DNA of 64,000 bases, from assembly GCA_021792635.1 (NCBI GenBank), contig JAJYUH010000002.1, positions 124,001 through 188,000 of the forward strand, written 5' to 3'. The translations under genes were made by a program, and so were the position numbers. Of the stretch, positions 1 to 64,000 are shown one piece after another. Source of the stretch: Natronospirales bacterium. Its GTDB lineage: Bacteria; Pseudomonadota; Gammaproteobacteria; Natronospirales; REEB76. The notes under the pieces were generated by a model. It worked only from the letters and a program-made list of their open reading frames with translations. It was not told the origin of the DNA and made no database searches. Numbering within the stretch: position 1 is the stretch's first letter; each line of letters starts with the position of its first letter.

Positions 1-823
1 AATCATGTACGACGAAACCATCCGTCAGAAGACCCATACGGGTATGCCGTTTGCGGAATGGCAGACCCGGCTCGGGATCGTGCCGGGCATCAAGGTGGAC
101 AAGGGTACAAAACCGCTGGCAGGTAGTTCCACCGAGAAAATAACCGAAGGCCTCGATGGTTTGCGGGAGCGTTTGCAGGAATATCACGGCCTCGGTGCCC
201 GTTTCGCCAAATGGCGTGCGGTAATCACTATCGGTGGAGACCTTCCTACACAATACTGTCTGCACGCCAATGCCCAGGCATTGGCCCGCTATGCAGCGCT
301 CTGCCAGGAAGCGGGACTGGTGCCCATTGTGGAGCCGGAAGTGCTTATGGATGGATCACATACGGTTGAACGCTGCGCCGAGGTCACCGCTGAAACCCTG
401 AAGCGGGTGTTTGACGAATTGGCTATTCATCGGGTAACCCTGGAAGGTATGTTGCTCAAGCCCAATATGGTGATCGCCGGTATGCAGTGCGCCAGACAGG
501 CGGACGTGGAGGAGGTGGCACGGGGAACCATCCGGATACTGCGCAGGCAGGTACCGGCCGCGGTACCGGGCATCGTATTCCTCTCGGGTGGTCAGAGCGC
601 CGAGGTGGCGACGGCCCATCTGAATGCTATGAATGCCCTGGGATCGCAGCCCTGGAAGCTCAGTTTCTCTTATGGCCGGGCCCTGCAGGCACCCGCCCTG
701 GAAATCTGGAAAGGTCAGGAAACCAACAAGGAGGCGGCGCAGAAAACGTTTTTCCAACGCTCCAAGTGCAATAGCGCTGCCTGTGCGGGGTTATATACAG
801 CCCGGATGGAGAAAGCCGCCTGA
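1..823 (+). CDS. Class I fructose-bisphosphate aldolase, 5' truncated by the window
   Basis: Schiff-base aldolase that reversibly splits fructose 1,6-bisphosphate into two triose phosphates in glycolysis, gluconeogenesis and the Calvin cycle. The frame is open to the first base; 272 residues are visible from the Met at base 5, while family members have about 340-360, so roughly 70 N-terminal residues lie outside. Visible signatures are GIKVDKG near residue 28, LLKPNMV near residue 150, whose Lys matches the Schiff-base Lys of rabbit muscle aldolase, and FLSGGQS near residue 192. This is the eukaryote-like class I type, not the class II zinc enzyme. The stop codon lies inside a GC-rich inverted repeat that may act as a terminator. 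Confidence 0.93.
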   Translation, partial: IMYDETIRQKTHTGMPFAEWQTRLGIVPGIKVDKGTKPLAGSSTEKITEGLDGLRERLQEYHGLGARFAKWRAVITIGGDLPTQYCLHANAQALARYAALCQEAGLVPIVEPEVLMDGSHTVERCAEVTAETLKRVFDELAIHRVTLEGMLLKPNMVIAGMQCARQADVEEVARGTIRILRRQVPAAVPGIVFLSGGQSAEVATAHLNAMNALGSQPWKLSFSYGRALQAPALEIWKGQETNKEAAQKTFFQRSKCNSAACAGLYTARMEKAA

Positions 824-837
824 AAACTCACAGGCGG
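816..837 (+). terminator. Weak hairpin terminator candidate after the aldolase
   Basis: A 7-bp perfect stem (CCGCCTG / CAGGCGG) with an 8-nt loop spans the aldolase stop codon at 821-823. Only GGTT follows, so the U-tract is poor and termination strength is doubtful. The same arm sequence recurs in the strong hairpin at 59963-59990. Confidence 0.4.
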
Positions 838-988
838 GGTTAACGCTGTATTGACGCGGATTGGCTGCGGTGTGTAGCGTAGCGGGCGGGCAGTACCGGC
901 AGGAGAGCACTTTCGGAGCGCGTTTTGGCACGTGTTGCCTTGAGAGGGGTTAATACCACGTGGGACAGACGGACAATTTACCGCTCAG

Positions 989-1017
989 TTGACGGAGCGG
1001 AAATGTGTATCTAGACT
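989..1017 (+). promoter_or_regulatory. Promoter of the mla operon
   Basis: TTGACG at 989-994, a 17-nt spacer and TAGACT at 1012-1017 make a good sigma70-type promoter, 72 bases upstream of the mlaF start codon. It is the only strong promoter I see between the aldolase and mlaF. Confidence 0.65.
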
Positions 1018-1032
1018 AGACCGTCCAGTCTA
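1012..1032 (+). promoter_or_regulatory. Inverted repeat over the mla -10 box and start site
   Basis: TAGACT (1012-1017) and AGTCTA (1027-1032) form a perfect 6-bp inverted repeat separated by 9 bases. It covers the proposed -10 box and likely start site. It could be an operator or a small 5'-UTR hairpin; the function is inferred from position only. Confidence 0.35.
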
Positions 1033-1088
1033 AATTTGTAGATTCCCGTGTATAGATTCAGGGGTTTACGGACAAAATCGATAAGGCC

Positions 1089-1916
1089 ATGGCGATACAC
1101 GACCTGAAGCCCAATGATAACGTGGTGGAAATCACCGGTCTCAAATATCGGGTCGGTAACAAAGCCATCTTTGACCGTCTGAACATCAGTATTCCCCGCG
1201 GTAAGATCACTGCCATCATGGGGCCGAGCGGTACCGGCAAGACCACGCTGCTGCGCGTCATGACCGGACAGGTGTTGGCGGACCGCGGACGGGTATTGGT
1301 GGAAGGCAAGAATATCGCGCGGCTGTCCACTGACGAGCTTTACGGCCTGCGCAAGCAGATGGGCTTCCTGTTTCAGAATGGCGCATTGTTCACCGACTAC
1401 ACGGTGTATGAAAACGTGGCCTTTCCGCTGCGCGAGCACACCAAGTTGCCGGAAAATCTGATCCGCCACGTGGTGTTGATGAAACTGCAGGCGGTGGGGC
1501 TGCGCGGCGCTGCGAATCTGATGCCCGCTGAACTTTCCGGTGGCATGGCTCGGCGTGTAGCACTGGCACGAGCCATTGCTCTGGATCCCAAGATCATTTT
1601 TTACGATGAACCGTTCACCGGGCTTGATCCCATTTCCATGGGTGTTATCGTGCGTCTTATCCGTGTGCTCAACGACAGCCTTGGACTGACCAGCATCATC
1701 GTGTCACATGATGTGGAGGAAGTGTCTTCGGTGTCGGATCACAGCTATCTCATCTCCGATGGCAAAGTGGTGGCCTACGGTACACCGGAAGAGCTGGAGC
1801 ACAATAAATCCGCGTGGGTACGGCAATTCATGAAGGGTCTGGCGGATGGGCCGGTACCATTTCACTATCCGGCGCCGGATTACGCCGGTCAGCTGCTGGG
1901 TGAGGAACAAATCTGA
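1089..1916 (+). CDS. mlaF: MlaF, ATPase of the Mla lipid transporter
   Basis: ATPase subunit of the MlaFEDB inner-membrane complex, which moves phospholipid between the inner membrane and the periplasmic carrier MlaC. The 275-residue protein has Walker A GPSGTGKTT near residue 45, the ABC signature LSGGMARR near 150, Walker B IIFYDEP near 170 and the switch His in VSHDVEE near 205. It heads a five-gene operon (F-E-D-C-B) behind the promoter at 989-1017. Its TGA overlaps the mlaE ATG by one base, so translational coupling is likely. Confidence 0.95.
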   Translation: MAIHDLKPNDNVVEITGLKYRVGNKAIFDRLNISIPRGKITAIMGPSGTGKTTLLRVMTGQVLADRGRVLVEGKNIARLSTDELYGLRKQMGFLFQNGALFTDYTVYENVAFPLREHTKLPENLIRHVVLMKLQAVGLRGAANLMPAELSGGMARRVALARAIALDPKIIFYDEPFTGLDPISMGVIVRLIRVLNDSLGLTSIIVSHDVEEVSSVSDHSYLISDGKVVAYGTPEELEHNKSAWVRQFMKGLADGPVPFHYPAPDYAGQLLGEEQI

Positions 1917-2701
1917 TGCGCTTTTTGCTGCGCGAAATTTATTATATCGTCCTCGATTTCCTGCAGGGCATGGGCGCCAGTTGCCTGTTTCTGTTCCGTT
2001 TGTTGCGCTACACACCGACAGCATTGCTGCGCTGGCGGATCGTCTGGCAGCAAATCTACTCCGTGGGCGCCATGTCGCTGGTGCTTATCATGGTGTCCGG
2101 TTTGTTCGTTGGCATGGTGATGGCTCTTGAGAGCTACCATGTCCTCGTCAAATTTGCCGCTACCGCCGCCTTGGGCACCGGTGTCGCGCTGTCGATATTG
2201 CGTGAGCTGGGTCCGGTGGTGACCGCGCTTTTATTCGCCGGCCGCGCCGGTACGGCGCTCACTTCAGAGATTGGCCTGATGCGTGCCACGGAGCAGCTCG
2301 CCGGCATGGAAATGATGGCGGTAGACCCGGTCAGGCGCATCGTGGTGCCGCGGTTCATCGCCGGTGCGGTTTCAGTTCCGTTGCTCACCATGATTTTCTG
2401 CGCCATCGCCATCCTGGGCGGCTATTATGTGGGCGTGGATCTGATGGGTGTGGATCAGGGTGCTTTCTGGTCCCAGATGCGCGTGAACGTGGATCTTGTA
2501 GATGATATTCTGAAAAGCGTTGTCATCAAGAGTATCGTGTTTGGCAGTGCCATCAGCCTGATCGCCGTCTATGAGGGATATTATTCACTTCCCACCGCGG
2601 AGGGTGTGAGTCGAGCGACTACGCGTACCGTAGTTAACAGTTCACTCGCCGTCCTGGCGCTGGATTACCTGTTGACCGCTTTACTGTTTCATGGAGCTTG
2701 A
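1916..2701 (+). CDS. mlaE: MlaE, permease of the Mla lipid transporter
   Basis: Integral membrane permease (MlaE/YrbE family, 261 residues) that forms the lipid channel at the centre of the MlaFEDB complex. It has several hydrophobic segments and the family stretch around ILRELGPVVTALLFAGRAG (residues 91-109), followed by EIGLMRATEQ, the region that contacts the ATPase. Length is normal. The start overlaps the mlaF stop, and three bases separate its stop from mlaD. Confidence 0.95.
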   Translation: MRFLLREIYYIVLDFLQGMGASCLFLFRLLRYTPTALLRWRIVWQQIYSVGAMSLVLIMVSGLFVGMVMALESYHVLVKFAATAALGTGVALSILRELGPVVTALLFAGRAGTALTSEIGLMRATEQLAGMEMMAVDPVRRIVVPRFIAGAVSVPLLTMIFCAIAILGGYYVGVDLMGVDQGAFWSQMRVNVDLVDDILKSVVIKSIVFGSAISLIAVYEGYYSLPTAEGVSRATTRTVVNSSLAVLALDYLLTALLFHGA

Positions 2702-2704
2702 ATC

Positions 2705-3175
2705 ATGCGCCAGACACGCACCATCGAGATCAGCACGGGGTTTTTCATCATTCTCGGTTTTGTCTCCCTGTTATTCCTGGCGACGCAAACTACCAATATC
2801 CAGGCCTACAGCGGTAACGGTGGTTATACGGTGACTGCAAGCTTTACCAATGTGGGCGGTCTCAAAGTGCGGGCTCCGGTGACCATGGCGGGCGTGCATG
2901 TGGGACAGGTCACTGCAATTCGCCTGGATCCGCGTACCTTCAGCGCCATTGTCAGCATGCAGATCAGCCAGCGCTATAACCAGATTCCGGATGATTCCAG
3001 CGCCAGCATTCTGACTTCCGGCTTGCTGGGTGAGCAGTATATTGGGCTTACACCAGGGGGGTCCGAGACCTTTCTCAAGAACGGCAGCAGAATCCAGCTT
3101 ACCCAGTCAGCCATCATCCTGGAAAACCTGATTGGACAATTTTTGTTTCACAAGGCGTCTTCAGGGAGTAAGTGA
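2705..3175 (+). CDS. mlaD: MlaD, MCE-domain substrate-binding subunit
   Basis: Periplasmic MCE protein anchored by one N-terminal membrane helix (about residues 8-28). MlaD hexamers form the ring that passes lipid between MlaE and MlaC. The 156 residues contain a single MCE domain, with the typical VGGLKVRAPVTMAGVHVGQV run near residues 50-70 (quoted in part) and SGLLGEQYIGL near 110. The C-terminal tail is short, as in E. coli-type MlaD rather than the long Mce proteins. The stop overlaps the mlaC ATG by one base. Confidence 0.95.
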   Translation: MRQTRTIEISTGFFIILGFVSLLFLATQTTNIQAYSGNGGYTVTASFTNVGGLKVRAPVTMAGVHVGQVTAIRLDPRTFSAIVSMQISQRYNQIPDDSSASILTSGLLGEQYIGLTPGGSETFLKNGSRIQLTQSAIILENLIGQFLFHKASSGSK

Positions 3176-3828
3176 TGCGTATCAAGAGTCTGTTCATTCC
3201 GGTCATTGCACTGTTTTTAAGCTTGCCGGCGTTGGCGGATACCGTCGCGTCCGCGCCAATGCCGCCAGATCAAGTAATCGAGCAGACCGCGAAGCAAATG
3301 TTCGCGGCTGTACATGGCCATCAGGCCGAGCTTAAGCGGCATCCCGAGGCGCTGTATGGGATTATTGGCAAGATCCTGTTGCCGCATTTTGACCTGAATT
3401 ATGCTTCGCGTCTGGTACTCGGCCTCTACTGGCGTACTGCCACACCGGCGCAGCGCAAGGCGTTTGAAGATGCGTTTTATAAATACCTGGTGCACAGTTA
3501 TGCCGATGGCTTGCTGAAGGGCAATTACTCGGAGCACAACATACAGGTGGAGCCGTGGCGCGGTCGGCTCAGTGCTACCCAGGCCACGGTGCGCAGCAAG
3601 GTAATGACCGGCAACCGGCCGCCGGTGCAGGTGGATTACGCCATGGTGCGAACCAAGGATGGCTGGCAAGCCTTTGATGTCACCATCGAAGGAATTTCTT
3701 ATGTTTTGAATTACCGTAACCAGTTCGGTCCCGAAATCCAGCAAACAAGTCTGGACGCGCTTATCAAGCGTCTTGATGCCGAGGCTGGCACAGGGCCGGC
3801 ACCGCAACCGCACGGCGGTGGATCCTGA
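3175..3828 (+). CDS. mlaC: MlaC, periplasmic phospholipid carrier
   Basis: Soluble periplasmic lipid shuttle between the outer-membrane MlaA complex and inner-membrane MlaFEDB. The 217-residue product has a cleavable signal ending near LPALA|D and the MlaC/Tgt2 fold signatures: YGIIGKILLPHFD near residue 60 and SYVLNYRNQF near 180. I use ATG 3175, which overlaps the mlaD stop, rather than the GTG one codon earlier. A second MlaC-family protein, HpnM, is encoded just beyond the operon on the other strand. Confidence 0.93.
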   Translation: MRIKSLFIPVIALFLSLPALADTVASAPMPPDQVIEQTAKQMFAAVHGHQAELKRHPEALYGIIGKILLPHFDLNYASRLVLGLYWRTATPAQRKAFEDAFYKYLVHSYADGLLKGNYSEHNIQVEPWRGRLSATQATVRSKVMTGNRPPVQVDYAMVRTKDGWQAFDVTIEGISYVLNYRNQFGPEIQQTSLDALIKRLDAEAGTGPAPQPHGGGS

Positions 3829-4130
3829 TGGAGAAGGTGGCGTTTGAGGACACCGGAGCGGGCCGGTTTCGGGTCGAAGGCCAGCTCAATTTTGCTACTG
3901 CGGCCAAGGCATTGGAAACCAGCCGGGGTTTATTTGCCGAAGAACGGACTATCCGGATGGATCTATCCGGGGTCACGGCTACTGACAGCGCGGGTTTGGC
4001 CTTGCTGGTCGAATGGGTGATCCGGGCCCGTCAGGGGAAATGTCAGCTCACGTATTCCCATGTACCGCAGCAGATACTTGCCATTGCCCGTATCAGCGAT
4101 GTGGATACCATGCTGCCTATAACAGAATAA
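3828..4130 (+). CDS. mlaB: MlaB, STAS-domain subunit
   Basis: A 100-residue cytoplasmic STAS-domain protein that binds and regulates the MlaF ATPase. It contains the phosphorylation-loop-like MDLSGVTATDSAGLALLVEW stretch near residues 44-63. Its ATG overlaps the mlaC stop. It is the last gene of the operon; no strong terminator is visible in the 223 bases before the convergent hpnM. Confidence 0.9.
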   Translation: MEKVAFEDTGAGRFRVEGQLNFATAAKALETSRGLFAEERTIRMDLSGVTATDSAGLALLVEWVIRARQGKCQLTYSHVPQQILAIARISDVDTMLPITE

Positions 4131-4353
4131 GCCAGACACTGGCAGCTATTGTTACCCGGATCATGTCAGGGTGTGCGCCGGGCGTAATATCCGGTTTGAC
4201 GCCGGGTCAGGCAGTTGACGGATAAATCGGTTTCCCAACTGGCGGCCCCGCCGGGATAAAGGCAAGGCATTTTCCGATACTGGTCCGGCGTTGGGATATC
4301 CACCACATAACCCGTATCCCGGCAGCAGCTACAAGGAGCACAGGTCCAAGAAT

Positions 4354-5028
4354 CTATTTTTCTCCACTCCGTTCCAGGGCCAAGATGTCATGGGTTATGT
4401 GGCTGATTAAACCCTCGAATCCCTCTTTATTCAGGATTTCAATATACTGTGCCTGTTTCAGGGATAAGTTACTTACTCCATCAGCCACTACGTTCATAAT
4501 GAGCCAATGGTCATTGACTTCGTGCAACAAGTAATCAAATTTATGCCTGGTACCGTCGGGTTCGACAAATAATGTACGGACTACCAAAAAGAATCGATAC
4601 TGTTGGTTGCTGAGCCCGGTAAATGCCTCGCCAGAAAACCGGGTAAACTGCCCTGCATAGTTGGCAGCAGTAAGGTCCAATAGTTTATTAATTAGAGTTT
4701 GCTTTTGTGCGGCGCTGAATTTTGACCAATAAGGCCCGACGACGGTTCTGGCAATGAAAGGCATGTCAAAACTGGTCACAACTATCGGCCTGATAAGCCG
4801 GTATCTACCCAGATAACCGGCAGATTTTCCGGCTTTCATTATCGTAAGCAAGCCCGCATCTAAATGTGCCACGACTTGAATGGCGGAGGGGCTGATTCTG
4901 GCAACAGCGTTGGCGGGCGCAATCTGTCCCGCTTCATCATGGGCAAGTGATGTGACGCAAATACATAAAGAAACGGCAAAAAGCGCTACGCCACTTGCTA
5001 TTGTTGTGCTCATATTTTTATAGATCAT
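4354..5028 (-). CDS. hpnM: HpnM, hopanoid-associated MlaC-family periplasmic protein
   Basis: MlaC/Tgt2-family protein of 224 residues, assigned to HpnM because it stands at the end of the hpn run next to hpnL and hpnN. An N-terminal signal (SGVALFAVSLCICVTSLAH) implies a periplasmic location. The core resembles MlaC, with LGRYRLIRPIVVTSFD around residue 75 and a C-terminal carrier-type domain. ATG 5028 is chosen: an AAGGA lies 10 bases upstream; TTG 5034 is closer to it but less standard. By family it should carry a lipid, perhaps a hopanoid, across the periplasm. That substrate is inference. Confidence 0.8.
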   Translation of the reverse strand: MIYKNMSTTIASGVALFAVSLCICVTSLAHDEAGQIAPANAVARISPSAIQVVAHLDAGLLTIMKAGKSAGYLGRYRLIRPIVVTSFDMPFIARTVVGPYWSKFSAAQKQTLINKLLDLTAANYAGQFTRFSGEAFTGLSNQQYRFFLVVRTLFVEPDGTRHKFDYLLHEVNDHWLIMNVVADGVSNLSLKQAQYIEILNKEGFEGLISHITHDILALERSGEK

Positions 5029-5256
5029 AATCAATTATTCCTTGCATCAAGCCACATGTCTGTCCGTCACTGCGGATAATGGTTTCCACTGTGTATACCG
5101 GTTGGCCTGGATCGCGGTACCAAGAAGACATCGTAGCACGGCGCGCACCGGCAGGATTTTATCAGGTTATACAGCGATATAGCAGGATGCATAATCAGAT
5201 GAGTACGCTTGGAATAAATTTGGTCTAGACGCAATCCGCTATTAACATGCACTATT

Positions 5257-6318
5257 TTATAGGTTGATTTGATAGGGTTTTCTTTTGAACAGGTTGCCCA
5301 GACGCCTACCTTCCACCCATTGCCATGACATCAATACCGGTAAACCGAATACAATATCCCGGAAGCGTTTGGCAAGTGAGAGTGCGATTGCTAATTCAAG
5401 GTTGAGACCAGCAACCGCCCCTAACAATACCAAGCTGGCTTCTTGTACCCCGATCCCGGCGGGAACGATGAATGTCGCGCTGCGAAGCGCTTGACTCAGG
5501 CTTTCGATCATGAGTGCTGCGCTGAATGGTATGCTGTGTTTCAGCAGATAAAGTATAAACCAGATTTCAGCCGCCCCCGCCAGTAACCCAGCCATTTGCC
5601 ATATGCCACAGCGGATTAGATCGCGGCGACGACGATAGAGAGCCTTGATTTCGCCGTCGAGCAGGGCAGGGTCGCCCATGGGTGCGAGTAATTTATTCCC
5701 GCTGGGCAGCCGGACAGCCAACCGCTTGAAGCGCTGGAAGATGCCGTTATGTTGCAGCAGCACAAACACCATGAATAGCGGCAAGGTAATCAGCAAAGCG
5801 ACCAGTATCGTTCCTGTCAAATATGCACCGCGTATATCAAAAGCAAGCAGTGCGATACCCAAGAGAGCGAAAAGATATTGGTTTATAAGCGTCAGTGTAG
5901 TCTCGACGATCACGCTGGCGATTGCGAATGCCGGTGCTATATTCTTTTTTATCACAAGCCGGATTCCGGCAACCTCACCGCCAATTCTTGCCACCGGAAG
6001 TAAACTATTCATGGCATCGCGGACGGAAGCCACCCAGAATAGGTATGGAAAAGAGATATGCGGAGACTTGAATTTCTTGAGAAGAATGTTCCATCCTTCA
6101 GCATCAAGTGCAAGCGGCAGCACATGAAATGGTATGAGCCATAGCATCTGCCAGCCTGCGACGGAAATGGTAGAGATGATGCTGTTAACGCCTTCATGGA
6201 AAATGAGTGCCGTAAAAAACAAGAGACCCGCGAAGCCGGTCGTATACGTGATGATTTTCACATAATCATGTCTATTATGTGAGGATCCGCCGTCGCTCGT
6301 ATCAGTGCCACTATGCAT
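5257..6318 (-). CDS. hpnL: HpnL, hopanoid-associated flippase-like membrane protein
   Basis: Polytopic membrane protein of 353 residues in the lysylphosphatidylglycerol-synthase transmembrane superfamily, the family of HpnL. It has many hydrophobic helices and the family motif PAGIGVQEASLVLLGA near residue 285. Family knowledge suggests lipid flipping or transport; the biochemical role of HpnL is not settled. It overlaps the hpnN stop by 8 bases, so the two are probably translationally coupled. A 228-base gap separates it from hpnM downstream. Confidence 0.85.
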   Translation of the reverse strand: MHSGTDTSDGGSSHNRHDYVKIITYTTGFAGLLFFTALIFHEGVNSIISTISVAGWQMLWLIPFHVLPLALDAEGWNILLKKFKSPHISFPYLFWVASVRDAMNSLLPVARIGGEVAGIRLVIKKNIAPAFAIASVIVETTLTLINQYLFALLGIALLAFDIRGAYLTGTILVALLITLPLFMVFVLLQHNGIFQRFKRLAVRLPSGNKLLAPMGDPALLDGEIKALYRRRRDLIRCGIWQMAGLLAGAAEIWFILYLLKHSIPFSAALMIESLSQALRSATFIVPAGIGVQEASLVLLGAVAGLNLELAIALSLAKRFRDIVFGLPVLMSWQWVEGRRLGNLFKRKPYQINL

Positions 6319-9001
6319 GGTTATCCGGCATGGATGACCGCCGGTGATCGTAGTTGAACAGCGTCAAAACTGCGGGTAAAACGATCAGGGTGCATACCAG
6401 GACCCATCCAAGAGCGATACTCAAGGTAATTCCCAGCATGGACACCGCCGGATCCGATGCAACAGCAAGGCTACCAAAGGTGCTCATTGTTGTGAGTGCA
6501 CTGAAGAATATTCCGACCGGAGTGCTGCTCCGCATGACTTTATTGATGTCTGTGCCATCTCGCCAGCGTAGGATCAAATATATACCGTAGGCAATCCCCA
6601 AACCCACCAGCAGTGGCAGTACGATAATATTTGCAAGATTGTATGAGATACCGGCTAGCTCCATGGTGGCGCTTGTAAGCAGACACGCCAAACCAAGCGG
6701 CGCAAGCACCAGTAAAGTGTCTCGCAGGTTACGCAGCACTAGTAGCAGCATGATGGCAATGAGTACTATTGCGGTAATCGTTGCTTGACGGAATGCGCTG
6801 ATGACAGCATTTCCACCTTCGACCATCATGACAGAGATACCAATGGCAGCGGGGGAGACAGCCTTAACGTCATTCACGAAACGCTGCATATTGGCGGTTG
6901 CATTGAGGTTCAAAGAAGAAAACACTTGGATCCGTGCCTGCCCGTCTGCAGAAAGGTATTGATCACGCAGGTCCGTTGGCAATGAGGCCAACGTCACAGG
7001 CTCTGCGTTGAATAACTGATGCAGGCGTGCAAGTTCTTCAGGTAATGTTCCGATAACGCGTTGCTGGAGCAGCGCGTATTTTTGCGGGCTATGTCTATAT
7101 GTATTTTGAAACCGGGAAAGTGCTGTATCGAGTATCTGCATGGAGCGGTGCAAATCTGGTCTCTTTATATTCCGGACAGTACGCTCGAGATGCGAGCGGA
7201 ATTTGTTTATTGAGTTTTCAATCTGTCGAATGCTGGGTGCAACGATGGTTGTAGAAGGAAGCAAGGTGAACGGCGGAAAAGTGATAGACATCTGGCGGAT
7301 GATATTCAGTTTATAGGCTTGGTTGTCCGGGATGAAACTGTCTAGTGTTATCACCCGTGCGACGGAGCGCACGTGGTTGATCCTGGCTGCGACCCGTTTT
7401 GCGCTATTGAGGTTAGGTTCGAGTATGTCTATTGTATAGGGCGAGTATTTGCTCTCTGCCAGCAGTTTATGAAATGTTTCAACGCCTTCAGATTTAGGAT
7501 TTTGGAGGTGTAATGGGTTGAAATCAAAATGTGTTCGCAATACGAGAGGAATAGAGAGCACACCTGCTATAACGGCGATAATTGTGATACCGGGCGCATA
7601 TCGTTTGAAATGGAGATGGTTCAGGTTGAAGTGATACTGGTTACGAAGAATGCTTGGCTTGATGCGCATGGACACCAATAAGGAGGGCAGAACCGTCAGA
7701 TAGGCAAACAAGGCGATGAAAATGCCAGTCCCCGCAATGATACCCAGTCCGATTATGCCTGCATATGCTGTCGGGACGAATGAATAAAAGCTTGCGGCTG
7801 CGGCAAATGCTGCAAGGGTAAGGCCTCCACCCATCCTTAAAGCTGTTGTATGAAGTACTGATGTCAGCTGGCTATTTGTTCTGGATTCTTCAAGATAGCG
7901 GACGCAAAATTGGATGCCGAAATCGACGCCGAGCCCCAAAAACAAGACAGCGAAGGAAATGGAGATTAGATTAAACGGTCCAACGAAATACAACGCGAAT
8001 GCGGTTGTCCAAATCAGTCCAGCGATCAGTGTGATGAGAACTGCTGCTATGACGCGCCAGCTACGCAGGCCAAGGGTCAATAAAATGGTGACCAGGCAAA
8101 AGGCTAATATCGTGGCGAGGCTGATTCCAGTAGATACAGTGCGGAGCTGATTGTTATCTAGGACTGCCTCACCTGTCAAGTGTACCTGGACCCCATAGGC
8201 AGCGTTGAGATTGAGTGATTCTATTCGTTGCCTGAGATCATTAATTGAAGCTGCATAGGGCCTGAGTGTATGGCGCTCCGCTACCGGCTTGACCATTATG
8301 AATTGGAGACGTTGTTGAGATGACGCCTTATTTCCAACGATCAGTGAACCCCACGGCATCTGATAATAATGTCTGCTGCCTATGGTATTTACGGTTCTAC
8401 TCAGGTTGTTGAATACGGGTTGGAGCCCTGAAAGCATAAAATTGTTGTTGTTGCTATTCTCCAGTACTTGATCCAGTAAGTCGAATAATCCGCGTAAACT
8501 TGGATCTTGTATCAATCTTGCAATTAGCGGTTGTGCCTGTGACAATTTATCGCTCAAATCTTGAAGTCGGGCCGCACTCAGATAAAGCAGGCCATTCTGT
8601 GCGAAAAACTTACCTCCGCCTGGTTGGTAAACAAAGCTGTATTCTTTTGGGCGCGAACGTAACCAAGCAGACAGCGTATCCGCCGCCCGAGTCGCCAAGC
8701 CAGATGTATCACCCTGAATTACAACAGTTATTGTCTCGTGCAATTGTGGGAATGCGTTTACGTATTTGACATTGCGTTGCTGAAATGGAAGGTCTTTGGC
8801 TATGAGATCGCTGGAATTCGTACTGATTGAAAAGTGGGTGGCCACGTAGAGAATCGACAGACAGGTGATGATGGCGGCCAGTAGCAAGACAAAACCAGCC
8901 TTGCGTCCGGAAAAATCGACCACGCGGCATAACCACCGGATGTAGGCATTGCCAGTGGCTGTCAATATCGAGTTGAGGTTCTTGATCTTATGCAATGTCA
9001 T
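6311..9001 (-). CDS. hpnN: HpnN, RND-type hopanoid transporter
   Basis: Large RND/MMPL-family inner-membrane protein (896 residues) with two repeats of a periplasmic domain followed by a bundle of membrane helices. The sterol-sensing-like run LFLGLGVDFGIQFCVRYLEE in the first half is matched by LLVGLGIAYGIYLILRW in the second. HpnN proteins move hopanoids from the inner to the outer membrane (known for Rhodopseudomonas). The gene overlaps hpnK upstream by 14 bases and hpnL downstream by 8. It is notably AT-rich compared with the window flanks. Confidence 0.92.
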   Translation of the reverse strand: MTLHKIKNLNSILTATGNAYIRWLCRVVDFSGRKAGFVLLLAAIITCLSILYVATHFSISTNSSDLIAKDLPFQQRNVKYVNAFPQLHETITVVIQGDTSGLATRAADTLSAWLRSRPKEYSFVYQPGGGKFFAQNGLLYLSAARLQDLSDKLSQAQPLIARLIQDPSLRGLFDLLDQVLENSNNNNFMLSGLQPVFNNLSRTVNTIGSRHYYQMPWGSLIVGNKASSQQRLQFIMVKPVAERHTLRPYAASINDLRQRIESLNLNAAYGVQVHLTGEAVLDNNQLRTVSTGISLATILAFCLVTILLTLGLRSWRVIAAVLITLIAGLIWTTAFALYFVGPFNLISISFAVLFLGLGVDFGIQFCVRYLEESRTNSQLTSVLHTTALRMGGGLTLAAFAAAASFYSFVPTAYAGIIGLGIIAGTGIFIALFAYLTVLPSLLVSMRIKPSILRNQYHFNLNHLHFKRYAPGITIIAVIAGVLSIPLVLRTHFDFNPLHLQNPKSEGVETFHKLLAESKYSPYTIDILEPNLNSAKRVAARINHVRSVARVITLDSFIPDNQAYKLNIIRQMSITFPPFTLLPSTTIVAPSIRQIENSINKFRSHLERTVRNIKRPDLHRSMQILDTALSRFQNTYRHSPQKYALLQQRVIGTLPEELARLHQLFNAEPVTLASLPTDLRDQYLSADGQARIQVFSSLNLNATANMQRFVNDVKAVSPAAIGISVMMVEGGNAVISAFRQATITAIVLIAIMLLLVLRNLRDTLLVLAPLGLACLLTSATMELAGISYNLANIIVLPLLVGLGIAYGIYLILRWRDGTDINKVMRSSTPVGIFFSALTTMSTFGSLAVASDPAVSMLGITLSIALGWVLVCTLIVLPAVLTLFNYDHRRSSMPDNHA

Positions 9002-9878
9002 TGTAAGCTATCCGCTCTATACTCAAATTCTCGAACAGTTCACGCACAGATGGACTCAATAACGCTTTTAATTCCTTATCATGCCGAGTACTTCCCTTGA
9101 TCGCGGGCAGGGAAGACGTGGCGGGATGAAAATATATCTCATTTATTCCGTGTGGCAGGTGATTCACGATGTTAATGAGAGTTTCTTCGTTCATTCTGCC
9201 GGTTTCGCTTAATCCGAACAGAAAGTCATTGTGTGCGATATTGGCAGAAGCCAGTTTAGTGCGCAGCAATGCTACCCATGGAGCGATGAATAGAGACCAG
9301 GCGATGTTCTTTATTGCATGGCGGGTTGAAATGCGACAGGTAACCCTCAGTGGCTCATATGGCAGTCTGATAGCGCGCATGCCATAGTCAGGGCCGATGC
9401 GGATGAGCATATCGAGTATGGTGGGATGCAGATGAAAGTGTTTATGCACGTTAACATGATCTAAGGTCAGACCAAGGCCCCTGAACGAATCGAACTGAGC
9501 ACGAATCTCGATTTCGAGCTGACGGCGTACCCGCTGCAGGAAAAAGAATCGAAACCCTGCTTGTACCATGCCGGTGGGTAAGTACCCATTGGCATCAATC
9601 AAGTCAGGAATTATCTCGGATCGAGAGGTAGGCCAGCCATCACTCAGGACGAGATGAAGCCCCACTCGCAGAGCCGGCATATTTTTGGCACGCTGTACCG
9701 CATCGGCTGTGGCAGGAGCTCCAACCATCAGGCTGGCTGATGTCAGTATACCGTATAGGTGAGCTTGTTCCACGGCCTCATTGACGGGTAGCGTCGAACC
9801 AAAATCATCCGCTGTCAGAATGACCCGGGTGGGTTTGGGTTTACTCGCCACTGTTCGCCTGTGATCGACGGTAAGCAA
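8988..9878 (-). CDS. hpnK: HpnK, YdjC-family hopanoid deacetylase
   Basis: YdjC/ChbG-family carbohydrate deacetylase of 296 residues. Metal-binding signatures are LTADDFG near residue 22 and the HVNVHKHFHLHP run near 138. In Burkholderia-type pathways HpnK removes the acetyl group from the N-acetylglucosamine that HpnI attaches to bacteriohopanetetrol. The start is TTG 9878 with a GAGGA about 10 bases upstream; GTG 9851 is possible but lacks such a site. It sits between hpnJ and hpnN in one minus-strand run. Confidence 0.88.
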   Translation of the reverse strand: MLTVDHRRTVASKPKPTRVILTADDFGSTLPVNEAVEQAHLYGILTSASLMVGAPATADAVQRAKNMPALRVGLHLVLSDGWPTSRSEIIPDLIDANGYLPTGMVQAGFRFFFLQRVRRQLEIEIRAQFDSFRGLGLTLDHVNVHKHFHLHPTILDMLIRIGPDYGMRAIRLPYEPLRVTCRISTRHAIKNIAWSLFIAPWVALLRTKLASANIAHNDFLFGLSETGRMNEETLINIVNHLPHGINEIYFHPATSSLPAIKGSTRHDKELKALLSPSVRELFENLSIERIAYNDIA

Positions 9879-9937
9879 GGTATGCCCATCCTCGCCGGTA
9901 TCAAACGAATTTCAAAACTTGCCGGTATGACACGACA

Positions 9938-11365
9938 CTAGAATGAGGTTTGGCGCTGGCGTAAGAAGTGGGCGAACTCAAGTCCCTCACGTAAGCGGCG
10001 CTTTACCATCTCAGGGCTTTTTATCATTTCCAGCACCAGTTCGGTTATCTTGCCGGGCCGGAAGTAGAATTGTTTGTAGAACGTTGTTAAAGAATTGAAA
10101 ATTTCGGTGTGATCCAAGTCAGGGTAGCTGAGTGGAATCAATTGGAAACCGTTATCATTGACAAGATTATCCTGGTTGATTTTTGTTAGCCAACCATTCT
10201 CAATCGCTTCACGATAAAGCCGCGTGCCGGGGTAAGGGGCGGCAAGTGAGATCTGTATGGTGTGAGGGTTGATTTCCTGGGCAAAACGTATGGTTTCCTG
10301 AATGGTCTCCCTTGTTTCTCCGGGTAACCCCAGAATGAAGGTGCCATGAATAGTTATTCCAAGATCACGACAATCCCGAGTGAACCGGCGCGCGATATCG
10401 AGCCGCAGACCTTTCTTTATGTTATACAAGATCTGTTGATTGCCGGACTCGTAACCAACCAGTAAAAGCCTCAGACCGTTGTCGCGCATGACCTTTAAGG
10501 TTTCATACGGTACGTTGGCCTTGGCATTACACGACCAAGTGACCCCTAATTTGCCAAGTCCCCGCGCGATTTGTTCCACGCGTGGTTTAAAATCCGTAAA
10601 GGTATCGTCATCGAAGAAAATTTCCTTAACCTGAGGAAAACCATGCTGTATATATTTCACTTCTTCAATGACATGCTCAGGGCTACGTACACGGTAGCGG
10701 TGCCCGCCCACAGTCTGTGGCCATAGACAGAATGTGCATTTGGAGCGGCAGCCGCGTCCTGTGTAGAAGGATATATAAGGATGTTTTAGGTATCCAATAA
10801 AATAATTTTCAATAGTAAGGTCACGTTTGTAAATCTCTGAAACAAAAGGTAACTCATCCATGTTCTCAATCATGGTGCGGCCAATATTATTAATGACTTT
10901 GCCAGATTTGTCTTTGTAACTGATTCCGGCTGTTTTACTGAGTTCCCCGCCTTCCGCAATCTCTTTGATTGTATAGTCAAATTCCTCGCGAGCCACGAAG
11001 TCTATTGCCGTTGTGGCCAGCAGAGAAGCGCCGGGTTCCACGGCTACCTTCGCCCCCACCATGCCAATGAGCAACCTGGGATTTTCCTCCTTCAGTATTT
11101 CGGCGCATTTTACGTCCGCCAGGAAGGAGGGGGAGCTGGTATGCATGATTACCAGGTCATATTGTTTAGCAAGCGGCCTGATGTCCTGGATACTGAGCCC
11201 ATCGGCTGGCGCATCTATGAGCTTGCTGTCGCGGATCATGGCTGCTGGTTGAGCAAGCCATGTGGGATACCAGAATGATCGTATTTCACGCCTCGCTTGG
11301 TAACGAGACCCGGCGCCGCCGTCAAAACCGTCATAAGAGGGCGGGTGCAAAAAAAGGGTTCTCAT
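9938..11365 (-). CDS. hpnJ: HpnJ, radical SAM hopanoid-modifying enzyme
   Basis: B12-binding-type radical SAM protein of 475 residues. A cobalamin-like domain occupies about residues 1-170, and the 4Fe-4S cluster motif is Cys206-xxx-Cys210-xx-Cys213. HpnJ is the radical SAM enzyme implicated in contracting the attached glucosamine to form the cyclitol ether of bacteriohopanetetrol. ATG 11365 overlaps the hpnI TGA as ATGA and has GGAGA just upstream, so I reject the longer frame inside hpnI. Neighbours hpnI and hpnK complete the three-enzyme set. Confidence 0.9.
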   Translation of the reverse strand: MRTLFLHPPSYDGFDGGAGSRYQARREIRSFWYPTWLAQPAAMIRDSKLIDAPADGLSIQDIRPLAKQYDLVIMHTSSPSFLADVKCAEILKEENPRLLIGMVGAKVAVEPGASLLATTAIDFVAREEFDYTIKEIAEGGELSKTAGISYKDKSGKVINNIGRTMIENMDELPFVSEIYKRDLTIENYFIGYLKHPYISFYTGRGCRSKCTFCLWPQTVGGHRYRVRSPEHVIEEVKYIQHGFPQVKEIFFDDDTFTDFKPRVEQIARGLGKLGVTWSCNAKANVPYETLKVMRDNGLRLLLVGYESGNQQILYNIKKGLRLDIARRFTRDCRDLGITIHGTFILGLPGETRETIQETIRFAQEINPHTIQISLAAPYPGTRLYREAIENGWLTKINQDNLVNDNGFQLIPLSYPDLDHTEIFNSLTTFYKQFYFRPGKITELVLEMIKSPEMVKRRLREGLEFAHFLRQRQTSF

Positions 11366-12534
11366 GGAGAATCTCCAGATCGTATTTCTGCTGAACCATC
11401 CGCGCGCAGGGACAAGCGCTGTTCCCGCCAGCGAACCACATGGCGGCCAAAGCTGGCACACCATTCGATAAAGGTCAGGGTATCACGTAAGGGGATTAGC
11501 CGCCATGATAAAGGATTAGTCGTATTGGATGTCCGTTCAACCATGAAATGTTGCATAAGTCGCAATAATAGTGAGGCAGTCAGCAGTAGCAGCGAGAGGA
11601 GGCTCCCTCCTGTCAGGAGAACGCCAAAAGCCGTGATGAGAAGAGAATGGGTGATCAGGGAGAAAATATACCCGATGGGGCGCAGATTGCGGATCGTACG
11701 GGACCAGCGTATTTCGCGGTTCCAGAGTGCACACAGATCTTGGTCAGGTACCGTTGTTCTCACGATGTAGCCGGAAAGCTCCGTTCTCAATCCGCACCCA
11801 CGAGTTAGTTCACCGAGTCTGTAGTCATCTGCCAGGGAGTTTAAAGTGGCTTCAAATCCTCCTATTGCAATCAGCGTTTCGCGTCGTAGAGCAATCGTAG
11901 CACCAAAGGCAAATGTGCGGAATCCGAATGCACGCGCAACGAGTACGGAAGGAAAGAACCAATCATTTATGAAGAGCGCGCCAAGTTGCGACCAAATCCC
12001 GTTGATCGGAATACCGGCATAAAGACATGTCACTATACCGATATCCGTGTTTCCCAGGGGAGCAACCAGATTCTCTAGATAGTCAGGATCTACCACGATA
12101 TCGCTGTCAGCAAGAACCAGCCAATCATGCTTGGCGCTGGGCAGCATATTCAGCAGGTTGCATACTTTCAGATTGCTGCCGATGGCAACGCTGCCAATTA
12201 CCACCGTCATGTTCACATTCGGGAACTCCCGACGCAGATGTTCGACTACGGCAAGCGCCGGATCGTCTGGTTCCCGCACGCCAAACACAATTTGATAGCA
12301 CGGGTATTTTTGTAGGCAAAAGGAACGGAGGTTCTCGTAAAGGTAAGGCTCTTCACCGCACAGAGGTTTCAGGATGCTGACAGGGCGTGGAATGGCAGGC
12401 CTCGCTGGTTTGCGGTAGCGCCAGAGTGCGATAACGCTGAGAGCCACTATTTGGTAAATGACTGCCACGCCGCCGAGGGTGTAGCCGATGATCGCTGGGA
12501 TCCCGGTGCTAGAAAACGTCAGCATGCTTCTCAT
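11362..12534 (-). CDS. hpnI: HpnI, hopanoid glycosyltransferase
   Basis: GT2-type glycosyltransferase of 390 residues with an N-terminal membrane helix, the GT-A fold start RPVSILKPLCGEEP near residue 45, LADSDIVVDP near 140 as the DxD site and QDLCALWNREIRWSR near 270. C-terminal hydrophobic segments tether it to the membrane. It resembles ceramide glucosyltransferase-like HpnI, which transfers N-acetylglucosamine to bacteriohopanetetrol. It is the first gene of the minus-strand hpn run and is divergent from hpnA; the 211-base gap must hold both promoters, but I see no clear boxes. Confidence 0.88.
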   Translation of the reverse strand: MRSMLTFSSTGIPAIIGYTLGGVAVIYQIVALSVIALWRYRKPARPAIPRPVSILKPLCGEEPYLYENLRSFCLQKYPCYQIVFGVREPDDPALAVVEHLRREFPNVNMTVVIGSVAIGSNLKVCNLLNMLPSAKHDWLVLADSDIVVDPDYLENLVAPLGNTDIGIVTCLYAGIPINGIWSQLGALFINDWFFPSVLVARAFGFRTFAFGATIALRRETLIAIGGFEATLNSLADDYRLGELTRGCGLRTELSGYIVRTTVPDQDLCALWNREIRWSRTIRNLRPIGYIFSLITHSLLITAFGVLLTGGSLLSLLLLTASLLLRLMQHFMVERTSNTTNPLSWRLIPLRDTLTFIEWCASFGRHVVRWREQRLSLRADGSAEIRSGDSP

Positions 12535-12745
12535 CCATCATGAAATCGCAGATCCAAACGCAGTAGATGCTCCTGATATGGATTTACAGGTAGGGCAAAA
12601 CAGGTGGTTTGGATGATTAGGAGTCAATAATGCCGTACGGTGCGGTGACCCAGTGTGAAATCCAGTGATCGTAGTATAAACTGAATAATCGTGCGGGCGC
12701 ATATTTCAGTAAAGGCACCCGGCACCTGCTTGTGAAGGATGACAG

Positions 12746-13747
12746 ATGAAAATACTCCTTACCGGTGGGACCGGTTTTGTAGGTTCAGCAGTTTTACGCA
12801 GACTGCTTCTAGCCGGTCATCAAGTGAGAATTCTTGTAAGGCAAACGAGTAACCGGCGTAATGTGGAAGGACTGGATGTGGATATCGCAATAGGGGATTT
12901 GCGTGATCCAGCCTCGCTGGCATCTGCCATTAGAGGGTGTACTGCATTATTTCATGTTGCAGCCAACTACCGCCTTTGGGCAGCCGATGTTGCGGAATTG
13001 TACCGTGATAATGTGGAAGGTACGCGAAATATCATGCTTGCAGCCGGCCGGGAGGGCGTTGACCGTGTTGTATACACGAGCAGTGTAGCTACTTTGGGAC
13101 TGAATAAAGATGGTTCGCCTGCAAATGAAGACACCGCTGCGGTGCTGGATGACATGATCGGACATTATAAGCGCTCAAAATATCTGGCTGAAATCGAAGT
13201 CAGACGCCTTGCTTTGGAAGAAGTGGTTCCTGTCATTATTGTCAACCCCTCGGCTCCGGTCGGGCCGCGTGATATAAAACCGACACCGACTGGGCGGATG
13301 ATCCTGGATGTAGCTTCTGGCAATATGCCTGCCTACGTAGATACCGGATTGAATATCGTGCATGTAGATGACGTGGCCGAAGGGCATTTGTTGGCATACC
13401 TGCACGGAAAGATTGGCGACCGTTATATACTGGGTGGAACAAATCTGACTCTTAAAGAGATATTTTCTCAAGTATGCAGAATCAGCGGGAATCGAGCGCC
13501 AAGAATCCGTTTGCCTCACAACCTGCTGCTGCCGATAGGCTATACGGTCGAGGCTTGGAGTCGTCTGACGGGACAGGAGCCCAGGATCACGGTTGATGGC
13601 ATACGACTTGCCAGGAAGAAAATGTTCTTTGCAACAGATAAGGCTGCCCGGGAGCTCAATTACCGGCCTCGTCCGGTTACCGTGGCATTCCAGGATGCCG
13701 TTCGATGGTTTAGAGAGAATAACTATTTAAAGCGGGGGCCGGGTTAA
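12746..13747 (+). CDS. hpnA: HpnA, hopanoid-associated NAD(P)-dependent sugar epimerase/reductase
   Basis: Extended short-chain dehydrogenase/reductase of 333 residues. The dinucleotide-binding GGTGFVGSAV begins at residue 7. The YxxxK pair is in HYKRSKYLAE near residue 145, followed by NPSAPVGPRD. HpnA is a regular member of hopanoid clusters; its exact substrate is unresolved, with a role in side-chain sugar handling inferred. AAGGA lies about 6 bases before the ATG. A weak hairpin with eight Ts follows at 13854. Confidence 0.88.
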   Translation: MKILLTGGTGFVGSAVLRRLLLAGHQVRILVRQTSNRRNVEGLDVDIAIGDLRDPASLASAIRGCTALFHVAANYRLWAADVAELYRDNVEGTRNIMLAAGREGVDRVVYTSSVATLGLNKDGSPANEDTAAVLDDMIGHYKRSKYLAEIEVRRLALEEVVPVIIVNPSAPVGPRDIKPTPTGRMILDVASGNMPAYVDTGLNIVHVDDVAEGHLLAYLHGKIGDRYILGGTNLTLKEIFSQVCRISGNRAPRIRLPHNLLLPIGYTVEAWSRLTGQEPRITVDGIRLARKKMFFATDKAARELNYRPRPVTVAFQDAVRWFRENNYLKRGPG

Positions 13748-14127
13748 ATCCAGAAGATTCGGTCTCTCCCACCAGTATTCGGTATGCACATTACGGCTTG
13801 AATCGCCACAGGAGGCAATATTTAGGTATATTTGGGAATTATTTGGGTAGATACCTGCCTAAACTGCAGGGATTTTTTTTGGTGGCCCTTGCGTGGATGG
13901 CGGCAACCGCTTGTCTTCAGACGAAGTACGAAGGGGGGCGGCGAAATGGGTGAAGTCCATGAGCCTGGTTCTGGAATCTGTAATGACATTGCTAAATACG
14001 GCATTTTGGCTTTCAGCCGTCTTTGAGACGGCGAATTCATTCGCCCATCCGCCTTGCAGGCGGGGATGGTTGGGTCAGCGCTTATGTGGAAACCGGCTTC
14101 CGGGTCAATAGAGAAGTGCGTCCATTT
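13748..14127 (+). other. 380-base leader between hpnA and squalene synthase
   Basis: No gene is supported here. Besides the terminator candidate at 13854-13880, there are two successive hairpins just upstream of the next start. The first is a perfect 7-bp stem GCCGTCT / AGACGGC with a TTG loop at 14016-14032. The second is a longer imperfect stem at 14044-14069 built on CCGCC / GGCGG. They may form a regulatory 5' leader for squalene synthase or be remnants of small palindromic repeats. Confidence 0.45.
13854..13880 (+). terminator. Candidate terminator after hpnA
   Basis: A short GC stem, CCTGC / GCAGG (13854-13858 and 13866-13870), with a 7-nt loop is followed by GA and eight Ts ending at 13880. 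The stem is only 5 bp, so termination may be partial and some read-through into squalene synthase is possible. Confidence 0.5.
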
Positions 14128-15228
14128 ATGTCAATGTCAGACCAAGTATCCAACGACGATTTAAAAAGCAATGCTGACGCTTATCAAGAAGCGATGTTGT
14201 CCAGGGTGTCGCGGACGTTTGCTTTGACTATACCCCAGTTGCCGGCGGTCCTGCGACGCATTGTCGGGAATGCGTATCTGTTGTGCCGGATAGCGGACAC
14301 TATAGAAGATGAGGTCACACTTACGCGTGAGCAAAAACGCGGCTTTCATAATCAGTTCATGTCAATTGTATCAGGCAGAGAGGAGGCGGGACAATTCGCA
14401 TCGGCAATCTATCCGTTGTTGTCTGAGCACACACTCGCAGCAGAACGTGAGCTCGTGCGGAATGCACCGCGCGTGGTTAACCTGACACATCAATTTAGCA
14501 AGGAACAGCGGATTGTGATTGAGAGATGTTTGAATATCATGTGTCAAGGCATGCCGGAGTTTCAGTATCATACCGGCCTCGGCGGTCTGAAAGACATGAG
14601 GCAGCTGGATCGCTATTGTTATTACGTAGCAGGAGTGGTCGGGGAAATGCTGACAGACCTATTTTGTATTTATTCACCGGAAATCAAAAAATGTCGTACC
14701 TCCCTAATGCCGTTGTCGATCTCGTTCGGGCAAGGGCTCCAAATGACAAATATCCTCAAAGATCTGTGGGAAGATCGGGCAAATGAGGTATGCTGGTTGC
14801 CGTATGAACTATTCCTGAAAGAAGAGTGCGATCTGCATACGCTTACTTCGGGAGGCTATAACAAGGGGTTTGACCTCGGTCTGGAGAGGATGATAGCTAT
14901 TGCTCATACTCATCTCCACAATGCACTTGCTTATACCTTGCTGATACCAAGCCAGGAGGTCGGCATTCGCCGCTTTTGTCTCTGGGCGATAGGGTTTGCC
15001 GTGTTGTCGCTGCGCAAGCTGCGGAATACCCCGGGGTTTTCTTCGAGCCAACAAGTTAAGATTTCACGGCGTTCGGTTAAAATCGTCATGATGATGGCAA
15101 ATACTGCGGTTCGTAATGACGTCATACTCAAATTGTTGTTCCGATGGTCTACCCACGGTCTGCCGTCGGGCTCTCTGGACCCAGACTGGGCGCCTTGGGA
15201 AATCATGGATGTTTCGAGCCGGGATTAA
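14128..15228 (+). CDS. Squalene synthase, single-enzyme eukaryote-like type
   Basis: Farnesyl-diphosphate farnesyltransferase: condenses two FPP to presqualene diphosphate and reduces it to squalene. The 366-residue protein has both Asp-rich motifs, DTIED at residues 57-61 and DLWED at 212-216, and the central YCYYVAGVVGEMLTDLF signature near 163-179. This pattern resembles single-polypeptide squalene synthases rather than the HpnC/HpnD pair, and no hpnC, hpnD or hpnE is present in the window. ATG 14128 is chosen because homology begins soon after; ATG 14134 is possible. It directly precedes the cyclase. A C-terminal membrane helix is not obvious. Confidence 0.88.
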   Translation: MSMSDQVSNDDLKSNADAYQEAMLSRVSRTFALTIPQLPAVLRRIVGNAYLLCRIADTIEDEVTLTREQKRGFHNQFMSIVSGREEAGQFASAIYPLLSEHTLAAERELVRNAPRVVNLTHQFSKEQRIVIERCLNIMCQGMPEFQYHTGLGGLKDMRQLDRYCYYVAGVVGEMLTDLFCIYSPEIKKCRTSLMPLSISFGQGLQMTNILKDLWEDRANEVCWLPYELFLKEECDLHTLTSGGYNKGFDLGLERMIAIAHTHLHNALAYTLLIPSQEVGIRRFCLWAIGFAVLSLRKLRNTPGFSSSQQVKISRRSVKIVMMMANTAVRNDVILKLLFRWSTHGLPSGSLDPDWAPWEIMDVSSRD

Positions 15229-15251
15229 GGTCACTTGGAGCAACTTTTCGG

Positions 15252-17213
15252 ATGCATAAACGCCTGCCGCTTTCAGAAGTACGTGATCACGGCGATGGAA
15301 CACAGATACAAATTAAGGACACCGACGGGGGAGTTTCTCTGGAGGCAGCGATTGAGGTCGCGCGCCTTGCGCTACTAAAGATACAGCATCCGGATGGTCA
15401 CTGGTGTTTCGAGTTGGAAGCGGACTGTACGATTCCATCTGAATACATCTTGATGATGCATTACATGGATGAAATTGACTCCAGCTTGCAGTCGAAGTTG
15501 GCCGCTTATTTGCGTGCCCACCAAGCAAGCCACGGAGGATGGCCTCTGTACAGCGGTGGGACCTTCAATATCAGTTGTTCCGTCAAGGCTTATTATGCCT
15601 TAAAGCTCGCCGGCAACTCTCCTGGTGAGCCACACATGGTACGCGCCCGTGAAGCGATTCTTGCCGCAGGAGGGGCGGCACGGGCCAATGTATTCACACG
15701 GATAACCTTGGCGTTCTTCCGCCAAATACCCTGGCGTGGCGTCCCTTTCATGCCTATCGAAATCATGTTGTTTCCGCGTTGGTTTCCATTCTATTTGGAT
15801 AAAGTTTCCTACTGGTCACGCACTGTGATGGTGCCCCTTTTAATTCTATGTAATTCGAGGGCGCGGGCAAAGAATCCTCAGAATATTGATATACGGGAAT
15901 TATTTGTCATACCGCCCGAGAAGGAGCGTCATTATTTTGAATCCCGCTCGCGCATTAATCGCATATTTTTGCTATTAGACAAGATCGGACGGGTGTGCGA
16001 CCCGCTGTTCCCGCGGTGGGTACGGCGGCGAGCCTTCCGAAGAGCGGAAGAGTGGTTTATCGAACGACTGAACGGCGAGGATGGTCTTGGGGCAATTTTC
16101 CCCGCTATGGTCAATGCGTATGAAGCACTGGCATCGCTGGGATATGGGCCGGATCATCCGTATTGTGTACAATCCAGAACTGCTCTGAAAAAACTTTTGG
16201 TTGTGGGCGAGACCTCGGCTTACTGTCAGCCTTGCATGTCCCCAGTCTGGGATACGGCATTGGCTGTGATGGCCTTGCAAGAAACTGATGGCTGCCTCAG
16301 TGAGCCCGCAACACAGGCTTTGGACTGGCTCAGAGACCGCCAGATAAGCAATGCAGTAGGCGACTGGCGGAGAGCCAGACCTGAGGTACCAGCCGGAGGA
16401 TGGGCATTTCAATATTCCAATCCTTATTACCCTGACCTGGATGACACGTCAGTGATCGCCTGGGCCATGGATCGGGCTGGTGCACCAGCTAGATATGGCA
16501 CATGCATTGCACGAGCTGCAGCATGGTTATGCGGTATGCAGTGTCGTAATGGTGGTTTTGCCTCGTTTGATGTGGACAATACACACTACTATTTGAATGA
16601 GATTCCATTTGCTGATCACGGCGCCCTGCTGGATCCGCCGACCAGCGACGTAAGTGCGCATGTGCTCAGCTTTTTAAGCCGTCTAAAACAGCCAACCGTC
16701 CGCCCCGCAGTTGAAAAATGCCTCGCCTTTTTGCGCAGCGAGCAAGAAGAGGAAGGGGCATGGTTCGGCCGTTGGGGGACGAACTACATATATGGGACTT
16801 CTTCCGTGCTGCTTGCGCTGGAACAGGCAGGTATAGACGCTGATCAAGCATGGATACGCAAGGCAGTGACATGGCTGAAGCGCACGCAACGTCTGGATGG
16901 TGGTTGGGGGGAAGATAATCACACTTATTTTGAGCCGTCATGTGCTGGTCAGGGGTTCGCCAGTACATCATTTCAAACAGCATGGGCGCTGCTCGGCCTG
17001 ATGGCTGCGGGCCAGGGAGCATCCAAGTCAGTGCAAGGTGGCGTGGATTATTTACTTCGTACACAAGGACCAGATGGTGTGTGGCGGGATGCCGCGTTTA
17101 CTGCGCCAGGTTTCCCACGTGTCTTCTATCTCAAGTACCATGGTTATTCAATTTATTTCCCTTTGTGGGCATTAGCGCGTTATCGCAGGTTGAATGGATG
17201 CTTGGTTCATTAG
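15252..17213 (+). CDS. shc: Squalene-hopene cyclase (HpnF)
   Basis: Class II triterpene cyclase that converts squalene to hopene/hopanol at the membrane surface. It has 653 residues from ATG 15252, preceded by GGAG at 15237-15240; a longer frame inside squalene synthase is rejected. The protonating DxDD motif is Asp395-Leu-Asp397-Asp398. Several QW-type repeats are visible, such as GGWPLYSGG near residue 95, GGWAFQYSN near 382, GGFASFDVDN near 439 and DGGWGEDNHTY near 552. The gene follows squalene synthase by 23 bases and precedes hpnG, so synthesis and cyclisation look co-transcribed. Confidence 0.95.
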   Translation: MHKRLPLSEVRDHGDGTQIQIKDTDGGVSLEAAIEVARLALLKIQHPDGHWCFELEADCTIPSEYILMMHYMDEIDSSLQSKLAAYLRAHQASHGGWPLYSGGTFNISCSVKAYYALKLAGNSPGEPHMVRAREAILAAGGAARANVFTRITLAFFRQIPWRGVPFMPIEIMLFPRWFPFYLDKVSYWSRTVMVPLLILCNSRARAKNPQNIDIRELFVIPPEKERHYFESRSRINRIFLLLDKIGRVCDPLFPRWVRRRAFRRAEEWFIERLNGEDGLGAIFPAMVNAYEALASLGYGPDHPYCVQSRTALKKLLVVGETSAYCQPCMSPVWDTALAVMALQETDGCLSEPATQALDWLRDRQISNAVGDWRRARPEVPAGGWAFQYSNPYYPDLDDTSVIAWAMDRAGAPARYGTCIARAAAWLCGMQCRNGGFASFDVDNTHYYLNEIPFADHGALLDPPTSDVSAHVLSFLSRLKQPTVRPAVEKCLAFLRSEQEEEGAWFGRWGTNYIYGTSSVLLALEQAGIDADQAWIRKAVTWLKRTQRLDGGWGEDNHTYFEPSCAGQGFASTSFQTAWALLGLMAAGQGASKSVQGGVDYLLRTQGPDGVWRDAAFTAPGFPRVFYLKYHGYSIYFPLWALARYRRLNGCLVH

Positions 17214-17296
17214 CGGCGTGGCTGCAGCAACACAATCTGTAAGGTATTGTCATTGTCCATTTCTGCAAATATTTTAGTCGTCCGGATGGGTGTCTT

Positions 17297-18064
17297 ATGC
17301 CTGGTGATACATTACGTGCTTCCTGTCATCCCGGCACTACAGTTGGAGTTGTTGCGGCTTTATCGGCCGAAGGCCGTTGTTTAACAGCGCACTATACACA
17401 ACCAGGGATTATCGAGAGGCTGCCAAGCGGTACATTGCTATGGATAGCGGGGATCGGCCCGGAGCTTGCTATGTGGGCCGCTCATGCCCTGATTGACGCC
17501 CATTGCACTGCGCTCGTCTCCTGGGGCATAGCCGGGGCTTTGAATCCGGAACTTTCGCCAGGTAGTGTTGTGGTGCCCAGTCGGGTCATTACCGCTTCCG
17601 GAGCGGTCTATGCGGTCGAGCCTTCATGGCGGCAGCGCATAGTTGATATCTGTCATCGCTGGGTACCTGTTGTGGAGGGCGAACTAATTTGCTCTGACCG
17701 GGTTATCTCGACCGTTACAGATAAGACAGCATTATGGCGACACTCGGGGGCAACTGCAGTTGATATGGAAAGTGCGGCGGTGGCGGCGGTAGCGGCAGAG
17801 GCTGGGGTGCCTTTTCTGACAATACGGGCTGTGGCTGACCTCGCAGATGAAACCTTGCCGGCTTTTTTGCTGCGGTCCCTTAACCCATGGGGGCAGCCCC
17901 GGATTATGCCGCTGGCGGCGGGTTTATTACGGTGTCACTTGACCGACCTGGGCATGCTCTGGCAGTTGTCCCGGCACTTCAGGGCAGCAAGGCGGGCACT
18001 GACCGTTGTGGCAACACAATTGGGCGCGGGATTTCTCGCACCGGAACAGCATGCCGACTGTTGA
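17297..18064 (+). CDS. hpnG: HpnG, hopanoid-associated nucleoside phosphorylase/hydrolase
   Basis: Nucleoside-phosphorylase-fold protein of 255 residues (PNP/UDP superfamily). Signatures are GVVAALSAEGR near residue 17, WIAGIGPE near 50, SWGIAGALNPEL near 74 and AVDMESAAVAAVA near 154, which holds the substrate-ribose Glu. HpnG acts on adenosylhopane, the HpnH product, to release adenine on the way to ribosylhopane and bacteriohopanetetrol. No strong ribosome-binding site precedes ATG 17297. It follows the cyclase on the same strand; hpnH lies 5 kb away beyond the mevalonate genes. Confidence 0.85.
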   Translation: MPGDTLRASCHPGTTVGVVAALSAEGRCLTAHYTQPGIIERLPSGTLLWIAGIGPELAMWAAHALIDAHCTALVSWGIAGALNPELSPGSVVVPSRVITASGAVYAVEPSWRQRIVDICHRWVPVVEGELICSDRVISTVTDKTALWRHSGATAVDMESAAVAAVAAEAGVPFLTIRAVADLADETLPAFLLRSLNPWGQPRIMPLAAGLLRCHLTDLGMLWQLSRHFRAARRALTVVATQLGAGFLAPEQHADC

Positions 18065-18271
18065 TGAATGAGTAGTTAATCCTGCGACCAGAAATTTCGA
18101 GTAGTAGCGAATAGATTGCGGTAGAATGTGTTCACGGGTGCCAGTATCCTCCTGGTATTAGGCTATCACAAGGGAAATCTGATATAGGTTGGTATTTTAC
18201 ATCTAATGCGCACGTGAAAATATATTTGATTCCACGACTGGCGTATATCCAAATTGCCTGATTTCTCTGTT

Positions 18272-18281
18272 CACTCGAGTG
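18272..18281 (+). promoter_or_regulatory. Palindrome just upstream of mvaD
   Basis: CACTCGAGTG is a perfect 10-base palindrome. It is bracketed by CTGTT and AACAG arms that extend the symmetry imperfectly, about 20 bases before the mvaD ATG. It could be a regulator operator or an RNA hairpin over the initiation region. The 236-base gap between hpnG and mvaD holds no gene. Confidence 0.3.
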
Positions 18282-18300
18282 TGTAAACAGAAACAAATAT

Positions 18301-19272
18301 ATGCAAGCCATGGCCCAAGCACAACCCAATATTGCCCTCATCAAGTATTGGGGTAAACGGCAAACCAAGTTTAACCTGCCAGCAGTCGGATCTTTATCGG
18401 TCACTCTCGATTCACTCTGGACACGGACACGCGTGCAGTTTAATTCTGATCTGGAAAAAGATGAATTTCACCTCAACGGTCAGTTGGACTCCATAAGGTA
18501 CCAACGTGTCAGTCAGTGTCTTGATCTTATGCGCCGCCGGGCAAATGTTTCATACTGTGCTGCAGTAGTCAGTGAAAATAATTTTCCGACTGAAGCAGGC
18601 CTTGCCTCTTCAGCGTCAGGATTTGCTGCGCTTGTCCTTGCCGGTTCTAAAGCCTTGGGGCTTGATCTGACTGATGCAGAGCTGTCGGAGATTGCAAGGC
18701 AAAGCTCTGGGTCAGCAGCACGCTCAATCTTCGGCGGGTTCGTCGAGATGGAACCGGGTCATCGTAAGGATGGTTCCGATACCATTGCCCATCCTCTGAT
18801 TGGGCCTGAAGAGTGGCCATTGCATGTGGTTGTGGCGATTACTTCCGATCGCACGAAAATCGTCGGATCTACTGAAGGCATGCAGCGTACATCTCTTTCA
18901 TCCCCATACTATCAGGCCTGGATACAAAATCATGCGCCTGATATCGAGGCAGCAAAACGCGCCATTACATCCCATGACTTTGATGCATTGGCGGACATCA
19001 GTGAATATAATTGCCTGAAGATGCATGGCCTTGCATTGTCGACCAGGCCAGCGCTTATCTATTGGAATGGTGCCACAGTCGAGTGCATGAACTGCGTCAG
19101 GGGTTTGCGTGCGTCGGGAACAGCGGCATTTTTCACTATTGATGCGGGACCACAAGTAAAAGTCATCTGCGAACCCTCGGAAACGCAGGAGATTATGGAT
19201 GCATTGCGGGGCATTCCCGGGGTATTGCGTGTATTGAACAGCCGTATCGGCCAGGGCGCGCGCCTTATCTAG
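18301..19272 (+). CDS. mvaD: Diphosphomevalonate decarboxylase
   Basis: GHMP-family enzyme that phosphorylates and decarboxylates mevalonate 5-diphosphate to IPP. The 323 residues carry NIALIKYWGKR at 10-20, the ATP loop AGLASSASGF at 99-108, SGSAARSIFGGF near 137 and the catalytic Asp281 in FTIDAGPQVK. Length and order are normal for MvaD. ATG 18301 gives the family-typical N-terminus; a second ATG three codons later is possible. It opens a plus-strand run of mevalonate genes directly behind the hopanoid genes. Confidence 0.93.
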   Translation: MQAMAQAQPNIALIKYWGKRQTKFNLPAVGSLSVTLDSLWTRTRVQFNSDLEKDEFHLNGQLDSIRYQRVSQCLDLMRRRANVSYCAAVVSENNFPTEAGLASSASGFAALVLAGSKALGLDLTDAELSEIARQSSGSAARSIFGGFVEMEPGHRKDGSDTIAHPLIGPEEWPLHVVVAITSDRTKIVGSTEGMQRTSLSSPYYQAWIQNHAPDIEAAKRAITSHDFDALADISEYNCLKMHGLALSTRPALIYWNGATVECMNCVRGLRASGTAAFFTIDAGPQVKVICEPSETQEIMDALRGIPGVLRVLNSRIGQGARLI

Positions 19273-19368
19273 CAGGCGCGTCTGGCCGGACTCCTGTACG
19301 GTGTGGCAGAGCAACGGGCTTAAACTTAACAGATATTTATTTTTAGATTCAGCCTGGAGTGATGTTAG

Positions 19369-20442
19369 GTGCAAGTATTCACATCAGCACCAGGAAAATT
19401 GGTTGTACTTGGCGAATACGCGGTATTGCATGGAGCTCCCGCCATGGTCATGGCGGTAAACCGTCGCGCTGAGGTGAAAATAACGCCTGTCGTGAAAGGC
19501 TTAAGCAGGGTTGATGCGCTGGGAGCAGATACTGAGAGTGCGCATTTTATGCTTGATGGCGGCGTGCGCTGGCACCATACTTCCCGACAAACGCGGGAGC
19601 GTATGCGGCTCGTTACCCACATCATGCAGTTTTTTATCAGTAATGAAAATTGTCGACGACTCTGTCTTCCAAGTTTCCATGTTCGATTGGATACGAGCGG
19701 CTTTTTTCACCCATCTGAATGCGGAAGAAGTAAACTGGGGTTAGGTTCAAGCGCCGCTTTGACCATTGCCCTGGCTTCAGCACTCGTCATATTTAGAGGC
19801 GCAGAGGAGGCCCTTACTGATAAACATGCCTGGTTGGCGCGAGTACTGGTGCTGCACCGGAATTTCCAAGACGGTTCCGGGAGCGGACTTGATTTGGCTG
19901 CAAGTCTTTACGGTAACGTAATCCGTTATGCGCTGGACAGTTCAAGAGGGGCACCGGATGTCAGATTCGTCCATCTGCCACGCGGTATTGAAACTGTTTT
20001 TATATGGTCTGGGCGACCGGCATCCACATCTCAATTTCTCAAGCGGCTCCATAGTTGGCAATTACAACAACCGGGCAGGTGCGATACTGTGATGCAAGAG
20101 ATGGCGGCCATTGCCGACATGGGTATTGTAGCCGCGGAGGAACATAATGCGGCGGCATTTGTTGACGCTGTCCAACTCTATGGTGCAGCATTGAAACGGC
20201 TTGGAGAGGAGAGCACAGTGGACATATTTTCACCGGAGCACCGGCACATTGAAAAACTCGTTGCTTCGCTGGGCGTTACGTACAAACCCTGTGGTGCGGG
20301 CGGTGGAGATACCGGCATGGCGATCACCACGGACCCTGAGGTGATTCCATTGCTGTCCAGGCGTATCGAAACAGCCGGCTATCATGTCATCCCATTGCAA
20401 GTGGATAAGACGGGGCTAAAAACTCAAACCACCATGGAGTAA
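19369..20442 (+). CDS. mvaK2: Phosphomevalonate kinase
   Basis: GHMP kinase of 357 residues converting phosphomevalonate to diphosphomevalonate. The N-terminal SAPGKLVVLGEYAVLHG (residues 6-22), KLGLGSSAALT at 122-132 and GSGSGLDLAASLYG near 175 fit phosphomevalonate kinase better than mevalonate kinase. Mevalonate kinase is accounted for by the next gene. The start is GTG 19369 with GGAG nine bases upstream. The 96-base gap from mvaD and 3-base gap to the following fusion gene suggest one operon. Confidence 0.85.
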   Translation: MQVFTSAPGKLVVLGEYAVLHGAPAMVMAVNRRAEVKITPVVKGLSRVDALGADTESAHFMLDGGVRWHHTSRQTRERMRLVTHIMQFFISNENCRRLCLPSFHVRLDTSGFFHPSECGRSKLGLGSSAALTIALASALVIFRGAEEALTDKHAWLARVLVLHRNFQDGSGSGLDLAASLYGNVIRYALDSSRGAPDVRFVHLPRGIETVFIWSGRPASTSQFLKRLHSWQLQQPGRCDTVMQEMAAIADMGIVAAEEHNAAAFVDAVQLYGAALKRLGEESTVDIFSPEHRHIEKLVASLGVTYKPCGAGGGDTGMAITTDPEVIPLLSRRIETAGYHVIPLQVDKTGLKTQTTME

Positions 20443-20445
20443 AAC

Positions 20446-22704
20446 ATGGACCGATCCCGGATTCCTAATTTTTACAAGCTTTCCGTCTCCGAACGTGTGC
20501 GCATCATCCACGAGCGTGGCTTGCTATCAACAGATGATTATCTGTCGCTTGCTACAGGTAAGCATACGCTGAAGATTCACCACGCTGACAAGATGATCGA
20601 AAACGTGATTGGGGTGATGGGGCTACCCGTGGGGTTGGGCTTAAACTTTCTGATAAATGACAGGGATTATGTGGTACCGCTTGTTGTGGAAGAACCATCA
20701 ATTGTGGCGGCTCTGTGCTCTGCTGCAAAATTAGTCCGGCGCGCCGGTGGATTCCGTACCAGGAGTACCGAGTCGCTTTTGATCGGTCAGGTCCAGGTTG
20801 TGGATGTCCCCCATCCTGCCAAGGCAAAGGCAGCTTTACTGCAGAAAAAAGCTGAAATCCTGAACCTCGCCAACAGTCTGCACCCGAAGATGGTCGCCCG
20901 TGGGGGTGGTGCAAAAGATATCGAGGTAATTATTCATCCTTGCGCCAGCACCGGTCATGACATGGTTGTGCTGCATCTGCTTGTAGATACATGCGATGCA
21001 ATGGGAGCTAACCTCGTCAATACCATGTGCGAAGGCATTGCAACAATTGTGGAAAATATCACGGCAGGCAAGGTATTCCTGAGAATACTTTCAAATCTGA
21101 CTGATCGTGCCCTTGTGTATGCCCAATGTGTCATCCCGACGGAATATCTTGATGACAATGGCCATGATGGCGAACAGGTCCGTGATGGGATCATTATCGC
21201 GAATGATTTTGCCGCTGTAGATCCATATCGTGCCGCCACCCATAACAAGGGCATCATGAATGGCGTGGATGCAATGGCGCTTGCTACAGGTAACGACTGG
21301 CGAGCACTCGAGGCGGCAGCACATGCATATGCGGCACGGGGTCATGCGTATACGTCCTTAACCAGATGGTACAAGAATGAGGCAGGTGATCTCGTAGGGG
21401 ACATTGAAATTCCCATGAAAGTTGGCATTGTCGGCGGCCCGTTGCAATCGAATCCAACCGTCGCCATGAATCAGCGGCTTTTGGGGGTCACAACTGCTCG
21501 TGAACTGGCCGAACTCATGGGTGCAGTCGGATTGGCACAAAACTTTTCAGCACTGCGCGCTCTCGTAACCGAAGGTATTCAGCAGGGGCATATGACACTG
21601 CATGCACGGAGCGTTGCAATTGCGGCAGGTGCGACGTCCGAGATATTTGATTCGGTAGTGGAGCGGCTTATCGAAAGCGGTGATATCAAAATATGGAAAG
21701 CCCGGGAGATCATTGGTACCGTCCGCAAGCAGGCATCCCCAAGCATGCAGGATGGGGTTCTTTCGGAGGGAAAAAAAGAAATCGAATATGGCGCAGGCTA
21801 CGGGAAAGTTATCCTGCTTGGCGAACATGCCGTAGTGTACGGGCGTCAGGCGATTGCCGCACCGATTCCTCTGGCGATACGTTCAAAAATAGAAGATGCC
21901 AGGAAAGGGGTGACTCTTATTATTCCCCGCTGGGGTATTGAACAGAAGATACATGAAAAATCTGATTACCCGGATTCCTTTCAAAACAACATGATCGGAA
22001 TAATCATAGAAAAACTGGGGCTAGACAATCAGCCAATGCGTATCGAGGTGTTCCCCAATGTACCCCGAGCGATGGGACTGGGCGGGTCAGCCGCGATGGC
22101 GGTAGCGATCATACGCGCCATCGATAAGCATTACAGGCTTGGCCTGTCTGACGAGGCAATCAACGCGCTGGTTTTCGAATGCGAAAAAGTGGCACATGGT
22201 ACACCTTCCGGGATAGACAATACTGTGGCAACGTATGGGAAGTTTCTGCTATACCGGTCCGGAACTCCGCCCCACATCCATGAGTTGCAGGTCAGGAAGC
22301 CTATCCCTATGGTAATCGGTTTAAGCGGTGTGGAGAGTCTGACAGCCAAAATGGTTGCGCGTGTTCGACAATCCTGGGAGAGAAATACAAAACTATATGA
22401 GCACATCTTTGATGAAATCGAACTATTGGTATCGCAGGGTTTAGAGGCTATCGAAGCGTACGATCTTGAGCAACTTGGCGCATTGATGAACGTGTGTCAA
22501 GGCTATTTAACCGCACTACAGGTGTCGAGTTGGGAAATTGAGGAACTTGTTCAGATTGCACGTGATAATGGCGCATTGGGCGCGAAACTTACGGGTGGAG
22601 GCGGCGGTGGTTCGGTGATTGCATTATGTCCGGATAAGGCTGATCAAGTAATTAAAGCGATGCAAGAGGCGGGTTATCAGGGCATGGAGGTTAAAATTGG
22701 ATAG
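20446..22704 (+). CDS. Fusion of class II HMG-CoA reductase and mevalonate kinase
   Basis: One 752-residue frame joins two consecutive mevalonate-pathway enzymes. Residues 1 to about 430 are a complete class II HMG-CoA reductase: ENVIG at 52-56, DAMGANLVNTM at 184-194, and Glu83, Lys268, Asp284 and His382 matching the catalytic set of the Pseudomonas mevalonii enzyme (Glu83, Lys267, Asp283, His381). About 16 linker residues follow. Residues 447-752 are a mevalonate kinase: GKVILLGEHAVVYG at 453-466, MGLGGSAAM at 543-551, catalytic Asp591 in TPSGIDN and the glycine run at 717-722. No stop or frameshift interrupts the join. The product would turn HMG-CoA into phosphomevalonate. HMG-CoA synthase is not in the window. 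Confidence 0.93.
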   Translation: MDRSRIPNFYKLSVSERVRIIHERGLLSTDDYLSLATGKHTLKIHHADKMIENVIGVMGLPVGLGLNFLINDRDYVVPLVVEEPSIVAALCSAAKLVRRAGGFRTRSTESLLIGQVQVVDVPHPAKAKAALLQKKAEILNLANSLHPKMVARGGGAKDIEVIIHPCASTGHDMVVLHLLVDTCDAMGANLVNTMCEGIATIVENITAGKVFLRILSNLTDRALVYAQCVIPTEYLDDNGHDGEQVRDGIIIANDFAAVDPYRAATHNKGIMNGVDAMALATGNDWRALEAAAHAYAARGHAYTSLTRWYKNEAGDLVGDIEIPMKVGIVGGPLQSNPTVAMNQRLLGVTTARELAELMGAVGLAQNFSALRALVTEGIQQGHMTLHARSVAIAAGATSEIFDSVVERLIESGDIKIWKAREIIGTVRKQASPSMQDGVLSEGKKEIEYGAGYGKVILLGEHAVVYGRQAIAAPIPLAIRSKIEDARKGVTLIIPRWGIEQKIHEKSDYPDSFQNNMIGIIIEKLGLDNQPMRIEVFPNVPRAMGLGGSAAMAVAIIRAIDKHYRLGLSDEAINALVFECEKVAHGTPSGIDNTVATYGKFLLYRSGTPPHIHELQVRKPIPMVIGLSGVESLTAKMVARVRQSWERNTKLYEHIFDEIELLVSQGLEAIEAYDLEQLGALMNVCQGYLTALQVSSWEIEELVQIARDNGALGAKLTGGGGGGSVIALCPDKADQVIKAMQEAGYQGMEVKIG

Positions 22705-23299
22705 TCATCTACATGAAAATACCGATGAGATTGTCTCTTTTGCGTCCGAACAGTTGATCATAGTGGATAGCGATGATGGGGAAGTAGGATATGAGAGCAA
22801 GATTATCTGCCATGAAGGGCAAGGAATCCTGCATCGTGCACTGTCCCTGTTTATATTTAACGGTAGCGGAGAACTATTGATACAGCGTCGTAGCAGTCAG
22901 AAGCTGCTTTGGCCAAGTTATTGGTCAAATAGCTGCTGTAGCCATCCGCGCAGGGGAGAAACCACAGACACTGCTGCTCACAGGCGTCTTGAGCAGGAGC
23001 TGGGATTAACCAGTGAATTAAGATATTTGTACAAGTTCCAGTATCAGGCAAGATTTGGTGATATTGGTTCTGAACATGAGTTATGCTGGGTGTACATCGG
23101 CAAGAGCTCCGATCCTGTGCATATCAATAGCCATGAGATCAGTGACTGGCGCTATATCAGCCCGGTACGACTTAATCAAGAGATAGCGGAAAACCCAAAA
23201 GTATTTACTCCGTGGTTCAAGATGGAATGGAAGCGGCTTAACAGGGATTACGCATCAGAGTTAAAAAAATTAAATTGTGGGGTACAGGCAGTTTTCTGA
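22697..23299 (+). CDS. idi: Isopentenyl-diphosphate isomerase, type 1
   Basis: Nudix-fold enzyme interconverting IPP and DMAPP (200 residues). The catalytic Cys is Cys81 in SNSCCSHPR. The Nudix-type run ETTDTAAHRRLEQELG follows at 88-103, and the acidic catalytic segment GSEHELCWVY near 123. The start is TTG 22697, with GGAGG at 22686-22690, 6 bases upstream, overlapping the fusion gene by 8 bases; this argues for tight coupling. It is the last gene of the mevalonate run and converges on hpnH. Confidence 0.92.
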   Translation: MDSHLHENTDEIVSFASEQLIIVDSDDGEVGYESKIICHEGQGILHRALSLFIFNGSGELLIQRRSSQKLLWPSYWSNSCCSHPRRGETTDTAAHRRLEQELGLTSELRYLYKFQYQARFGDIGSEHELCWVYIGKSSDPVHINSHEISDWRYISPVRLNQEIAENPKVFTPWFKMEWKRLNRDYASELKKLNCGVQAVF

Positions 23300-23402
23300 T
23301 GAGATAAAAAGTGGCCCGCAACCAACCATGGTTACCCATGAATAGAAGCCGCATTTGACAGGATTTCTTCCTTAACAGTAACGGAGCGGGCGACCCAGAC
23401 CA

Positions 23403-24536
23403 TCAATCCATATTTATGCTTCGTGCCCGGTGCCGGATATCCGCAGCATTAACCCTGACTGATGTGGCTTCTGAACGGTTGCCGTATAAAATTGGAACCT
23501 CCACGGCCATTGATCCATCGGTACGGGGTCCCCGCATCATAACTCTCAACGCTTTCAGCGGATGCGAGAATGTATCGTTTACCGCTGTACCTTCATATCC
23601 GCAGTGTGCCATGCAGTTATCGCATTTCGGATTCCGTCCGGTGCCATATCTGTCCCAGTCAGTTCCCTCCATTAATGCCCTGTAACTGCTGGCGTATCCC
23701 TCATCAATCAGCAGATAACACGGTTTTTGCCAGCCGAAGATATTATAGGTTGGATTGCTCCACGGTGTGCAATGGTAAGTTTGATTTCCTGCCAGAAAAT
23801 CAAGGTACAAGCTCGATTGATTGAATACCCATTTACGACCGCGTTTTTTCCCCTGTTTGAAAATATCCCGGAATAGCTGTTTACTCTGTGTCCGTGGAAG
23901 GAAGACATCTTGTCTTGGTGCATGTTCGTAACTGTATCCAGGGGAGATTGTGATGCCCTCAACGCCAAGTCCCATTGCAAAATCAAAAAAATCCGCTACT
24001 TCTTTTGGGTCTTCCTTTTGGAATAAAGTACAGTTTATCGTTACGCGGAACCCGCGCTGGCGGGCAATCTTGATAGCGCTGACTGCCTTGTCAAATATGC
24101 CCTCTTTGCAGACAGAGGCGTCGTGACGTTCGCGGTTGCCGTCCAAATGGATGGAGAATGTCAAATAGGGCGAGGGTTTGTAGAATTCGATTTTCTTGGG
24201 CAGCAGAATTGCATTTGTGCAAAGATAAACGAACTTCTTGCGAGAAATGATCCCTTCAACAATTGACGGCAACTCCTTGTGGATGAGCGGCTCTCCTCCC
24301 GGAATCGAGACCATTGGCGCCCCACATTCATCTACGGCATTGAGTGCATCTTCGACACTCATTCTCTTTTGGAGGATTTCTTCATCGTAATCTATTTTTC
24401 CACAGCCTGAACAGGCAAGATTGCATTGAAACAAGGGTTCAAGCATCAGTACCAGTGGGTAGCGCTTCTCACCACGCAGCTTCTTGCCGAGAAGATAGCG
24501 TGCCACGCGGAATTGTTGAATTATCGGTACGCTCAT
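23403..24536 (-). CDS. hpnH: HpnH, radical SAM adenosylhopane synthase
   Basis: Radical SAM enzyme of 377 residues that joins the 5'-deoxyadenosyl group of SAM to diploptene, making adenosylhopane, the first extended hopanoid. The cluster motif is Cys38-xxx-Cys42-xx-Cys45 in the run [21 protein letters not shown]-like set of cysteines lies near residues 305-316 ([10 protein letters not shown]). It is separated from its partner hpnG by the mevalonate genes and is transcribed from the mlaA side. The gap to mlaA is 109 bases, so it may be expressed with mlaA. Confidence 0.92.
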
Positions 24537-24645
24537 TTGTCAATCCTCGGTATTTCCAGCGGGCAATATAGCCGGGTCAGCCGGCATAATTGCGGTATGT
24601 TACCCCTTTGTATGACGATAGTCCCGGATATTGAAGACACACTAA

Positions 24646-25590
24646 TCAGGGTGGCGTGGATTTCACCGCCGCCTTTGTTTTTGGCACGCGCATTAATCCA
24701 TGTGGAACTGCCGAAGCTATTCGGGAGGCGGCTGCCGACGTAATGCTGTCGTGTGCAGCATTCGCGGGAGGGACAGTCGTGGCTATTGCGGCGGGTGCGG
24801 TACTGGATGCCGCCGCCGGCGCGGTGCTGTCGCTGGCGCCGGCAGATGGCAGATCCGGATAACTTGGATATTCCATGGGCGGATTGCCGTTGTAGATCTG
24901 GTAACGGCGGTGCTGTATCCAGGCGTCGCGCACGAAGGTATAGGGGTCATAGGCGCTGTCAATCGTGCTGTCGAGATCCAGCAACCCGGCACGCGTGTCG
25001 ATGCCGTTCAAGAGGGTGCCGGCGTTGCGGTAGCGTGTCTGCATGTTGTTCCTGACGGGGTTGGCGTAGTAATCGGGGTACATGGCGCTGGCGTCACGCA
25101 CGCTGCTCGGCCCCAGCAACGGAATCACCAGGTAGGGCCCGGAGGGTACGCCCCAGTGGGCAAGAGTTTCCCCCAGGTCCACCTCATGGTCGGGCAGGCC
25201 CACACGCCTTGCCACGTCGAACCAGCCCAGCAGCCCAAAGGTGCTGTTGATGAGAAAACGTCCTGTGTCCCTGAGGGTCTGTTTGATCTGGCCTTGCAGT
25301 GCATCATTCACGATGGTGACCGGCTCATCCAGATTATTGAAGAAATCGTGAATACCGCTACGCGCCTGGCTGGGGACGGCACGTACATAAGTCTTGGCTA
25401 AAGGCCGGGCGATCGCTTTATCAAATTTCTGATTGAAGGCAAAGGTGATCCGGTTCATCTTTTCCCACGGATCCTGGGTCTGGGTGGTGTAATACGGCGG
25501 CGTGGATGCGCAGCCGGCAAGCAGTGTGAGGCCTGCGAGATACATAAAGGCAAGTTGCCGCCGGAATAGGCAGCCAGGTTTCTTTGTCAT
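24646..25590 (-). CDS. mlaA: MlaA (VacJ), outer-membrane phospholipid-removing lipoprotein
   Basis: Outer-membrane lipoprotein that extracts mislocalised phospholipid from the outer leaflet and hands it to MlaC. It has 314 residues from ATG 25590, chosen because GGGAG lies 5 bases upstream; the ATG four codons earlier lacks a site. The lipobox is LLAGC. Family signatures are DPWEKMNRITFAFN and NDALQGQIKQTLRDTGRF. After the MlaA domain there is an Ala/Ser/Pro-rich tail of about 80 residues, longer than in E. coli. It lies 20 kb from mlaFEDCB, across the hopanoid/mevalonate block. Confidence 0.93.
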   Translation of the reverse strand: MTKKPGCLFRRQLAFMYLAGLTLLAGCASTPPYYTTQTQDPWEKMNRITFAFNQKFDKAIARPLAKTYVRAVPSQARSGIHDFFNNLDEPVTIVNDALQGQIKQTLRDTGRFLINSTFGLLGWFDVARRVGLPDHEVDLGETLAHWGVPSGPYLVIPLLGPSSVRDASAMYPDYYANPVRNNMQTRYRNAGTLLNGIDTRAGLLDLDSTIDSAYDPYTFVRDAWIQHRRYQIYNGNPPMEYPSYPDLPSAGASDSTAPAAASSTAPAAIATTVPPANAAHDSITSAAASRIASAVPHGLMRVPKTKAAVKSTPP

Positions 25591-25653
25591 TGAAACTCCC
25601 ATAAGCGGTAAGCCTGCCTACCCTGGCAGGAGGGGATGCAAGACACCCGGCTC

Positions 25654-27264
25654 TCAGGACCCAGGGCCGTTCCGGGTGACCAGGGATTGATGGTTGGCAC
25701 GACCCCACGCCTGTAATCGGTCCAGACGCGCCTGGTAGCGTTGTCTTTGCATATTATCTATACCCGGCGTGGCGAGCGCGATGCGCAACTGATCAGCCGC
25801 CGCGGCCGGAAGGCCGACATTGAAATAGTATTCGCCCATGTAGTAATGGGAATCAGCCGAATCACCCTCCTTGTCATAGGCATGGGCAATAAGCCGCAAC
25901 GCACCGGGATCGCTGGTGGCCTGCAAGGATAATGGCAGCAACAGGCCGATGGCACGCCGAGTCTGGTTCGCCTCGATGAGATCACGGGCATAACTCAGAG
26001 TAAGCGCCCGGCTGTCCGGAAACAACTGCATAGCTCTCTGATAGGTGGCTACCGCTGCCGCGGTTTCGCCTGCCGCCATTTGTGCACTTGCCAGACTGAT
26101 GCGGAAGGCTACCACATCGTCGTATTTGTCGCGCAGTTGCTGCATGATCTTGATCGCGGCAGTGACGTGATTGGTGCTCATGTAGGTGAGTGCTAGACCA
26201 TAGCGCATTGCCTCCCGGTTCCAGCCGTGGGTGGAGGCAATCTCCGCCTGGAAAAATTGCAGGGTCTTGTCCAGATTATTGCTTTCCAGCACCCGCAGGC
26301 GTGCTTTCATGATTGCGTAGTCACGACTGTCGGGGCGCGGCGGCACGTGCATGGAAAGTGCGCGATTTTCCAGTTCGGCCATCCGGATGCGGTCCAGGGG
26401 ATGATCCAGGAGAAATTCCGGTATCTGGTTATAGCCATTCAGCGCATCATCACGCTGCATCTTTTTGAAGAAATCAATCATGCCCTGCGGGGGGAAGCCG
26501 GCACGCGCCAGTGTCTGGATGCCGACCCGGTCCGCCTCGGCTTCCTCGGCGCGGGTAAAATTGATCTGGTGCTGGATGATGGAGGCCTGGGCCGCTGCAA
26601 CGGTACCCATGGCGGTGTAGGGGTCACCCGTATTGGCTGCCACCAGGATGGCTCCAAGCATCGTGGCTATATTGAGCAGGCTACGGCTTTTTCTGTCGGC
26701 AAGCGAGCGTGCAATATGATTTTGCGTGACGTGGGCAGTCTCATGCGCCATCACGCCGGCAAGTTCATCTTCATTGTCACTGTCCAGGAACAGCCCGCTG
26801 TACACTCCGATGAAGCCGCCGGGCAATGTAATGGAATTGATGGCCGGATCATTCAATACAAAATATCGGAAATGCAGTGTTGGATTATCGCTGTGGGATG
26901 ACAGTTCATGCCCCAGGTTATTGATGTAGTCCTCAATGAGAGGATCATCCAGTATGGCGCCCTCATCACGCAACTGATCCATGATCTGTACGCCAATCCG
27001 GTACAGTTGCGCGGGCGTGATTACATTGTCACCCGCTTGTCCGAGCTGTGGCAGGTTAAAGTCGCTACGGGGTTCCGGGTTGGCGTAGTCCGTATTGCTG
27101 TTGGGCAGCAGGTGGGGAGGAGACATCCAGTATGACAGCGTATGACTCCATCCCGGTGTGGGGGAGCCGGCAGAGGATGTTGCCCCCGCCGATGATGCGC
27201 CGGCCAATGCCAGCAGGACTACAAGCAGGGAAATACAGGCTGTATTCAGGCGTTGCGTGCGCAT
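25654..27264 (-). CDS. bepA: BepA-like periplasmic M48 metalloprotease with TPR domain
   Basis: Periplasmic zinc protease/chaperone of 536 residues that monitors outer-membrane protein assembly. A signal peptide precedes the M48 domain; the zinc motif is His174-Glu-Thr-Ala-His178 (AHETAHVTQNH), with EEAEADRVG downstream as the third ligand region. C-terminal TPR-like repeats follow from about residue 330. I use ATG 27264, which begins a clean signal peptide, rather than TTG 27309. It is co-directional with mlaA, 63 bases away, which fits an envelope-maintenance group. Confidence 0.9.
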   Translation of the reverse strand: MRTQRLNTACISLLVVLLALAGASSAGATSSAGSPTPGWSHTLSYWMSPPHLLPNSNTDYANPEPRSDFNLPQLGQAGDNVITPAQLYRIGVQIMDQLRDEGAILDDPLIEDYINNLGHELSSHSDNPTLHFRYFVLNDPAINSITLPGGFIGVYSGLFLDSDNEDELAGVMAHETAHVTQNHIARSLADRKSRSLLNIATMLGAILVAANTGDPYTAMGTVAAAQASIIQHQINFTRAEEAEADRVGIQTLARAGFPPQGMIDFFKKMQRDDALNGYNQIPEFLLDHPLDRIRMAELENRALSMHVPPRPDSRDYAIMKARLRVLESNNLDKTLQFFQAEIASTHGWNREAMRYGLALTYMSTNHVTAAIKIMQQLRDKYDDVVAFRISLASAQMAAGETAAAVATYQRAMQLFPDSRALTLSYARDLIEANQTRRAIGLLLPLSLQATSDPGALRLIAHAYDKEGDSADSHYYMGEYYFNVGLPAAAADQLRIALATPGIDNMQRQRYQARLDRLQAWGRANHQSLVTRNGPGS

Positions 27265-27396
27265 AACTGCGGGTTCTGCAACCCGGGGTATCCGTGGCCG
27301 AGACAACAAGACTGCGGCATTATCGCACGCCTTTTGCGCGGTGGCAGTCCCGGGTCATTGGACAGCGAAAATCCAGGCTTTACGCCGCCGTCGCAT

Positions 27397-27423
27397 AAAA
27401 AAAGCCCCCGTGAAACGGGGGCT
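27397..27423 (-). terminator. Intrinsic terminator after the FadL-like gene
   Basis: On the minus strand an 8-bp perfect GC stem (AGCCCCCG / CGGGGGCT) with a 5-nt loop is followed by seven Ts. It lies 19 bases beyond the FadL-like stop and should end that transcript before bepA. Confidence 0.9.
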
Positions 27424-27441
27424 CTGATGGCATGGGGCTCT

Positions 27442-28866
27442 TCAGAAACGGTAGATGTACTGTACACCCAGGATATCCGCGTCCACATTGAATTGGCCGG
27501 CAATGTGGTCGCCGCCGCCGCCGTTCACCTGATTAAAAGGCACGTGTCCGTTGAGGAACAGGTGCTCATAGGCGATCTCCCACTGGCTGCGGTTCGAAAC
27601 CTGCCAACTGGCGCCGACAGCGAGAATGAACCGGTTGGCATCCGGCAGCCGCGCGGTGCGGCTGGCATTGATGGCATTGGAGCAATTATCCGAATAGTTA
27701 CTTGAAGGGGTGCACGGCGTGTTAGCTGCGGGGGCATTGGTCGGGTTCGGCACCGGCGATTTGTCGTAGGCCACACCACCGTGGAAGGTCCACTGGTCAT
27801 CATACTTGTAGTTGGCACCCACGGAGAAGCGGCTGACATTCGACAGGCCTTGCTGCACCGTGGCCGGCGGCTGATTCGGGTTGGAGAAATTGATGGTCAG
27901 ATTCTGGAAGCTGCTCCAGCCGGTGTAGGTCCAATCCGCCATCAACGACCATTGATTGTTGAGATGCCGGTAAAGGCTCAACTCCGCGATCTGCGGTGTG
28001 GTGAACTGCGCGGTGATACCCTGGTCCTGGAACAGACCCTGACCCGCAAAGACAGCAGGCACGTTGGTAAAGGTGGCGCCGCCATCCAGAGTGTGCTTTA
28101 CGCGGGAGCGGTAGGAAAAACCCACGCGGGTGTCGCCGTAATCCCACAACAGGCCGAAGTTGTAACCGGTGGCGGTATCACTGGCCGTACCCTGGAAGAA
28201 GCCATCATGGCCCTGGGGCACAAGTCCGAAGCTTTGACTGCATACCGTGGGACTGACTTCGGCGAAACACACGGCGCCATAATCTATGGCGTTGGTGAGT
28301 TTCACATTCATATGCTGGACATCCAGGCCAAAACCGGCGGAAAAATGCTCGGTGAACTTATAAGCCAGCGTCGGGTTCAGGTTGAGCACACTCACGCTGG
28401 TGTAGATAGCCTGATAGCGGAAGATAGACTGTGCGTTGTAGCTGGTGGAAAGGCCGAAAGGCACGCCCAGCCCGATGCCGAAATCCAGCTTGTCCGTGAG
28501 CGGCTGGGAGTAATAGATGAAGGGCACCGCACCCAGTTTGCCGGGATTGCCGCCGTTGTTCCCGGACAGGGGCTGGCCGGTCGCATCCACGGCGGTGGTG
28601 GGTGAGAAGTTGGCGCCCAGGCGCACCAGATTGAAGCCGGCAGTCAGTTCCTTGCCATTCAAGCGCGTGAGGCCGGCAGGGTTGAACCAGATGGTGGAGG
28701 CGTCTTTCGCATAGGCCGCCCCGCCTGATCCCGCGGTGCTCATATTGGTGGTGCTTTGAATGTCGCTGAGGCTGAAATTGGAGGCCAGGACCGCACCGGG
28801 CAGGGCAGCGGCAACCGCAGCCGTAAGCAGGGGCAAGGTCCGCAGGACAAACTGTTTGTTCTTCAT
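27442..28866 (-). CDS. OmpP1/FadL/TodX-family outer-membrane transporter
   Basis: Outer-membrane beta-barrel protein of 474 residues for hydrophobic substrates such as long-chain fatty acids. A signal peptide ends near PGAVLA|SNF. The N-terminal NFSLSDIQSTTNMSTAGSG hatch and DASTIWFNPAGLTRL near residue 55 are typical FadL-family features, and the sequence ends in YIYRF with a terminal aromatic as expected for barrels. ATG 28866 is chosen, with GAGGA about 7 bases upstream. It is bounded downstream by a strong terminator, so it is probably monocistronic. The actual substrate cannot be read from the sequence. Confidence 0.92.
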   Translation of the reverse strand: MKNKQFVLRTLPLLTAAVAAALPGAVLASNFSLSDIQSTTNMSTAGSGGAAYAKDASTIWFNPAGLTRLNGKELTAGFNLVRLGANFSPTTAVDATGQPLSGNNGGNPGKLGAVPFIYYSQPLTDKLDFGIGLGVPFGLSTSYNAQSIFRYQAIYTSVSVLNLNPTLAYKFTEHFSAGFGLDVQHMNVKLTNAIDYGAVCFAEVSPTVCSQSFGLVPQGHDGFFQGTASDTATGYNFGLLWDYGDTRVGFSYRSRVKHTLDGGATFTNVPAVFAGQGLFQDQGITAQFTTPQIAELSLYRHLNNQWSLMADWTYTGWSSFQNLTINFSNPNQPPATVQQGLSNVSRFSVGANYKYDDQWTFHGGVAYDKSPVPNPTNAPAANTPCTPSSNYSDNCSNAINASRTARLPDANRFILAVGASWQVSNRSQWEIAYEHLFLNGHVPFNQVNGGGGDHIAGQFNVDADILGVQYIYRF

Positions 28867-28967
28867 CGGTTGATCCTCAGTGGGATGAAGCGATTTAAGG
28901 CTACCTGATTTAATCACAGGCGGAGCGCGGTGTCATTACCTGTGGCTGCTGCCACGCCGGATATGGC

Positions 28968-30380
28968 TTACAGGATGGCCGATGCATGGTCCGCCAGCCG
29001 CGAGCGCTCGCCCCGCAGCAGGGTGATATGCCCCGAGTGCGGCCATTGTTTGAAGCGATCCACCACGAAAGTCAGACCAGAAGTGGTTTCTGTAAGGTAG
29101 GGTGTGTCGATCTGGGAGATATTGCCGATACATATCATTTTGGTACCGGGACCCGCGCGGGTTATCAGTGCCTTTATCTGTTTGGGTGTCAGGTTTTGGG
29201 CTTCATCCACGATGATATAGCGGTTCAGAAAAGTACGCCCACGCATGAAATTCATGGAGCGGATCTTGATGCGGGTCCGCAGCAGGTCGTTGGTGGCGGC
29301 GCGGCCCCATTCGCCACCCTCACCGCTGGACTGGGTGAGCACTTCCAGATTGTCCATGAGTGCCCCCATCCATGGGGTCATCTTTTCTTCCTCCGTACCG
29401 GGCAGGAAGCCGATATCCTCACCCAGTGGCACAGTCACACGCGTCATGATGATTTCGCGGTAGCGGCTTTGTTCCAGGGTCTGCGCCAGTCCCGCCGCCA
29501 GCGCCAGCAATGTCTTGCCGGTACCGGCGGCGCCCAGCAAGGTAACAAAATCCACCTCGGGGTCAAGCAGTAAATTCAGGGCGAAATTCTGTTCGCGGTT
29601 GCGCGCGTGGATACCCCATACGGCATGACGGATGCCGCGGTAGTCACGCGTGAGTTCCAGCAGTGCACCACGCGCATCAATCGAGCGCACCATGGCTTCG
29701 AAATTGTCCGCTTCGCTGTAGAGAAACCCGTTCGGGTACCAGGTCTTCACCTGGGATCCCTGTATGCGGTAGTAGGTGCGGCCTTCCTGTTGCCAGGATT
29801 CCATGTTCCTGCTGTGGTGTTCCCAAAAATCCTTTGGCAGTGCATCCATGCCGGTAAACAGCAGGTCGAGATCGTCCAGCGCCCTGTCGTTGAAGTAATC
29901 TTCCGCATGGATACCCACCACTGCCGCCTTGATGCGCAGATTGATGTCCTTGGAAACCAGCGTCACGCGCCGGTTGGGATACTTCTGTTGCAGTGCCAGG
30001 GTGGTACCGAGGATATTGTTGTCAGGTTTATTGCCGGGTAAGGTGTCCGGCAGCAGCGAGGGCAGCGGGTCCGTCTGAAAGAACAGGCGTCCGGTGATCA
30101 GCGCGGCGGTACGGAGGGAGCGATGCTGGCCGGGGATTACCAGACCCGCGTCAATTTCCGATTTGCTCGCATTGCGCATCATCTCGTCCAGGAAGCGGCT
30201 CACCTGACGCACGTTGCGTGCCGATTCCGACAGGCCCTTTTTGCCGGCATCCAGTTCTTCCAGCGCCGCCATCGGCAGGAATATGTCATGCTCCTCAAAG
30301 CGGAAGATGGCGGTGGGGTCGTGCATCAGTACGTTGGTATCGAGAACGTACAGGCGGCGCAACTCGCGGGGTCTTTTCAC
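28968..30380 (-). CDS. PhoH-like protein with N-terminal PIN domain
   Basis: PIN-PhoH (PhoH2/YlaK-type) protein of 470 residues; PhoH2 proteins act as RNA helicase/ribonucleases. The PIN start LYVLDTNVLMHDP lies near residue 10, and the ATPase domain has Walker A GAAGTGKTLLALA near 270 and Walker B YIIVDEAQN near 380. GTG 30380 is preferred: AAGGA lies just upstream, and earlier starts would run into the bcp gene. It is separated from bcp by 17 bases and probably co-transcribed with it. Confidence 0.9.
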   Translation of the reverse strand: MKRPRELRRLYVLDTNVLMHDPTAIFRFEEHDIFLPMAALEELDAGKKGLSESARNVRQVSRFLDEMMRNASKSEIDAGLVIPGQHRSLRTAALITGRLFFQTDPLPSLLPDTLPGNKPDNNILGTTLALQQKYPNRRVTLVSKDINLRIKAAVVGIHAEDYFNDRALDDLDLLFTGMDALPKDFWEHHSRNMESWQQEGRTYYRIQGSQVKTWYPNGFLYSEADNFEAMVRSIDARGALLELTRDYRGIRHAVWGIHARNREQNFALNLLLDPEVDFVTLLGAAGTGKTLLALAAGLAQTLEQSRYREIIMTRVTVPLGEDIGFLPGTEEEKMTPWMGALMDNLEVLTQSSGEGGEWGRAATNDLLRTRIKIRSMNFMRGRTFLNRYIIVDEAQNLTPKQIKALITRAGPGTKMICIGNISQIDTPYLTETTSGLTFVVDRFKQWPHSGHITLLRGERSRLADHASAIL

Positions 30381-30397
30381 GCGCGTCCTTCCGGTGC

Positions 30398-30868
30398 TCA
30401 ACTCAGGGTCTTGACGGCGTCCAGCACCTCGGCCACATGGCCCTTCACGCTGACCTTGCGCCATTCCCTTCTCAGGATACCCTTGCCATCAATCAGGAAA
30501 GTGCTGCGTTCAATACCATGAACCTTGCGACCGTACATATTCTTTTCTCTCATGACGCCAAATAATCTGCAGAGTTTTTCATTTTCATCGGAAAGCAGGT
30601 CGAACCTGAAATTATATTTGACGCGGAAGTTTTCGTGTGACTTCAGACTGTCACGGGATACGCCGAGTATCACGGTATTGAGCCGCTTGAATTTTGTCTG
30701 GTGATCGCGGAAATCCCGGCCTTCGAGCGTGCAGCCCGTGGTGTTGTCCTTGGGATAAAAATACAGCACCACATTCCGGCCCTTGAACCCGGAGAGTCGC
30801 ACAGCCTTGTCGGCGGCGGCAGGGAGCTCGAAATCAGGGACTTTTCTACCGACGGATACCCTAGTCAT
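30398..30868 (-). CDS. bcp: Thioredoxin-dependent peroxiredoxin (Bcp/PrxQ)
   Basis: Peroxiredoxin of 156 residues that reduces hydroperoxides in the cytoplasm. The peroxidatic Cys46 is in YFYPKDNTTGCTLEG. The resolving Cys found five residues later in E. coli Bcp is replaced (Arg51), so this is a one-Cys or alternative-resolving variant. ATG 30868 has GAGG 7 bases upstream; the GTG two codons earlier is less likely. It lies directly upstream of the phoH-like gene. Confidence 0.92.
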   Translation of the reverse strand: MTRVSVGRKVPDFELPAAADKAVRLSGFKGRNVVLYFYPKDNTTGCTLEGRDFRDHQTKFKRLNTVILGVSRDSLKSHENFRVKYNFRFDLLSDENEKLCRLFGVMREKNMYGRKVHGIERSTFLIDGKGILRREWRKVSVKGHVAEVLDAVKTLS

Positions 30869-31029
30869 GCTCACACCTCATAATCAGCAGTATTGAGCCC
30901 GCATCGTGTGCCGCCAGTATCGTCTGGTGCCGACAGGATGCACAAAAACAGGCGGCATGATAGCGCCGTCACGGGATTATCGGTGAGTGCGGGAGCAGGC
31001 CTGGACGACAATTCTGAATCCGGTCCATT

Positions 31030-31560
31030 TCAATTTTTGATGGGTTCCATGATGGCGTCCAGGTTCAGGTGGTCGCAGAAATCCATGAATTCCTCTCGCA
31101 AGGTGCCAATGTGTATATCCGCCGGTATGTTCACCGCCATTTGCACCGCGGACATGGGGGCACCGGTGTTTGCCGCCGGATAGCTGCGGGTGGCGAGATC
31201 GGCGATACCGATATTGCGCTCAGCAAAAAAATTGGCGAGATTAACCATAATGCCAGGTTGATCCAGGCATACCACGTCAACGGCATACGGAAGAAGATTC
31301 TGACGCGGTTCGCGCTCGCTGGTGCGGCGCATTGAAACGGTGAGTCCCAGGCGTTTTTCCAGCTTGGGTAACTGGGTTTCCAGCTTGGTGATGGTGTTCC
31401 AGTTGCCGGCCACCAGCAGCAGCATGGTGAATTCTCCGCCCAGCACCGTCATTCGGCTTTCCACCACGTTGCAGCCGCAGTCCTTAACCGCACGTGCGAT
31501 GTCGTGGAGAACACCGGGCCGGTCCTCAGCCAGAGCGGACACCACCAGAAACTGTTTCAT
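31030..31560 (-). CDS. gcvR: GcvR-like ACT-domain regulator
   Basis: A protein of 176 residues made of two ACT domains, homologous to GcvR, the glycine-sensing antagonist of GcvA in control of glycine cleavage. The first ACT has VVSALAEDRPGVLHDIARAV near residue 6 and the second VDVVCLDQPGIMVNLANFF near 98. ATG 31560 gives the family start; the open frame upstream is unrelated sequence. It is divergent from dapA, the usual neighbour in gammaproteobacteria. Confidence 0.88.
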   Translation of the reverse strand: MKQFLVVSALAEDRPGVLHDIARAVKDCGCNVVESRMTVLGGEFTMLLLVAGNWNTITKLETQLPKLEKRLGLTVSMRRTSEREPRQNLLPYAVDVVCLDQPGIMVNLANFFAERNIGIADLATRSYPAANTGAPMSAVQMAVNIPADIHIGTLREEFMDFCDHLNLDAIMEPIKN

Positions 31561-31709
31561 TCGGGCTCGCAGCGGACGATCCTGCCTTGGGTGAGCGCGC
31601 CAGCAGTTTACCGGGTTTGGCGCGTTGCGCAACCGCGGTGTGGCGACCTTTACCTTGAGCCGGAGGGCCCCGGACCGGTAACATATGCTTTTCCCGTTGG
31701 GACAGACGC

Positions 31710-32585
31710 ATGTTTCAGGGCAGCATGGTGGCGCTGGTGACACCCATGGCCGATGACGGCCGGGTGGACTTTGCCGCACTTGAAGCGCTGGTGCACTGGC
31801 ACGTTGCCGAGGGCACCGATGCGGTGGTCGCGGCGGCTACTACCGGCGAATCGGCCACCCTGGAAACCGACGAGCACATGCGGGTTGTAGAGTGCTGCCT
31901 GCAGGCGGCGGCGGGGCGTATTCCGGTTATCGCCGGCACGGGTTCCAATTCCACCGCCCATACCCTGGCCCTGACACGCCTTGCCCAGGAGCGCGGTGCC
32001 GTCGCCGCACTCATCGTGGTACCGTACTACAACAAACCGACCCAGGAGGGGTTGTACCGGCATTTTCGTGCCATTGCGGAAGCGGTGTCCATTCCCATCA
32101 TCGCTTACAACGTGCCGAGCCGTACCGTGGCGGATCTGCTGCCGGAGACCGTCGAGCGACTGGCGGCGTTGTCCAATATCGTCGGCATCAAGGAAGCCAC
32201 GGGTGAGCTCGAACGCCTGCAGGAAATCCGCCGGCGTTGCGGGGATGCGTTCCAGTTGCTGAGCGGCGATGATGCCACCGCCATGGAGTTCATTCTGCGG
32301 GGCGGTCAAGGCGTTATTTCAGTAACCGCCAATGTGGCACCCAGGTTGATGCACGAAATGTGTGCGGCGGCGCGCAATGGCGACCGCAAGAAAGCCGGGA
32401 TGCTCAACCAGCGGCTTGATACACTGCACAAGCAACTGTTTGTGGAGAGCAATCCGATTCCGGTCAAATGGGCGCTCGCCGAGATGGGACGCATACCAGC
32501 GGGCATCCGTTTGCCACTCACATCGCTTGCGCGTGAATACCACGGCAACATACGCGCCGCATTGAAGTCGGCGGGCGTGTTGTAG
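31710..32585 (+). CDS. dapA: 4-hydroxy-tetrahydrodipicolinate synthase
   Basis: Condenses pyruvate and aspartate semialdehyde in lysine/diaminopimelate synthesis. The 291-residue TIM-barrel has TTGESATLETDEH near residue 43, the YNVPSRT motif near 132, and the Schiff-base Lys in IVGIKEATGE near 160. Length is standard. A BamC-like lipoprotein gene follows 30 bases downstream, the same order as dapA-bamC in E. coli. Confidence 0.96.
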   Translation: MFQGSMVALVTPMADDGRVDFAALEALVHWHVAEGTDAVVAAATTGESATLETDEHMRVVECCLQAAAGRIPVIAGTGSNSTAHTLALTRLAQERGAVAALIVVPYYNKPTQEGLYRHFRAIAEAVSIPIIAYNVPSRTVADLLPETVERLAALSNIVGIKEATGELERLQEIRRRCGDAFQLLSGDDATAMEFILRGGQGVISVTANVAPRLMHEMCAAARNGDRKKAGMLNQRLDTLHKQLFVESNPIPVKWALAEMGRIPAGIRLPLTSLAREYHGNIRAALKSAGVL

Positions 32586-32615
32586 AGAGTCGCTACTCAT
32601 TGGATACAGATCATC

Positions 32616-33053
32616 ATGGTTAAATCACTTAAACTTTCAAGTGCGCTCGTTACTATTGTCCTGGCCGGTTGCAGTACGCTCACCTGCGGTGATCCGCATC
32701 CCTATTTGCACAGCGTGGCGCACCCGCCGCTCAAGGCGCCGCCGGGGCTCAGTGTGCCTGCTCCTGATCCCGCCTATTACATAGCGCCTACTGCCGCCGG
32801 TCAGGGTCAGCGCACGAACCGGGATGCGGCCGGCGCCTGCCTGATCAACCCGCCCCAGGTGGTGTTACTCCAGCCTGCGGCAGTGGTTCAACCCAAGCCG
32901 CGTGCCGTTACGCCGCAGCGCGGCAGCATGAATCCAGCGCCTGCGAAAGCACTGCCGGCCGCAAAACCCGCCGTCAAAGAAAATACACCGGTGCCGTCCG
33001 CTGCCACCACTGTCCCGCCGCCTTCGGTTGCGGGCCCAGGGCGCATGCGGTAA
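32616..33053 (+). CDS. Short BamC-like lipoprotein
   Basis: Lipoprotein of 145 residues with lipobox LAGC near residue 19. The mature N-terminus (KAPPGLSVPAPDPAYYIAPT) resembles the unstructured BamC segment that lies on BamD, including the proline/tyrosine-rich pattern and CLINPPQVVL later. The two helix-grip domains of normal BamC (about 340 residues) are absent; a Pro/Ala-rich tail ends the protein. The position after dapA supports a BamC origin. It may be a minimal BamC or an unrelated lipoprotein. Confidence 0.6.
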   Translation: MVKSLKLSSALVTIVLAGCSTLTCGDPHPYLHSVAHPPLKAPPGLSVPAPDPAYYIAPTAAGQGQRTNRDAAGACLINPPQVVLLQPAAVVQPKPRAVTPQRGSMNPAPAKALPAAKPAVKENTPVPSAATTVPPPSVAGPGRMR

Positions 33054-33086
33054 TCTCCCGCGCCTTTTCCTGCAAAGTTGGTGGTA

Positions 33087-33291
33087 CCGAGCTGGACAGT
33101 CCGCCAGGGAGGGCTCTGAGTAGCGGCAGAAAGAGTTTGCGGAGAGGTGTCCGAGCGGGTGAGCCGGAGCGAAATTGATCCGGTGAATCAATTTTGCCGG
33201 CGAACGCGAGGCAGGGATGCCGAGCTGGACAGTCCGCCAGGGAGGGCCCTGAGTAGCGGCAGAAAGAGTTTGCGGAGAGGTGTCCGAGCGG
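33087..33291 (+). repeat. Tandem partial duplication of the tRNA-Ser 5' region
   Basis: A 72-base direct repeat with one mismatch occurs at 33087-33158 and 33220-33291, offset 133 bases. Each copy has 54 bases of upstream sequence plus the first 18 bases of the tRNA. The first copy is a dead 5' fragment; the second runs into the intact gene. Between them a stem AAATTGAT / ATCAATTT with a 7-nt loop can form. Confidence 0.85.
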
Positions 33292-33364
33292 TCTAAGGAG
33301 CACGACTGGAAATCGTGTATGCGGCGACCCCGCATCGCGGGTTCGAATCCCGCCCTCTCCGCCA
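33274..33364 (+). tRNA. tRNA-Ser(GGA), CCA encoded
   Basis: The acceptor stem GGAGAGG pairs with CCTCTCC, followed by G and an encoded CCA (33362-33364). The anticodon stem CACGA / TCGTG holds loop CTGGAAA with anticodon GGA at 33308-33310, reading UCC/UCU serine codons. The long variable arm and the GGTTCGAATCC T-loop fit a class II tRNA-Ser. Confidence 0.97.
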
Positions 33365-33420
33365 AATTTGTGGAAATACAGCGAACGACCCCGCCTGCTG
33401 TGTCATTATGAAAGTTTCAT

Positions 33421-33532
33421 GGCAGCCTGCGCCGGCTCCCTCGCGACGACAAGCTGTGAACCCCGTCAGACCCGGAAGGGAGCAGCGGCAGCAGTGGCCT
33501 CGTGTGCCGGGGTGCGGCTGACGCAGGTTGCC
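33421..33532 (+). ncRNA. ffs: 4.5S signal recognition particle RNA
   Basis: A hairpin RNA of about 112 bases. The 5' end GGCAGCCTGCG pairs with 3' CGCAGGTTGCC (one G-U pair), and the conserved core GTGAACCCCGTCAG followed by CCGGAAGGGAGCAGCGGC is present. It binds Ffh for co-translational targeting. The position just before dnaX is common in proteobacteria. Confidence 0.95.
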
Positions 33533-33621
33533 ACCTTTACTCCTGCGGGTTCAGGTCCGCGTCTGGTAAAGTAGCCCTACGCCTGCATGGTGCAAGCCTC
33601 TGTCACGCAATCAGGTATCGA

Positions 33622-35217
33622 ATGTCCTATCAGGTATTGGCAAGAAAGTGGCGCCCGCGCACATTCGCGGAGATGGTGGGCCAGGAGCACGTGCTCAAGG
33701 CGCTCATCAACGCCCTTGATCACAACCGCCTGCACCATGCCTTCCTGTTCGCCGGCACCCGCGGCGTGGGCAAGACCAGCATCGCGCGCATTCTGGCAAA
33801 GTCGTTGAATTGTGAAAAGGGCGTGAGTTCAAAACCCTGCGGCCAGTGCGACGCCTGCGTAGAGATTGATACTGGCCGCTTTGTGGATCTGATTGAGGTG
33901 GATGCCGCTTCGCGTACCAAAGTGGATGATACCCGTGAACTTCTGGACAACGTGCAGTATGCGCCTACCCGCGGCCGCTACAAGGTGTACCTGATTGACG
34001 AAGTACACATGCTGTCCACCCATTCCTTCAATGCGCTGCTGAAGACGCTGGAGGAGCCGCCGCCACATGTGAAATTCCTGCTGGCCACCACCGACCCACA
34101 GAAGCTGCCGGCGACCGTGCTGTCGCGCTGCCTGCAGTTCAACCTGAAACGGCTGCCGGGGAATCTGATCCAGGGATATCTGCAGCACATTCTTGGCGCA
34201 GAAAAAATCAACTATGAACCGGCGGCGTTAGCACTGATCAGCAGTGCGGCGGACGGCAGCATGCGCGATGCCTTGAGTCTGCTGGACCAGGCCATCGCCC
34301 ATGGTGGTGGTACGCTCAAGGAGCCGGAGGTGCGTGCCATGCTCGGCACCATCGAGCTCAGCCATTTGCGCACCCTGCTCGATGCGGTGGTAAAAAAGGA
34401 TGGCAAAGCGCTGCTTGCAGTGGTTGCGGAACTGGACGGGCAGGCGCCGGATTACGAGCTGGTACTGGCTGACCTGGCTGCGTTTCTGCAGCGTCTGGCG
34501 CTGGTACAGGCCGTACCCGAGGCAGGTGCGGATTACAGCGACGCCACCGATCTGCGGACACTGGCGCAGCAACTGAGCGCGGAAGACGTGCAGCTCTATT
34601 ATCAGATTGCCTTGCTGGGCAAGCGCGACCTGCTGCTGACGCCTTCGCCGCGTGGCGGCTTTGAAATGACCCTGCTGCGCATGCTGGCGTTCGCGCCACA
34701 AGCGCCGAGCGGTGACAAAGCGGCTATCCCGCGGGCGACGCACGCGGCCGAGGGTCCCACCGGCGGCACCGTAAAATCTACCGGCACGGCGGCAGTGGAA
34801 GCGGTGGTTGCCGCCGGGCAGTCCGCGCAAGCCTGGCAGGAACCGGATTGGATGGGCTTGGTGGAATGCCTCGAACTCAAGGGCGCAGCGCAGCAACTGG
34901 CGCTCAACTGTGCGTACCGGTATCGCGAAGGCAGTGTGCTCCACCTGGAGCTGGATGCCGCGCACCAGCACATGGCAACGGAGCAACTGGTGACCCGTAT
35001 GCAGGAATCGCTGTCGCGCCATTATGGCGAGGCGCTGAGGGTCCGCATCCAGCCGGTATCCGGTAATCTGGAGACGCCTGCAAAACTCGACAAGCGCCGC
35101 CAGGAAGAACATCTCAAGGCGGCGCAGGCGGCTATCGTGGCAGATCCCAACGTGCGCAATCTATGCGAAGCCTTCGGTACACAGGTGAATCCTGCACTGG
35201 TAAAGCCGGCGGATTGA
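33622..35217 (+). CDS. dnaX: DNA polymerase III tau (gamma/tau) subunit
   Basis: Clamp-loader ATPase of 531 residues. The [10 protein letters not shown] start, Walker [12 protein letters not shown] near residue 43, zinc-binding cysteines in [10 protein letters not shown] near 75, and LIDEVHML Walker B near 124 are all visible. The C-terminal half, rich in Ala and charged residues, is the tau-specific part that binds polymerase and helicase. ATG 33622 is the family start. An in-frame A AAA AAG heptamer at 34392-34398 could allow -1 slippage to a TGA at 34470, earlier than the E. coli gamma site. Confidence 0.95.
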
Positions 35218-35240
35218 GGCCGGCAAGAGGTGGGCAAACC

Positions 35241-35564
35241 ATGAAAGGTGGATTGAGCGGTCTGATGAAACAGGCCCAGCAATTGCAGGTGAACATGCAG
35301 AAAGCCCAGGAAGAGCTGGCACGCATGGAAGTCACCGGCCAGGCAGGCGGCGGCATGGTCAGCGTGGTGATGAGCGGACGCCACGAAGTGCGTCGCGTCA
35401 CGCTTGATCCCAAGCTCATGGGTGATGACAGAGAAATGCTGGAGGATCTGCTGGCCGCGGCAGTGAACGACGCGGTGAACAAGATCGAGGCGCTCATGCG
35501 GGAGCGCTTCTCGGGACTCACGGCAGGCATGGCCTTGCCCGGCGATATGAAGTTGCCCTTCTGA
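35241..35564 (+). CDS. ebfC: YbaB/EbfC nucleoid-associated protein
   Basis: Small dimeric DNA-binding protein of 107 residues. [18 protein letters not shown] at residues 9-26 and [17 protein letters not shown] near 49 are family signatures. ATG 35241 is preceded by AAGAGG. It lies 23 bases after dnaX and 4 bases before recR, the classic dnaX-ebfC-recR operon. Confidence 0.95.
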
Positions 35565-35568
35565 GACC

Positions 35569-36168
35569 ATGGCCTATACGCCGCTTCTGCAACAGCTGAT
35601 GGACTCACTGCGCTGCCTGCCGGGCGTGGGTCCCAAGTCGGCGCAACGCATGGCATTCCATCTTTTGGAACGTAACCGTGAGGGCGCGATGGCACTTGCC
35701 GGGGCGCTGGAAGCAGCGGTAAACGGCATCCGTCACTGCGAGCGCTGCCGCATGCTCACCGACAAGCCGTTATGCGAAATTTGCGCGTCCACGAGGCGCG
35801 ATGCCAGTGTGTTATGCGTGGTGGAGACCCCGGTGGACGTTTATGCCATCGAGAGCGCCACCGGCTTCCGTGGCAGGTATTTCGTGCTCATGGGGCATTT
35901 ATCGCCCCTGGATGGCATAGGGCCCCAGGAGCTGGGGCTGAGCCAACTGGAGGCCCGTCTCGCTGAAGGCGGCATTGCCGAGTTGATACTGGCCACCAAT
36001 CCGACCGTGGAGGGCGAAGCTACGGCACACTTCGTGGCGGAATTGGCGCGTGCCCGCGGTATCCGCGCCACGCGCATTGCTCACGGCGTGCCTCTGGGCG
36101 GTGAACTGGAGTTTGTGGACGGTGGTACGCTGTCACATGCGTTCAGCGGCCGCCAGGATGTTCCTTAG
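35569..36168 (+). CDS. recR: Recombination mediator RecR
   Basis: Partner of RecO/RecF in loading RecA at gaps (199 residues). The N-terminal helix-hairpin-helix [17 protein letters not shown] is near residue 17, the four-Cys zinc motif [16 protein letters not shown] near 57, and the TOPRIM region with [13 protein letters not shown] near 82. The length is typical. It is directly downstream of ebfC. Confidence 0.96.
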
Positions 36169-36176
36169 GAGGAAGC

Positions 36177-36521
36177 ATGACAGATTGCCTGTTCTGCAAG
36201 ATGGTACAGGGTGAGATCAAGCCCGATACGGTCATGGAAACGGAAGACCTGATTGCATTCCGCGATCTCCACCCGCAGGCGCCTACGCATATTCTGGTGG
36301 TGCCGCGCAGGCACATCCGCACTCTCAACGACCTCACACCCGCCGATGCGGGACTCCTCGGTAAAATGGTGCTGGCTGGGCAACAGATTGCACGGCAGGA
36401 GGGCATCGCCGAGGCCGGTTACCGCCTGGTGATGAACTGCAACCAGGGCGGTGGTCAGACGGTTTTCCACATCCACTTGCACCTCTTGGGCAGGCGTCTC
36501 ATGACCTGGCCGCCAGGGTAA
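36177..36521 (+). CDS. HIT-family (HINT-like) nucleotide hydrolase
   Basis: Histidine-triad protein of 114 residues, HINT branch, likely a purine nucleoside phosphoramidase. The triad HIHLHLLG is near residue 100; the N-terminal CLFCKMVQGEIKPD holds a CxxC pair. GGAGG precedes the ATG. It follows recR by 8 bases and appears to end the operon; a hairpin (CTGCCA / TGGCAG) lies just after the stop but has no T-run. Confidence 0.92.
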   Translation: MTDCLFCKMVQGEIKPDTVMETEDLIAFRDLHPQAPTHILVVPRRHIRTLNDLTPADAGLLGKMVLAGQQIARQEGIAEAGYRLVMNCNQGGGQTVFHIHLHLLGRRLMTWPPG

Positions 36522-36758
36522 TGCTGCCATCATGCTGGCAGCAGCGCGCTGAAATCACACCGTTTGCGACGGCGATGTCATTGCACAGCCGGCCTCCTGT
36601 TTATGCAGGCAGTCCGCACAGCGGCATCCGCACCTGATTGCCGCGGACGAGATGTGAGTCACGACCCAAGATGCTGCAGCCGGCGTATTGCCCCGCGGAC
36701 GTTTCCAGTGGCAGGTGACGGCCGAAATTGCCGGCGATAATTTCGCTGTACGCAGGTG

Positions 36759-38021
36759 TCATGGAGTGCGGTGCACAGCGCCGGAGAGTGCCTGCAGGCG
36801 CGCGATTCGCGAGAGCGCCGGCGGATGCGAGTCATGACAGGCGGAATACCAGGAATCAGGCGTGAGCGTGGCGGCGTTGTCACGGTAGAGTTTCACCAGC
36901 GCACGGATCAGCGCCATGGCGTCCGTCTGGCGGCTGGCGTACGCATCCGCCTCGAATTCATGCCGACGCGACCAGGCGGAACCCAGAGGTTCCAGCAGGA
37001 ACAGGAATGGCGGCGCCAGCAGCGTGAACAGCAGCAATGCCATGTAGGCGGAAGGCTGTGGTACCCCCAGACCATGATAGAACCAGGCGCTTGCTGCCAG
37101 CCAGCCGAGTATCGCCAAGCCCGCGAGACTCATGCTGGCGGTGACCGCGAGCCGCTGGATGACATGCTTGAGGTGGAAGTGGCCCAATTCGTGGGCGAGT
37201 ACCGCCTCGATTTCCTCCGCTTCGAGGTTGTCCATGAGGGCGTCGAAGAACACGATGCGCTTGTTGCGCCCGAAGCCGGTGAAATAGGCATTACCATGGG
37301 CGGAGCGCGTGGAGCCGTCCATCACGAATACACCCCGGCTGGCGAAGCCACAGCGCGCCAGCAATGATTCGATGCGCTGTTTCAGGCTCGCATCTGTCAG
37401 CGGCGAGAATTTGTTGAACAGCGGCGCGATGATCACCGGATACGCCCAGGTGAGCAGCAAGCTGAATCCCAGCCACAGTATCCATACGTACAGCCACCAC
37501 AGCCGGCCGGAGCGTTGCATGAGCAACAAAACAGCATATAACAGCGGTACGCCCAGGACGACAGCCAGCAGCAACAGCTTGAACAGATCCAGCAGGTAGG
37601 TTTTCACGTGTGTGCGGTTGAAGCCGTACCGCGCCTCGATAGCGAAGGTGGAATACGCCCCCAGCGGCAGTTTGATCACGACGTTTATGAGGACGAAACT
37701 GCCGGTTACCAGCACCCCGGTATTGAGCAGATTGAGGTCCGCGTGGCGCCAGAAAGCATCCAGCAGCGCGAGACCTCCCCCCAGGGTCCAGAGCAGCGCC
37801 AACGCCGGATCCAGTGCCAGATCCAGCAGGCTGAAGCGGGTTTTGCTGACGGTATAATCCGCCGCCTTCTGGTGCGCCGCCAGCTCAATACCGCCGGCGA
37901 ATGCGTCCGGCACGCGCACGCGCTCGCGGCGTACGTGCCGGATCTGGCGGGCAGCCAGCCAGCCGCGCAGCGCAGTACTGATAAACAGCGCCAGGGTGAA
38001 AATCCAGGTCAGAGTGTTCAT
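36759..38021 (-). CDS. Ste24-like M48 family membrane metalloprotease
   Basis: Integral membrane zinc protease of 420 residues, similar to CAAX prenyl protease 1. There are several membrane helices, the HExxH motif at His277-Glu-Leu-Gly-His281 ([13 protein letters not shown]) and the third-ligand region [11 protein letters not shown] near residue 358. Bacterial relatives are thought to act in membrane protein quality control; the substrate is unknown. It is divergent from orn. Confidence 0.92.
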
Positions 38022-38124
38022 GGGCGGAACATGTCAGATAGTGCATTGTAAGCGATGGCCGCCGGGATGGGCAGGCCAGGCAAGGCGCGTTAGACTAGTC
38101 GCACGCTTTTTACAAGGGCATCCC

Positions 38125-38685
38125 ATGTTGTTGAATGCGGAGAATCTGATCTGGCTCGATCTGGAGATGACCGGCCTCAACCCCGACAGCGATCGCATCC
38201 TGGAAATCGCCACCCTGGTGACCGACAAGCAGCTTACTATTCTCGCCGAAGGTCCGGTGGTTGCGGTACATCAGAGTGATGCGGTGCTGGCGGCCATGGG
38301 CGAGTGGTGTACGCGCCAGCACAGCCAGTCGGGCCTCACCCAGCGGGTGCGGGAGAGCTGTGCGAACGAGGCGCAGGCTGAGCGGCTCACGCTTGAATTC
38401 CTGCGGCAATATCTGCCGCCCGATACCTCACCCCTGTGCGGCAACAGCATCTGCCAGGACCGGCGCTTCCTTGCCCGCCATATGCCGGAGCTGGAAAAGT
38501 TTTGTCACTACCGTAATCTGGATGTGAGCACGCTGAAGGTGCTGGCCAAACGCTGGGCCCCGGGCATTTCCGACGGCTTTATCAAGGAATCCAGCCATCT
38601 GGCACTGCAGGATATTCGCGACTCGGTAGCGGAGCTCAGATATTATCGCGCGCATTTGTTCCGGCCGGAATTTCTCATGTCGTAA
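38125..38685 (+). CDS. orn: Oligoribonuclease
   Basis: DEDDh 3'-5' exonuclease (186 residues) that degrades short RNAs and pGpG. Exo [10 protein letters not shown] is at residues 9-17, Exo II is near [12 protein letters not shown], and the C-terminal [18 protein letters not shown] holds the last acidic residue. ATG 38125 is the family start. Confidence 0.96.
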
Positions 38686-38706
38686 GCGTGCGCAGGTCTC
38701 GAAATT

Positions 38707-39585
38707 TCAATTCTGAACGGTCGTTTTGCGCAGTTCGCCGCGCAATGCCACGATGCCGCCGGTAATGATGAGCAGTGCTCCCGCCCAGAACCAGCCGCCA
38801 GGCACTTCGCTCCAAATGAGCCAGCCGTACAGGGCGGCAAACAGGATAGAACTGTAGGTGAAGGGTCCAATCGTGGCGGCGGGCGCCAGCGCATAGCCGC
38901 GAGTCATGAGCAACTGCCCGGTCGCCGCCAGTGAGCCCATCAGGATAAACAGCAGAAAATCGTGCGCACTGGGTGTCCGCCATGCCCAGACAAGGGGGAT
39001 TGCCGAACCAAGCGTGCCGAACAGGCTGAAATAGAACACGATGCGTGTCGGCGGCTCGGTGCGCAATGCACGGCGGATGGTGACCACGGAAAAAGCAGCG
39101 GCAATGCCCGATGTCAGGCCGATAAGCGCCGGCCAGGAAATGATACCGCGACCGGGCCTCAATACCAGCACCACGCCAATGAAGCCGATGAGGATCGCCC
39201 AGCGCACCTTCACCGGCACATATTCCTTGAGCCACAGGAAGGCGATGAAGGGCACAAACAGTGTGGCCGTCTGGTTGAGCAGCATGGCGGCGGCGATGTG
39301 CAGATGTCCAAGCGCATAAAACAGGCAGTACATGGACACAAGTCCCGAGGTGGCGCGCATCACATGCAGGTGCGTATGCCGGCTGCCGAGATGCCGCAGG
39401 CTGAGACGCAGCAGCCACGGCAACAGGAATGCCAGCGAGAACAAATTGCGCCAGAACACCATGACCTCGCCGGGCATGTGCACGGACAGCATACGCACCA
39501 GCGCACCCATGGTGGAAAAGGCTGCTGCTGCGCCGATAATGTAGAGCGCGCCGCGGGCGGAATGATCTTGGGTCAGGTGCTTCAA
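38707..39585 (-). CDS. EamA/DMT-family transporter
   Basis: Inner-membrane transporter of 292 residues with about ten predicted helices in two EamA repeats (AAAAFSTMGALVRMLS near residue 18 and the second repeat from about 150). Members export or import metabolites; the substrate here is not readable. It converges with orn, 21 bases away, and is divergent from the next gene. Confidence 0.88.
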   Translation of the reverse strand: MKHLTQDHSARGALYIIGAAAAFSTMGALVRMLSVHMPGEVMVFWRNLFSLAFLLPWLLRLSLRHLGSRHTHLHVMRATSGLVSMYCLFYALGHLHIAAAMLLNQTATLFVPFIAFLWLKEYVPVKVRWAILIGFIGVVLVLRPGRGIISWPALIGLTSGIAAAFSVVTIRRALRTEPPTRIVFYFSLFGTLGSAIPLVWAWRTPSAHDFLLFILMGSLAATGQLLMTRGYALAPAATIGPFTYSSILFAALYGWLIWSEVPGGWFWAGALLIITGGIVALRGELRKTTVQN

Positions 39586-39684
39586 GCCGGGGTATGCTCA
39601 TGGCCCGGGACAGGTAGCGGGCGCATTATTATCGCTTGCCGCTGCGACCGGTGGAAGCACAGCCATGCCTTGCTGAGGGTATTT

Positions 39685-40635
39685 ATGAGTGACATCCTGG
39701 GTTTTAGCGCTATCCGTGAGGCGGCCGCGCGCATCGCGCCGCACATATGCCGCACGCCGGTACTGCGCTGTGTCCGGCTGGAGGAGCAACTGGAGGCGGA
39801 AGTATTTTTCAAGTGCGAGAACTTCCAGGAAATGGGCGCATTCAAACTGCGCGGCGCCAGCAACGCCATTTTTTCATTGCCTGAAGCAGACGTATCAAAA
39901 GGCGTGGCTACCCATTCCTCCGGTAATCACGGTACGGCGGTGGCGCTGGCGGCGAAACGGCGCGGTGTACCCGCCTGCGTGGTAATGCCGGAGAACGCCA
40001 GCGCCTATAAGAAACGTGCGGTGGCGGAATACGGTGCCCACATTATTTATTGTGAATCCACCCAGCAGGGACGCGAAGCGGCGCTCGCCAGCTATGTGCA
40101 GAAAACCGGCGCGGCGTTGGTGCACCCGTACAACGATCCGGTGGTCATGGCGGGGCAGGGCACGGCCGCGCTGGAATTGCATGAAGACGTGCCCGACCTG
40201 CAATTGATATTGGCCCCGGTGGGCGGCGGCGGCCTGCTCTCCGGCACGGCGGTGGCTACGCGAGCGCTTCGGCCTGACTGCAAAGTCATGGGTGTGGAAC
40301 CGCTGGCTGCCGATGATGCCTGGCGTTCGCTTAAGACCGGTCACATCGAAACAGTGCCGCAGCCAGACACCATCGCCGATGGATTGCGCGCCACCCTGGG
40401 TGTGCTTACGTTTGCGGTGATCCGGGATGAAGCGGACGGTATTCTGCGGGTTTCCGAAGAAGCCATCATTGCCGCCATGCGCTTTGTATGGGAGCGCATG
40501 AAGATCATCATTGAGCCCTCTTCGGCGGTGGTAGTGGCGGCGCTACAGGAGAGGCTGGTGGAGGTGAAGGGCCGGCGGGTTGGTGTCATTCTCACCGGCG
40601 GCAATGTGGATTTGGATCATTTGCCCTGGCGATAA
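39685..40635 (+). CDS. PLP-dependent threonine/serine dehydratase-like enzyme
   Basis: Fold-type II PLP enzyme of 316 residues. The PLP Lys is in GAFKLRGASNA near residue 55, SSGNHGTAVALAAK near 77 is the substrate loop, and the phosphate-binding GGGGLLSG lies near 180. It resembles serine racemase / catabolic threonine dehydratase without the C-terminal ACT domains of IlvA. Long in-frame sequence upstream belongs to the opposite strand and is not part of the gene; ATG 39685 is the family start. Confidence 0.88.
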   Translation: MSDILGFSAIREAAARIAPHICRTPVLRCVRLEEQLEAEVFFKCENFQEMGAFKLRGASNAIFSLPEADVSKGVATHSSGNHGTAVALAAKRRGVPACVVMPENASAYKKRAVAEYGAHIIYCESTQQGREAALASYVQKTGAALVHPYNDPVVMAGQGTAALELHEDVPDLQLILAPVGGGGLLSGTAVATRALRPDCKVMGVEPLAADDAWRSLKTGHIETVPQPDTIADGLRATLGVLTFAVIRDEADGILRVSEEAIIAAMRFVWERMKIIIEPSSAVVVAALQERLVEVKGRRVGVILTGGNVDLDHLPWR

Positions 40636-40733
40636 GTTGCAGCCACGGGGGAAAATCATCGGCCCTGGCCTGACACCGTGAGCGTTATGCTGTAGTCTAA
40701 ATGTCTTGATGAAAATGTTCCGGAGATTATAGT

Positions 40734-41294
40734 ATGCGGACCGTGATGATGTTGATTCTGGTGACCGCTGGCACGCTGATCAGTGTGACGGCGCTCGCCG
40801 GTCCGCCGGCTTCCAAGCCGGTGGATGTACGCGACCTCATGAGTGTCACCCAGTTTGACCAGACCGGTCTCAACAAGCTGTCACCCGGCGAGCTTGCAGC
40901 GTTCAATGCCTGGCTGAACCGGTACCTGAGCGCACGTGCTCAGGCTGTATTTGCTCCTCCCGTCGCGCAGGCGGTTTCGTCACCGGCTGCCGCGGTGCCG
41001 GCAGCGGCTACCCGGTCCGCGGCAGCCGGTTTCGGCGCGGACACCATGGCGCCCAGAGAAAGTGCTGATGCACCCAGGCATATTGAAACGCGCATCGCAG
41101 GCCTGTTCACCGGCTGGACGGGTGATACGGTTTTTCCGCTGGAAAACGGCCAAGTGTGGAAACAGGCTGCATCAGGCTATTACACCGACACGCGCCTGAA
41201 TCACCCGCGGGTGGTTATCAAAAAGCTGGTATTCGGTTACCTGCTGACCCTGCCGGGGCACAGCGAAACTGTGTTTGTGCGCCGCATCAAGTAG
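40734..41294 (+). CDS. Secreted protein of unknown function
   Basis: A 186-residue protein I do not recognise. A signal peptide (residues 1-22, ending in TALAG) points to the periplasm or outer membrane. A central Ala/Pro/Val-rich stretch (about 75-105) links a short N-terminal segment to a C-terminal domain with GLFTGWTGDTVFPLENGQVW near residue 128 and a basic end, VFVRRIK. GGAG lies 8 bases before the ATG. The GNAT gene follows 12 bases later. Confidence 0.75.
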   Translation: MRTVMMLILVTAGTLISVTALAGPPASKPVDVRDLMSVTQFDQTGLNKLSPGELAAFNAWLNRYLSARAQAVFAPPVAQAVSSPAAAVPAAATRSAAAGFGADTMAPRESADAPRHIETRIAGLFTGWTGDTVFPLENGQVWKQAASGYYTDTRLNHPRVVIKKLVFGYLLTLPGHSETVFVRRIK

Positions 41295-41306
41295 GAGGAC
41301 GGCTGC

Positions 41307-41864
41307 TTGCGTGGCGTGCAGGAAAACATTCTTGCTGATCTGCGCCTGAGCATGCGCCCCGGCTTGCGGGAAGATGCCGCGAGCCTGCATGCACTCATCC
41401 GCGGCATCCTGGAAAGCTATGGATTGCCGCCGGATCGGGAAGACATGGACGCGGATATGGATGATGTCGAGACTTTCTACCATGCGCACGGTGGATTATT
41501 CATGGTACTGGAGGATTTCAACGGCGCGCTGGTGGGAAGCTGCGGCGTGCTGCCGCGGTCTCATGAGCGGTGTGAATTGCGCAAACTGTATCTGGTCCAC
41601 ACCTTCCGCGGATACGGTCTGGGGAAACTGCTGCTGCGGAGCGCCATGGACTGGGCTAGAAACCGGGGATTCCTGGAGATGGAGTTGCATACCGCGGCCA
41701 GGCTCAAGGAAGCCGTGGGGCTTTACCGGCAATTTGGGTTTGAGCGCAGCGGACTGAAGGGTGCAACTGACTGCTGTGAATTGTATTTCCAGTGCAAGCT
41801 TGCCCCGGTATCCGGCGATGAGCCAGGGAAGGCGCGAAGCGCCGAGGCGAAGAGCCTGCGGTAG
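41307..41864 (+). CDS. GNAT-family N-acetyltransferase
   Basis: Acetyl-CoA-dependent acyltransferase of 185 residues. The core has LRKLYLVHTFRGYGLGKLLL near residue 91, the acetyl-CoA pyrophosphate loop. TTG 41307 is chosen because AGGAGG ends 8 bases upstream. The last ~16 residues are encoded by unusual GC-rich palindromic DNA that continues past the stop, suggesting the 3' end was altered by an insertion. The acyl acceptor is unknown. Confidence 0.82.
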   Translation: MRGVQENILADLRLSMRPGLREDAASLHALIRGILESYGLPPDREDMDADMDDVETFYHAHGGLFMVLEDFNGALVGSCGVLPRSHERCELRKLYLVHTFRGYGLGKLLLRSAMDWARNRGFLEMELHTAARLKEAVGLYRQFGFERSGLKGATDCCELYFQCKLAPVSGDEPGKARSAEAKSLR

Positions 41865-42062
41865 CCCCAGCGGCCGTAGCACAGCGTCCGCGTGGTGCGA
41901 AGGCCGCGCCGGGGCGTAAAGCCAGGGTGGAGGAAACCGTGCGAAGTAACGGTTTCCGAACGCCGGGCGTGCCGCAGCAAAGGAATGGGCCGTCGCTGGA
42001 GCGAGTGGCCGGGACGCCGGGACCGTACCGGCCATCACGAGCGACGCGACGCTATCGCTGAC
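41821..42062. other. GC-rich, highly palindromic segment (structured RNA or small element)
   Basis: Consecutive inverted repeats fill this stretch. They are GGCGC/GCGCC (41831-41843), AGGC/GCCT (41845-41857), a long stem built from GCCCC and GCGGCC against GGCCGC and GGGGC (about 41863-41915), a perfect 9-bp stem GGAAACCGT/ACGGTTTCC (41932-41957), TCGCT/AGCGA inside GGCC/GGCC (about 41989-42010) and AGCGA/TCGCT (42040-42059). It starts inside the GNAT gene. I recognise no known RNA family. Confidence 0.5.
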
Positions 42063-42086
42063 GACAGCCTGTGGGGGCATAGCACG

Positions 42087-42710
42087 ATGCGCAAACATAC
42101 ATTCCCGTATCCATTCACGCTACCCGCCGTGGCGGCGCGTGGTGCATCCGCATCTGGCCCGATATCACACCCAAGAGTGAGGTCACTCAGACTCCACGAA
42201 AAAATCAGCATATCTGTTTTTGGATTCGCCCTGACTGCGCTTGCGGCATTTGTACCGGCTGTCAGCCATGCCGGCAATAACGCGGACCGCATACTGGGCG
42301 TATGGCTCACGCAGGATGGCAAGGCCAGGGTGCAAGTGGTTGAGGAACAGGGTATCTATGATGGCCACATCATCTGGCTGAAGCAGCCGCTTTATCCCGC
42401 CAATGACCCGCATGGCATGGGCGGTAAACCCAAAGTGGATCGCAGGAATCCGCACCAATCCCTGCGCGGACGCCCCATCATCGGTTTGCCGCTGGTAAGC
42501 GGTTTCCATTATGCCGGTGACGGTGAGTGGGACGGCGGCATCATCTACGATCCGGAAAACGGGACAACCTACCGTTGCACGATAACGTTGACGCCGGATG
42601 GTACGCTACGGGTGCGCGGCTACGTGGGGATTCCACTCTTCGGCCGCACCACCGTGTGGACGCGCATCACGATGCCGGATTCACATGCTCCCGTTGCCAT
42701 AGTTCATTAA
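42087..42710 (+). CDS. DUF2147 secreted protein
   Basis: Protein with a DUF2147 domain: NADRILGVWLTQDGKARVQV opens it, and WDGGIIYDPENGTTY and LRVRGYVGIPLFG near the end are typical. A signal-like hydrophobic segment (SVFGFALTALAAFVPAVSHA) places it in the periplasm. Two starts are possible: ATG 42087 (207 residues, with about 30 before the hydrophobic segment) and GTG 42177, which gives a more normal signal peptide. The function of the family is not known. Confidence 0.82.
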   Translation: MRKHTFPYPFTLPAVAARGASASGPISHPRVRSLRLHEKISISVFGFALTALAAFVPAVSHAGNNADRILGVWLTQDGKARVQVVEEQGIYDGHIIWLKQPLYPANDPHGMGGKPKVDRRNPHQSLRGRPIIGLPLVSGFHYAGDGEWDGGIIYDPENGTTYRCTITLTPDGTLRVRGYVGIPLFGRTTVWTRITMPDSHAPVAIVH

Positions 42711-42729
42711 AGAAGCGGGCGATCCTGGC

Positions 42730-43005
42730 TCAACTCCGCGGCGGTTGTGCGGGTGCTGGAGGCGTGCGGGTTGCGCCGGTTTGAGCCTGAATCTGCTGGT
42801 CCATTTTCTGTTGCTCCGCTTGCAGCACGTTCTGCACCTGCTTGGCTTTGTTGAGATCCTGGATATAAGGCTCAAAAACGGTTTTTCTGGGTGCTTGCGA
42901 GGATTTTCCCGCGGATACATTGCCGGAATTATTGCTTGAACCGCACGCCGTCAGCAGAAGCAGTAAACTGAGCGGGAGTAGCATTCCAATTACCGGTATT
43001 TTCAT
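42730..43005 (-). CDS. Small lipoprotein of unknown function
   Basis: A 91-residue protein with lipobox LLTAC near residue 19, a Ser/Asn-rich linker, a helical segment (DLNKAKQVQNVLQAEQQKMDQ) and a Pro-rich C-terminus. ATG 43005 has AGGAGA just upstream. I do not recognise a family. Confidence 0.75.
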   Translation of the reverse strand: MKIPVIGMLLPLSLLLLLTACGSSNNSGNVSAGKSSQAPRKTVFEPYIQDLNKAKQVQNVLQAEQQKMDQQIQAQTGATRTPPAPAQPPRS

Positions 43006-43030
43006 TTGCAGCTCTCCTGCCTGATTATAC

Positions 43031-43384
43031 TCAGGTAGTCCAGAACCCCAGGTGTTTAAGCAACAAAACCATAACCCCATAGCAGAGCAGCATGACCGCG
43101 ATGGCCAGCATCAATGCCAGCGGAAAACCCAATTGCTGCCTGATAAGCAGCGGCAGGGCCAAAAACAGCGTCAACGATGGCAGTACCAGCCAGAATATGT
43201 TCCAGGACAAGGCCACCACTTTGGCGTCATCACGGGTGTCCAGGTACAACCACACCATGGCGAGAATGGATACCAAGGGCAGTGAAGCCAGCAAGCCGCC
43301 CCAAAACGGCAAACGCTTGGCTACCTCCGACACCGCGACAATAGTAACGGCTGACAGCAGTAACTTCACGAGGTAGTAAATCAT
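43031..43384 (-). CDS. DUF3147-like membrane protein
   Basis: A 117-residue protein with four predicted membrane helices, matching the small DUF3147 family (SEVAKRLPFWGGLLASLPLVS near residue 19). The function is unknown. It lies between the AmmA gene, 24 bases away, and the small lipoprotein, 25 bases away, so the minus-strand genes may share a transcript. Confidence 0.78.
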   Translation of the reverse strand: MIYYLVKLLLSAVTIVAVSEVAKRLPFWGGLLASLPLVSILAMVWLYLDTRDDAKVVALSWNIFWLVLPSLTLFLALPLLIRQQLGFPLALMLAIAVMLLCYGVMVLLLKHLGFWTT

Positions 43385-43408
43385 TGTCTGTATTTCTCCA
43401 TGGCGGTT

Positions 43409-43981
43409 TCAGGAAAGCGCATCATCATCACCGAAATTGTCCGCCTGGTACCGGAATAGTTGCAGCGACGCTGACCAATAGGCTGCGCCGAGGCCGGCTT
43501 TCTGCATAAGCTGATCAAAAAAATCGCCGGCGTCTGGCAGGGTCTCCCAGACGCTGGGCAGGAAAGTCGCACGCCGTGCACCTTCCTGCACGATCAGACC
43601 GTCTTCTCCCGGTTGCAGCAGCTGCAGCAGCTCGGCGCGGTTGCGTGCGGTAATCGGTACTGCGGTGGAAAGTACTGAGATTTCGATGTGCAAGCCAGCC
43701 AATTCCGGCTGAGTCAGCGCTGGAAAACGCGGATCCTGGAAAGCCGCGGCCCGGGCATTATGAATAACATCCTGCAGAAGCGGACGCGTTGCTTCCAGCG
43801 TGCCGATACAGCCGCGCAGCGCGCCGTGCCGTTTCAGAGTCACGAAGCTGGCATGTTTTTCATGCAACACCGCATCGGAATTGTCATTCTCAAATGACAG
43901 CCGGTTCCCCGTAAGGGTGCGCTCGATGGACTGGCGCGCGGCCCTGAGCAGAGTCGCACGTGCGTCGGTGTCAAGTGCCAT
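43409..43981 (-). CDS. amrA: AmmeMemoRadiSam system protein A (AMMECR1 domain)
   Basis: AMMECR1-fold protein of 190 residues, with GALRGCIGTLEATRPL near residue 52 as the family core and LQPGEDGLIVQEG near 122. The bacterial trio AMMECR1 / MEMO1 / radical SAM recurs as a gene set of unknown function. ATG 43981 lies inside the 3' end of the MEMO gene (11-base overlap), so the two are translationally coupled. Confidence 0.88.
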   Translation of the reverse strand: MALDTDARATLLRAARQSIERTLTGNRLSFENDNSDAVLHEKHASFVTLKRHGALRGCIGTLEATRPLLQDVIHNARAAAFQDPRFPALTQPELAGLHIEISVLSTAVPITARNRAELLQLLQPGEDGLIVQEGARRATFLPSVWETLPDAGDFFDQLMQKAGLGAAYWSASLQLFRYQADNFGDDDALS

Positions 43982-44768
43982 GGAATGCCCAGGCGCCGTA
44001 GCCGACCACGCGACCGCGTGTGCCGGCGGTGTCGCCGGAATTGCGCAAGTCAAGCCGGCTAATGTGTAGACCGCGCGCACGCGCCACGCTCAATAGGCCA
44101 TTGATGGGGTAGGCGCCGCAGGCCCGCTGGTCTTCAATGGGAACCCGCAGCGTTTCAATGCGCCGCGCCGTGTCCTCATCCAGTTCGCGAGCCGTTTCGT
44201 AAGGATGATAATGACTTAAATCGGAACTGATCACGATTAAGGTTTCCGCGCCGCCCCAAAGCGTTTCCAACACTTGGGCGACCTCTGCGGGCTGCGTCCA
44301 GCCCACCACCAGCGGTACCAGGGTAAAGTGTCCAAGCTGTACCTGCAGAAAGGGCAGATGCACCTCCAGACTGTGTTCCAGCTGATGCGCCGCATCCGAG
44401 CAGTGTATCTGCGGCAGGTCCTGAATGCGTGCGATGGCCGCATGATCCAGCGGGATATCGCCCAGCGGCGTGCGGAAGAAGTCCGTGCTGGGCAACGCCA
44501 GGCCGCGCACCGCCACCCGGTGGGCGGGGCCCAGCAGCACCACGCGCTGGATCATCTCCGCGACGGTGGCAATCCGGTTGTAGGCCCGCGCGGCAATGGG
44601 GCCGGAGTATGGGTACCCCGCGTGGGGTGCGATCAGCGCCTTGGGGGCCGGGCCGTCCGCAGGGTTTTCAGTCAGCAGGCGCAGCAGCATGGCACGCAGC
44701 TCAGCGGCGTCAGCCGGGTAGAACAGGCCGGCGGTAGCTGCGGGACGTATGGCAGGGGTCACAGTCAT
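43971..44768 (-). CDS. amrB: AmmeMemoRadiSam system protein B (MEMO1-like)
   Basis: MEMO1/dioxygenase-like fold protein of 265 residues. LIAPHAGYPYSGPIAARAY near residue 45, EHSLEVHLPFLQ near 131 and ISSDLSHYHPYETA near 180 carry the family His/Asp/Cys-site residues. ATG 44768 is the family start. It is divergent from the radical SAM partner, with 29 bases between their starts. Confidence 0.9.
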   Translation of the reverse strand: MTVTPAIRPAATAGLFYPADAAELRAMLLRLLTENPADGPAPKALIAPHAGYPYSGPIAARAYNRIATVAEMIQRVVLLGPAHRVAVRGLALPSTDFFRTPLGDIPLDHAAIARIQDLPQIHCSDAAHQLEHSLEVHLPFLQVQLGHFTLVPLVVGWTQPAEVAQVLETLWGGAETLIVISSDLSHYHPYETARELDEDTARRIETLRVPIEDQRACGAYPINGLLSVARARGLHISRLDLRNSGDTAGTRGRVVGYGAWAFHGT

Positions 44769-44797
44769 ATACTTAAGCTTAGTACGAAACGGACCGC

Positions 44798-45904
44798 ATG
44801 ATGAAAGTTCCATCCACAACCGTTATCTCCACCCGATACTGGCATGGGCTGGCGGATGGCAAGATTCAGTGCGATGTCTGCCCGCGCGCCTGCAAGCTCA
44901 ATGAAGGGCAGCGGGGGCTTTGTTTTGTGCGCGGCCGCGAGGGTGGCCAGGTCAAGTTATTCAGCTATGGTCGCTCCAGCGGTTTCTGTGTCGATCCCGT
45001 GGAGAAGAAACCGCTGAATCATTTTTTGCCCGGCACGTCGGTGTTGTCTTTTGGTACGGCCGGCTGCAATCTGGCCTGCAAGTTCTGCCAAAACTGGGAC
45101 ATGTCCAAGTCCCGCGAAATGGATACGCTTGCCGATCTCGCCATGCCGGAAACCCTGGCGCAGACCGCACATGCGCTTGGCTGTGCAAGCATGGCTTATA
45201 CCTATAACGACCCGGTAATTTTCATGGAATACGCCATGGATGTGGCGGATGCCGGACATGAGCTGGGCGTTAAATCCATTGCCGTCACCGCCGGTTATAT
45301 GTGCAGGGAACCCCGCCATGAATTTTATCGGCACATGGACGCCGCCAATGTGGACTTGAAGGCATTCACGGAAGATTTCTATCACAAAATCTGCGGTGGT
45401 CATCTGCAACCGGTGCTGGATACACTCATGTATCTCAAGCACGAGACCAGGGTGTGGTTCGAGATCACCACCTTGTTGATCCCAGGCGAAAACGATTCCG
45501 AGCGGGAAATCGAGGGCCTCACTCAATGGGTGATGGAGAATCTGGGAGCGGATGTGCCGCTGCATTTCACCGCCTTCCATCCGGACTGGAAGATGTTGGA
45601 CAGACCGGCGACACCTCCCCCAACACTTACCATGGCGCGCGACATCGCGGTGAAGAACGGCCTGCGTTATTGTTACACGGGTAATGTCCATGACAGCATG
45701 GGCGGCAGCACCTATTGTCATCAATGCGGTATACGGCTTATTGAGCGTGACTGGTATGAGCTTGGCGAATGGCAGCTCGACGAGCATGGCCGGTGCCGGC
45801 ATTGTGGCACACCTTTAGCGGGCGTCTTTGATGGCAAACCGGGTCATTGGGGGAGGAAGCGCATGCCAGTCAGCATCCATGCTGTGAATCAGGATGTCCC
45901 CTGA
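44798..45904 (+). CDS. amrS: AmmeMemoRadiSam system radical SAM protein
   Basis: Radical SAM enzyme of 368 residues, PflA-like. An N-terminal cysteine set (CDVCPRACKLNEGQRGLC) precedes the cluster motif Cys90-xxx-Cys94-xx-Cys97, and a C-terminal zinc-ribbon-like pair of CxxC motifs (CHQCG and CRHCG) closes it. The substrate is unknown; its constant partners AMMECR1 and MEMO1 are encoded divergently next door. A hairpin with a seven-T run follows the gene. Confidence 0.9.
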   Translation: MMKVPSTTVISTRYWHGLADGKIQCDVCPRACKLNEGQRGLCFVRGREGGQVKLFSYGRSSGFCVDPVEKKPLNHFLPGTSVLSFGTAGCNLACKFCQNWDMSKSREMDTLADLAMPETLAQTAHALGCASMAYTYNDPVIFMEYAMDVADAGHELGVKSIAVTAGYMCREPRHEFYRHMDAANVDLKAFTEDFYHKICGGHLQPVLDTLMYLKHETRVWFEITTLLIPGENDSEREIEGLTQWVMENLGADVPLHFTAFHPDWKMLDRPATPPPTLTMARDIAVKNGLRYCYTGNVHDSMGGSTYCHQCGIRLIERDWYELGEWQLDEHGRCRHCGTPLAGVFDGKPGHWGRKRMPVSIHAVNQDVP

Positions 45905-45915
45905 ATGCGCAACAC

Positions 45916-45945
45916 TTGCGGTTATGAGACGATAGTTACTATAAA
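45916..45945 (+). promoter_or_regulatory. Promoter candidate upstream of the DUF2441-like gene
   Basis: TTGCGG (45916-45921), an 18-nt spacer and TATAAA (45940-45945). It lies upstream of the terminator-like hairpin at 45988-46030, so a transcript from it would meet that hairpin before the coding region. Confidence 0.4.
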
Positions 45946-45987
45946 CTGGTAACGGCCTGGCAAAGAGCGGGGTTCCTGTTTTAACCA

Positions 45988-46030
45988 CACGGGCGCGGGT
46001 GCAAAATGGCGAGGAAGCCCGTGTTTTTTT
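45988..46030 (+). terminator. Intrinsic terminator or attenuator after the radical SAM gene
   Basis: A 7-bp perfect stem CACGGGC (45988-45994) / GCCCGTG (46017-46023) is followed by seven Ts. The loop is long (22 bases), so folding is less certain. It ends the radical SAM transcript or attenuates the downstream gene. Confidence 0.65.
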
Positions 46031-46097
46031 GATACGTGCTCCGCGGTCAAAGAATGCCTGTGTGATAATTTGTGGATAATTGAACCAGGAATGCCGT

Positions 46098-46739
46098 ATG
46101 CATATTGAAAGCGAAAAATTTTACCATATCCATAAGCATAACTCACCAAAATGGGTCGAGAACACAACCTTCGCCTTCGGAGAGGATCCCAACAACTCCT
46201 GGCGTGCTTTTGAGGTGGCGCGTCGCGGTATCACCAACCCGGAAACAAATGAAGTTTTCACCGTTGACCTGGTCGCGTTCCGCGCGTTGCATGTATATCG
46301 CAGACATGGGAAAAAAGACCCGCATCTGAGCTTTTATCACTACAATCCGATTATGACGCTGGCGGAAACCCTGGATAGCCTGTTTCTGTCCACGCGCATG
46401 GTGCGGGAACTGATTTTTGAGGAGATGCGCCGGCAGACGTATCCGGACCTGCCGTCCCGCACCAGCTGCATCTGGCTAATTCCCGAAGATGAGCGTGCGG
46501 TGCGCTTCTGGCTTGAGAATATGCGCGGTGACCATAAAAAGGTATTCCGCGTCAGGGCCACGGGTGAGATGCATCGCGCTCCACAGCAGGTAGTGATGGG
46601 CGATACCATTTCTCTGGCGGAATGGCGCAAGCGTGCGATGGATTACTGGAATGGCGTGGATGTGGAGTCGTACGATGATGAAATCACCTGCAACGGAGAG
46701 ATTGAGGTGCTGGAGGAATTGCCCGTCACCAACTTCTGA
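46098..46739 (+). CDS. DUF2441-like protein
   Basis: A 213-residue protein whose FYHIHKHNSPKWVENTTFAFG start and NSWRAFEVARRG follow-up resemble DUF2441; the assignment is from memory and tentative. It has no signal or membrane segment, so it is probably cytoplasmic. ATG 46098 has CCAGGA 7 bases upstream; a TTG 18 bases earlier is less likely. It converges with the aldehyde dehydrogenase and probably has its own promoter. Function unknown. Confidence 0.7.
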   Translation: MHIESEKFYHIHKHNSPKWVENTTFAFGEDPNNSWRAFEVARRGITNPETNEVFTVDLVAFRALHVYRRHGKKDPHLSFYHYNPIMTLAETLDSLFLSTRMVRELIFEEMRRQTYPDLPSRTSCIWLIPEDERAVRFWLENMRGDHKKVFRVRATGEMHRAPQQVVMGDTISLAEWRKRAMDYWNGVDVESYDDEITCNGEIEVLEELPVTNF

Positions 46740-48329
46740 TCAGTCTTTGGTGAATATTTTTGGCAGCAATGCCAGCGCGTGCCACAGTCCCGTCAAACGC
46801 CGCGTGGCGCCTTGGCCGTGCAGCGCCAGCAGAATCCCCTTGATTCCCTGATAAGTCTTCAGGTCATAGGGCATCCAGAATGGCTGGTGCCGGGCAAGCT
46901 GGAACCAGTCGCTGACGATCACTTTGGGGGCGGTGACCGCCTCGAAGGCGAACTGGCCATGGCCGCGGCCTATCCCAGAATCTCCCAAGCCCCCCCAGGG
47001 CGTTTCCGTGAGGCCATGGGAGAGCAGGTGATCATTGATCATGACCGCGCCGGCGCGGATCTGTTCCGCGAGGCGTACCGCCTTATTCAGATCGCGGGAC
47101 CACACGGAACCGGTCAGTGCATAAGATGAATCATTGGCAAGACGCACGGCTTCCGCCTCATCCTCCACAGGCATGACGCCAAGTACCGGTCCGAATGTTT
47201 CTTCACGCATCAGCGCCATGCGGTGATCCACGTGGGTGAGTACCATGGGTGGAATGAAATGTGGATTGTCCGTGCCCGCCGACCCGGCTTTGGCGGCTAC
47301 GGTGGCGCCATTTTCGCAAGCTTCCCGAATATGGCGCTGTACCGTGCTCACCTGCCGCTCGGTGCACAGCGCGCCTACATCCACATTGAATGCGGTGTCA
47401 CGACCGACGCGCAAGGCTCCCACTTTTTTTGCAAGGCGTTGCAGGAAAGGCGCATACACCTCCTTATGCACATAAATGCGTTCCACGCCGGCGCAGGATT
47501 GGCCGGCATTAGACATGCCCGCCCATACGGCGCCGGCGGCGGCACGTTCCAAGTCCGCATCGGCACACACGATCATGGCGTCTTTGCCGCCCAGTTCCAG
47601 TGATACGGGCGTGAGCGTCCTGGCGGCTTTTTCCATGAGGAGTCTGCCGACAGGCACGGAACCGGTAAAAAACAGCTTGTTCACCCCACCGGGTTCGAGA
47701 AACAGGTCGCCGCAGAGCGCGGCATCCGTGTTCACATGCTGAAACACGTCCTGCGGCAGTCCGGCGAGCCGGAAAAGCTCCGCAATCTTGAAGCCCACCG
47801 GCAGGGTTTCGGGTGCGGTCTTGAACACCACGGTATTACCGGCCAGCAGCGCCGGCACAATCTCGTGCATGGGAATGCCGAAAGGGTAATTCCAGGGTGA
47901 GATGATGCCGACCACGCCCCACGGCAGATGATACAGCGTGCTGCGTTTGCTGAAGAACAGCATGGAACCGTTCCGCAGACGCCGCGATTGCAGGAATTGC
48001 GCCGCATGTTTTTCGTACCAACGGCTGCCGATTACGCCGGGCATGACTTCGGTGGCCAGTGCCTCAACGCGTGTCTTGCCGACGCAATCCGCAATAATCT
48101 GCGCAACGTCATCGGCCTGGGCCAGCAATATATTCCGCATGCGGTGAATGCAGCGCTGGCGTTCCAGCAGCGATGTACCCGCCCAGGCAGGCTGTCGAAC
48201 ACGCGCCTGCCGAATCGCCGCGCGCACCGCATCCGCCGTCTGTTCCGGGTATTGGCCGATGATCTCGCCGCTGGCGGGATTACGCACCGTGACTGATTTC
48301 AAGGCAGGCGGCCGGGGTTGGGCGCTCAT
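46740..48329 (-). CDS. NAD(P)-dependent aldehyde dehydrogenase
   Basis: Aldehyde dehydrogenase of 529 residues. WGVVGIISPWNYPFGIP near residue 135 is the cofactor/substrate region, FFTGSVPVGRLL near 220 the Rossmann Gly loop, LELGGKDAMIV near 246 holds the general-base Glu, and the nucleophile Cys is in NAGQSCAGVER near 280. It resembles the succinate-semialdehyde / coniferyl aldehyde branch; the substrate is not readable. Confidence 0.92.
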   Translation of the reverse strand: MSAQPRPPALKSVTVRNPASGEIIGQYPEQTADAVRAAIRQARVRQPAWAGTSLLERQRCIHRMRNILLAQADDVAQIIADCVGKTRVEALATEVMPGVIGSRWYEKHAAQFLQSRRLRNGSMLFFSKRSTLYHLPWGVVGIISPWNYPFGIPMHEIVPALLAGNTVVFKTAPETLPVGFKIAELFRLAGLPQDVFQHVNTDAALCGDLFLEPGGVNKLFFTGSVPVGRLLMEKAARTLTPVSLELGGKDAMIVCADADLERAAAGAVWAGMSNAGQSCAGVERIYVHKEVYAPFLQRLAKKVGALRVGRDTAFNVDVGALCTERQVSTVQRHIREACENGATVAAKAGSAGTDNPHFIPPMVLTHVDHRMALMREETFGPVLGVMPVEDEAEAVRLANDSSYALTGSVWSRDLNKAVRLAEQIRAGAVMINDHLLSHGLTETPWGGLGDSGIGRGHGQFAFEAVTAPKVIVSDWFQLARHQPFWMPYDLKTYQGIKGILLALHGQGATRRLTGLWHALALLPKIFTKD

Positions 48330-48409
48330 GACAGTGGCCAGCGGACGGAATTATTCATCATGGCCCGGAGCGTGCCCCAACGCAAGGATTGCGGCAGGGG
48401 TCACTGCAT

Positions 48410-49060
48410 TCAGAACATGAGTTGCACAGGTTGCCTGACGACATCAAAGGCGACGATGGCGCGCTCACCCTCGCCGCGGAAGGGATAGACATAGTGGATG
48501 TAGTAGGGTGGGAACAGGATCAGATCGCCGGTATCGGGATGCAGCCGCCGGGTGAGGCTGATGGCGTGATAATGCGCGGCAGGATGGGGGTTCAGGAATT
48601 CGATGCAACCCTGGGGCTTCGGTTTTTCTGGGACTTCGACGTAGTACACGCCGCTGACAAGATTATCATGCGTGGGATGCATATGGGGCGCCTGCCAGTC
48701 GCCTGCGGAGAGGATATTGGCCCAGGAAACCAGACGTGTCCTGACCCCCCTGATCTGTTCACCGTAAACCTTGGCAAGGTAGCGTTCCACGCCCGGCAGA
48801 ATAACCTGGTCGCGCAAGGTCCGGATGGCGGACTCCGGGCGATTCAGGAACATCATCTTTTTGGATGTCTGGTAGCCGCCATAGGTCGTGATCGTGCCGC
48901 TTAAAGCTTCATTCTCCTTGCGATCATTGATGTACTGTTCTTTGAGGGAGCGGATAACCGTGAAGGTATCGCGGTTGATCGTATCGAGCCCGGTGTGGTG
49001 ACTCACCATAACCTGTATGGGAAAGTGATCCTCGAATCGGGTTTCCGTATTGATAGTCAC
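48410..49060 (-). CDS. Putative 2OG-Fe(II) oxygenase
   Basis: A 216-residue protein of the 2OG-FeII_Oxy type (proline-hydroxylase-like). The iron-binding HxD-type motif is in MHPTHDNLVSGVYYVEVPE near residue 127, and a second His lies in PPYYIHYVYPFRGEGER near 188, followed by the Arg that would hold 2-oxoglutarate. GTG 49060 with GGGA about 7 bases upstream begins the homologous part. It lies 16 bases after ppsA and is likely co-transcribed. Confidence 0.72.
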   Translation of the reverse strand: MTINTETRFEDHFPIQVMVSHHTGLDTINRDTFTVIRSLKEQYINDRKENEALSGTITTYGGYQTSKKMMFLNRPESAIRTLRDQVILPGVERYLAKVYGEQIRGVRTRLVSWANILSAGDWQAPHMHPTHDNLVSGVYYVEVPEKPKPQGCIEFLNPHPAAHYHAISLTRRLHPDTGDLILFPPYYIHYVYPFRGEGERAIVAFDVVRQPVQLMF

Positions 49061-49076
49061 ACTCGGTCCCGCGCAT

Positions 49077-51449
49077 TCAGCGTGTTTCACCGGCCAGATA
49101 CAGCCAGGTTTCAACGACGGTGTCCGGATTGAGGGAGATGCTTTCAATGCCCTGATCCAGCAACCAGCGGGCCAGGTCCGGATGGTCTGAAGGCCCTTGG
49201 CCGCAGATGCCAATGTACTTTCTGTGTTTACGGCAGGCCTGGATCGCCAGGCTCAGCATGGCTTTGACCGCGCCATTGCGCTCGTCGAAGAGATGGGCGA
49301 TGACGCCGGAGTCGCGATCCAGACCCAGGGTGAGCTGGGTCATGTCGTTGGAACCGATGGAGAAGCCGTCGAAATATTCCAGAAATTGTTCCGCCAGCAC
49401 GGCGTTGGAAGGCAACTCGCACATCATGATGAGTTTCAGCCCCCGTTCGCCGCGTTTCAGGCCGTTGGTAGCCAGGATCTGCGTCACTTTCTCTGCTTCA
49501 TCCAGGGTACGCACAAAGGGAATCATGACCTGTACGTTGCTGAGCCCCATGTCCTCGCGGACTTTCCTGAGCGCCTTGCACTCCAGCGCGAAACATTCGC
49601 GGAAGCCCGGGTCAATGTAGCGTGAGGCACCGCGGAAACCGAGCATGGGGTTTTCCTCATGAGGTTCATATTGACGGCCGCCGATGAGGTTAGCGTATTC
49701 GTTGGATTTGAAATCGGAGGTGCGCACAATCACCGGTTCCGGTGCAAATGCCGCAGCGATGGTGGCGATACCTTCCGCCAACCGTCCCACGTAAAAACTC
49801 ACGGGATCAGGGTAACCGGCGATACGCTCCCGAATCTGCTGTTTGACGTCGGCAGGCTGTTGTTCGAGGTTGAGCAGGGCCTTGGGATGCACACCGATCA
49901 TGCGGGTGATGATGAACTCCAGGCGCGCGAGGCCGACGCCTTTATGGGGAATACCGGCAAAATCGAAAGCCCGTTCCGGATTGCCGACGTTCATCATGAT
50001 CTTGAGCGGCGCCTGCGGCATTCTGTCCATGCTGAACTCACGCCGCTCGAATTCCAGCTTGCCGTCATAGATGAAGCCGGTATCGCCCTCGGCGCAGGAT
50101 ACGGTTACCGGCTGCCCATCCTGGATGATTTTGGTGGCATTGCCGCAGCCCACCACCGCCGGAATACCCAATTCACGGGCGATGATGGCGGCATGACAGG
50201 TGCGCCCGCCGCGGTTGGTGACAATGGCGGCAGCACGCTTCATGATGGGCTCCCAGTCGGGGTCGGTCATGTCCGTCACCAGCACATCGCCCGGTTGGAT
50301 GCGGTTCATCTCGCTGAGGCTGTGAATGACTCTGGCGGTGCCAGCACCGATTTTCTGACCGATGCTGCGGCCCTCGGCAATCGCCTTGCCGCGCGCTTGC
50401 AGCCGGTAGCGTTCGATGCTCTGGGCTTTTTTGTTTTTAACCGTTTCCGGTCGCGCCTGCAGAATGTAGAGCTTGCCATCGGCACCGTCCTTGGCCCATT
50501 CGATGTCCATGGGCCGGCCGTAATGTTTCTCGATGGCGACCGCCTGTTTCGCCAGCATGATCACATCCTCGTCGCTGATGCAGAAGCGTGCGCGCGCCTC
50601 AGCATGCACGTCAATGGTTTTAACCGATGGACCATTGGCGTCACCCTCGGCATAAACCATCATGACCATCTTGCTGCCGAGGTTACGGCGAATAATGGGG
50701 TACTTGCCCGCCGCAAGCGCCGGCTTGTACACGTAGAACTCATCCGGGTTCACGGCACCCTGTACCACGGTCTCACCCAGACCGTAGGAAGCGGTAATGA
50801 ATACCGCCCTGTCAAAGCCCGATTCGGTATCCAGGGTGAACATGACGCCGCTCGCGCCCAGATCGCTGCGTGCCATGCGTTGAATGCCGGCGGAGAGTGC
50901 CACCTGAGCGTGGTCGAAACCGTGATGTACGCGGTAGCTGATCGCGCGATCGTTGTACAGTGAGGCGAAGACGCATTTCACAGCGTGCAGCACCTGCTCC
51001 ATGCCGTGCACGTTGAGGAAAGTCTCCTGTTGACCGGCGAAGGAGGCATTCGGCAGATCCTCGGCAGTGGCGGAGGAGCGTACCGCCACGGAAATCTCCT
51101 TGCCGGAATGTTTCAGCAGGCTGTCGTAGGTGATACGGATGGCTTGTTCAAGCGCGGCAGGAAATGGAGTTTCCATAACCCATTGGCGGATGCGTGCGCC
51201 GGTATCAGCCAGTGCCGCCGTATCATCCACGTTAAGCTTGGCGAGTTCCTTATTGATGCGTGTCACCAGGCCGTCGTGAGCGAGGAACTCGCGGTAAGCC
51301 TCCGCCGTGGTAGCGAAGCCGCCCGGGACCGAAACCCCCAGTTTGGCAAGATGACTGAGCATCTCGCCCAGGGAAGCGTTCTTGCCGCCTACCCGGTCCA
51401 CATCATGCATGCCCAGTTGTTCGAAGCCGATCACGTAACGCTGATTCAT
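49077..51449 (-). CDS. ppsA: Phosphoenolpyruvate synthase
   Basis: Makes PEP from pyruvate and ATP in gluconeogenesis (790 residues, E. coli 792). [19 protein letters not shown] near residue 17 is the ATP-grasp start, the phosphorylated His is in [19 protein letters not shown] near 418, and the C-terminal barrel has [17 protein letters not shown] near 700. ATG 51449 is the family start. It is divergent from its regulator ppsR, 105 bases away. Confidence 0.96.
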
Positions 51450-51554
51450 TGACGAGTCCTTAGCGCCTGAATACTCTTTCCGCAGGGATATACTTGGTTT
51501 CTGGCTGCGACCCATCAATAATAAACACAAATTCCTCCATTTTGACCCGCAGCC

Positions 51555-52376
51555 ATGGAAAAACAGCGCACGGTATTCTTTGTTTCGGACCGCACCGGTA
51601 TCACGGCGGAGGCCTTGGGGCGGAGTCTCATGAGCCAGTTTGACGGGGCCGGGTTCCGGCAGGTCACTCTGCCATTTATCGCCAGCGTTGACAAGGCGGA
51701 TGCGGCGGTGGCACGCATCAACGCCGCCGGTGCTGAAGACGGTATCCGTCCGGTGGTATTCAGTACCATTGTGGACGACGCAATGCGGGTCATCATCCAC
51801 CGCAGCGAGGCATTGTGCCTGGATTTTTTCGATGCCTTCATCGGGCCGTTGGAGCGGGAGCTGGGCATGAAGTCTTCCCATACAGCCGGCCGTGCCCACG
51901 CCTCGGCGAGCGATGCCGCCTATATAAATCGCATAGAAGCCGTAAACTTTGCATTGGCCAATGATGATGGCATCACCACGCGCAACTATCCCAAGGCGGA
52001 TGTGGTGCTGGTGGGTGTGTCACGTTCCGGCAAGACGCCCACCTGTCTGTATTTGGCGCTGCAGTTCGGTATTTTTGCCGCCAACTATCCGCTGATAGAA
52101 GATGATCTGCAGTGTGGACGCCTGCCGGAAATGTTACTGCCTTTTCGGGAAAAACTCTACGGTCTCACTATCGAACCCGCGCGCTTGCAGCAGATCCGCC
52201 ATCAGCGCCGCCCGGACAGCCGCTACGCGTCATCTGACCAGGTACGCTACGAAGTGGAACGCGCGGAGAACATTTTTCGGGCCGCCGGCGTACCGCACAT
52301 GAACACCACTCATCCGTCCATTGAGGAGATCGCCAGCACGATTTTGCATCAGACCGGTATCAAACGCCGTTTCTGA
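51555..52376 (+). CDS. ppsR: PEP synthase regulatory kinase/pyrophosphorylase
   Basis: Bifunctional ADP-dependent kinase and Pi-dependent phosphorylase that inactivates and reactivates PEP synthase (273 residues). [18 protein letters not shown] near residue 8 and the P-loop-like [16 protein letters not shown] near 152 are the family signatures. The divergent pairing with ppsA is the usual arrangement. Confidence 0.95.
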
Positions 52377-52627
52377 TTCAGAGTAGCGTTCGGTACGGCA
52401 CTACCGGGGGGGGCGAACCGAGCGGGGTCACGCGCCATGTGTGGCGACGCTTTTTGATTGCGTGGGTACACCGGGATTCGTACTGCCACAAACGGATGTG
52501 CAATACGGCACCGCCGGGTATCTGATCGTTGCAAGAACGGGCGGGAATGGCCGGGATGTGCATCGTATTTTCACATCGGTGGTTTGTCGAGCCTGGCGCT
52601 CCACGTGGTTATGCTATAGTCCCTGTC

Positions 52628-53077
52628 ATGTTTATTGAAGCCGTCGAACAACGTGTACGCCTGGTGCGGCCCCGCAGTTTCGCGGGCCTGATGACGCTTT
52701 ATGCAAGCAATCATGTGCTCCTGCGGCAACTGCTTGGTAACCTGCGAAATCTGCCGTCCAGATTTGTTTCCACGAGCCCGACGGATCTCAGCGTGCATGT
52801 CATATTGAGTGAGCGCAGCCGTTATACCACCACTCTGCACATGACGTATTGGTTTGAGAGGCGGGGGCCCATGTTGAACGACCCCGATCTTCTGTTGCGC
52901 ATCTACCATGATGCCCGTCTGGCCGAAGCGGTGAGCTATTCTGCACAACCGCAGTATGCGGCCCTCAAAGACCTGCTTTTACCGGGTGCATCCGGGTTGA
53001 CGCGGCGCTGGTCGCTCAATATTTTTTTGAATAAATGGCTGGGGTATTGTCTGGATCACCGGCATCGTTTCGCATAG
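52628..53077 (+). CDS. DUF1249 (YqiB-like) protein
   Basis: A 149-residue cytoplasmic protein of the DUF1249 family (YqiB in E. coli). FAGLMTLYASNHVLLRQLL near residue 18 and ARLAEAVSYSAQPQY near 96 are family-like. Function unknown. The upstream 251 bases after ppsR hold no gene I can support. Confidence 0.82.
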   Translation: MFIEAVEQRVRLVRPRSFAGLMTLYASNHVLLRQLLGNLRNLPSRFVSTSPTDLSVHVILSERSRYTTTLHMTYWFERRGPMLNDPDLLLRIYHDARLAEAVSYSAQPQYAALKDLLLPGASGLTRRWSLNIFLNKWLGYCLDHRHRFA

Positions 53078-53772
53078 CCGGTGATTTTGATACTGCGGCA
53101 GAAATGCCATCGCCGTACGGAGACGGTGCGGGCTGCAGAACTGACAAAACCCGGGGATGGGAAAGCGGAGAATAATATTGGCGTCACGCTGATTTCCCGG
53201 CAGGCCTGTTGGATGCCTTTCAGAGTACCCGTAATGCGGGTGGCCCAGCAGGGCGGATGGAATATCCGTGCGGTACAGCGGGAGGTGCCGGTATCCGGCA
53301 CCCATGCATGCCGTTCCGTCTGCAAACCCGGAGCGAGGCCGGGGCACCGCGATCTGCGCTATCCAAAAAGACCTGCACGTGGTTTTCCGGAGAAAAGCGT
53401 GCCCGTTGTCTTTGTTCGCTGGGGATTTCTAGTACCCAAGGCCGGTAGTTTTATGGCTTCTTGAATTCTATTATGTTAAGTTAAAGATCAGCAGGATGCC
53501 GCAAGGGATGTCCGTCTTGATCATCAGGCTGTTAAAAAACGGCCGGCTCAGGCATCGCAGGCATACACTGCGGCGAGTTGGGAAGGGCCGGGGATCCCCA
53601 GCATCCGGTACGGAACGGGTGGAGCGGACGGGAACATGGCTTGGCCCCGGGCCGATACCCGGCGCAGGAATGCAAAGCGCGCAGAGTTCTTACAATAAAA
53701 ATGGTGAGGGATAAGCAGGCAGCCATGGCCGGCAGGGTTTTTTATCAGCAATTTTTCCGAGGAAGCCTCTTC
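53078..53772. other. 695-base stretch with no supported gene
   Basis: Short open frames on both strands lack ribosome-binding sites, family signatures or consistent codon use. An AT-rich patch near 53450-53490 contrasts with the surrounding GC-rich sequence and could hold the promoter of the coiled-coil gene, though I find no convincing box pair. The distal end (53578-53772) is open in the same frame as the next gene. Confidence 0.5.
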
Positions 53773-54900
53773 ATGGCGGCGTTTTTTAAAAAGCCAGTAA
53801 CCGGGAAAGAACATGTTCGGGAAGCAGTCGGCAGCAATCCGGCTCCGGACCAGAATACGAAGCTCGTGGAGCTGTTCGAGAACCGTAACCTGATCAAACG
53901 CGAACTGGATCAGGTCACGGCGGAGCGGGATGTGCTCAAGGCGGACGTGGAGGATCTGCGCGCGCGTCACGAAGAACTGCAGCGCCAATTGGCCAGCCTT
54001 GAGAAAATGCTGGCGGATGCGGAGCGGGGGCAAAGTGCCATTATCTACTACCGCCTGCGGGCGGTCTGGGACACCTGTCGGCAGCAGCTGCGGGTTCTGG
54101 CAGAGGATCTCGGCAGCCGTTATGAAAAGGCCGAACGCGCGGGTTTTGAGGAAAGCTCAGGAAAGGAACGCAGCCGCCGTCTCGATGAACTCGCGCAGCA
54201 GTTTGACAAGCTGGAGCGGGACCGCCGCAATCTGAGAAACAGCATGGCTGATTTGCAGAAACAATTGTCGCATCTGCAGAAATTCTGGCATATACGCAAA
54301 CGTGAGAAAGTGCAGCTTCAAATCGACAGGCTTACCAAGCAATTCAAACCTATCGAGACCATGAAACTGGAGTTGCTGGCCTCAATGGATGGGCTGCGCA
54401 AACAGAAGCAGCGGGTGTGGCCGGGTATCAGCGTTGCATCCAGGCGGACCGTCAATTTATGGCTGCTGGCTTTGGCACAGTACCTCTATCTGCATTTCAT
54501 CGAATACAATATTTCAGAAATGGCGCGCAGCGCAGGCACAAAACCGGTATCGGACGTGAATTTCGGCCTGTTACATGATTGTCTGACCATCGGCAATCAC
54601 GTATATGAAGTGGTAGTGAAATTGCGTGCCGACAAGGCACGGCCAGAAAAGCTGCGTTTCCGCGCCGAATATCTGCGCCGCACCGTCACCTATGCCTCAG
54701 ACGCCGACACCATTCCGGAGGAATCCTGCCTGGATTATATTCCGCCGTCTTCCCAGGCGGCGCCTACGATAGACGCCGAAGCCCGGCCGGCGGCCACTAA
54801 TGTCCTGCGACTGAATTACTGGGACATCCAGAACATTCTGCTCAAGCCGCTGGAGCCCGCGGCAGCGACGGAACCTCAGGCGATAGCTCTCGCTGATTAA
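53773..54900 (+). CDS. Coiled-coil protein of unknown function
   Basis: A 375-residue protein I do not recognise. Heptad-rich helices span about residues 25-200 (repeated Leu/Glu/Arg pattern such as LVELFENRNLIKRELDQV), followed by a globular part with the hydrophobic run VNLWLLALAQYLYLHFIEYN near 235 and DYIPPSSQ near 345. There is no signal peptide. ATG 53773 has GAGGA 9 bases upstream; ATG 53701 in the same frame is possible. Confidence 0.7.
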   Translation: MAAFFKKPVTGKEHVREAVGSNPAPDQNTKLVELFENRNLIKRELDQVTAERDVLKADVEDLRARHEELQRQLASLEKMLADAERGQSAIIYYRLRAVWDTCRQQLRVLAEDLGSRYEKAERAGFEESSGKERSRRLDELAQQFDKLERDRRNLRNSMADLQKQLSHLQKFWHIRKREKVQLQIDRLTKQFKPIETMKLELLASMDGLRKQKQRVWPGISVASRRTVNLWLLALAQYLYLHFIEYNISEMARSAGTKPVSDVNFGLLHDCLTIGNHVYEVVVKLRADKARPEKLRFRAEYLRRTVTYASDADTIPEESCLDYIPPSSQAAPTIDAEARPAATNVLRLNYWDIQNILLKPLEPAAATEPQAIALAD

Positions 54901-55133
54901 GCCTCAGCAGTTTGCTTAAAGCTTTGCCGCGCTTCGCCGCCCTGTTCCACGCACCGATCCGGGATGAAACCATGCTCTCGCCTTGTCCGCTCGCAAGGCA
55001 TGCCGCACCGGACCGTTGACGCTTTTCAACTCGTTGCGGCGCACACATTTTTGCGGCGCCCAGCCAGGCTGTTTTTCCGCCTGCTGTGATTAAGGCATTT
55101 TGGCCATGGCCGGGCTGTTCAGGAAAGACGCGC

Positions 55134-57320
55134 TTACTTGCTGCCTGCTGCAGCGGTCATGGGAGCGGGCAGGCTGCCCACGTCCAGAGCCGCCATATCG
55201 GCAACAATGTGCGCAGTTTCCCGCAGCAGCACGTCGGGTACGAGAGGACTCGAATTGCTGCTGGTGTTATTCCCGCCGGAGTGGGAAGCGCCGGGTTTAG
55301 CGTGCTTGCCGTCCTGCGTCAGCTGGTAGGCAGCTTCCAGATTAGCCACAGGCGGCAGCCCTTTCAGCCGGCGCCAGGCATTGGCAAGCGCCAACCTTTC
55401 ACGATCATGTTCGGTACGCTGCTTTTCCCGTGCGCTCAGCAACAGTGAAACGGATTTCTCATCGCGCTGGGCTTCCAGTTGCCGGATACCCTCCAGATAC
55501 AGCTTCCAGATTGCATTGTGGGCGATACGCGCATCGTGCAGTTCGGTGAGCTCGGGCAGTGCGCGCGTGAGTCCGAGACGCAGAGGAGTGTAATCTGCCG
55601 GCGCGATCCGGTCCCAGGGCAGCGCATCATCCCGGGTCTCTTCGCCGAATTCCTTGGGATTGATGAGCGAGGGCAGAATGATATCGGGCATCACCCCCTT
55701 ATCCTGCGTGCTTGCGCCGTCCACGCGGTAGAACTTGTCTATCGTGAGCTTGAGCTGGCCGGCGTTCCCGTCGTGTGGCACAAAACGGTTTAAATCTATG
55801 AGAGTCTGTACCGTGCCTTTACCATAGGTAACAGAGCCCGCCACGATACCGCGGTGATAGTCCTGGATGGCGGCAGCAAAAATTTCCGAAGCCGAAGCGG
55901 TAAAGCGATTAACCAGCACCGCCAGCGGGCCGCTGTAGGCGATATTGCTGTCATTGTCATCATCCACCTCCACGTTGCCGCTCTTGTCGCGAATTTGCAC
56001 TACAGGTCCATGAGGGATGAACAGTCCTGTAACCTCGGTGGCTTCGAGCAACGAACCACCGCCGTTGTTGCGCAGGTCTATGACCACGCCGCTTACATGC
56101 TCGGCTTCCAGTTCCTGCAGCAGCCTGTGTACGTCACGGGCGGTGCTGATGTAATTTTTTTCACCTTCCGCGCGGCCGCGGAAATCAATATAGAAAGCGG
56201 GGATGTTGATGATGCCGATCTTGTAGCTGCGGCCGTCATGCCTCACAACCATAATTTTCTTGTGGGCGGCCTGAGCCTCCAGCTTCACCGTCTCGCGCAC
56301 CAGGCGGATGACTTTTTCCGGGGAACCGGGTGCGGCACCGGCCGGCAGAATCTGCAGCCGCACCACCGAGCCCTTGGGACCGCGGATGAGCTGGACCACG
56401 TCGTCCAGACGCCAGCCCACCACGTCCACCATATCTCCCTTGTCACCCTGCGCAACCCCGGTGATACGGTCGTCGGGATGCAGTTCATTGCTCTTGGCGG
56501 CAGGGCCTCCCGGAATGATTCGATCCACCCGGGTGTACTCGCCTTCGCTAATCAGAGCGGCGCCGATGCCCTGGAGCTTTAGGCTCATCTCAATCTGGAA
56601 TTCCTGCGACTGGTCCGGCGAGAAATAGTCGGTGTGCGGGTCCAGGGAGTGAGTGTAGGCATTCATGAAAACATCGAACACATCCTCCGGCGCCACCTGG
56701 CGTGCCCGGTAATCAAAATTCTGATAGCGTTTGCGCAGGATATGGGCCGCCTGCTTCCAGGTCTTGCCGGCCAGCAGCAGGCCGATGACATCATTCTTGA
56801 CGCGTTTGCTCCAGATGTTATCCAGCTTCGATGTGCTCTTCGCCCATGGCGCCTTGTGCCGGTCATAGACGTAATTTTCCTTTACCTTCAAGTCGGGTTC
56901 GTGGTCGAGGAGGCTCAGGGCATACTGGATACGCTGCTGGACACGCTGTTGATAGAGGTTGTAAATGGCAAATGCGGGTTTAAGGTTACCGTCCCGTATG
57001 GCGTCATCCAGGGTATTGCGATAGGGCGCGAAGCCGGCAATATCAGACTGCAGAAAATAACTGCGATTCGGATCAAGATCTTCAAGATAGTGTCTGAGTA
57101 TCTGGCGTGAGAGTGCATCATTCAGAGGCTCTTTGCCGTAGTGGTAGCGTGTGAGAATGCCGGCGATGGTTTCATCCACCAGTGTTTCACGCGGCTGGGG
57201 GCTGAGTGCCGGCAATGGAGCCAGGACACGGTTTGCGGGCAAGGTAGCAGCGGCATTACCGGCAAGTGTGACGGCAAGTGTGCCGATGGCAATCAGCAGA
57301 AAAAGAGGCTTGTGGCGCAT
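55134..57320 (-). CDS. prc: Tail-specific protease Prc (S41, C-terminal processing)
   Basis: Periplasmic protease of 728 residues, close to E. coli Prc/Tsp (about 680). A signal peptide (to about residue 26), a long helical N-domain, a PDZ domain (GIGAALISEGEYTRVDRII near 252) and the catalytic Ser in RFTASASEIFAAAIQDY near 470 with Lys in YGKGTVQTL near 497 are visible. It trims penicillin-binding protein 3 and degrades tagged proteins in E. coli. Confidence 0.95.
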   Translation of the reverse strand: MRHKPLFLLIAIGTLAVTLAGNAAATLPANRVLAPLPALSPQPRETLVDETIAGILTRYHYGKEPLNDALSRQILRHYLEDLDPNRSYFLQSDIAGFAPYRNTLDDAIRDGNLKPAFAIYNLYQQRVQQRIQYALSLLDHEPDLKVKENYVYDRHKAPWAKSTSKLDNIWSKRVKNDVIGLLLAGKTWKQAAHILRKRYQNFDYRARQVAPEDVFDVFMNAYTHSLDPHTDYFSPDQSQEFQIEMSLKLQGIGAALISEGEYTRVDRIIPGGPAAKSNELHPDDRITGVAQGDKGDMVDVVGWRLDDVVQLIRGPKGSVVRLQILPAGAAPGSPEKVIRLVRETVKLEAQAAHKKIMVVRHDGRSYKIGIINIPAFYIDFRGRAEGEKNYISTARDVHRLLQELEAEHVSGVVIDLRNNGGGSLLEATEVTGLFIPHGPVVQIRDKSGNVEVDDDNDSNIAYSGPLAVLVNRFTASASEIFAAAIQDYHRGIVAGSVTYGKGTVQTLIDLNRFVPHDGNAGQLKLTIDKFYRVDGASTQDKGVMPDIILPSLINPKEFGEETRDDALPWDRIAPADYTPLRLGLTRALPELTELHDARIAHNAIWKLYLEGIRQLEAQRDEKSVSLLLSAREKQRTEHDRERLALANAWRRLKGLPPVANLEAAYQLTQDGKHAKPGASHSGGNNTSSNSSPLVPDVLLRETAHIVADMAALDVGSLPAPMTAAAGSK

Positions 57321-58178
57321 CTTGGAGAGACATCCTGTTGGCGGGAGCCGTTTCCGGGGCGGGCACGGCGCGGACTGTGGATTTCAGCAGTTACATATTA
57401 CTTGGAAGTGGGGTGAGAGTGCGAGCATCTGCTGTGCAAGATGCGACTGCTGTAACGGGGAAGGCCGGCTATCCGCCAACAGGCGACCGCGGGTGGTCTC
57501 GACGCTGACCATGAAAGCCGTGCGGATGCGTCCCATGAGCTTGATCGGGGCGATTTTTGACGGCTGTACGCCCCGGGTCATTGGCCAGCCGTCCCCGGCA
57601 GTGGCGATCGGGGCGGGACTGAACTTTGAATTTCCGGTTTTGCCCGGCAGTGGACCCGCGTCTGGGCATTTCCCGCGGTGGCGGTGCTGACGGGTATCTT
57701 CAAATACGGTTGTGGCGGGTATGCGGGCACTGTTTCAGTGCATCCGGGCCGGTCCGGGAGATGGCGGTTGCGGGGTTTAGCGCCCTGTACTGTCCGGGGC
57801 CGATGCTTGGGTACCCGGTTTTTCCGGGAAATTCCGCCAATTCTTAAACCGGATCAGGATAGGCTATGGGACTCGCGCCTATGCCGTGTGTCACACACAG
57901 GCGTATGCTACAGTATCCCAGCAATGTGTTGAGACTGCCCCGGGGCAGGGTAAAACCATAAAAATTTTCTCTTCAGACCCCGCAGCTTATTGACTTGGCT
58001 AGGTGGATTCGAGTAAAAAACGTGGCCCACTATTGGACGGTGCGTTCGAGTCAATATCTTTAAAAGGCCCGCTATTGGACGGTGCGATGGATGCTACTGG
58101 GTGGTTCAGGCTGCCGCAGGGCGTACATGCGCGTTTGTAAACAGCACATACCAAATCCGGTATTGCAGGAGACTTTAA
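57321..58178. other. 858-base stretch without a supported gene; holds a direct repeat
   Basis: Only short frames without initiation signals or recognisable products are present. Near the exbB end, a 21-base direct repeat with one difference (58024-58044 and 58066-58086, offset 42 bases) stands out. The AT-rich stretch at 57955-58065 could hold the exbB promoter. Confidence 0.55.
58024..58086 (+). repeat. Paired 21-base direct repeats upstream of exbB
   Basis: GGCCCRCTATTGGACGGTGC plus a final G occurs twice (58024-58044, 58066-58086), offset by 42 bases, about four helical turns. The second copy ends 92 bases before the exbB start. The spacing suggests two binding sites for one regulator on the same DNA face; they do not look like Fur boxes. 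Confidence 0.5.
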
Positions 58179-58790
58179 GTGAGTATTCAAGAGCTTATTC
58201 ATATAGCTGGAGTTTCGGGTGGCATCCTGTACGTGATTATCTTCATCCTGTTGGTGGCGCTAGTCATTATCATTGACCGGACCTGGTATCTCGCGAAGAT
58301 TGTCAGGCAGGGTGAGCTGATCGCACATACAGTGCTTGAGACAGAGGGTGTGGATCGTGATGCGTTGATGGACCTTGCGGTCCGCACTGCCAAGTATCCA
58401 CAAGGCGCTGTGCTGGAAGTGGCGCTCAAGTATCCCGATGTCAAGGACCCGGTGCGTCTCGCGGATCTCATCGAGGAAACCATCCTGCTGCAGGCACCGC
58501 GCATTGATCGTGGTCTGTGGGCGCTGGATACCATCGTGACACTCGGCCCGCTGCTTGGACTGCTGGGCACGATCGTGGGTATCTTCGAGGCGTTCAAGGT
58601 GCTCGGCGCCGCCGACACAGCCCCCACCAAGGTGACCGGCGGTGTGGCCGAAGCGCTCGTGGCCACCGCCGCGGGTTTGTTCGTCGCCATCATTGGTCTC
58701 GTATTCTTCAACGGCCTTAACAACCGCGTTCGTCTGATTCTGCATCAGATGGAGGCTATCAAAGTAATGCTCGTCAACCGTCTCACCTGA
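58179..58790 (+). CDS. exbB: ExbB/TolQ-family proton channel protein
   Basis: MotA/TolQ/ExbB-family inner-membrane protein of 203 residues with three helices. The conserved segment TLGPLLGLLGTIVGIFEAFK lies near residues 122-141, and a second TM bundle with VATAAGLFVAIIGLVFFN near 161. It couples proton flow to energise TonB. GTG 58179 has AGGAG 7 bases upstream. Confidence 0.92.
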   Translation: MSIQELIHIAGVSGGILYVIIFILLVALVIIIDRTWYLAKIVRQGELIAHTVLETEGVDRDALMDLAVRTAKYPQGAVLEVALKYPDVKDPVRLADLIEETILLQAPRIDRGLWALDTIVTLGPLLGLLGTIVGIFEAFKVLGAADTAPTKVTGGVAEALVATAAGLFVAIIGLVFFNGLNNRVRLILHQMEAIKVMLVNRLT

Positions 58791-58865
58791 GAGCGGCCGG
58801 GCATGCCCGGAAGACGTGGTTAATCTTCAACTGGCCGTCATACGCGGCCAAGGCAGGCAGTTGCA

Positions 58866-59261
58866 ATGAAGGGTTTCTTTGAAAAAAAGAAAGGAAGAAT
58901 CGAGATCATCCCGATGATCGACATTATGTTCTTCCTGCTGGTGTTCTTTGTCATGATCACGCTGCGCATGATTCCGGCCACGGGCATCGCCTCCAAGCTG
59001 CCGCGCAGCAGTACCGCGGTAACTATCGAACGGCCCAAGGTCCTCATCAGCCTGCAGGCCGATGGTGAAATCGTGGTCGAGGGCCAGAAAATGACGGCTG
59101 ACCAGCTCACGTCTTATCTTCTGGGGCGCGATCCCGCGCATGCGAATGTAACCATTGCGGGTGCCAAACAGGCGTCGCTCCAGGATCTCGTGATTGTCAT
59201 GGATGCGTGCCGGGAAGCGGGTGTGACCCAGATCGGTATCGCCGCCAGAAACATCAATTAA
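58866..59261 (+). CDS. exbD: ExbD/TolR-family protein
   Basis: A 131-residue partner of ExbB. The single N-terminal helix contains the conserved Asp (IIPMIDIMFFLLVFFVMI near residue 13); a periplasmic domain follows. It lies 75 bases after exbB and 15 before tonB. Confidence 0.92.
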   Translation: MKGFFEKKKGRIEIIPMIDIMFFLLVFFVMITLRMIPATGIASKLPRSSTAVTIERPKVLISLQADGEIVVEGQKMTADQLTSYLLGRDPAHANVTIAGAKQASLQDLVIVMDACREAGVTQIGIAARNIN

Positions 59262-59276
59262 GCCATAGGCCCAACA

Positions 59277-59939
59277 GTGGAAAGAAAGTACGTTTTCACC
59301 GACGGCCTGTTCACAGCCCGGTCTGGTTACACGATCATCGCGGCGGTGATCCTCGAGGCACTCATCATCCTCGCGGTGGCGGGTGTGCTTATCTGGGAGC
59401 AGATGCACCCCATGCCACTGCCGCCTGAGCAGAAAACCGCACTGATTACCATCCCGCCGACGCCGCCGCCGCCTCCTCCTCCTCCACCCAAGACGCCGCA
59501 GCCGCCGATCCCGAATCCGCCGACACCGCAGCCTTTGAGCGAGGTGCCGCCGATTCCGACGCCGATTCCGACGCCGGACGCGGTACCGCCGCCGCCGCCT
59601 TCGCCGCCGCCCACGCCGACGCCGCCGCAGCCGACGGTGGATATTGCGGCCATCCGGGCAAATTTCTATTCAGAAATTCATGCGGCGATCGATGCCGCCA
59701 AGGCTTACCCGCGTCAGGCGATCTTGTCCGGTGCGACCGGTACCACCGAAGTGGCGTTTGACTACCTCGATGGACAGGTCAGCCATATCCGTATTATTCG
59801 TTCCAGCGGTGATCGTGGGCTGGATCGCGCGGCAATGGATGCCGTGACGCGCGCCCGCTATCCGCAGCCGCCGCCGCAGTTCCAGGGGCAGACACTGTAT
59901 CTCACCGTACCGGTTGTCTTTAACTTGGGTGGATCCTAA
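59277..59939 (+). CDS. tonB: TonB-family energy transducer
   Basis: A 220-residue protein with one N-terminal helix (TIIAAVILEALIILAVAGVL), a Pro-rich spacer (about residues 59-120) and a C-terminal TonB domain (ILSGATGTTEVAFDYLDGQV near 145, RSSGDRGLDRAAMDAV near 171). It opens outer-membrane TonB receptors using the ExbBD motor. The start is GTG 59277. A strong terminator follows 24 bases on. No receptor gene is nearby. Confidence 0.9.
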   Translation: MERKYVFTDGLFTARSGYTIIAAVILEALIILAVAGVLIWEQMHPMPLPPEQKTALITIPPTPPPPPPPPPKTPQPPIPNPPTPQPLSEVPPIPTPIPTPDAVPPPPPSPPPTPTPPQPTVDIAAIRANFYSEIHAAIDAAKAYPRQAILSGATGTTEVAFDYLDGQVSHIRIIRSSGDRGLDRAAMDAVTRARYPQPPPQFQGQTLYLTVPVVFNLGGS

Positions 59940-59962
59940 ATAAGGTTCACCGCAAACAAAAG

Positions 59963-59996
59963 AAGCCGCCTGCCGAAACGCAGGCGGCTTTGTTTT
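59963..59996 (+). terminator. Terminator of the exbB-exbD-tonB operon
   Basis: An 11-bp perfect stem (AAGCCGCCTGC / GCAGGCGGCTT) with a 6-nt loop is followed by TGTTTT. On the opposite strand it is followed by CTTTTGTTT, so it may work both ways. Confidence 0.92.
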
Positions 59997-60252
59997 CCGA
60001 TGCTTAAAGTTCGTTCCCCTGCGCGGTGGGCAATTTCAAACCGGGTCTTTGAGAGGCGCACTGTCAGTGCCCGCACGAATTTGCCGGCACATTGTGCAAT
60101 ACCGCGAAGGCATCTTGGGCTCGGGCAGTGTGCGCACGAAGCAAACAGGACGGAGACCGGCAAGCCGGAACAAACCCCTGATCCAGGTGTACGCAAGACA
60201 TCCCGTCCGCCGAACATGCTGTCATGCACAGGGGCACGTCACTGAATTCCTG

Positions 60253-60281
60253 TTGACAATTTCCCGCCCCCGTGTTTTGCT
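60253..60281 (+). promoter_or_regulatory. Promoter driving the fluoride riboswitch transcript
   Basis: Consensus TTGACA (60253-60258), a 17-nt spacer and TTTGCT (60276-60281), preceded by TG in the extended -10 position. The -10 box is weak, but the start would fall about 10 bases before the aptamer, as expected for a riboswitch leader. Confidence 0.55.
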
Positions 60282-60296
60282 TAGTAACACAAGTAC

Positions 60297-60341
60297 GGCG
60301 ATGGAGTTCGCCCATAACCGCCCAGGGGGCTAATGACTCCT
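60297..60341 (+). promoter_or_regulatory. Fluoride riboswitch aptamer (crcB motif)
   Basis: The aptamer matches the fluoride riboswitch architecture. P1 is GGCG (60297-60300) / CGCC (60309-60312), with ATGGAGT in its loop; the stem GCCC (60320-60323) / GGGC (60327-60330) comes next; then the conserved TAATGACTCCTA (consensus has G at the third position). GGAGT (60303-60307) pairs with ACTCC (60336-60340) as the pseudoknot. Fluoride binding should stabilise this fold and turn expression on. It controls a hydrogenase-4-like operon rather than a fluoride exporter. Confidence 0.93.
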
Positions 60342-60370
60342 AACTGAACCGACATGAAGTTCAGAGGAGT
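60336..60370 (+). promoter_or_regulatory. Expression platform sequestering a ribosome-binding site
   Basis: ACTCCT (60336-60341) and CTGAAC (60344-60349) can pair with AGGAGT (60365-60370) and GTTCAG (60359-60364), with a two-base AA bulge. The right arm contains the Shine-Dalgarno AGGAG. ACTCC is shared with the aptamer pseudoknot, so the two folds exclude each other: without fluoride the site is hidden, with fluoride it is free. This is a translational ON switch read directly from base pairing. Confidence 0.75.
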
Positions 60371-60377
60371 TCTGTGC

Positions 60378-60485
60378 GTGGCATACTGCAAGGCATGCCC
60401 GGGTACTGCGTACCGCAGTTCCGGTAACCGACATCTAACACCACTCGGACCTGCCGTGCGGCGCCGCAGGTGCGTCCATGCTTAG
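60378..60485 (+). CDS. Possible 35-codon leader ORF overlapping hyfC
   Basis: GTG 60378 lies 8 bases after the switched AGGAG and opens a 35-codon frame ending with TAG at 60483-60485, which overlaps the hyfC ATG at 60478. The product (MAYCKACPGTAYRSSGN, then basic) matches nothing I know. An alternative GTG 60374, 4 bases after AGGAG, gives a 17-codon frame. The switched site is 109 bases from hyfC, and an in-frame stop (60436) bars direct extension, so leader translation with coupling to hyfC is the simplest reading. No expression evidence exists. Confidence 0.4.
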   Translation: MAYCKACPGTAYRSSGNRHLTPLGPAVRRRRCVHA

Positions 60486-61422
60486 GGATATCCTTGCCCA
60501 GGTCGCCCAGGTGCTGGCGGTGCTGCTGCTCGCGCCGCTCATCCAGGGATTCATCCTGCGTTACGAAGAGCGGGTACAGCGCGCCCGCGGACCTTCCATC
60601 CTGCAGCCCTATCGCGACCTGTGGAAATTGTTCCACAAGCAACTGGTCATTCCCGAAACCGCCTCCTGGGTGTTCTGGGCGGCGCCGGTTGTGGCCTTCA
60701 CGAGCATGCTTACCGTGCCGCTGCTGATCCCGGTGCTGACCAATTACCCGCTGCCGCTTTCCGACATGGGTGACATCCTCGGCGGCGGCCTGATCCTCAC
60801 GCTGGGCACGTTGTTCGTGAATCTGGCGGCACTGGACAGCGGCAGCGCCTACGGCGGCATCGGCTCCAGCCGCACGGTCATGCTTTCCATCCTTGCCGAG
60901 CCTACGCTCATCCTGGTGTTCGTGGGGATCACCCTGATGGCCCAGGCCATGCTGCCGTTCGTCGTCAATCACCTGCTCGTCGCCAGTCCGGCCGTGTACT
61001 GGAGCCCCACACACCTGTTTCTGGTGCTGGCGTTTTTCATCCTGCTGCTGGTGGAGACCGACAGGCTGCCGATCCACTCCAGCACCCACATCGAGGTGTA
61101 CATGATTGAGGAGGCCCGCATCCTCGAGTATTCCGGCCCGCTGCTCGGCCTGCTCAAGTGGGCCTCCATGATGAAGCAATTCATCCTGTACACCATCTTT
61201 TGCAATGTGCTGGTGATTCCCTGGGGCCTGTCGGTCCAAGGTACGGCCATCGGCATTCTGGCCGCCGCCGCAGTCCTGGTGCTCAAGTTCTTCCTGGTGG
61301 GTGCGGCCATGGTGGTGGTGGAAACCGTGCAATCGCGCCTGCGCTTCTACCGTTACCAGGAACCGCTGGCGGCCTCGTTCCTGCTGGCGATCCTCGCCAT
61401 CCTTGCCAACCAGATCAGGTGA
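60478..61422 (+). CDS. hyfC: Hydrogenase-4 / formate hydrogenlyase HyfC-like (NuoH-like) subunit
   Basis: Membrane subunit of 314 residues in the NuoH/HyfC family, which links the hydrogenase-type module to the proton-pumping arm. The run RARGPSILQPYRDLWKLFHK near residues 35-54 is the loop facing the quinone/hydrogenase interface, and IEEARILEYSGPLLGLLKWA near 206 the second conserved loop. Eight or so hydrophobic segments are present. Only GCAGG lies near ATG 60478; upstream extension is blocked by a stop at 60436. The gene is under the fluoride riboswitch. Confidence 0.9.
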   Translation: MLRDILAQVAQVLAVLLLAPLIQGFILRYEERVQRARGPSILQPYRDLWKLFHKQLVIPETASWVFWAAPVVAFTSMLTVPLLIPVLTNYPLPLSDMGDILGGGLILTLGTLFVNLAALDSGSAYGGIGSSRTVMLSILAEPTLILVFVGITLMAQAMLPFVVNHLLVASPAVYWSPTHLFLVLAFFILLLVETDRLPIHSSTHIEVYMIEEARILEYSGPLLGLLKWASMMKQFILYTIFCNVLVIPWGLSVQGTAIGILAAAAVLVLKFFLVGAAMVVVETVQSRLRFYRYQEPLAASFLLAILAILANQIR

Positions 61423-61425
61423 AGC

Positions 61426-62106
61426 ATGCTCGCCGCCCATCTTGATCCGTTGGCCGCCTCGCTTTTCAGCCTCATCGCCATCGCCAGCATGCTGCTGTCG
61501 TTCGTGATGCTGGGTTCGCGTTGGCTGAAGAACTATATGTACGCCTTTGGCATCCAGTCCTGGCTCATCGCCCTGCTGTCGGCGCTGGTCGGCTATTACG
61601 GGCATTACCCCGAGCTTTACCTGGTGGCGATTTTCACGCTCCTGTTCAGAGGTCTGCTCCTGCCGTATCTCGTGATGCGCATCCTGCAACGGCTGCATGT
61701 GGAACGGGAATTGCATCTCATCCTGCGTCCCTCCGCAAGCCTGGTGGCCGGCGCCGCGTGCGCGCTCTTCGCCTTGCTGGTGGCATCCCGGGTGAGCGCA
61801 GCCATCGGGCTGACACAAAACATCGTGGTGCTGGCGCTGATGGTGATGCTGACCATGAAACTGGTGGGTTTTCTGATGCTGAGCGTGCGGCATGAGGCGG
61901 TGAGCCAGATCCTCGGCCTGCTATTGCTGGAAAACGGCATATTCCTGGGTTCCCAGATACTCATTCCCGGCATGCCTTTGCTCATCGAACTGGTCATTCT
62001 GTTTGACCTGCTGGTGGCGGTGGCGTGTTTCGGTGTGCTGGTGCGTTACCTCATGACGCACGTCGGCAGCACCAGCAGTCTCGATCTCAAGCGACTGGTG
62101 GGCTAG
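61426..62106 (+). CDS. hyfE: HyfE-like membrane subunit
   Basis: Membrane protein of 226 residues like HyfE, which corresponds to a NuoK-like module with extra N-terminal helices. The NuoK-type segment EAVSQILGLLLLENGIFLGS lies near residues 152-171. The start is 3 bases after the hyfC stop, and hyfF begins 3 bases after its own stop. Confidence 0.88.
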   Translation: MLAAHLDPLAASLFSLIAIASMLLSFVMLGSRWLKNYMYAFGIQSWLIALLSALVGYYGHYPELYLVAIFTLLFRGLLLPYLVMRILQRLHVERELHLILRPSASLVAGAACALFALLVASRVSAAIGLTQNIVVLALMVMLTMKLVGFLMLSVRHEAVSQILGLLLLENGIFLGSQILIPGMPLLIELVILFDLLVAVACFGVLVRYLMTHVGSTSSLDLKRLVG

Positions 62107-62109
62107 CGC

Positions 62110-63564
62110 ATGACCTTCGAGCTGTGCGTGATTGTCATTGCACCACTGGTCGCCATCCTGGCGGCGGGCGTACCCCCGCGTCCGCGGGTAGTGGAGTATG
62201 TGAATCTGCTGGCCAGCCTGGCGGTACTCCTCGCTGCCTTGCCATTGCCTTTCCGCATCCGCACACCGCTGTTCTACTGGGGCGGTTACGTGATCGTAGA
62301 TCAGCTGGGGGCATGGGGGATTTTGTGCACGGCCGTGGTGTATTTTCTGGCCTCGATATACGCCATCGGTTACATGCGTCTGATGGATCGTCCCAAGCGG
62401 CTGGTGAATTTCTATGCGCTGTTTGCCGCCTTCGCCTGGACCATGCTGGTGGCACCGCTCATGAACAATCCCGGTGTGTTCTGGATCGCCATCGAACTCA
62501 CTACCCTGGTGAGCACCTTTCTGGTGGGTTTCGAACGCGAGGCGGAGAGCATGGAAGCGGCGTGGAAATACATTATTGTGGTCTCCGCCGGTATCAGTCT
62601 TGCGCTGCTCGGCACGGTGCTGCTGTATTGGGGCGGCAGTCTGGTGCTGGGACCTGCCTACGATATGACCTGGCAGGTGCTGCGGGACGTGGCACCGCGT
62701 ATGAACCCGGTGCTGCTCAAGCTGGGATTCCTGCTGGTGCTGGTCGGTTATGGCACCAAGGTCGGTCTGGCGCCCATGCATACCTGGTTGCCGGATGCGC
62801 ATAGCGAAGGTCCGGCACCGGTATCCGCCATGTTGTCCGGCGCGCTGCTCAATACCGCCATGCTCGGAATTGTGCGCTACCTGGCGGTGACGGATGCGGC
62901 CGGCATCGGTCTGCTGCCGCGTACCGCGCTGGTGGTGCTGGGCATCTTGTCGGTATTCGTGGGGGCGCTGTTCATTGTGCGTCAGGAGGGCGTCAAGCGC
63001 CTCATGGCTTATTCCAGCGTTGAGCACATGGGTATCCTGGCGCTTGGTTTCGGTTTCGGCGGCGTACTGGGCATCGCCGGCGCGCTCTATCACATGCTGA
63101 ATCATTCCCTCAACAAGTCGCTGATGTTTTTCGGCGCCGGCAATGTCATGCGCCGTTACGGCACCAAGGAAATGCCAGGCATACGCCGTGTACTGAGTGA
63201 ATTTCCCGTTTCGGGTCTGCTATGGCTCGCGGGAGCCGTCGCCATTACCGGTGCACCGCCCTTCGGCACGTTCCTGGGGGAGTTCAGCATCCTGCGGGCC
63301 GGGTTTGGCAGCCCCAATATCTGGGCGGCGCTCATCATGCTGGTGCTGCTCATCGTTATTTTCATCGGCTTTCTCAATCACTTCCGTGCCATGTACTTCG
63401 GCAGGAAGCCGGAAACGCTGCCCGCCGGGTGCTGGGGGGGGAGCTGGGGCGTGGCACCCATGTGGCTGGCACTGGTGCCGCTGCTGGTGCTGGGATTGTG
63501 GTGGCCGGAGCGCCTGCTGACTCTGTTCGCGGCGATCGCGCATGGATTGGGAGCAGCGTCATGA
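62110..63564 (+). CDS. hyfF: HyfF-like antiporter-type (NuoN/L/M) subunit
   Basis: A 484-residue proton-translocating subunit of the NuoL/M/N-MrpD superfamily. It contains the hallmark HTWLPDAHSEGPAPVSAMLSG near residue 224, the broken-helix Lys/His region YSSVEHMGILALGFGFGG near 302, and MLNHSLNKSLMFFGAGN near 330. It overlaps hyfG by four bases (ATGA). Confidence 0.92.
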   Translation: MTFELCVIVIAPLVAILAAGVPPRPRVVEYVNLLASLAVLLAALPLPFRIRTPLFYWGGYVIVDQLGAWGILCTAVVYFLASIYAIGYMRLMDRPKRLVNFYALFAAFAWTMLVAPLMNNPGVFWIAIELTTLVSTFLVGFEREAESMEAAWKYIIVVSAGISLALLGTVLLYWGGSLVLGPAYDMTWQVLRDVAPRMNPVLLKLGFLLVLVGYGTKVGLAPMHTWLPDAHSEGPAPVSAMLSGALLNTAMLGIVRYLAVTDAAGIGLLPRTALVVLGILSVFVGALFIVRQEGVKRLMAYSSVEHMGILALGFGFGGVLGIAGALYHMLNHSLNKSLMFFGAGNVMRRYGTKEMPGIRRVLSEFPVSGLLWLAGAVAITGAPPFGTFLGEFSILRAGFGSPNIWAALIMLVLLIVIFIGFLNHFRAMYFGRKPETLPAGCWGGSWGVAPMWLALVPLLVLGLWWPERLLTLFAAIAHGLGAAS

Positions 63565-64000
63565 TGCGCAATACCGAAGAACGGCGTCTCACCGTCGCGG
63601 AACTGCTGCCTGCCTGTGAGGAATTGCTGGCCCGGGGCGGGCGCATGTCCATGGCGTGGGGCTGGTTCCCAGGCAGCACTGCCCGGGAAGTCTGTTATCT
63701 GGCGGCACCGGGACCACGGCGGCCGTTCATTCTGTGGCGCTGCGGCGTGACGCATGAAACCCTGCCGAGTCTTGCCGCCCGGGCGCCTGCCTTGAGCTGG
63801 CATGAACGCGAGATCAGCGATCTCTGCGGCATCCCGTTCAGCGGGCATCCCAAAGGTCATCCACTGATACTGCACGCCGGTGCGGAACCGGTGATGCCGC
63901 CGCTCAACCCGGCCTATCCGCGGGAGGTGGGCATGCCATTCACGCGGCGGCGTGCGCATGCTCCGGAAGTGGCAGGCTCCGACATCCAGGAACTGCCCTT
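63561..64000 (+). CDS. hyfG: HyfG-like large subunit (NuoC/D-like), 3' truncated by the window
   Basis: The first 146 residues of a HyfG-type catalytic large subunit are visible. The N-terminal part is the NuoC-like 30-kDa domain, with WHEREISDLCGIPFSGHPK near residue 88 as its signature; the NuoD/hydrogenase-like domain lies outside. The start overlaps the hyfF stop (ATGA). Because the nickel-ligand cysteines are not in view, whether the complex is a true group 4 hydrogenase or a hydrogenase-related complex without NiFe site cannot be told. Confidence 0.88.
   Translation, partial: MMRNTEERRLTVAELLPACEELLARGGRMSMAWGWFPGSTAREVCYLAAPGPRRPFILWRCGVTHETLPSLAARAPALSWHEREISDLCGIPFSGHPKGHPLILHAGAEPVMPPLNPAYPREVGMPFTRRRAHAPEVAGSDIQELP

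Follow-up and report, generated by a model that had tools for sequence, protein, structure and literature searches.

Which start codon does the fluoride riboswitch upstream of hyfC control, when the ribosome-binding site that it is predicted to free lies before a short leader frame? This question was addressed in a stretch of 64,000 nucleotides (the window) and in related and distant genomes. The reading preferred here, held with a probability of roughly 0.77 and resting on sequence analysis, is that a translational fluoride ON switch acts via a leader ORF that is coupled to the downstream operon.

Aptamer, promoter and competing pairings

The upstream part of the locus comprises the following features:

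60253-60281, + strand: candidate promoter, TTGACA (60253-60258), 17 nt, then the extended -10-like TGnTTTGCT (60273-60281)
60288-60349, + strand: fluoride riboswitch aptamer RF01734 (covariance model match)
60303-60307, + strand: GGAGT, 5' strand of the aptamer pseudoknot (sequence and RF01734 consensus)
60335-60371, + strand: sequestering hairpin GACTCCT-AA-CTGAAC / GTTCAG-AGGAGTT (fold of -14.4 kcal/mol, covariation)
60336-60341, + strand: ACTCCT, anti-Shine-Dalgarno, pairing with the aptamer GGAGT or with AGGAGT (sequence, folds)

The aptamer is the only fluoride aptamer within the window and was recovered by cmscan with 55.3 bits (E 1.3e-12; gathering score 34) and by a whole-genome RF01734 search with an E of 1.3e-14. 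It is directly adjoined by the element at 60253-60281, which was not picked up by a strict consensus promoter scan and, judging from its motifs, is likely a promoter; each of the nine genus loci that were aligned keeps a TTGAC(A/C/G) sequence ~36 nt 5' of the aptamer.

Complementarity for the pseudoknot was observed between ACTCC (60336-60340) and GGAGT (60303-60307), while the alternative partner of ACTCCT is AGGAGT at 60365-60370, in a hairpin lengthened by a second stem (CTGAAC 60344-60349 with GTTCAG 60359-60364). Of the two folds, which exclude each other, only one pairs the ribosome site, as in a translational ON riboswitch, and the competition for ACTCC(T) that the initial annotation had proposed was confirmed as complementarity to both partners. 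In the full leader without ligand, AGGAGT was predicted to be 96% paired (P(unpaired) 0.04) by folding programs, which are unable to model the pseudoknot exchange itself. ACTCCT was invariant across 16 loci. In the sequestering helix 84% of cells were paired, compared with 36-55% when the helix was slid, and covariation reached 0.183 versus 0.110 in shuffled alignments, the inner stem being only roughly aligned. The anti-Shine-Dalgarno stem was predicted at nearly all of the curated loci described below (L158 folds differently and L223 forms two stems). An intrinsic terminator as the expression platform was ruled out, as none was found between the aptamer and hyfC.

A leader ORF as the probable target of the switched ribosome site

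Downstream of the competing pairings, the following features were identified:

60363-60369, + strand: leader Shine-Dalgarno AGAGGAG (sequence; predicted accessibility)
60378-60485, + strand: leader ORF, GTG start, 35 codons, TAG stop (ORF list; kept in relatives)
60436-60438, + strand: TAA in the hyfC frame (sequence)
60449-60472, + strand: hairpin ACCTGC/GCAGGT inside the leader ORF, covering the weak hyfC Shine-Dalgarno AGGTG (60468-60472)
60478-61422, + strand: hyfC-like membrane subunit, 314 aa (PF00146 NADHdh, Pfam E 8.4e-31)

The switched site is located 108 nt from hyfC, and its sole well-spaced start is the leader GTG at 60378, separated from AGGAG (60365-60369) by 8 nt. The leader frame is +1 relative to hyfC, and its stop codon TAG (60483-60485) forms an 8-nt overlap with the hyfC ATG at 60478, with the sequence ATGCTTAG. 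As in a ppe2-type uORF (see below), the switched ribosome site serves a short frame that is out of frame with the main gene. Since TAA 60436-60438 lies in the hyfC frame, no extended HyfC can arise from the freed site, and such a product was ruled out by this stop and by the frame. Two further starts were rejected: GTG 60374 (17 codons) is only 4 nt from the ribosome site and is missing in the nearest relative, L010, and ATG 60354, in the leader frame, is without a Shine-Dalgarno, lies in the hairpin loop and is not kept in L005, L006 or L009. The initial annotation had placed the freed site 8 bases before GTG 60378 and not before hyfC, had held that an in-frame stop bars hyfC from starting there and had described a 35-codon frame ending across the hyfC start; the sequence agrees on each count.

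The hairpin within the leader ORF has a predicted local fold of -12.5 kcal/mol (60448-60482), a value for this one locus, and CAGGT (60467-60471) has a predicted P(unpaired) of ~0.43 in the full leader.

These elements suggest the following sequence of events. Without fluoride, base pairing of ACTCCT and CTGAAC with GTTCAG-AGGAGT would shut the leader ribosome site; when fluoride is present, the pseudoknot would hold ACTCC, leaving the site free for initiation at GTG 60378. Ribosomes would then read the 35 leader codons, opening the stem over the weak hyfC site AGGTG, and terminate at the TAG. As the leader ends across the hyfC start, a terminating ribosome could re-initiate there or open the start for another ribosome. 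The role of the leader would lie in being translated and not in its peptide. We infer a fluoride response, leader translation and a need of hyfC for that translation, together with the alternatives of re-initiation and unmasking, from the arrangement of these elements.

Conservation within the genus

A search for RF01734 covered 19 genomes of the window's order and gave matches in ten, all from the window's own family. Nine loci with the AGAGGAGT platform were comparable; the next gene is hyfC in six of these (L001, L010, L004, L005, L006 and L009) and crcB, which encodes a fluoride exporter, in three (L011, L012 and L013). In all nine, a leader frame 30-38 codons long begins from the switched site, 12-13 nt downstream of the first base of AGGAGT, and stops 4-13 nt within the next gene. 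The place of the window's GTG 60378 is taken by ATG in seven of the nine loci; because relatives have ATG at this position and keep the overlap, the coincidence of stop and start is above chance. Conservation of the leader frame and its overlap had been named beforehand as a check, and both were kept throughout the nine genus loci and recur in distant bacteria.

Most genus leaders were shown to share the N-terminus MAYRKAC or MACRK, with the remainder of the peptides unrelated. Substitutions at the first, second and third codon positions numbered 8, 8 and 9 between L012 and L013 and 9, 3 and 5 between L001 and L010; this spread over codon positions suggests that the peptide is not the product. 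By sequence comparison, start, frame and stop of the leader are conserved, unlike the peptide. No positional codon constraint of the kind associated with a peptide-sensing (attenuator) leader was detected among these unrelated peptides.

Other arrangements of the locus were also observed. In a related genome (G008), the same platform lies directly before crcB without a leader (L007). At L008 and L014, from the same genus, a leader-like frame stops ~18 nt before crcB; in L008 this frame, 28 nt past the aptamer's ACTCCT, starts with ACG where L014 has ATG.

Recurrence in other bacteria

Scanning the GTDB genome collection for a sequence pattern and searching sampled genomes of the window's class, Alphaproteobacteria and Thermoleophilia with RF01734 yielded 229 distinct aptamers. 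The sample is non-random and its sorting was rough and automatic, so that the following class counts are not natural frequencies: 75 aptamers were of the terminator type, their stem being followed by a T-run, 54 lacked a complementary ribosome site, 40 had a short frame located at the switched site (some being Firmicutes terminator cases), 30 looked direct, 25 had a ribosome site but lacked a start and 5 lay at contig edges. Most of the wide pattern matches belonged to Firmicutes terminator types, which were set aside, and pattern searches in Hyphomicrobiales and Bradyrhizobium added few loci.

Leaders before hyfC were identified at alphaproteobacterial loci with the overlaps ATGA (L053, L119 and L238) and GTGA (L124), and at L055, where the leader TAA lies 3 nt 5' of the main start. 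An unclassified bacterium (L077) carries ATGCTTAG before hyfC, the same sequence as the window. Leaders also precede an antiporter-like gene in Bradyrhizobium (L084, ATGA) and in a Thermoleophilia genome (L042, TGATG), both genes being called by sequence reading and not by Pfam, and the layout occurs before other genes at L178, L199, L240, L246 and L033. The leaders outside the genus have no sequence in common, and no Pfam family match was obtained for the leader peptides. The initial annotation had regarded a leader relay under a fluoride switch as an unusual design; this view did not hold, as the layout recurs among translational fluoride switches.

Two variants of the layout were noted. The related gammaproteobacterial hyfC loci L158 and L159 have, at their switched site, the frame GTG TCT GTG TGA, which lies 14 nt 5' of the hyfC ATG; this three-codon frame is perhaps a minimal leader. 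At L040:317-1306, the freed site begins a ~49-codon in-frame N-terminal extension of a phosphoesterase-like start (MKIAVMSDLHLEF), which reads in sequence as if a leader had been fused to the gene.

Position of the leader stop and alternative explanations

The position of the leader stop was compared with a null model in which the leader region of 27 curated loci was shuffled and its length varied by 0-2, success being a first stop no further than 14 nt inside or 5 nt short of the main start. For this partly hand-picked list, in which main starts are predictions, the stop fell at the main start in 22 of the 27 loci versus 4.35 expected (P ~7e-15); the other five have no overlap inside the range used. 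Outside the genus, 13 of 17 loci were successes, two of the 17 (L053 and L238) having been added by eye outside the automatic rule, versus 2.64 expected (P ~5e-9), and this figure is preferable because loci within one genus are non-independent. Four loci (L091, L267, L076 and L112) were left out for unclear main starts or terminator-like tails; counting them as misses gives 13 of 21 versus ~3 expected, as a rough estimate. All 22 coupled loci have a leader frame free of stops up to within 3 nt of the main start, compared with 8/22 and 14/22 for the other two frames. The leader stop is, as in a ppe2-type uORF, conserved in overlapping or abutting the main start. That the switch acts on a leader ORF coupled to hyfC, as first proposed, is supported by a frame and an overlap far above chance, from which we infer that the leader drives hyfC.

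The best-surviving alternative is that fluoride frees the upstream site but exerts its true effect on transcription, the leader frame being a by-product: its ribosomes would shield the nascent RNA from Rho, and the switch would act by polarity, with the exact stop position unimportant. As no intrinsic terminator was found after the switch, a Rho-dependent step is possible, and the ~100 nt left untranslated without fluoride would be long enough to expose RNA. However, polarity alone gives no account of why, in 22 of 27 loci, the leader ends just a few bases from the main start, and several leaders have just 12-25 codons; this explanation is considered unlikely.

Less probable again is that hyfC uses its own site and the leader is idle, the hairpin being a general accessibility switch or a remnant from a neighbouring gene's switch. 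AGGTG (60468-60472) is a plausible weak site that could allow an independent start, which is a point against coupling, and direct arrangements do exist, both at L007, where crcB is served by the same platform, and among the 30 direct-looking aptamers of the sample. In the window, however, the switched site is far from hyfC and offers only the leader as a well-spaced start, and a remnant would not be expected to retain, across nine genus loci and ahead of two different genes, an open frame with a precise stop. That the leader encodes a merely co-regulated small protein with a function in the fluoride response is the least probable reading and is unsupported: the similar N-termini in most genus loci follow conserved DNA at the ribosome site, whereas substitutions are evenly spread, C-terminal halves are unrelated and leaders elsewhere share neither sequence nor a Pfam family.

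The downstream operon

The leader ORF, if coupled to hyfC, would open an operon that continues in the window with two further features:

61426-62106, + strand: hyfE-like membrane subunit, 226 aa (ORF; named from its position)
62110-63564, + strand: hyfF-like antiporter-type subunit, 484 aa (PF00361, Pfam E 2.8e-52)

A Pfam search with the hyfE-like ORF returned no match at 1e-3. The gene order is hyfC, hyfE-like, hyfF-like, 49-kDa-like, 20-kDa-like, a second antiporter-type subunit, crcB, DUF190 and MFS, with crcB (L017:7854-8228) in the same gene run as hyfC. Given that crcB (fluoride channel), the DUF190 gene and the MFS transporter gene lie on the same strand 3' of the hyf-like genes (L017:7854-9922), the switch at 60288 may govern the export of fluoride via a long operon, whose gene content fits a fluoride-response operon.

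CxxC motifs were searched for in the 49-kDa-like large subunit (L017:3562-5049; contig C19, 187561-189048) and in the second-cluster ORF L017:13293-15017, and none was found in either, so the nickel ligands are absent. The operon's large subunit lacks the CxxC nickel ligands of a [NiFe] hydrogenase or formate hydrogenlyase, and the complexes, as judged from their sequences, are hydrogenase-related (Ehr-like) and not formate hydrogenlyase, despite the 'hyf' names.

Relation to known systems

The sole known riboswitch-to-uORF coupling is that of Mycobacterium tuberculosis ppe2, where a B12 OFF riboswitch hides the ribosome site that serves uPPE2, a short uORF out of frame with ppe2 (Kipkorir et al. 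2024, PMC11260477). This uORF ends in an AUGA overlap, and mutants and western blots showed that ppe2 needs its translation via termination-reinitiation (PMC11260477). It is the exact parallel in function, although ligand and sign (OFF versus ON) differ: in both systems the switched ribosome site belongs to a short uORF overlapping the main start and not to the main gene. ppe2, however, has a B12 aptamer, is an OFF switch of one bacterial lineage and is bench-tested, whereas the present system has a fluoride aptamer, is predicted to be ON and occurs in several phyla before different genes, as judged by sequence comparison.

Direct translational fluoride switches (RF01734, crcB motif; L007 and L148) have the same aptamer and the same ACTCCT/AGGAGT exchange freeing a Shine-Dalgarno, but their freed site lies immediately before the main gene, whereas that of the window serves the leader ORF. 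An association of fluoride riboswitches with formate-hydrogenlyase genes, the same kind of downstream genes as in the window, has been published (Baker et al. 2012, as cited in PMC11139923); the citing passage in PMC11139923 gives the gene association but not a leader ORF. Short upstream ORFs delivering ribosomes to the next gene, the role proposed for the leader here, are covered in a 2025 review of translational coupling (PMC12548453), in which the word riboswitch has 0 occurrences. Text searches, with most subscription papers including Baker et al. 2012 outside their scope, did not turn up any account of a leader frame controlled by a fluoride switch; within the literature covered, riboswitch-uORF coupling in a fluoride ON form, and its recurrence, seem not to have been described.

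A broader proposition, to which we give slightly better than even odds, is that fluoride-switched, sequence-free leader ORFs delivering ribosomes have evolved repeatedly in several phyla, before hyfC, crcB, antiporter and other genes, and form a general platform class of coupling-uORF riboswitches, hidden so far because annotation omits the leader. If so, many translational fluoride switches would act directly on an unannotated frame, and gene assignments and main-start reporters would therefore miss the mechanism. The single known relay, ppe2, would gain a wide natural comparison set, with which to ask why a leader stands between sensor and operon; it might provide one aptamer platform for interchangeable genes, or uncouple the folding of the aptamer from the coding sequence.

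Genomes with several fluoride switches

The alphaproteobacterial MAGs G384, G387, G388, G389 and G390 (genomes of L053, L055, L119, L124 and L091) each encode 5 to 12 fluoride riboswitches, several of them located 5' of hyf-like genes, enolase and other targets, which suggests a large fluoride regulon.

The genome of the window carries a second fluoride riboswitch (L002; contig C19, 202211-202270, - strand), with a counterpart in a relative (L016). Its platform is different and long (222 nt to the gene), and it precedes a convergent paralogous hyf-like cluster with a hyfC paralog. A 61-codon GTG frame at L002 and L016 overlaps the main start by 23 nt and is kept in both species.
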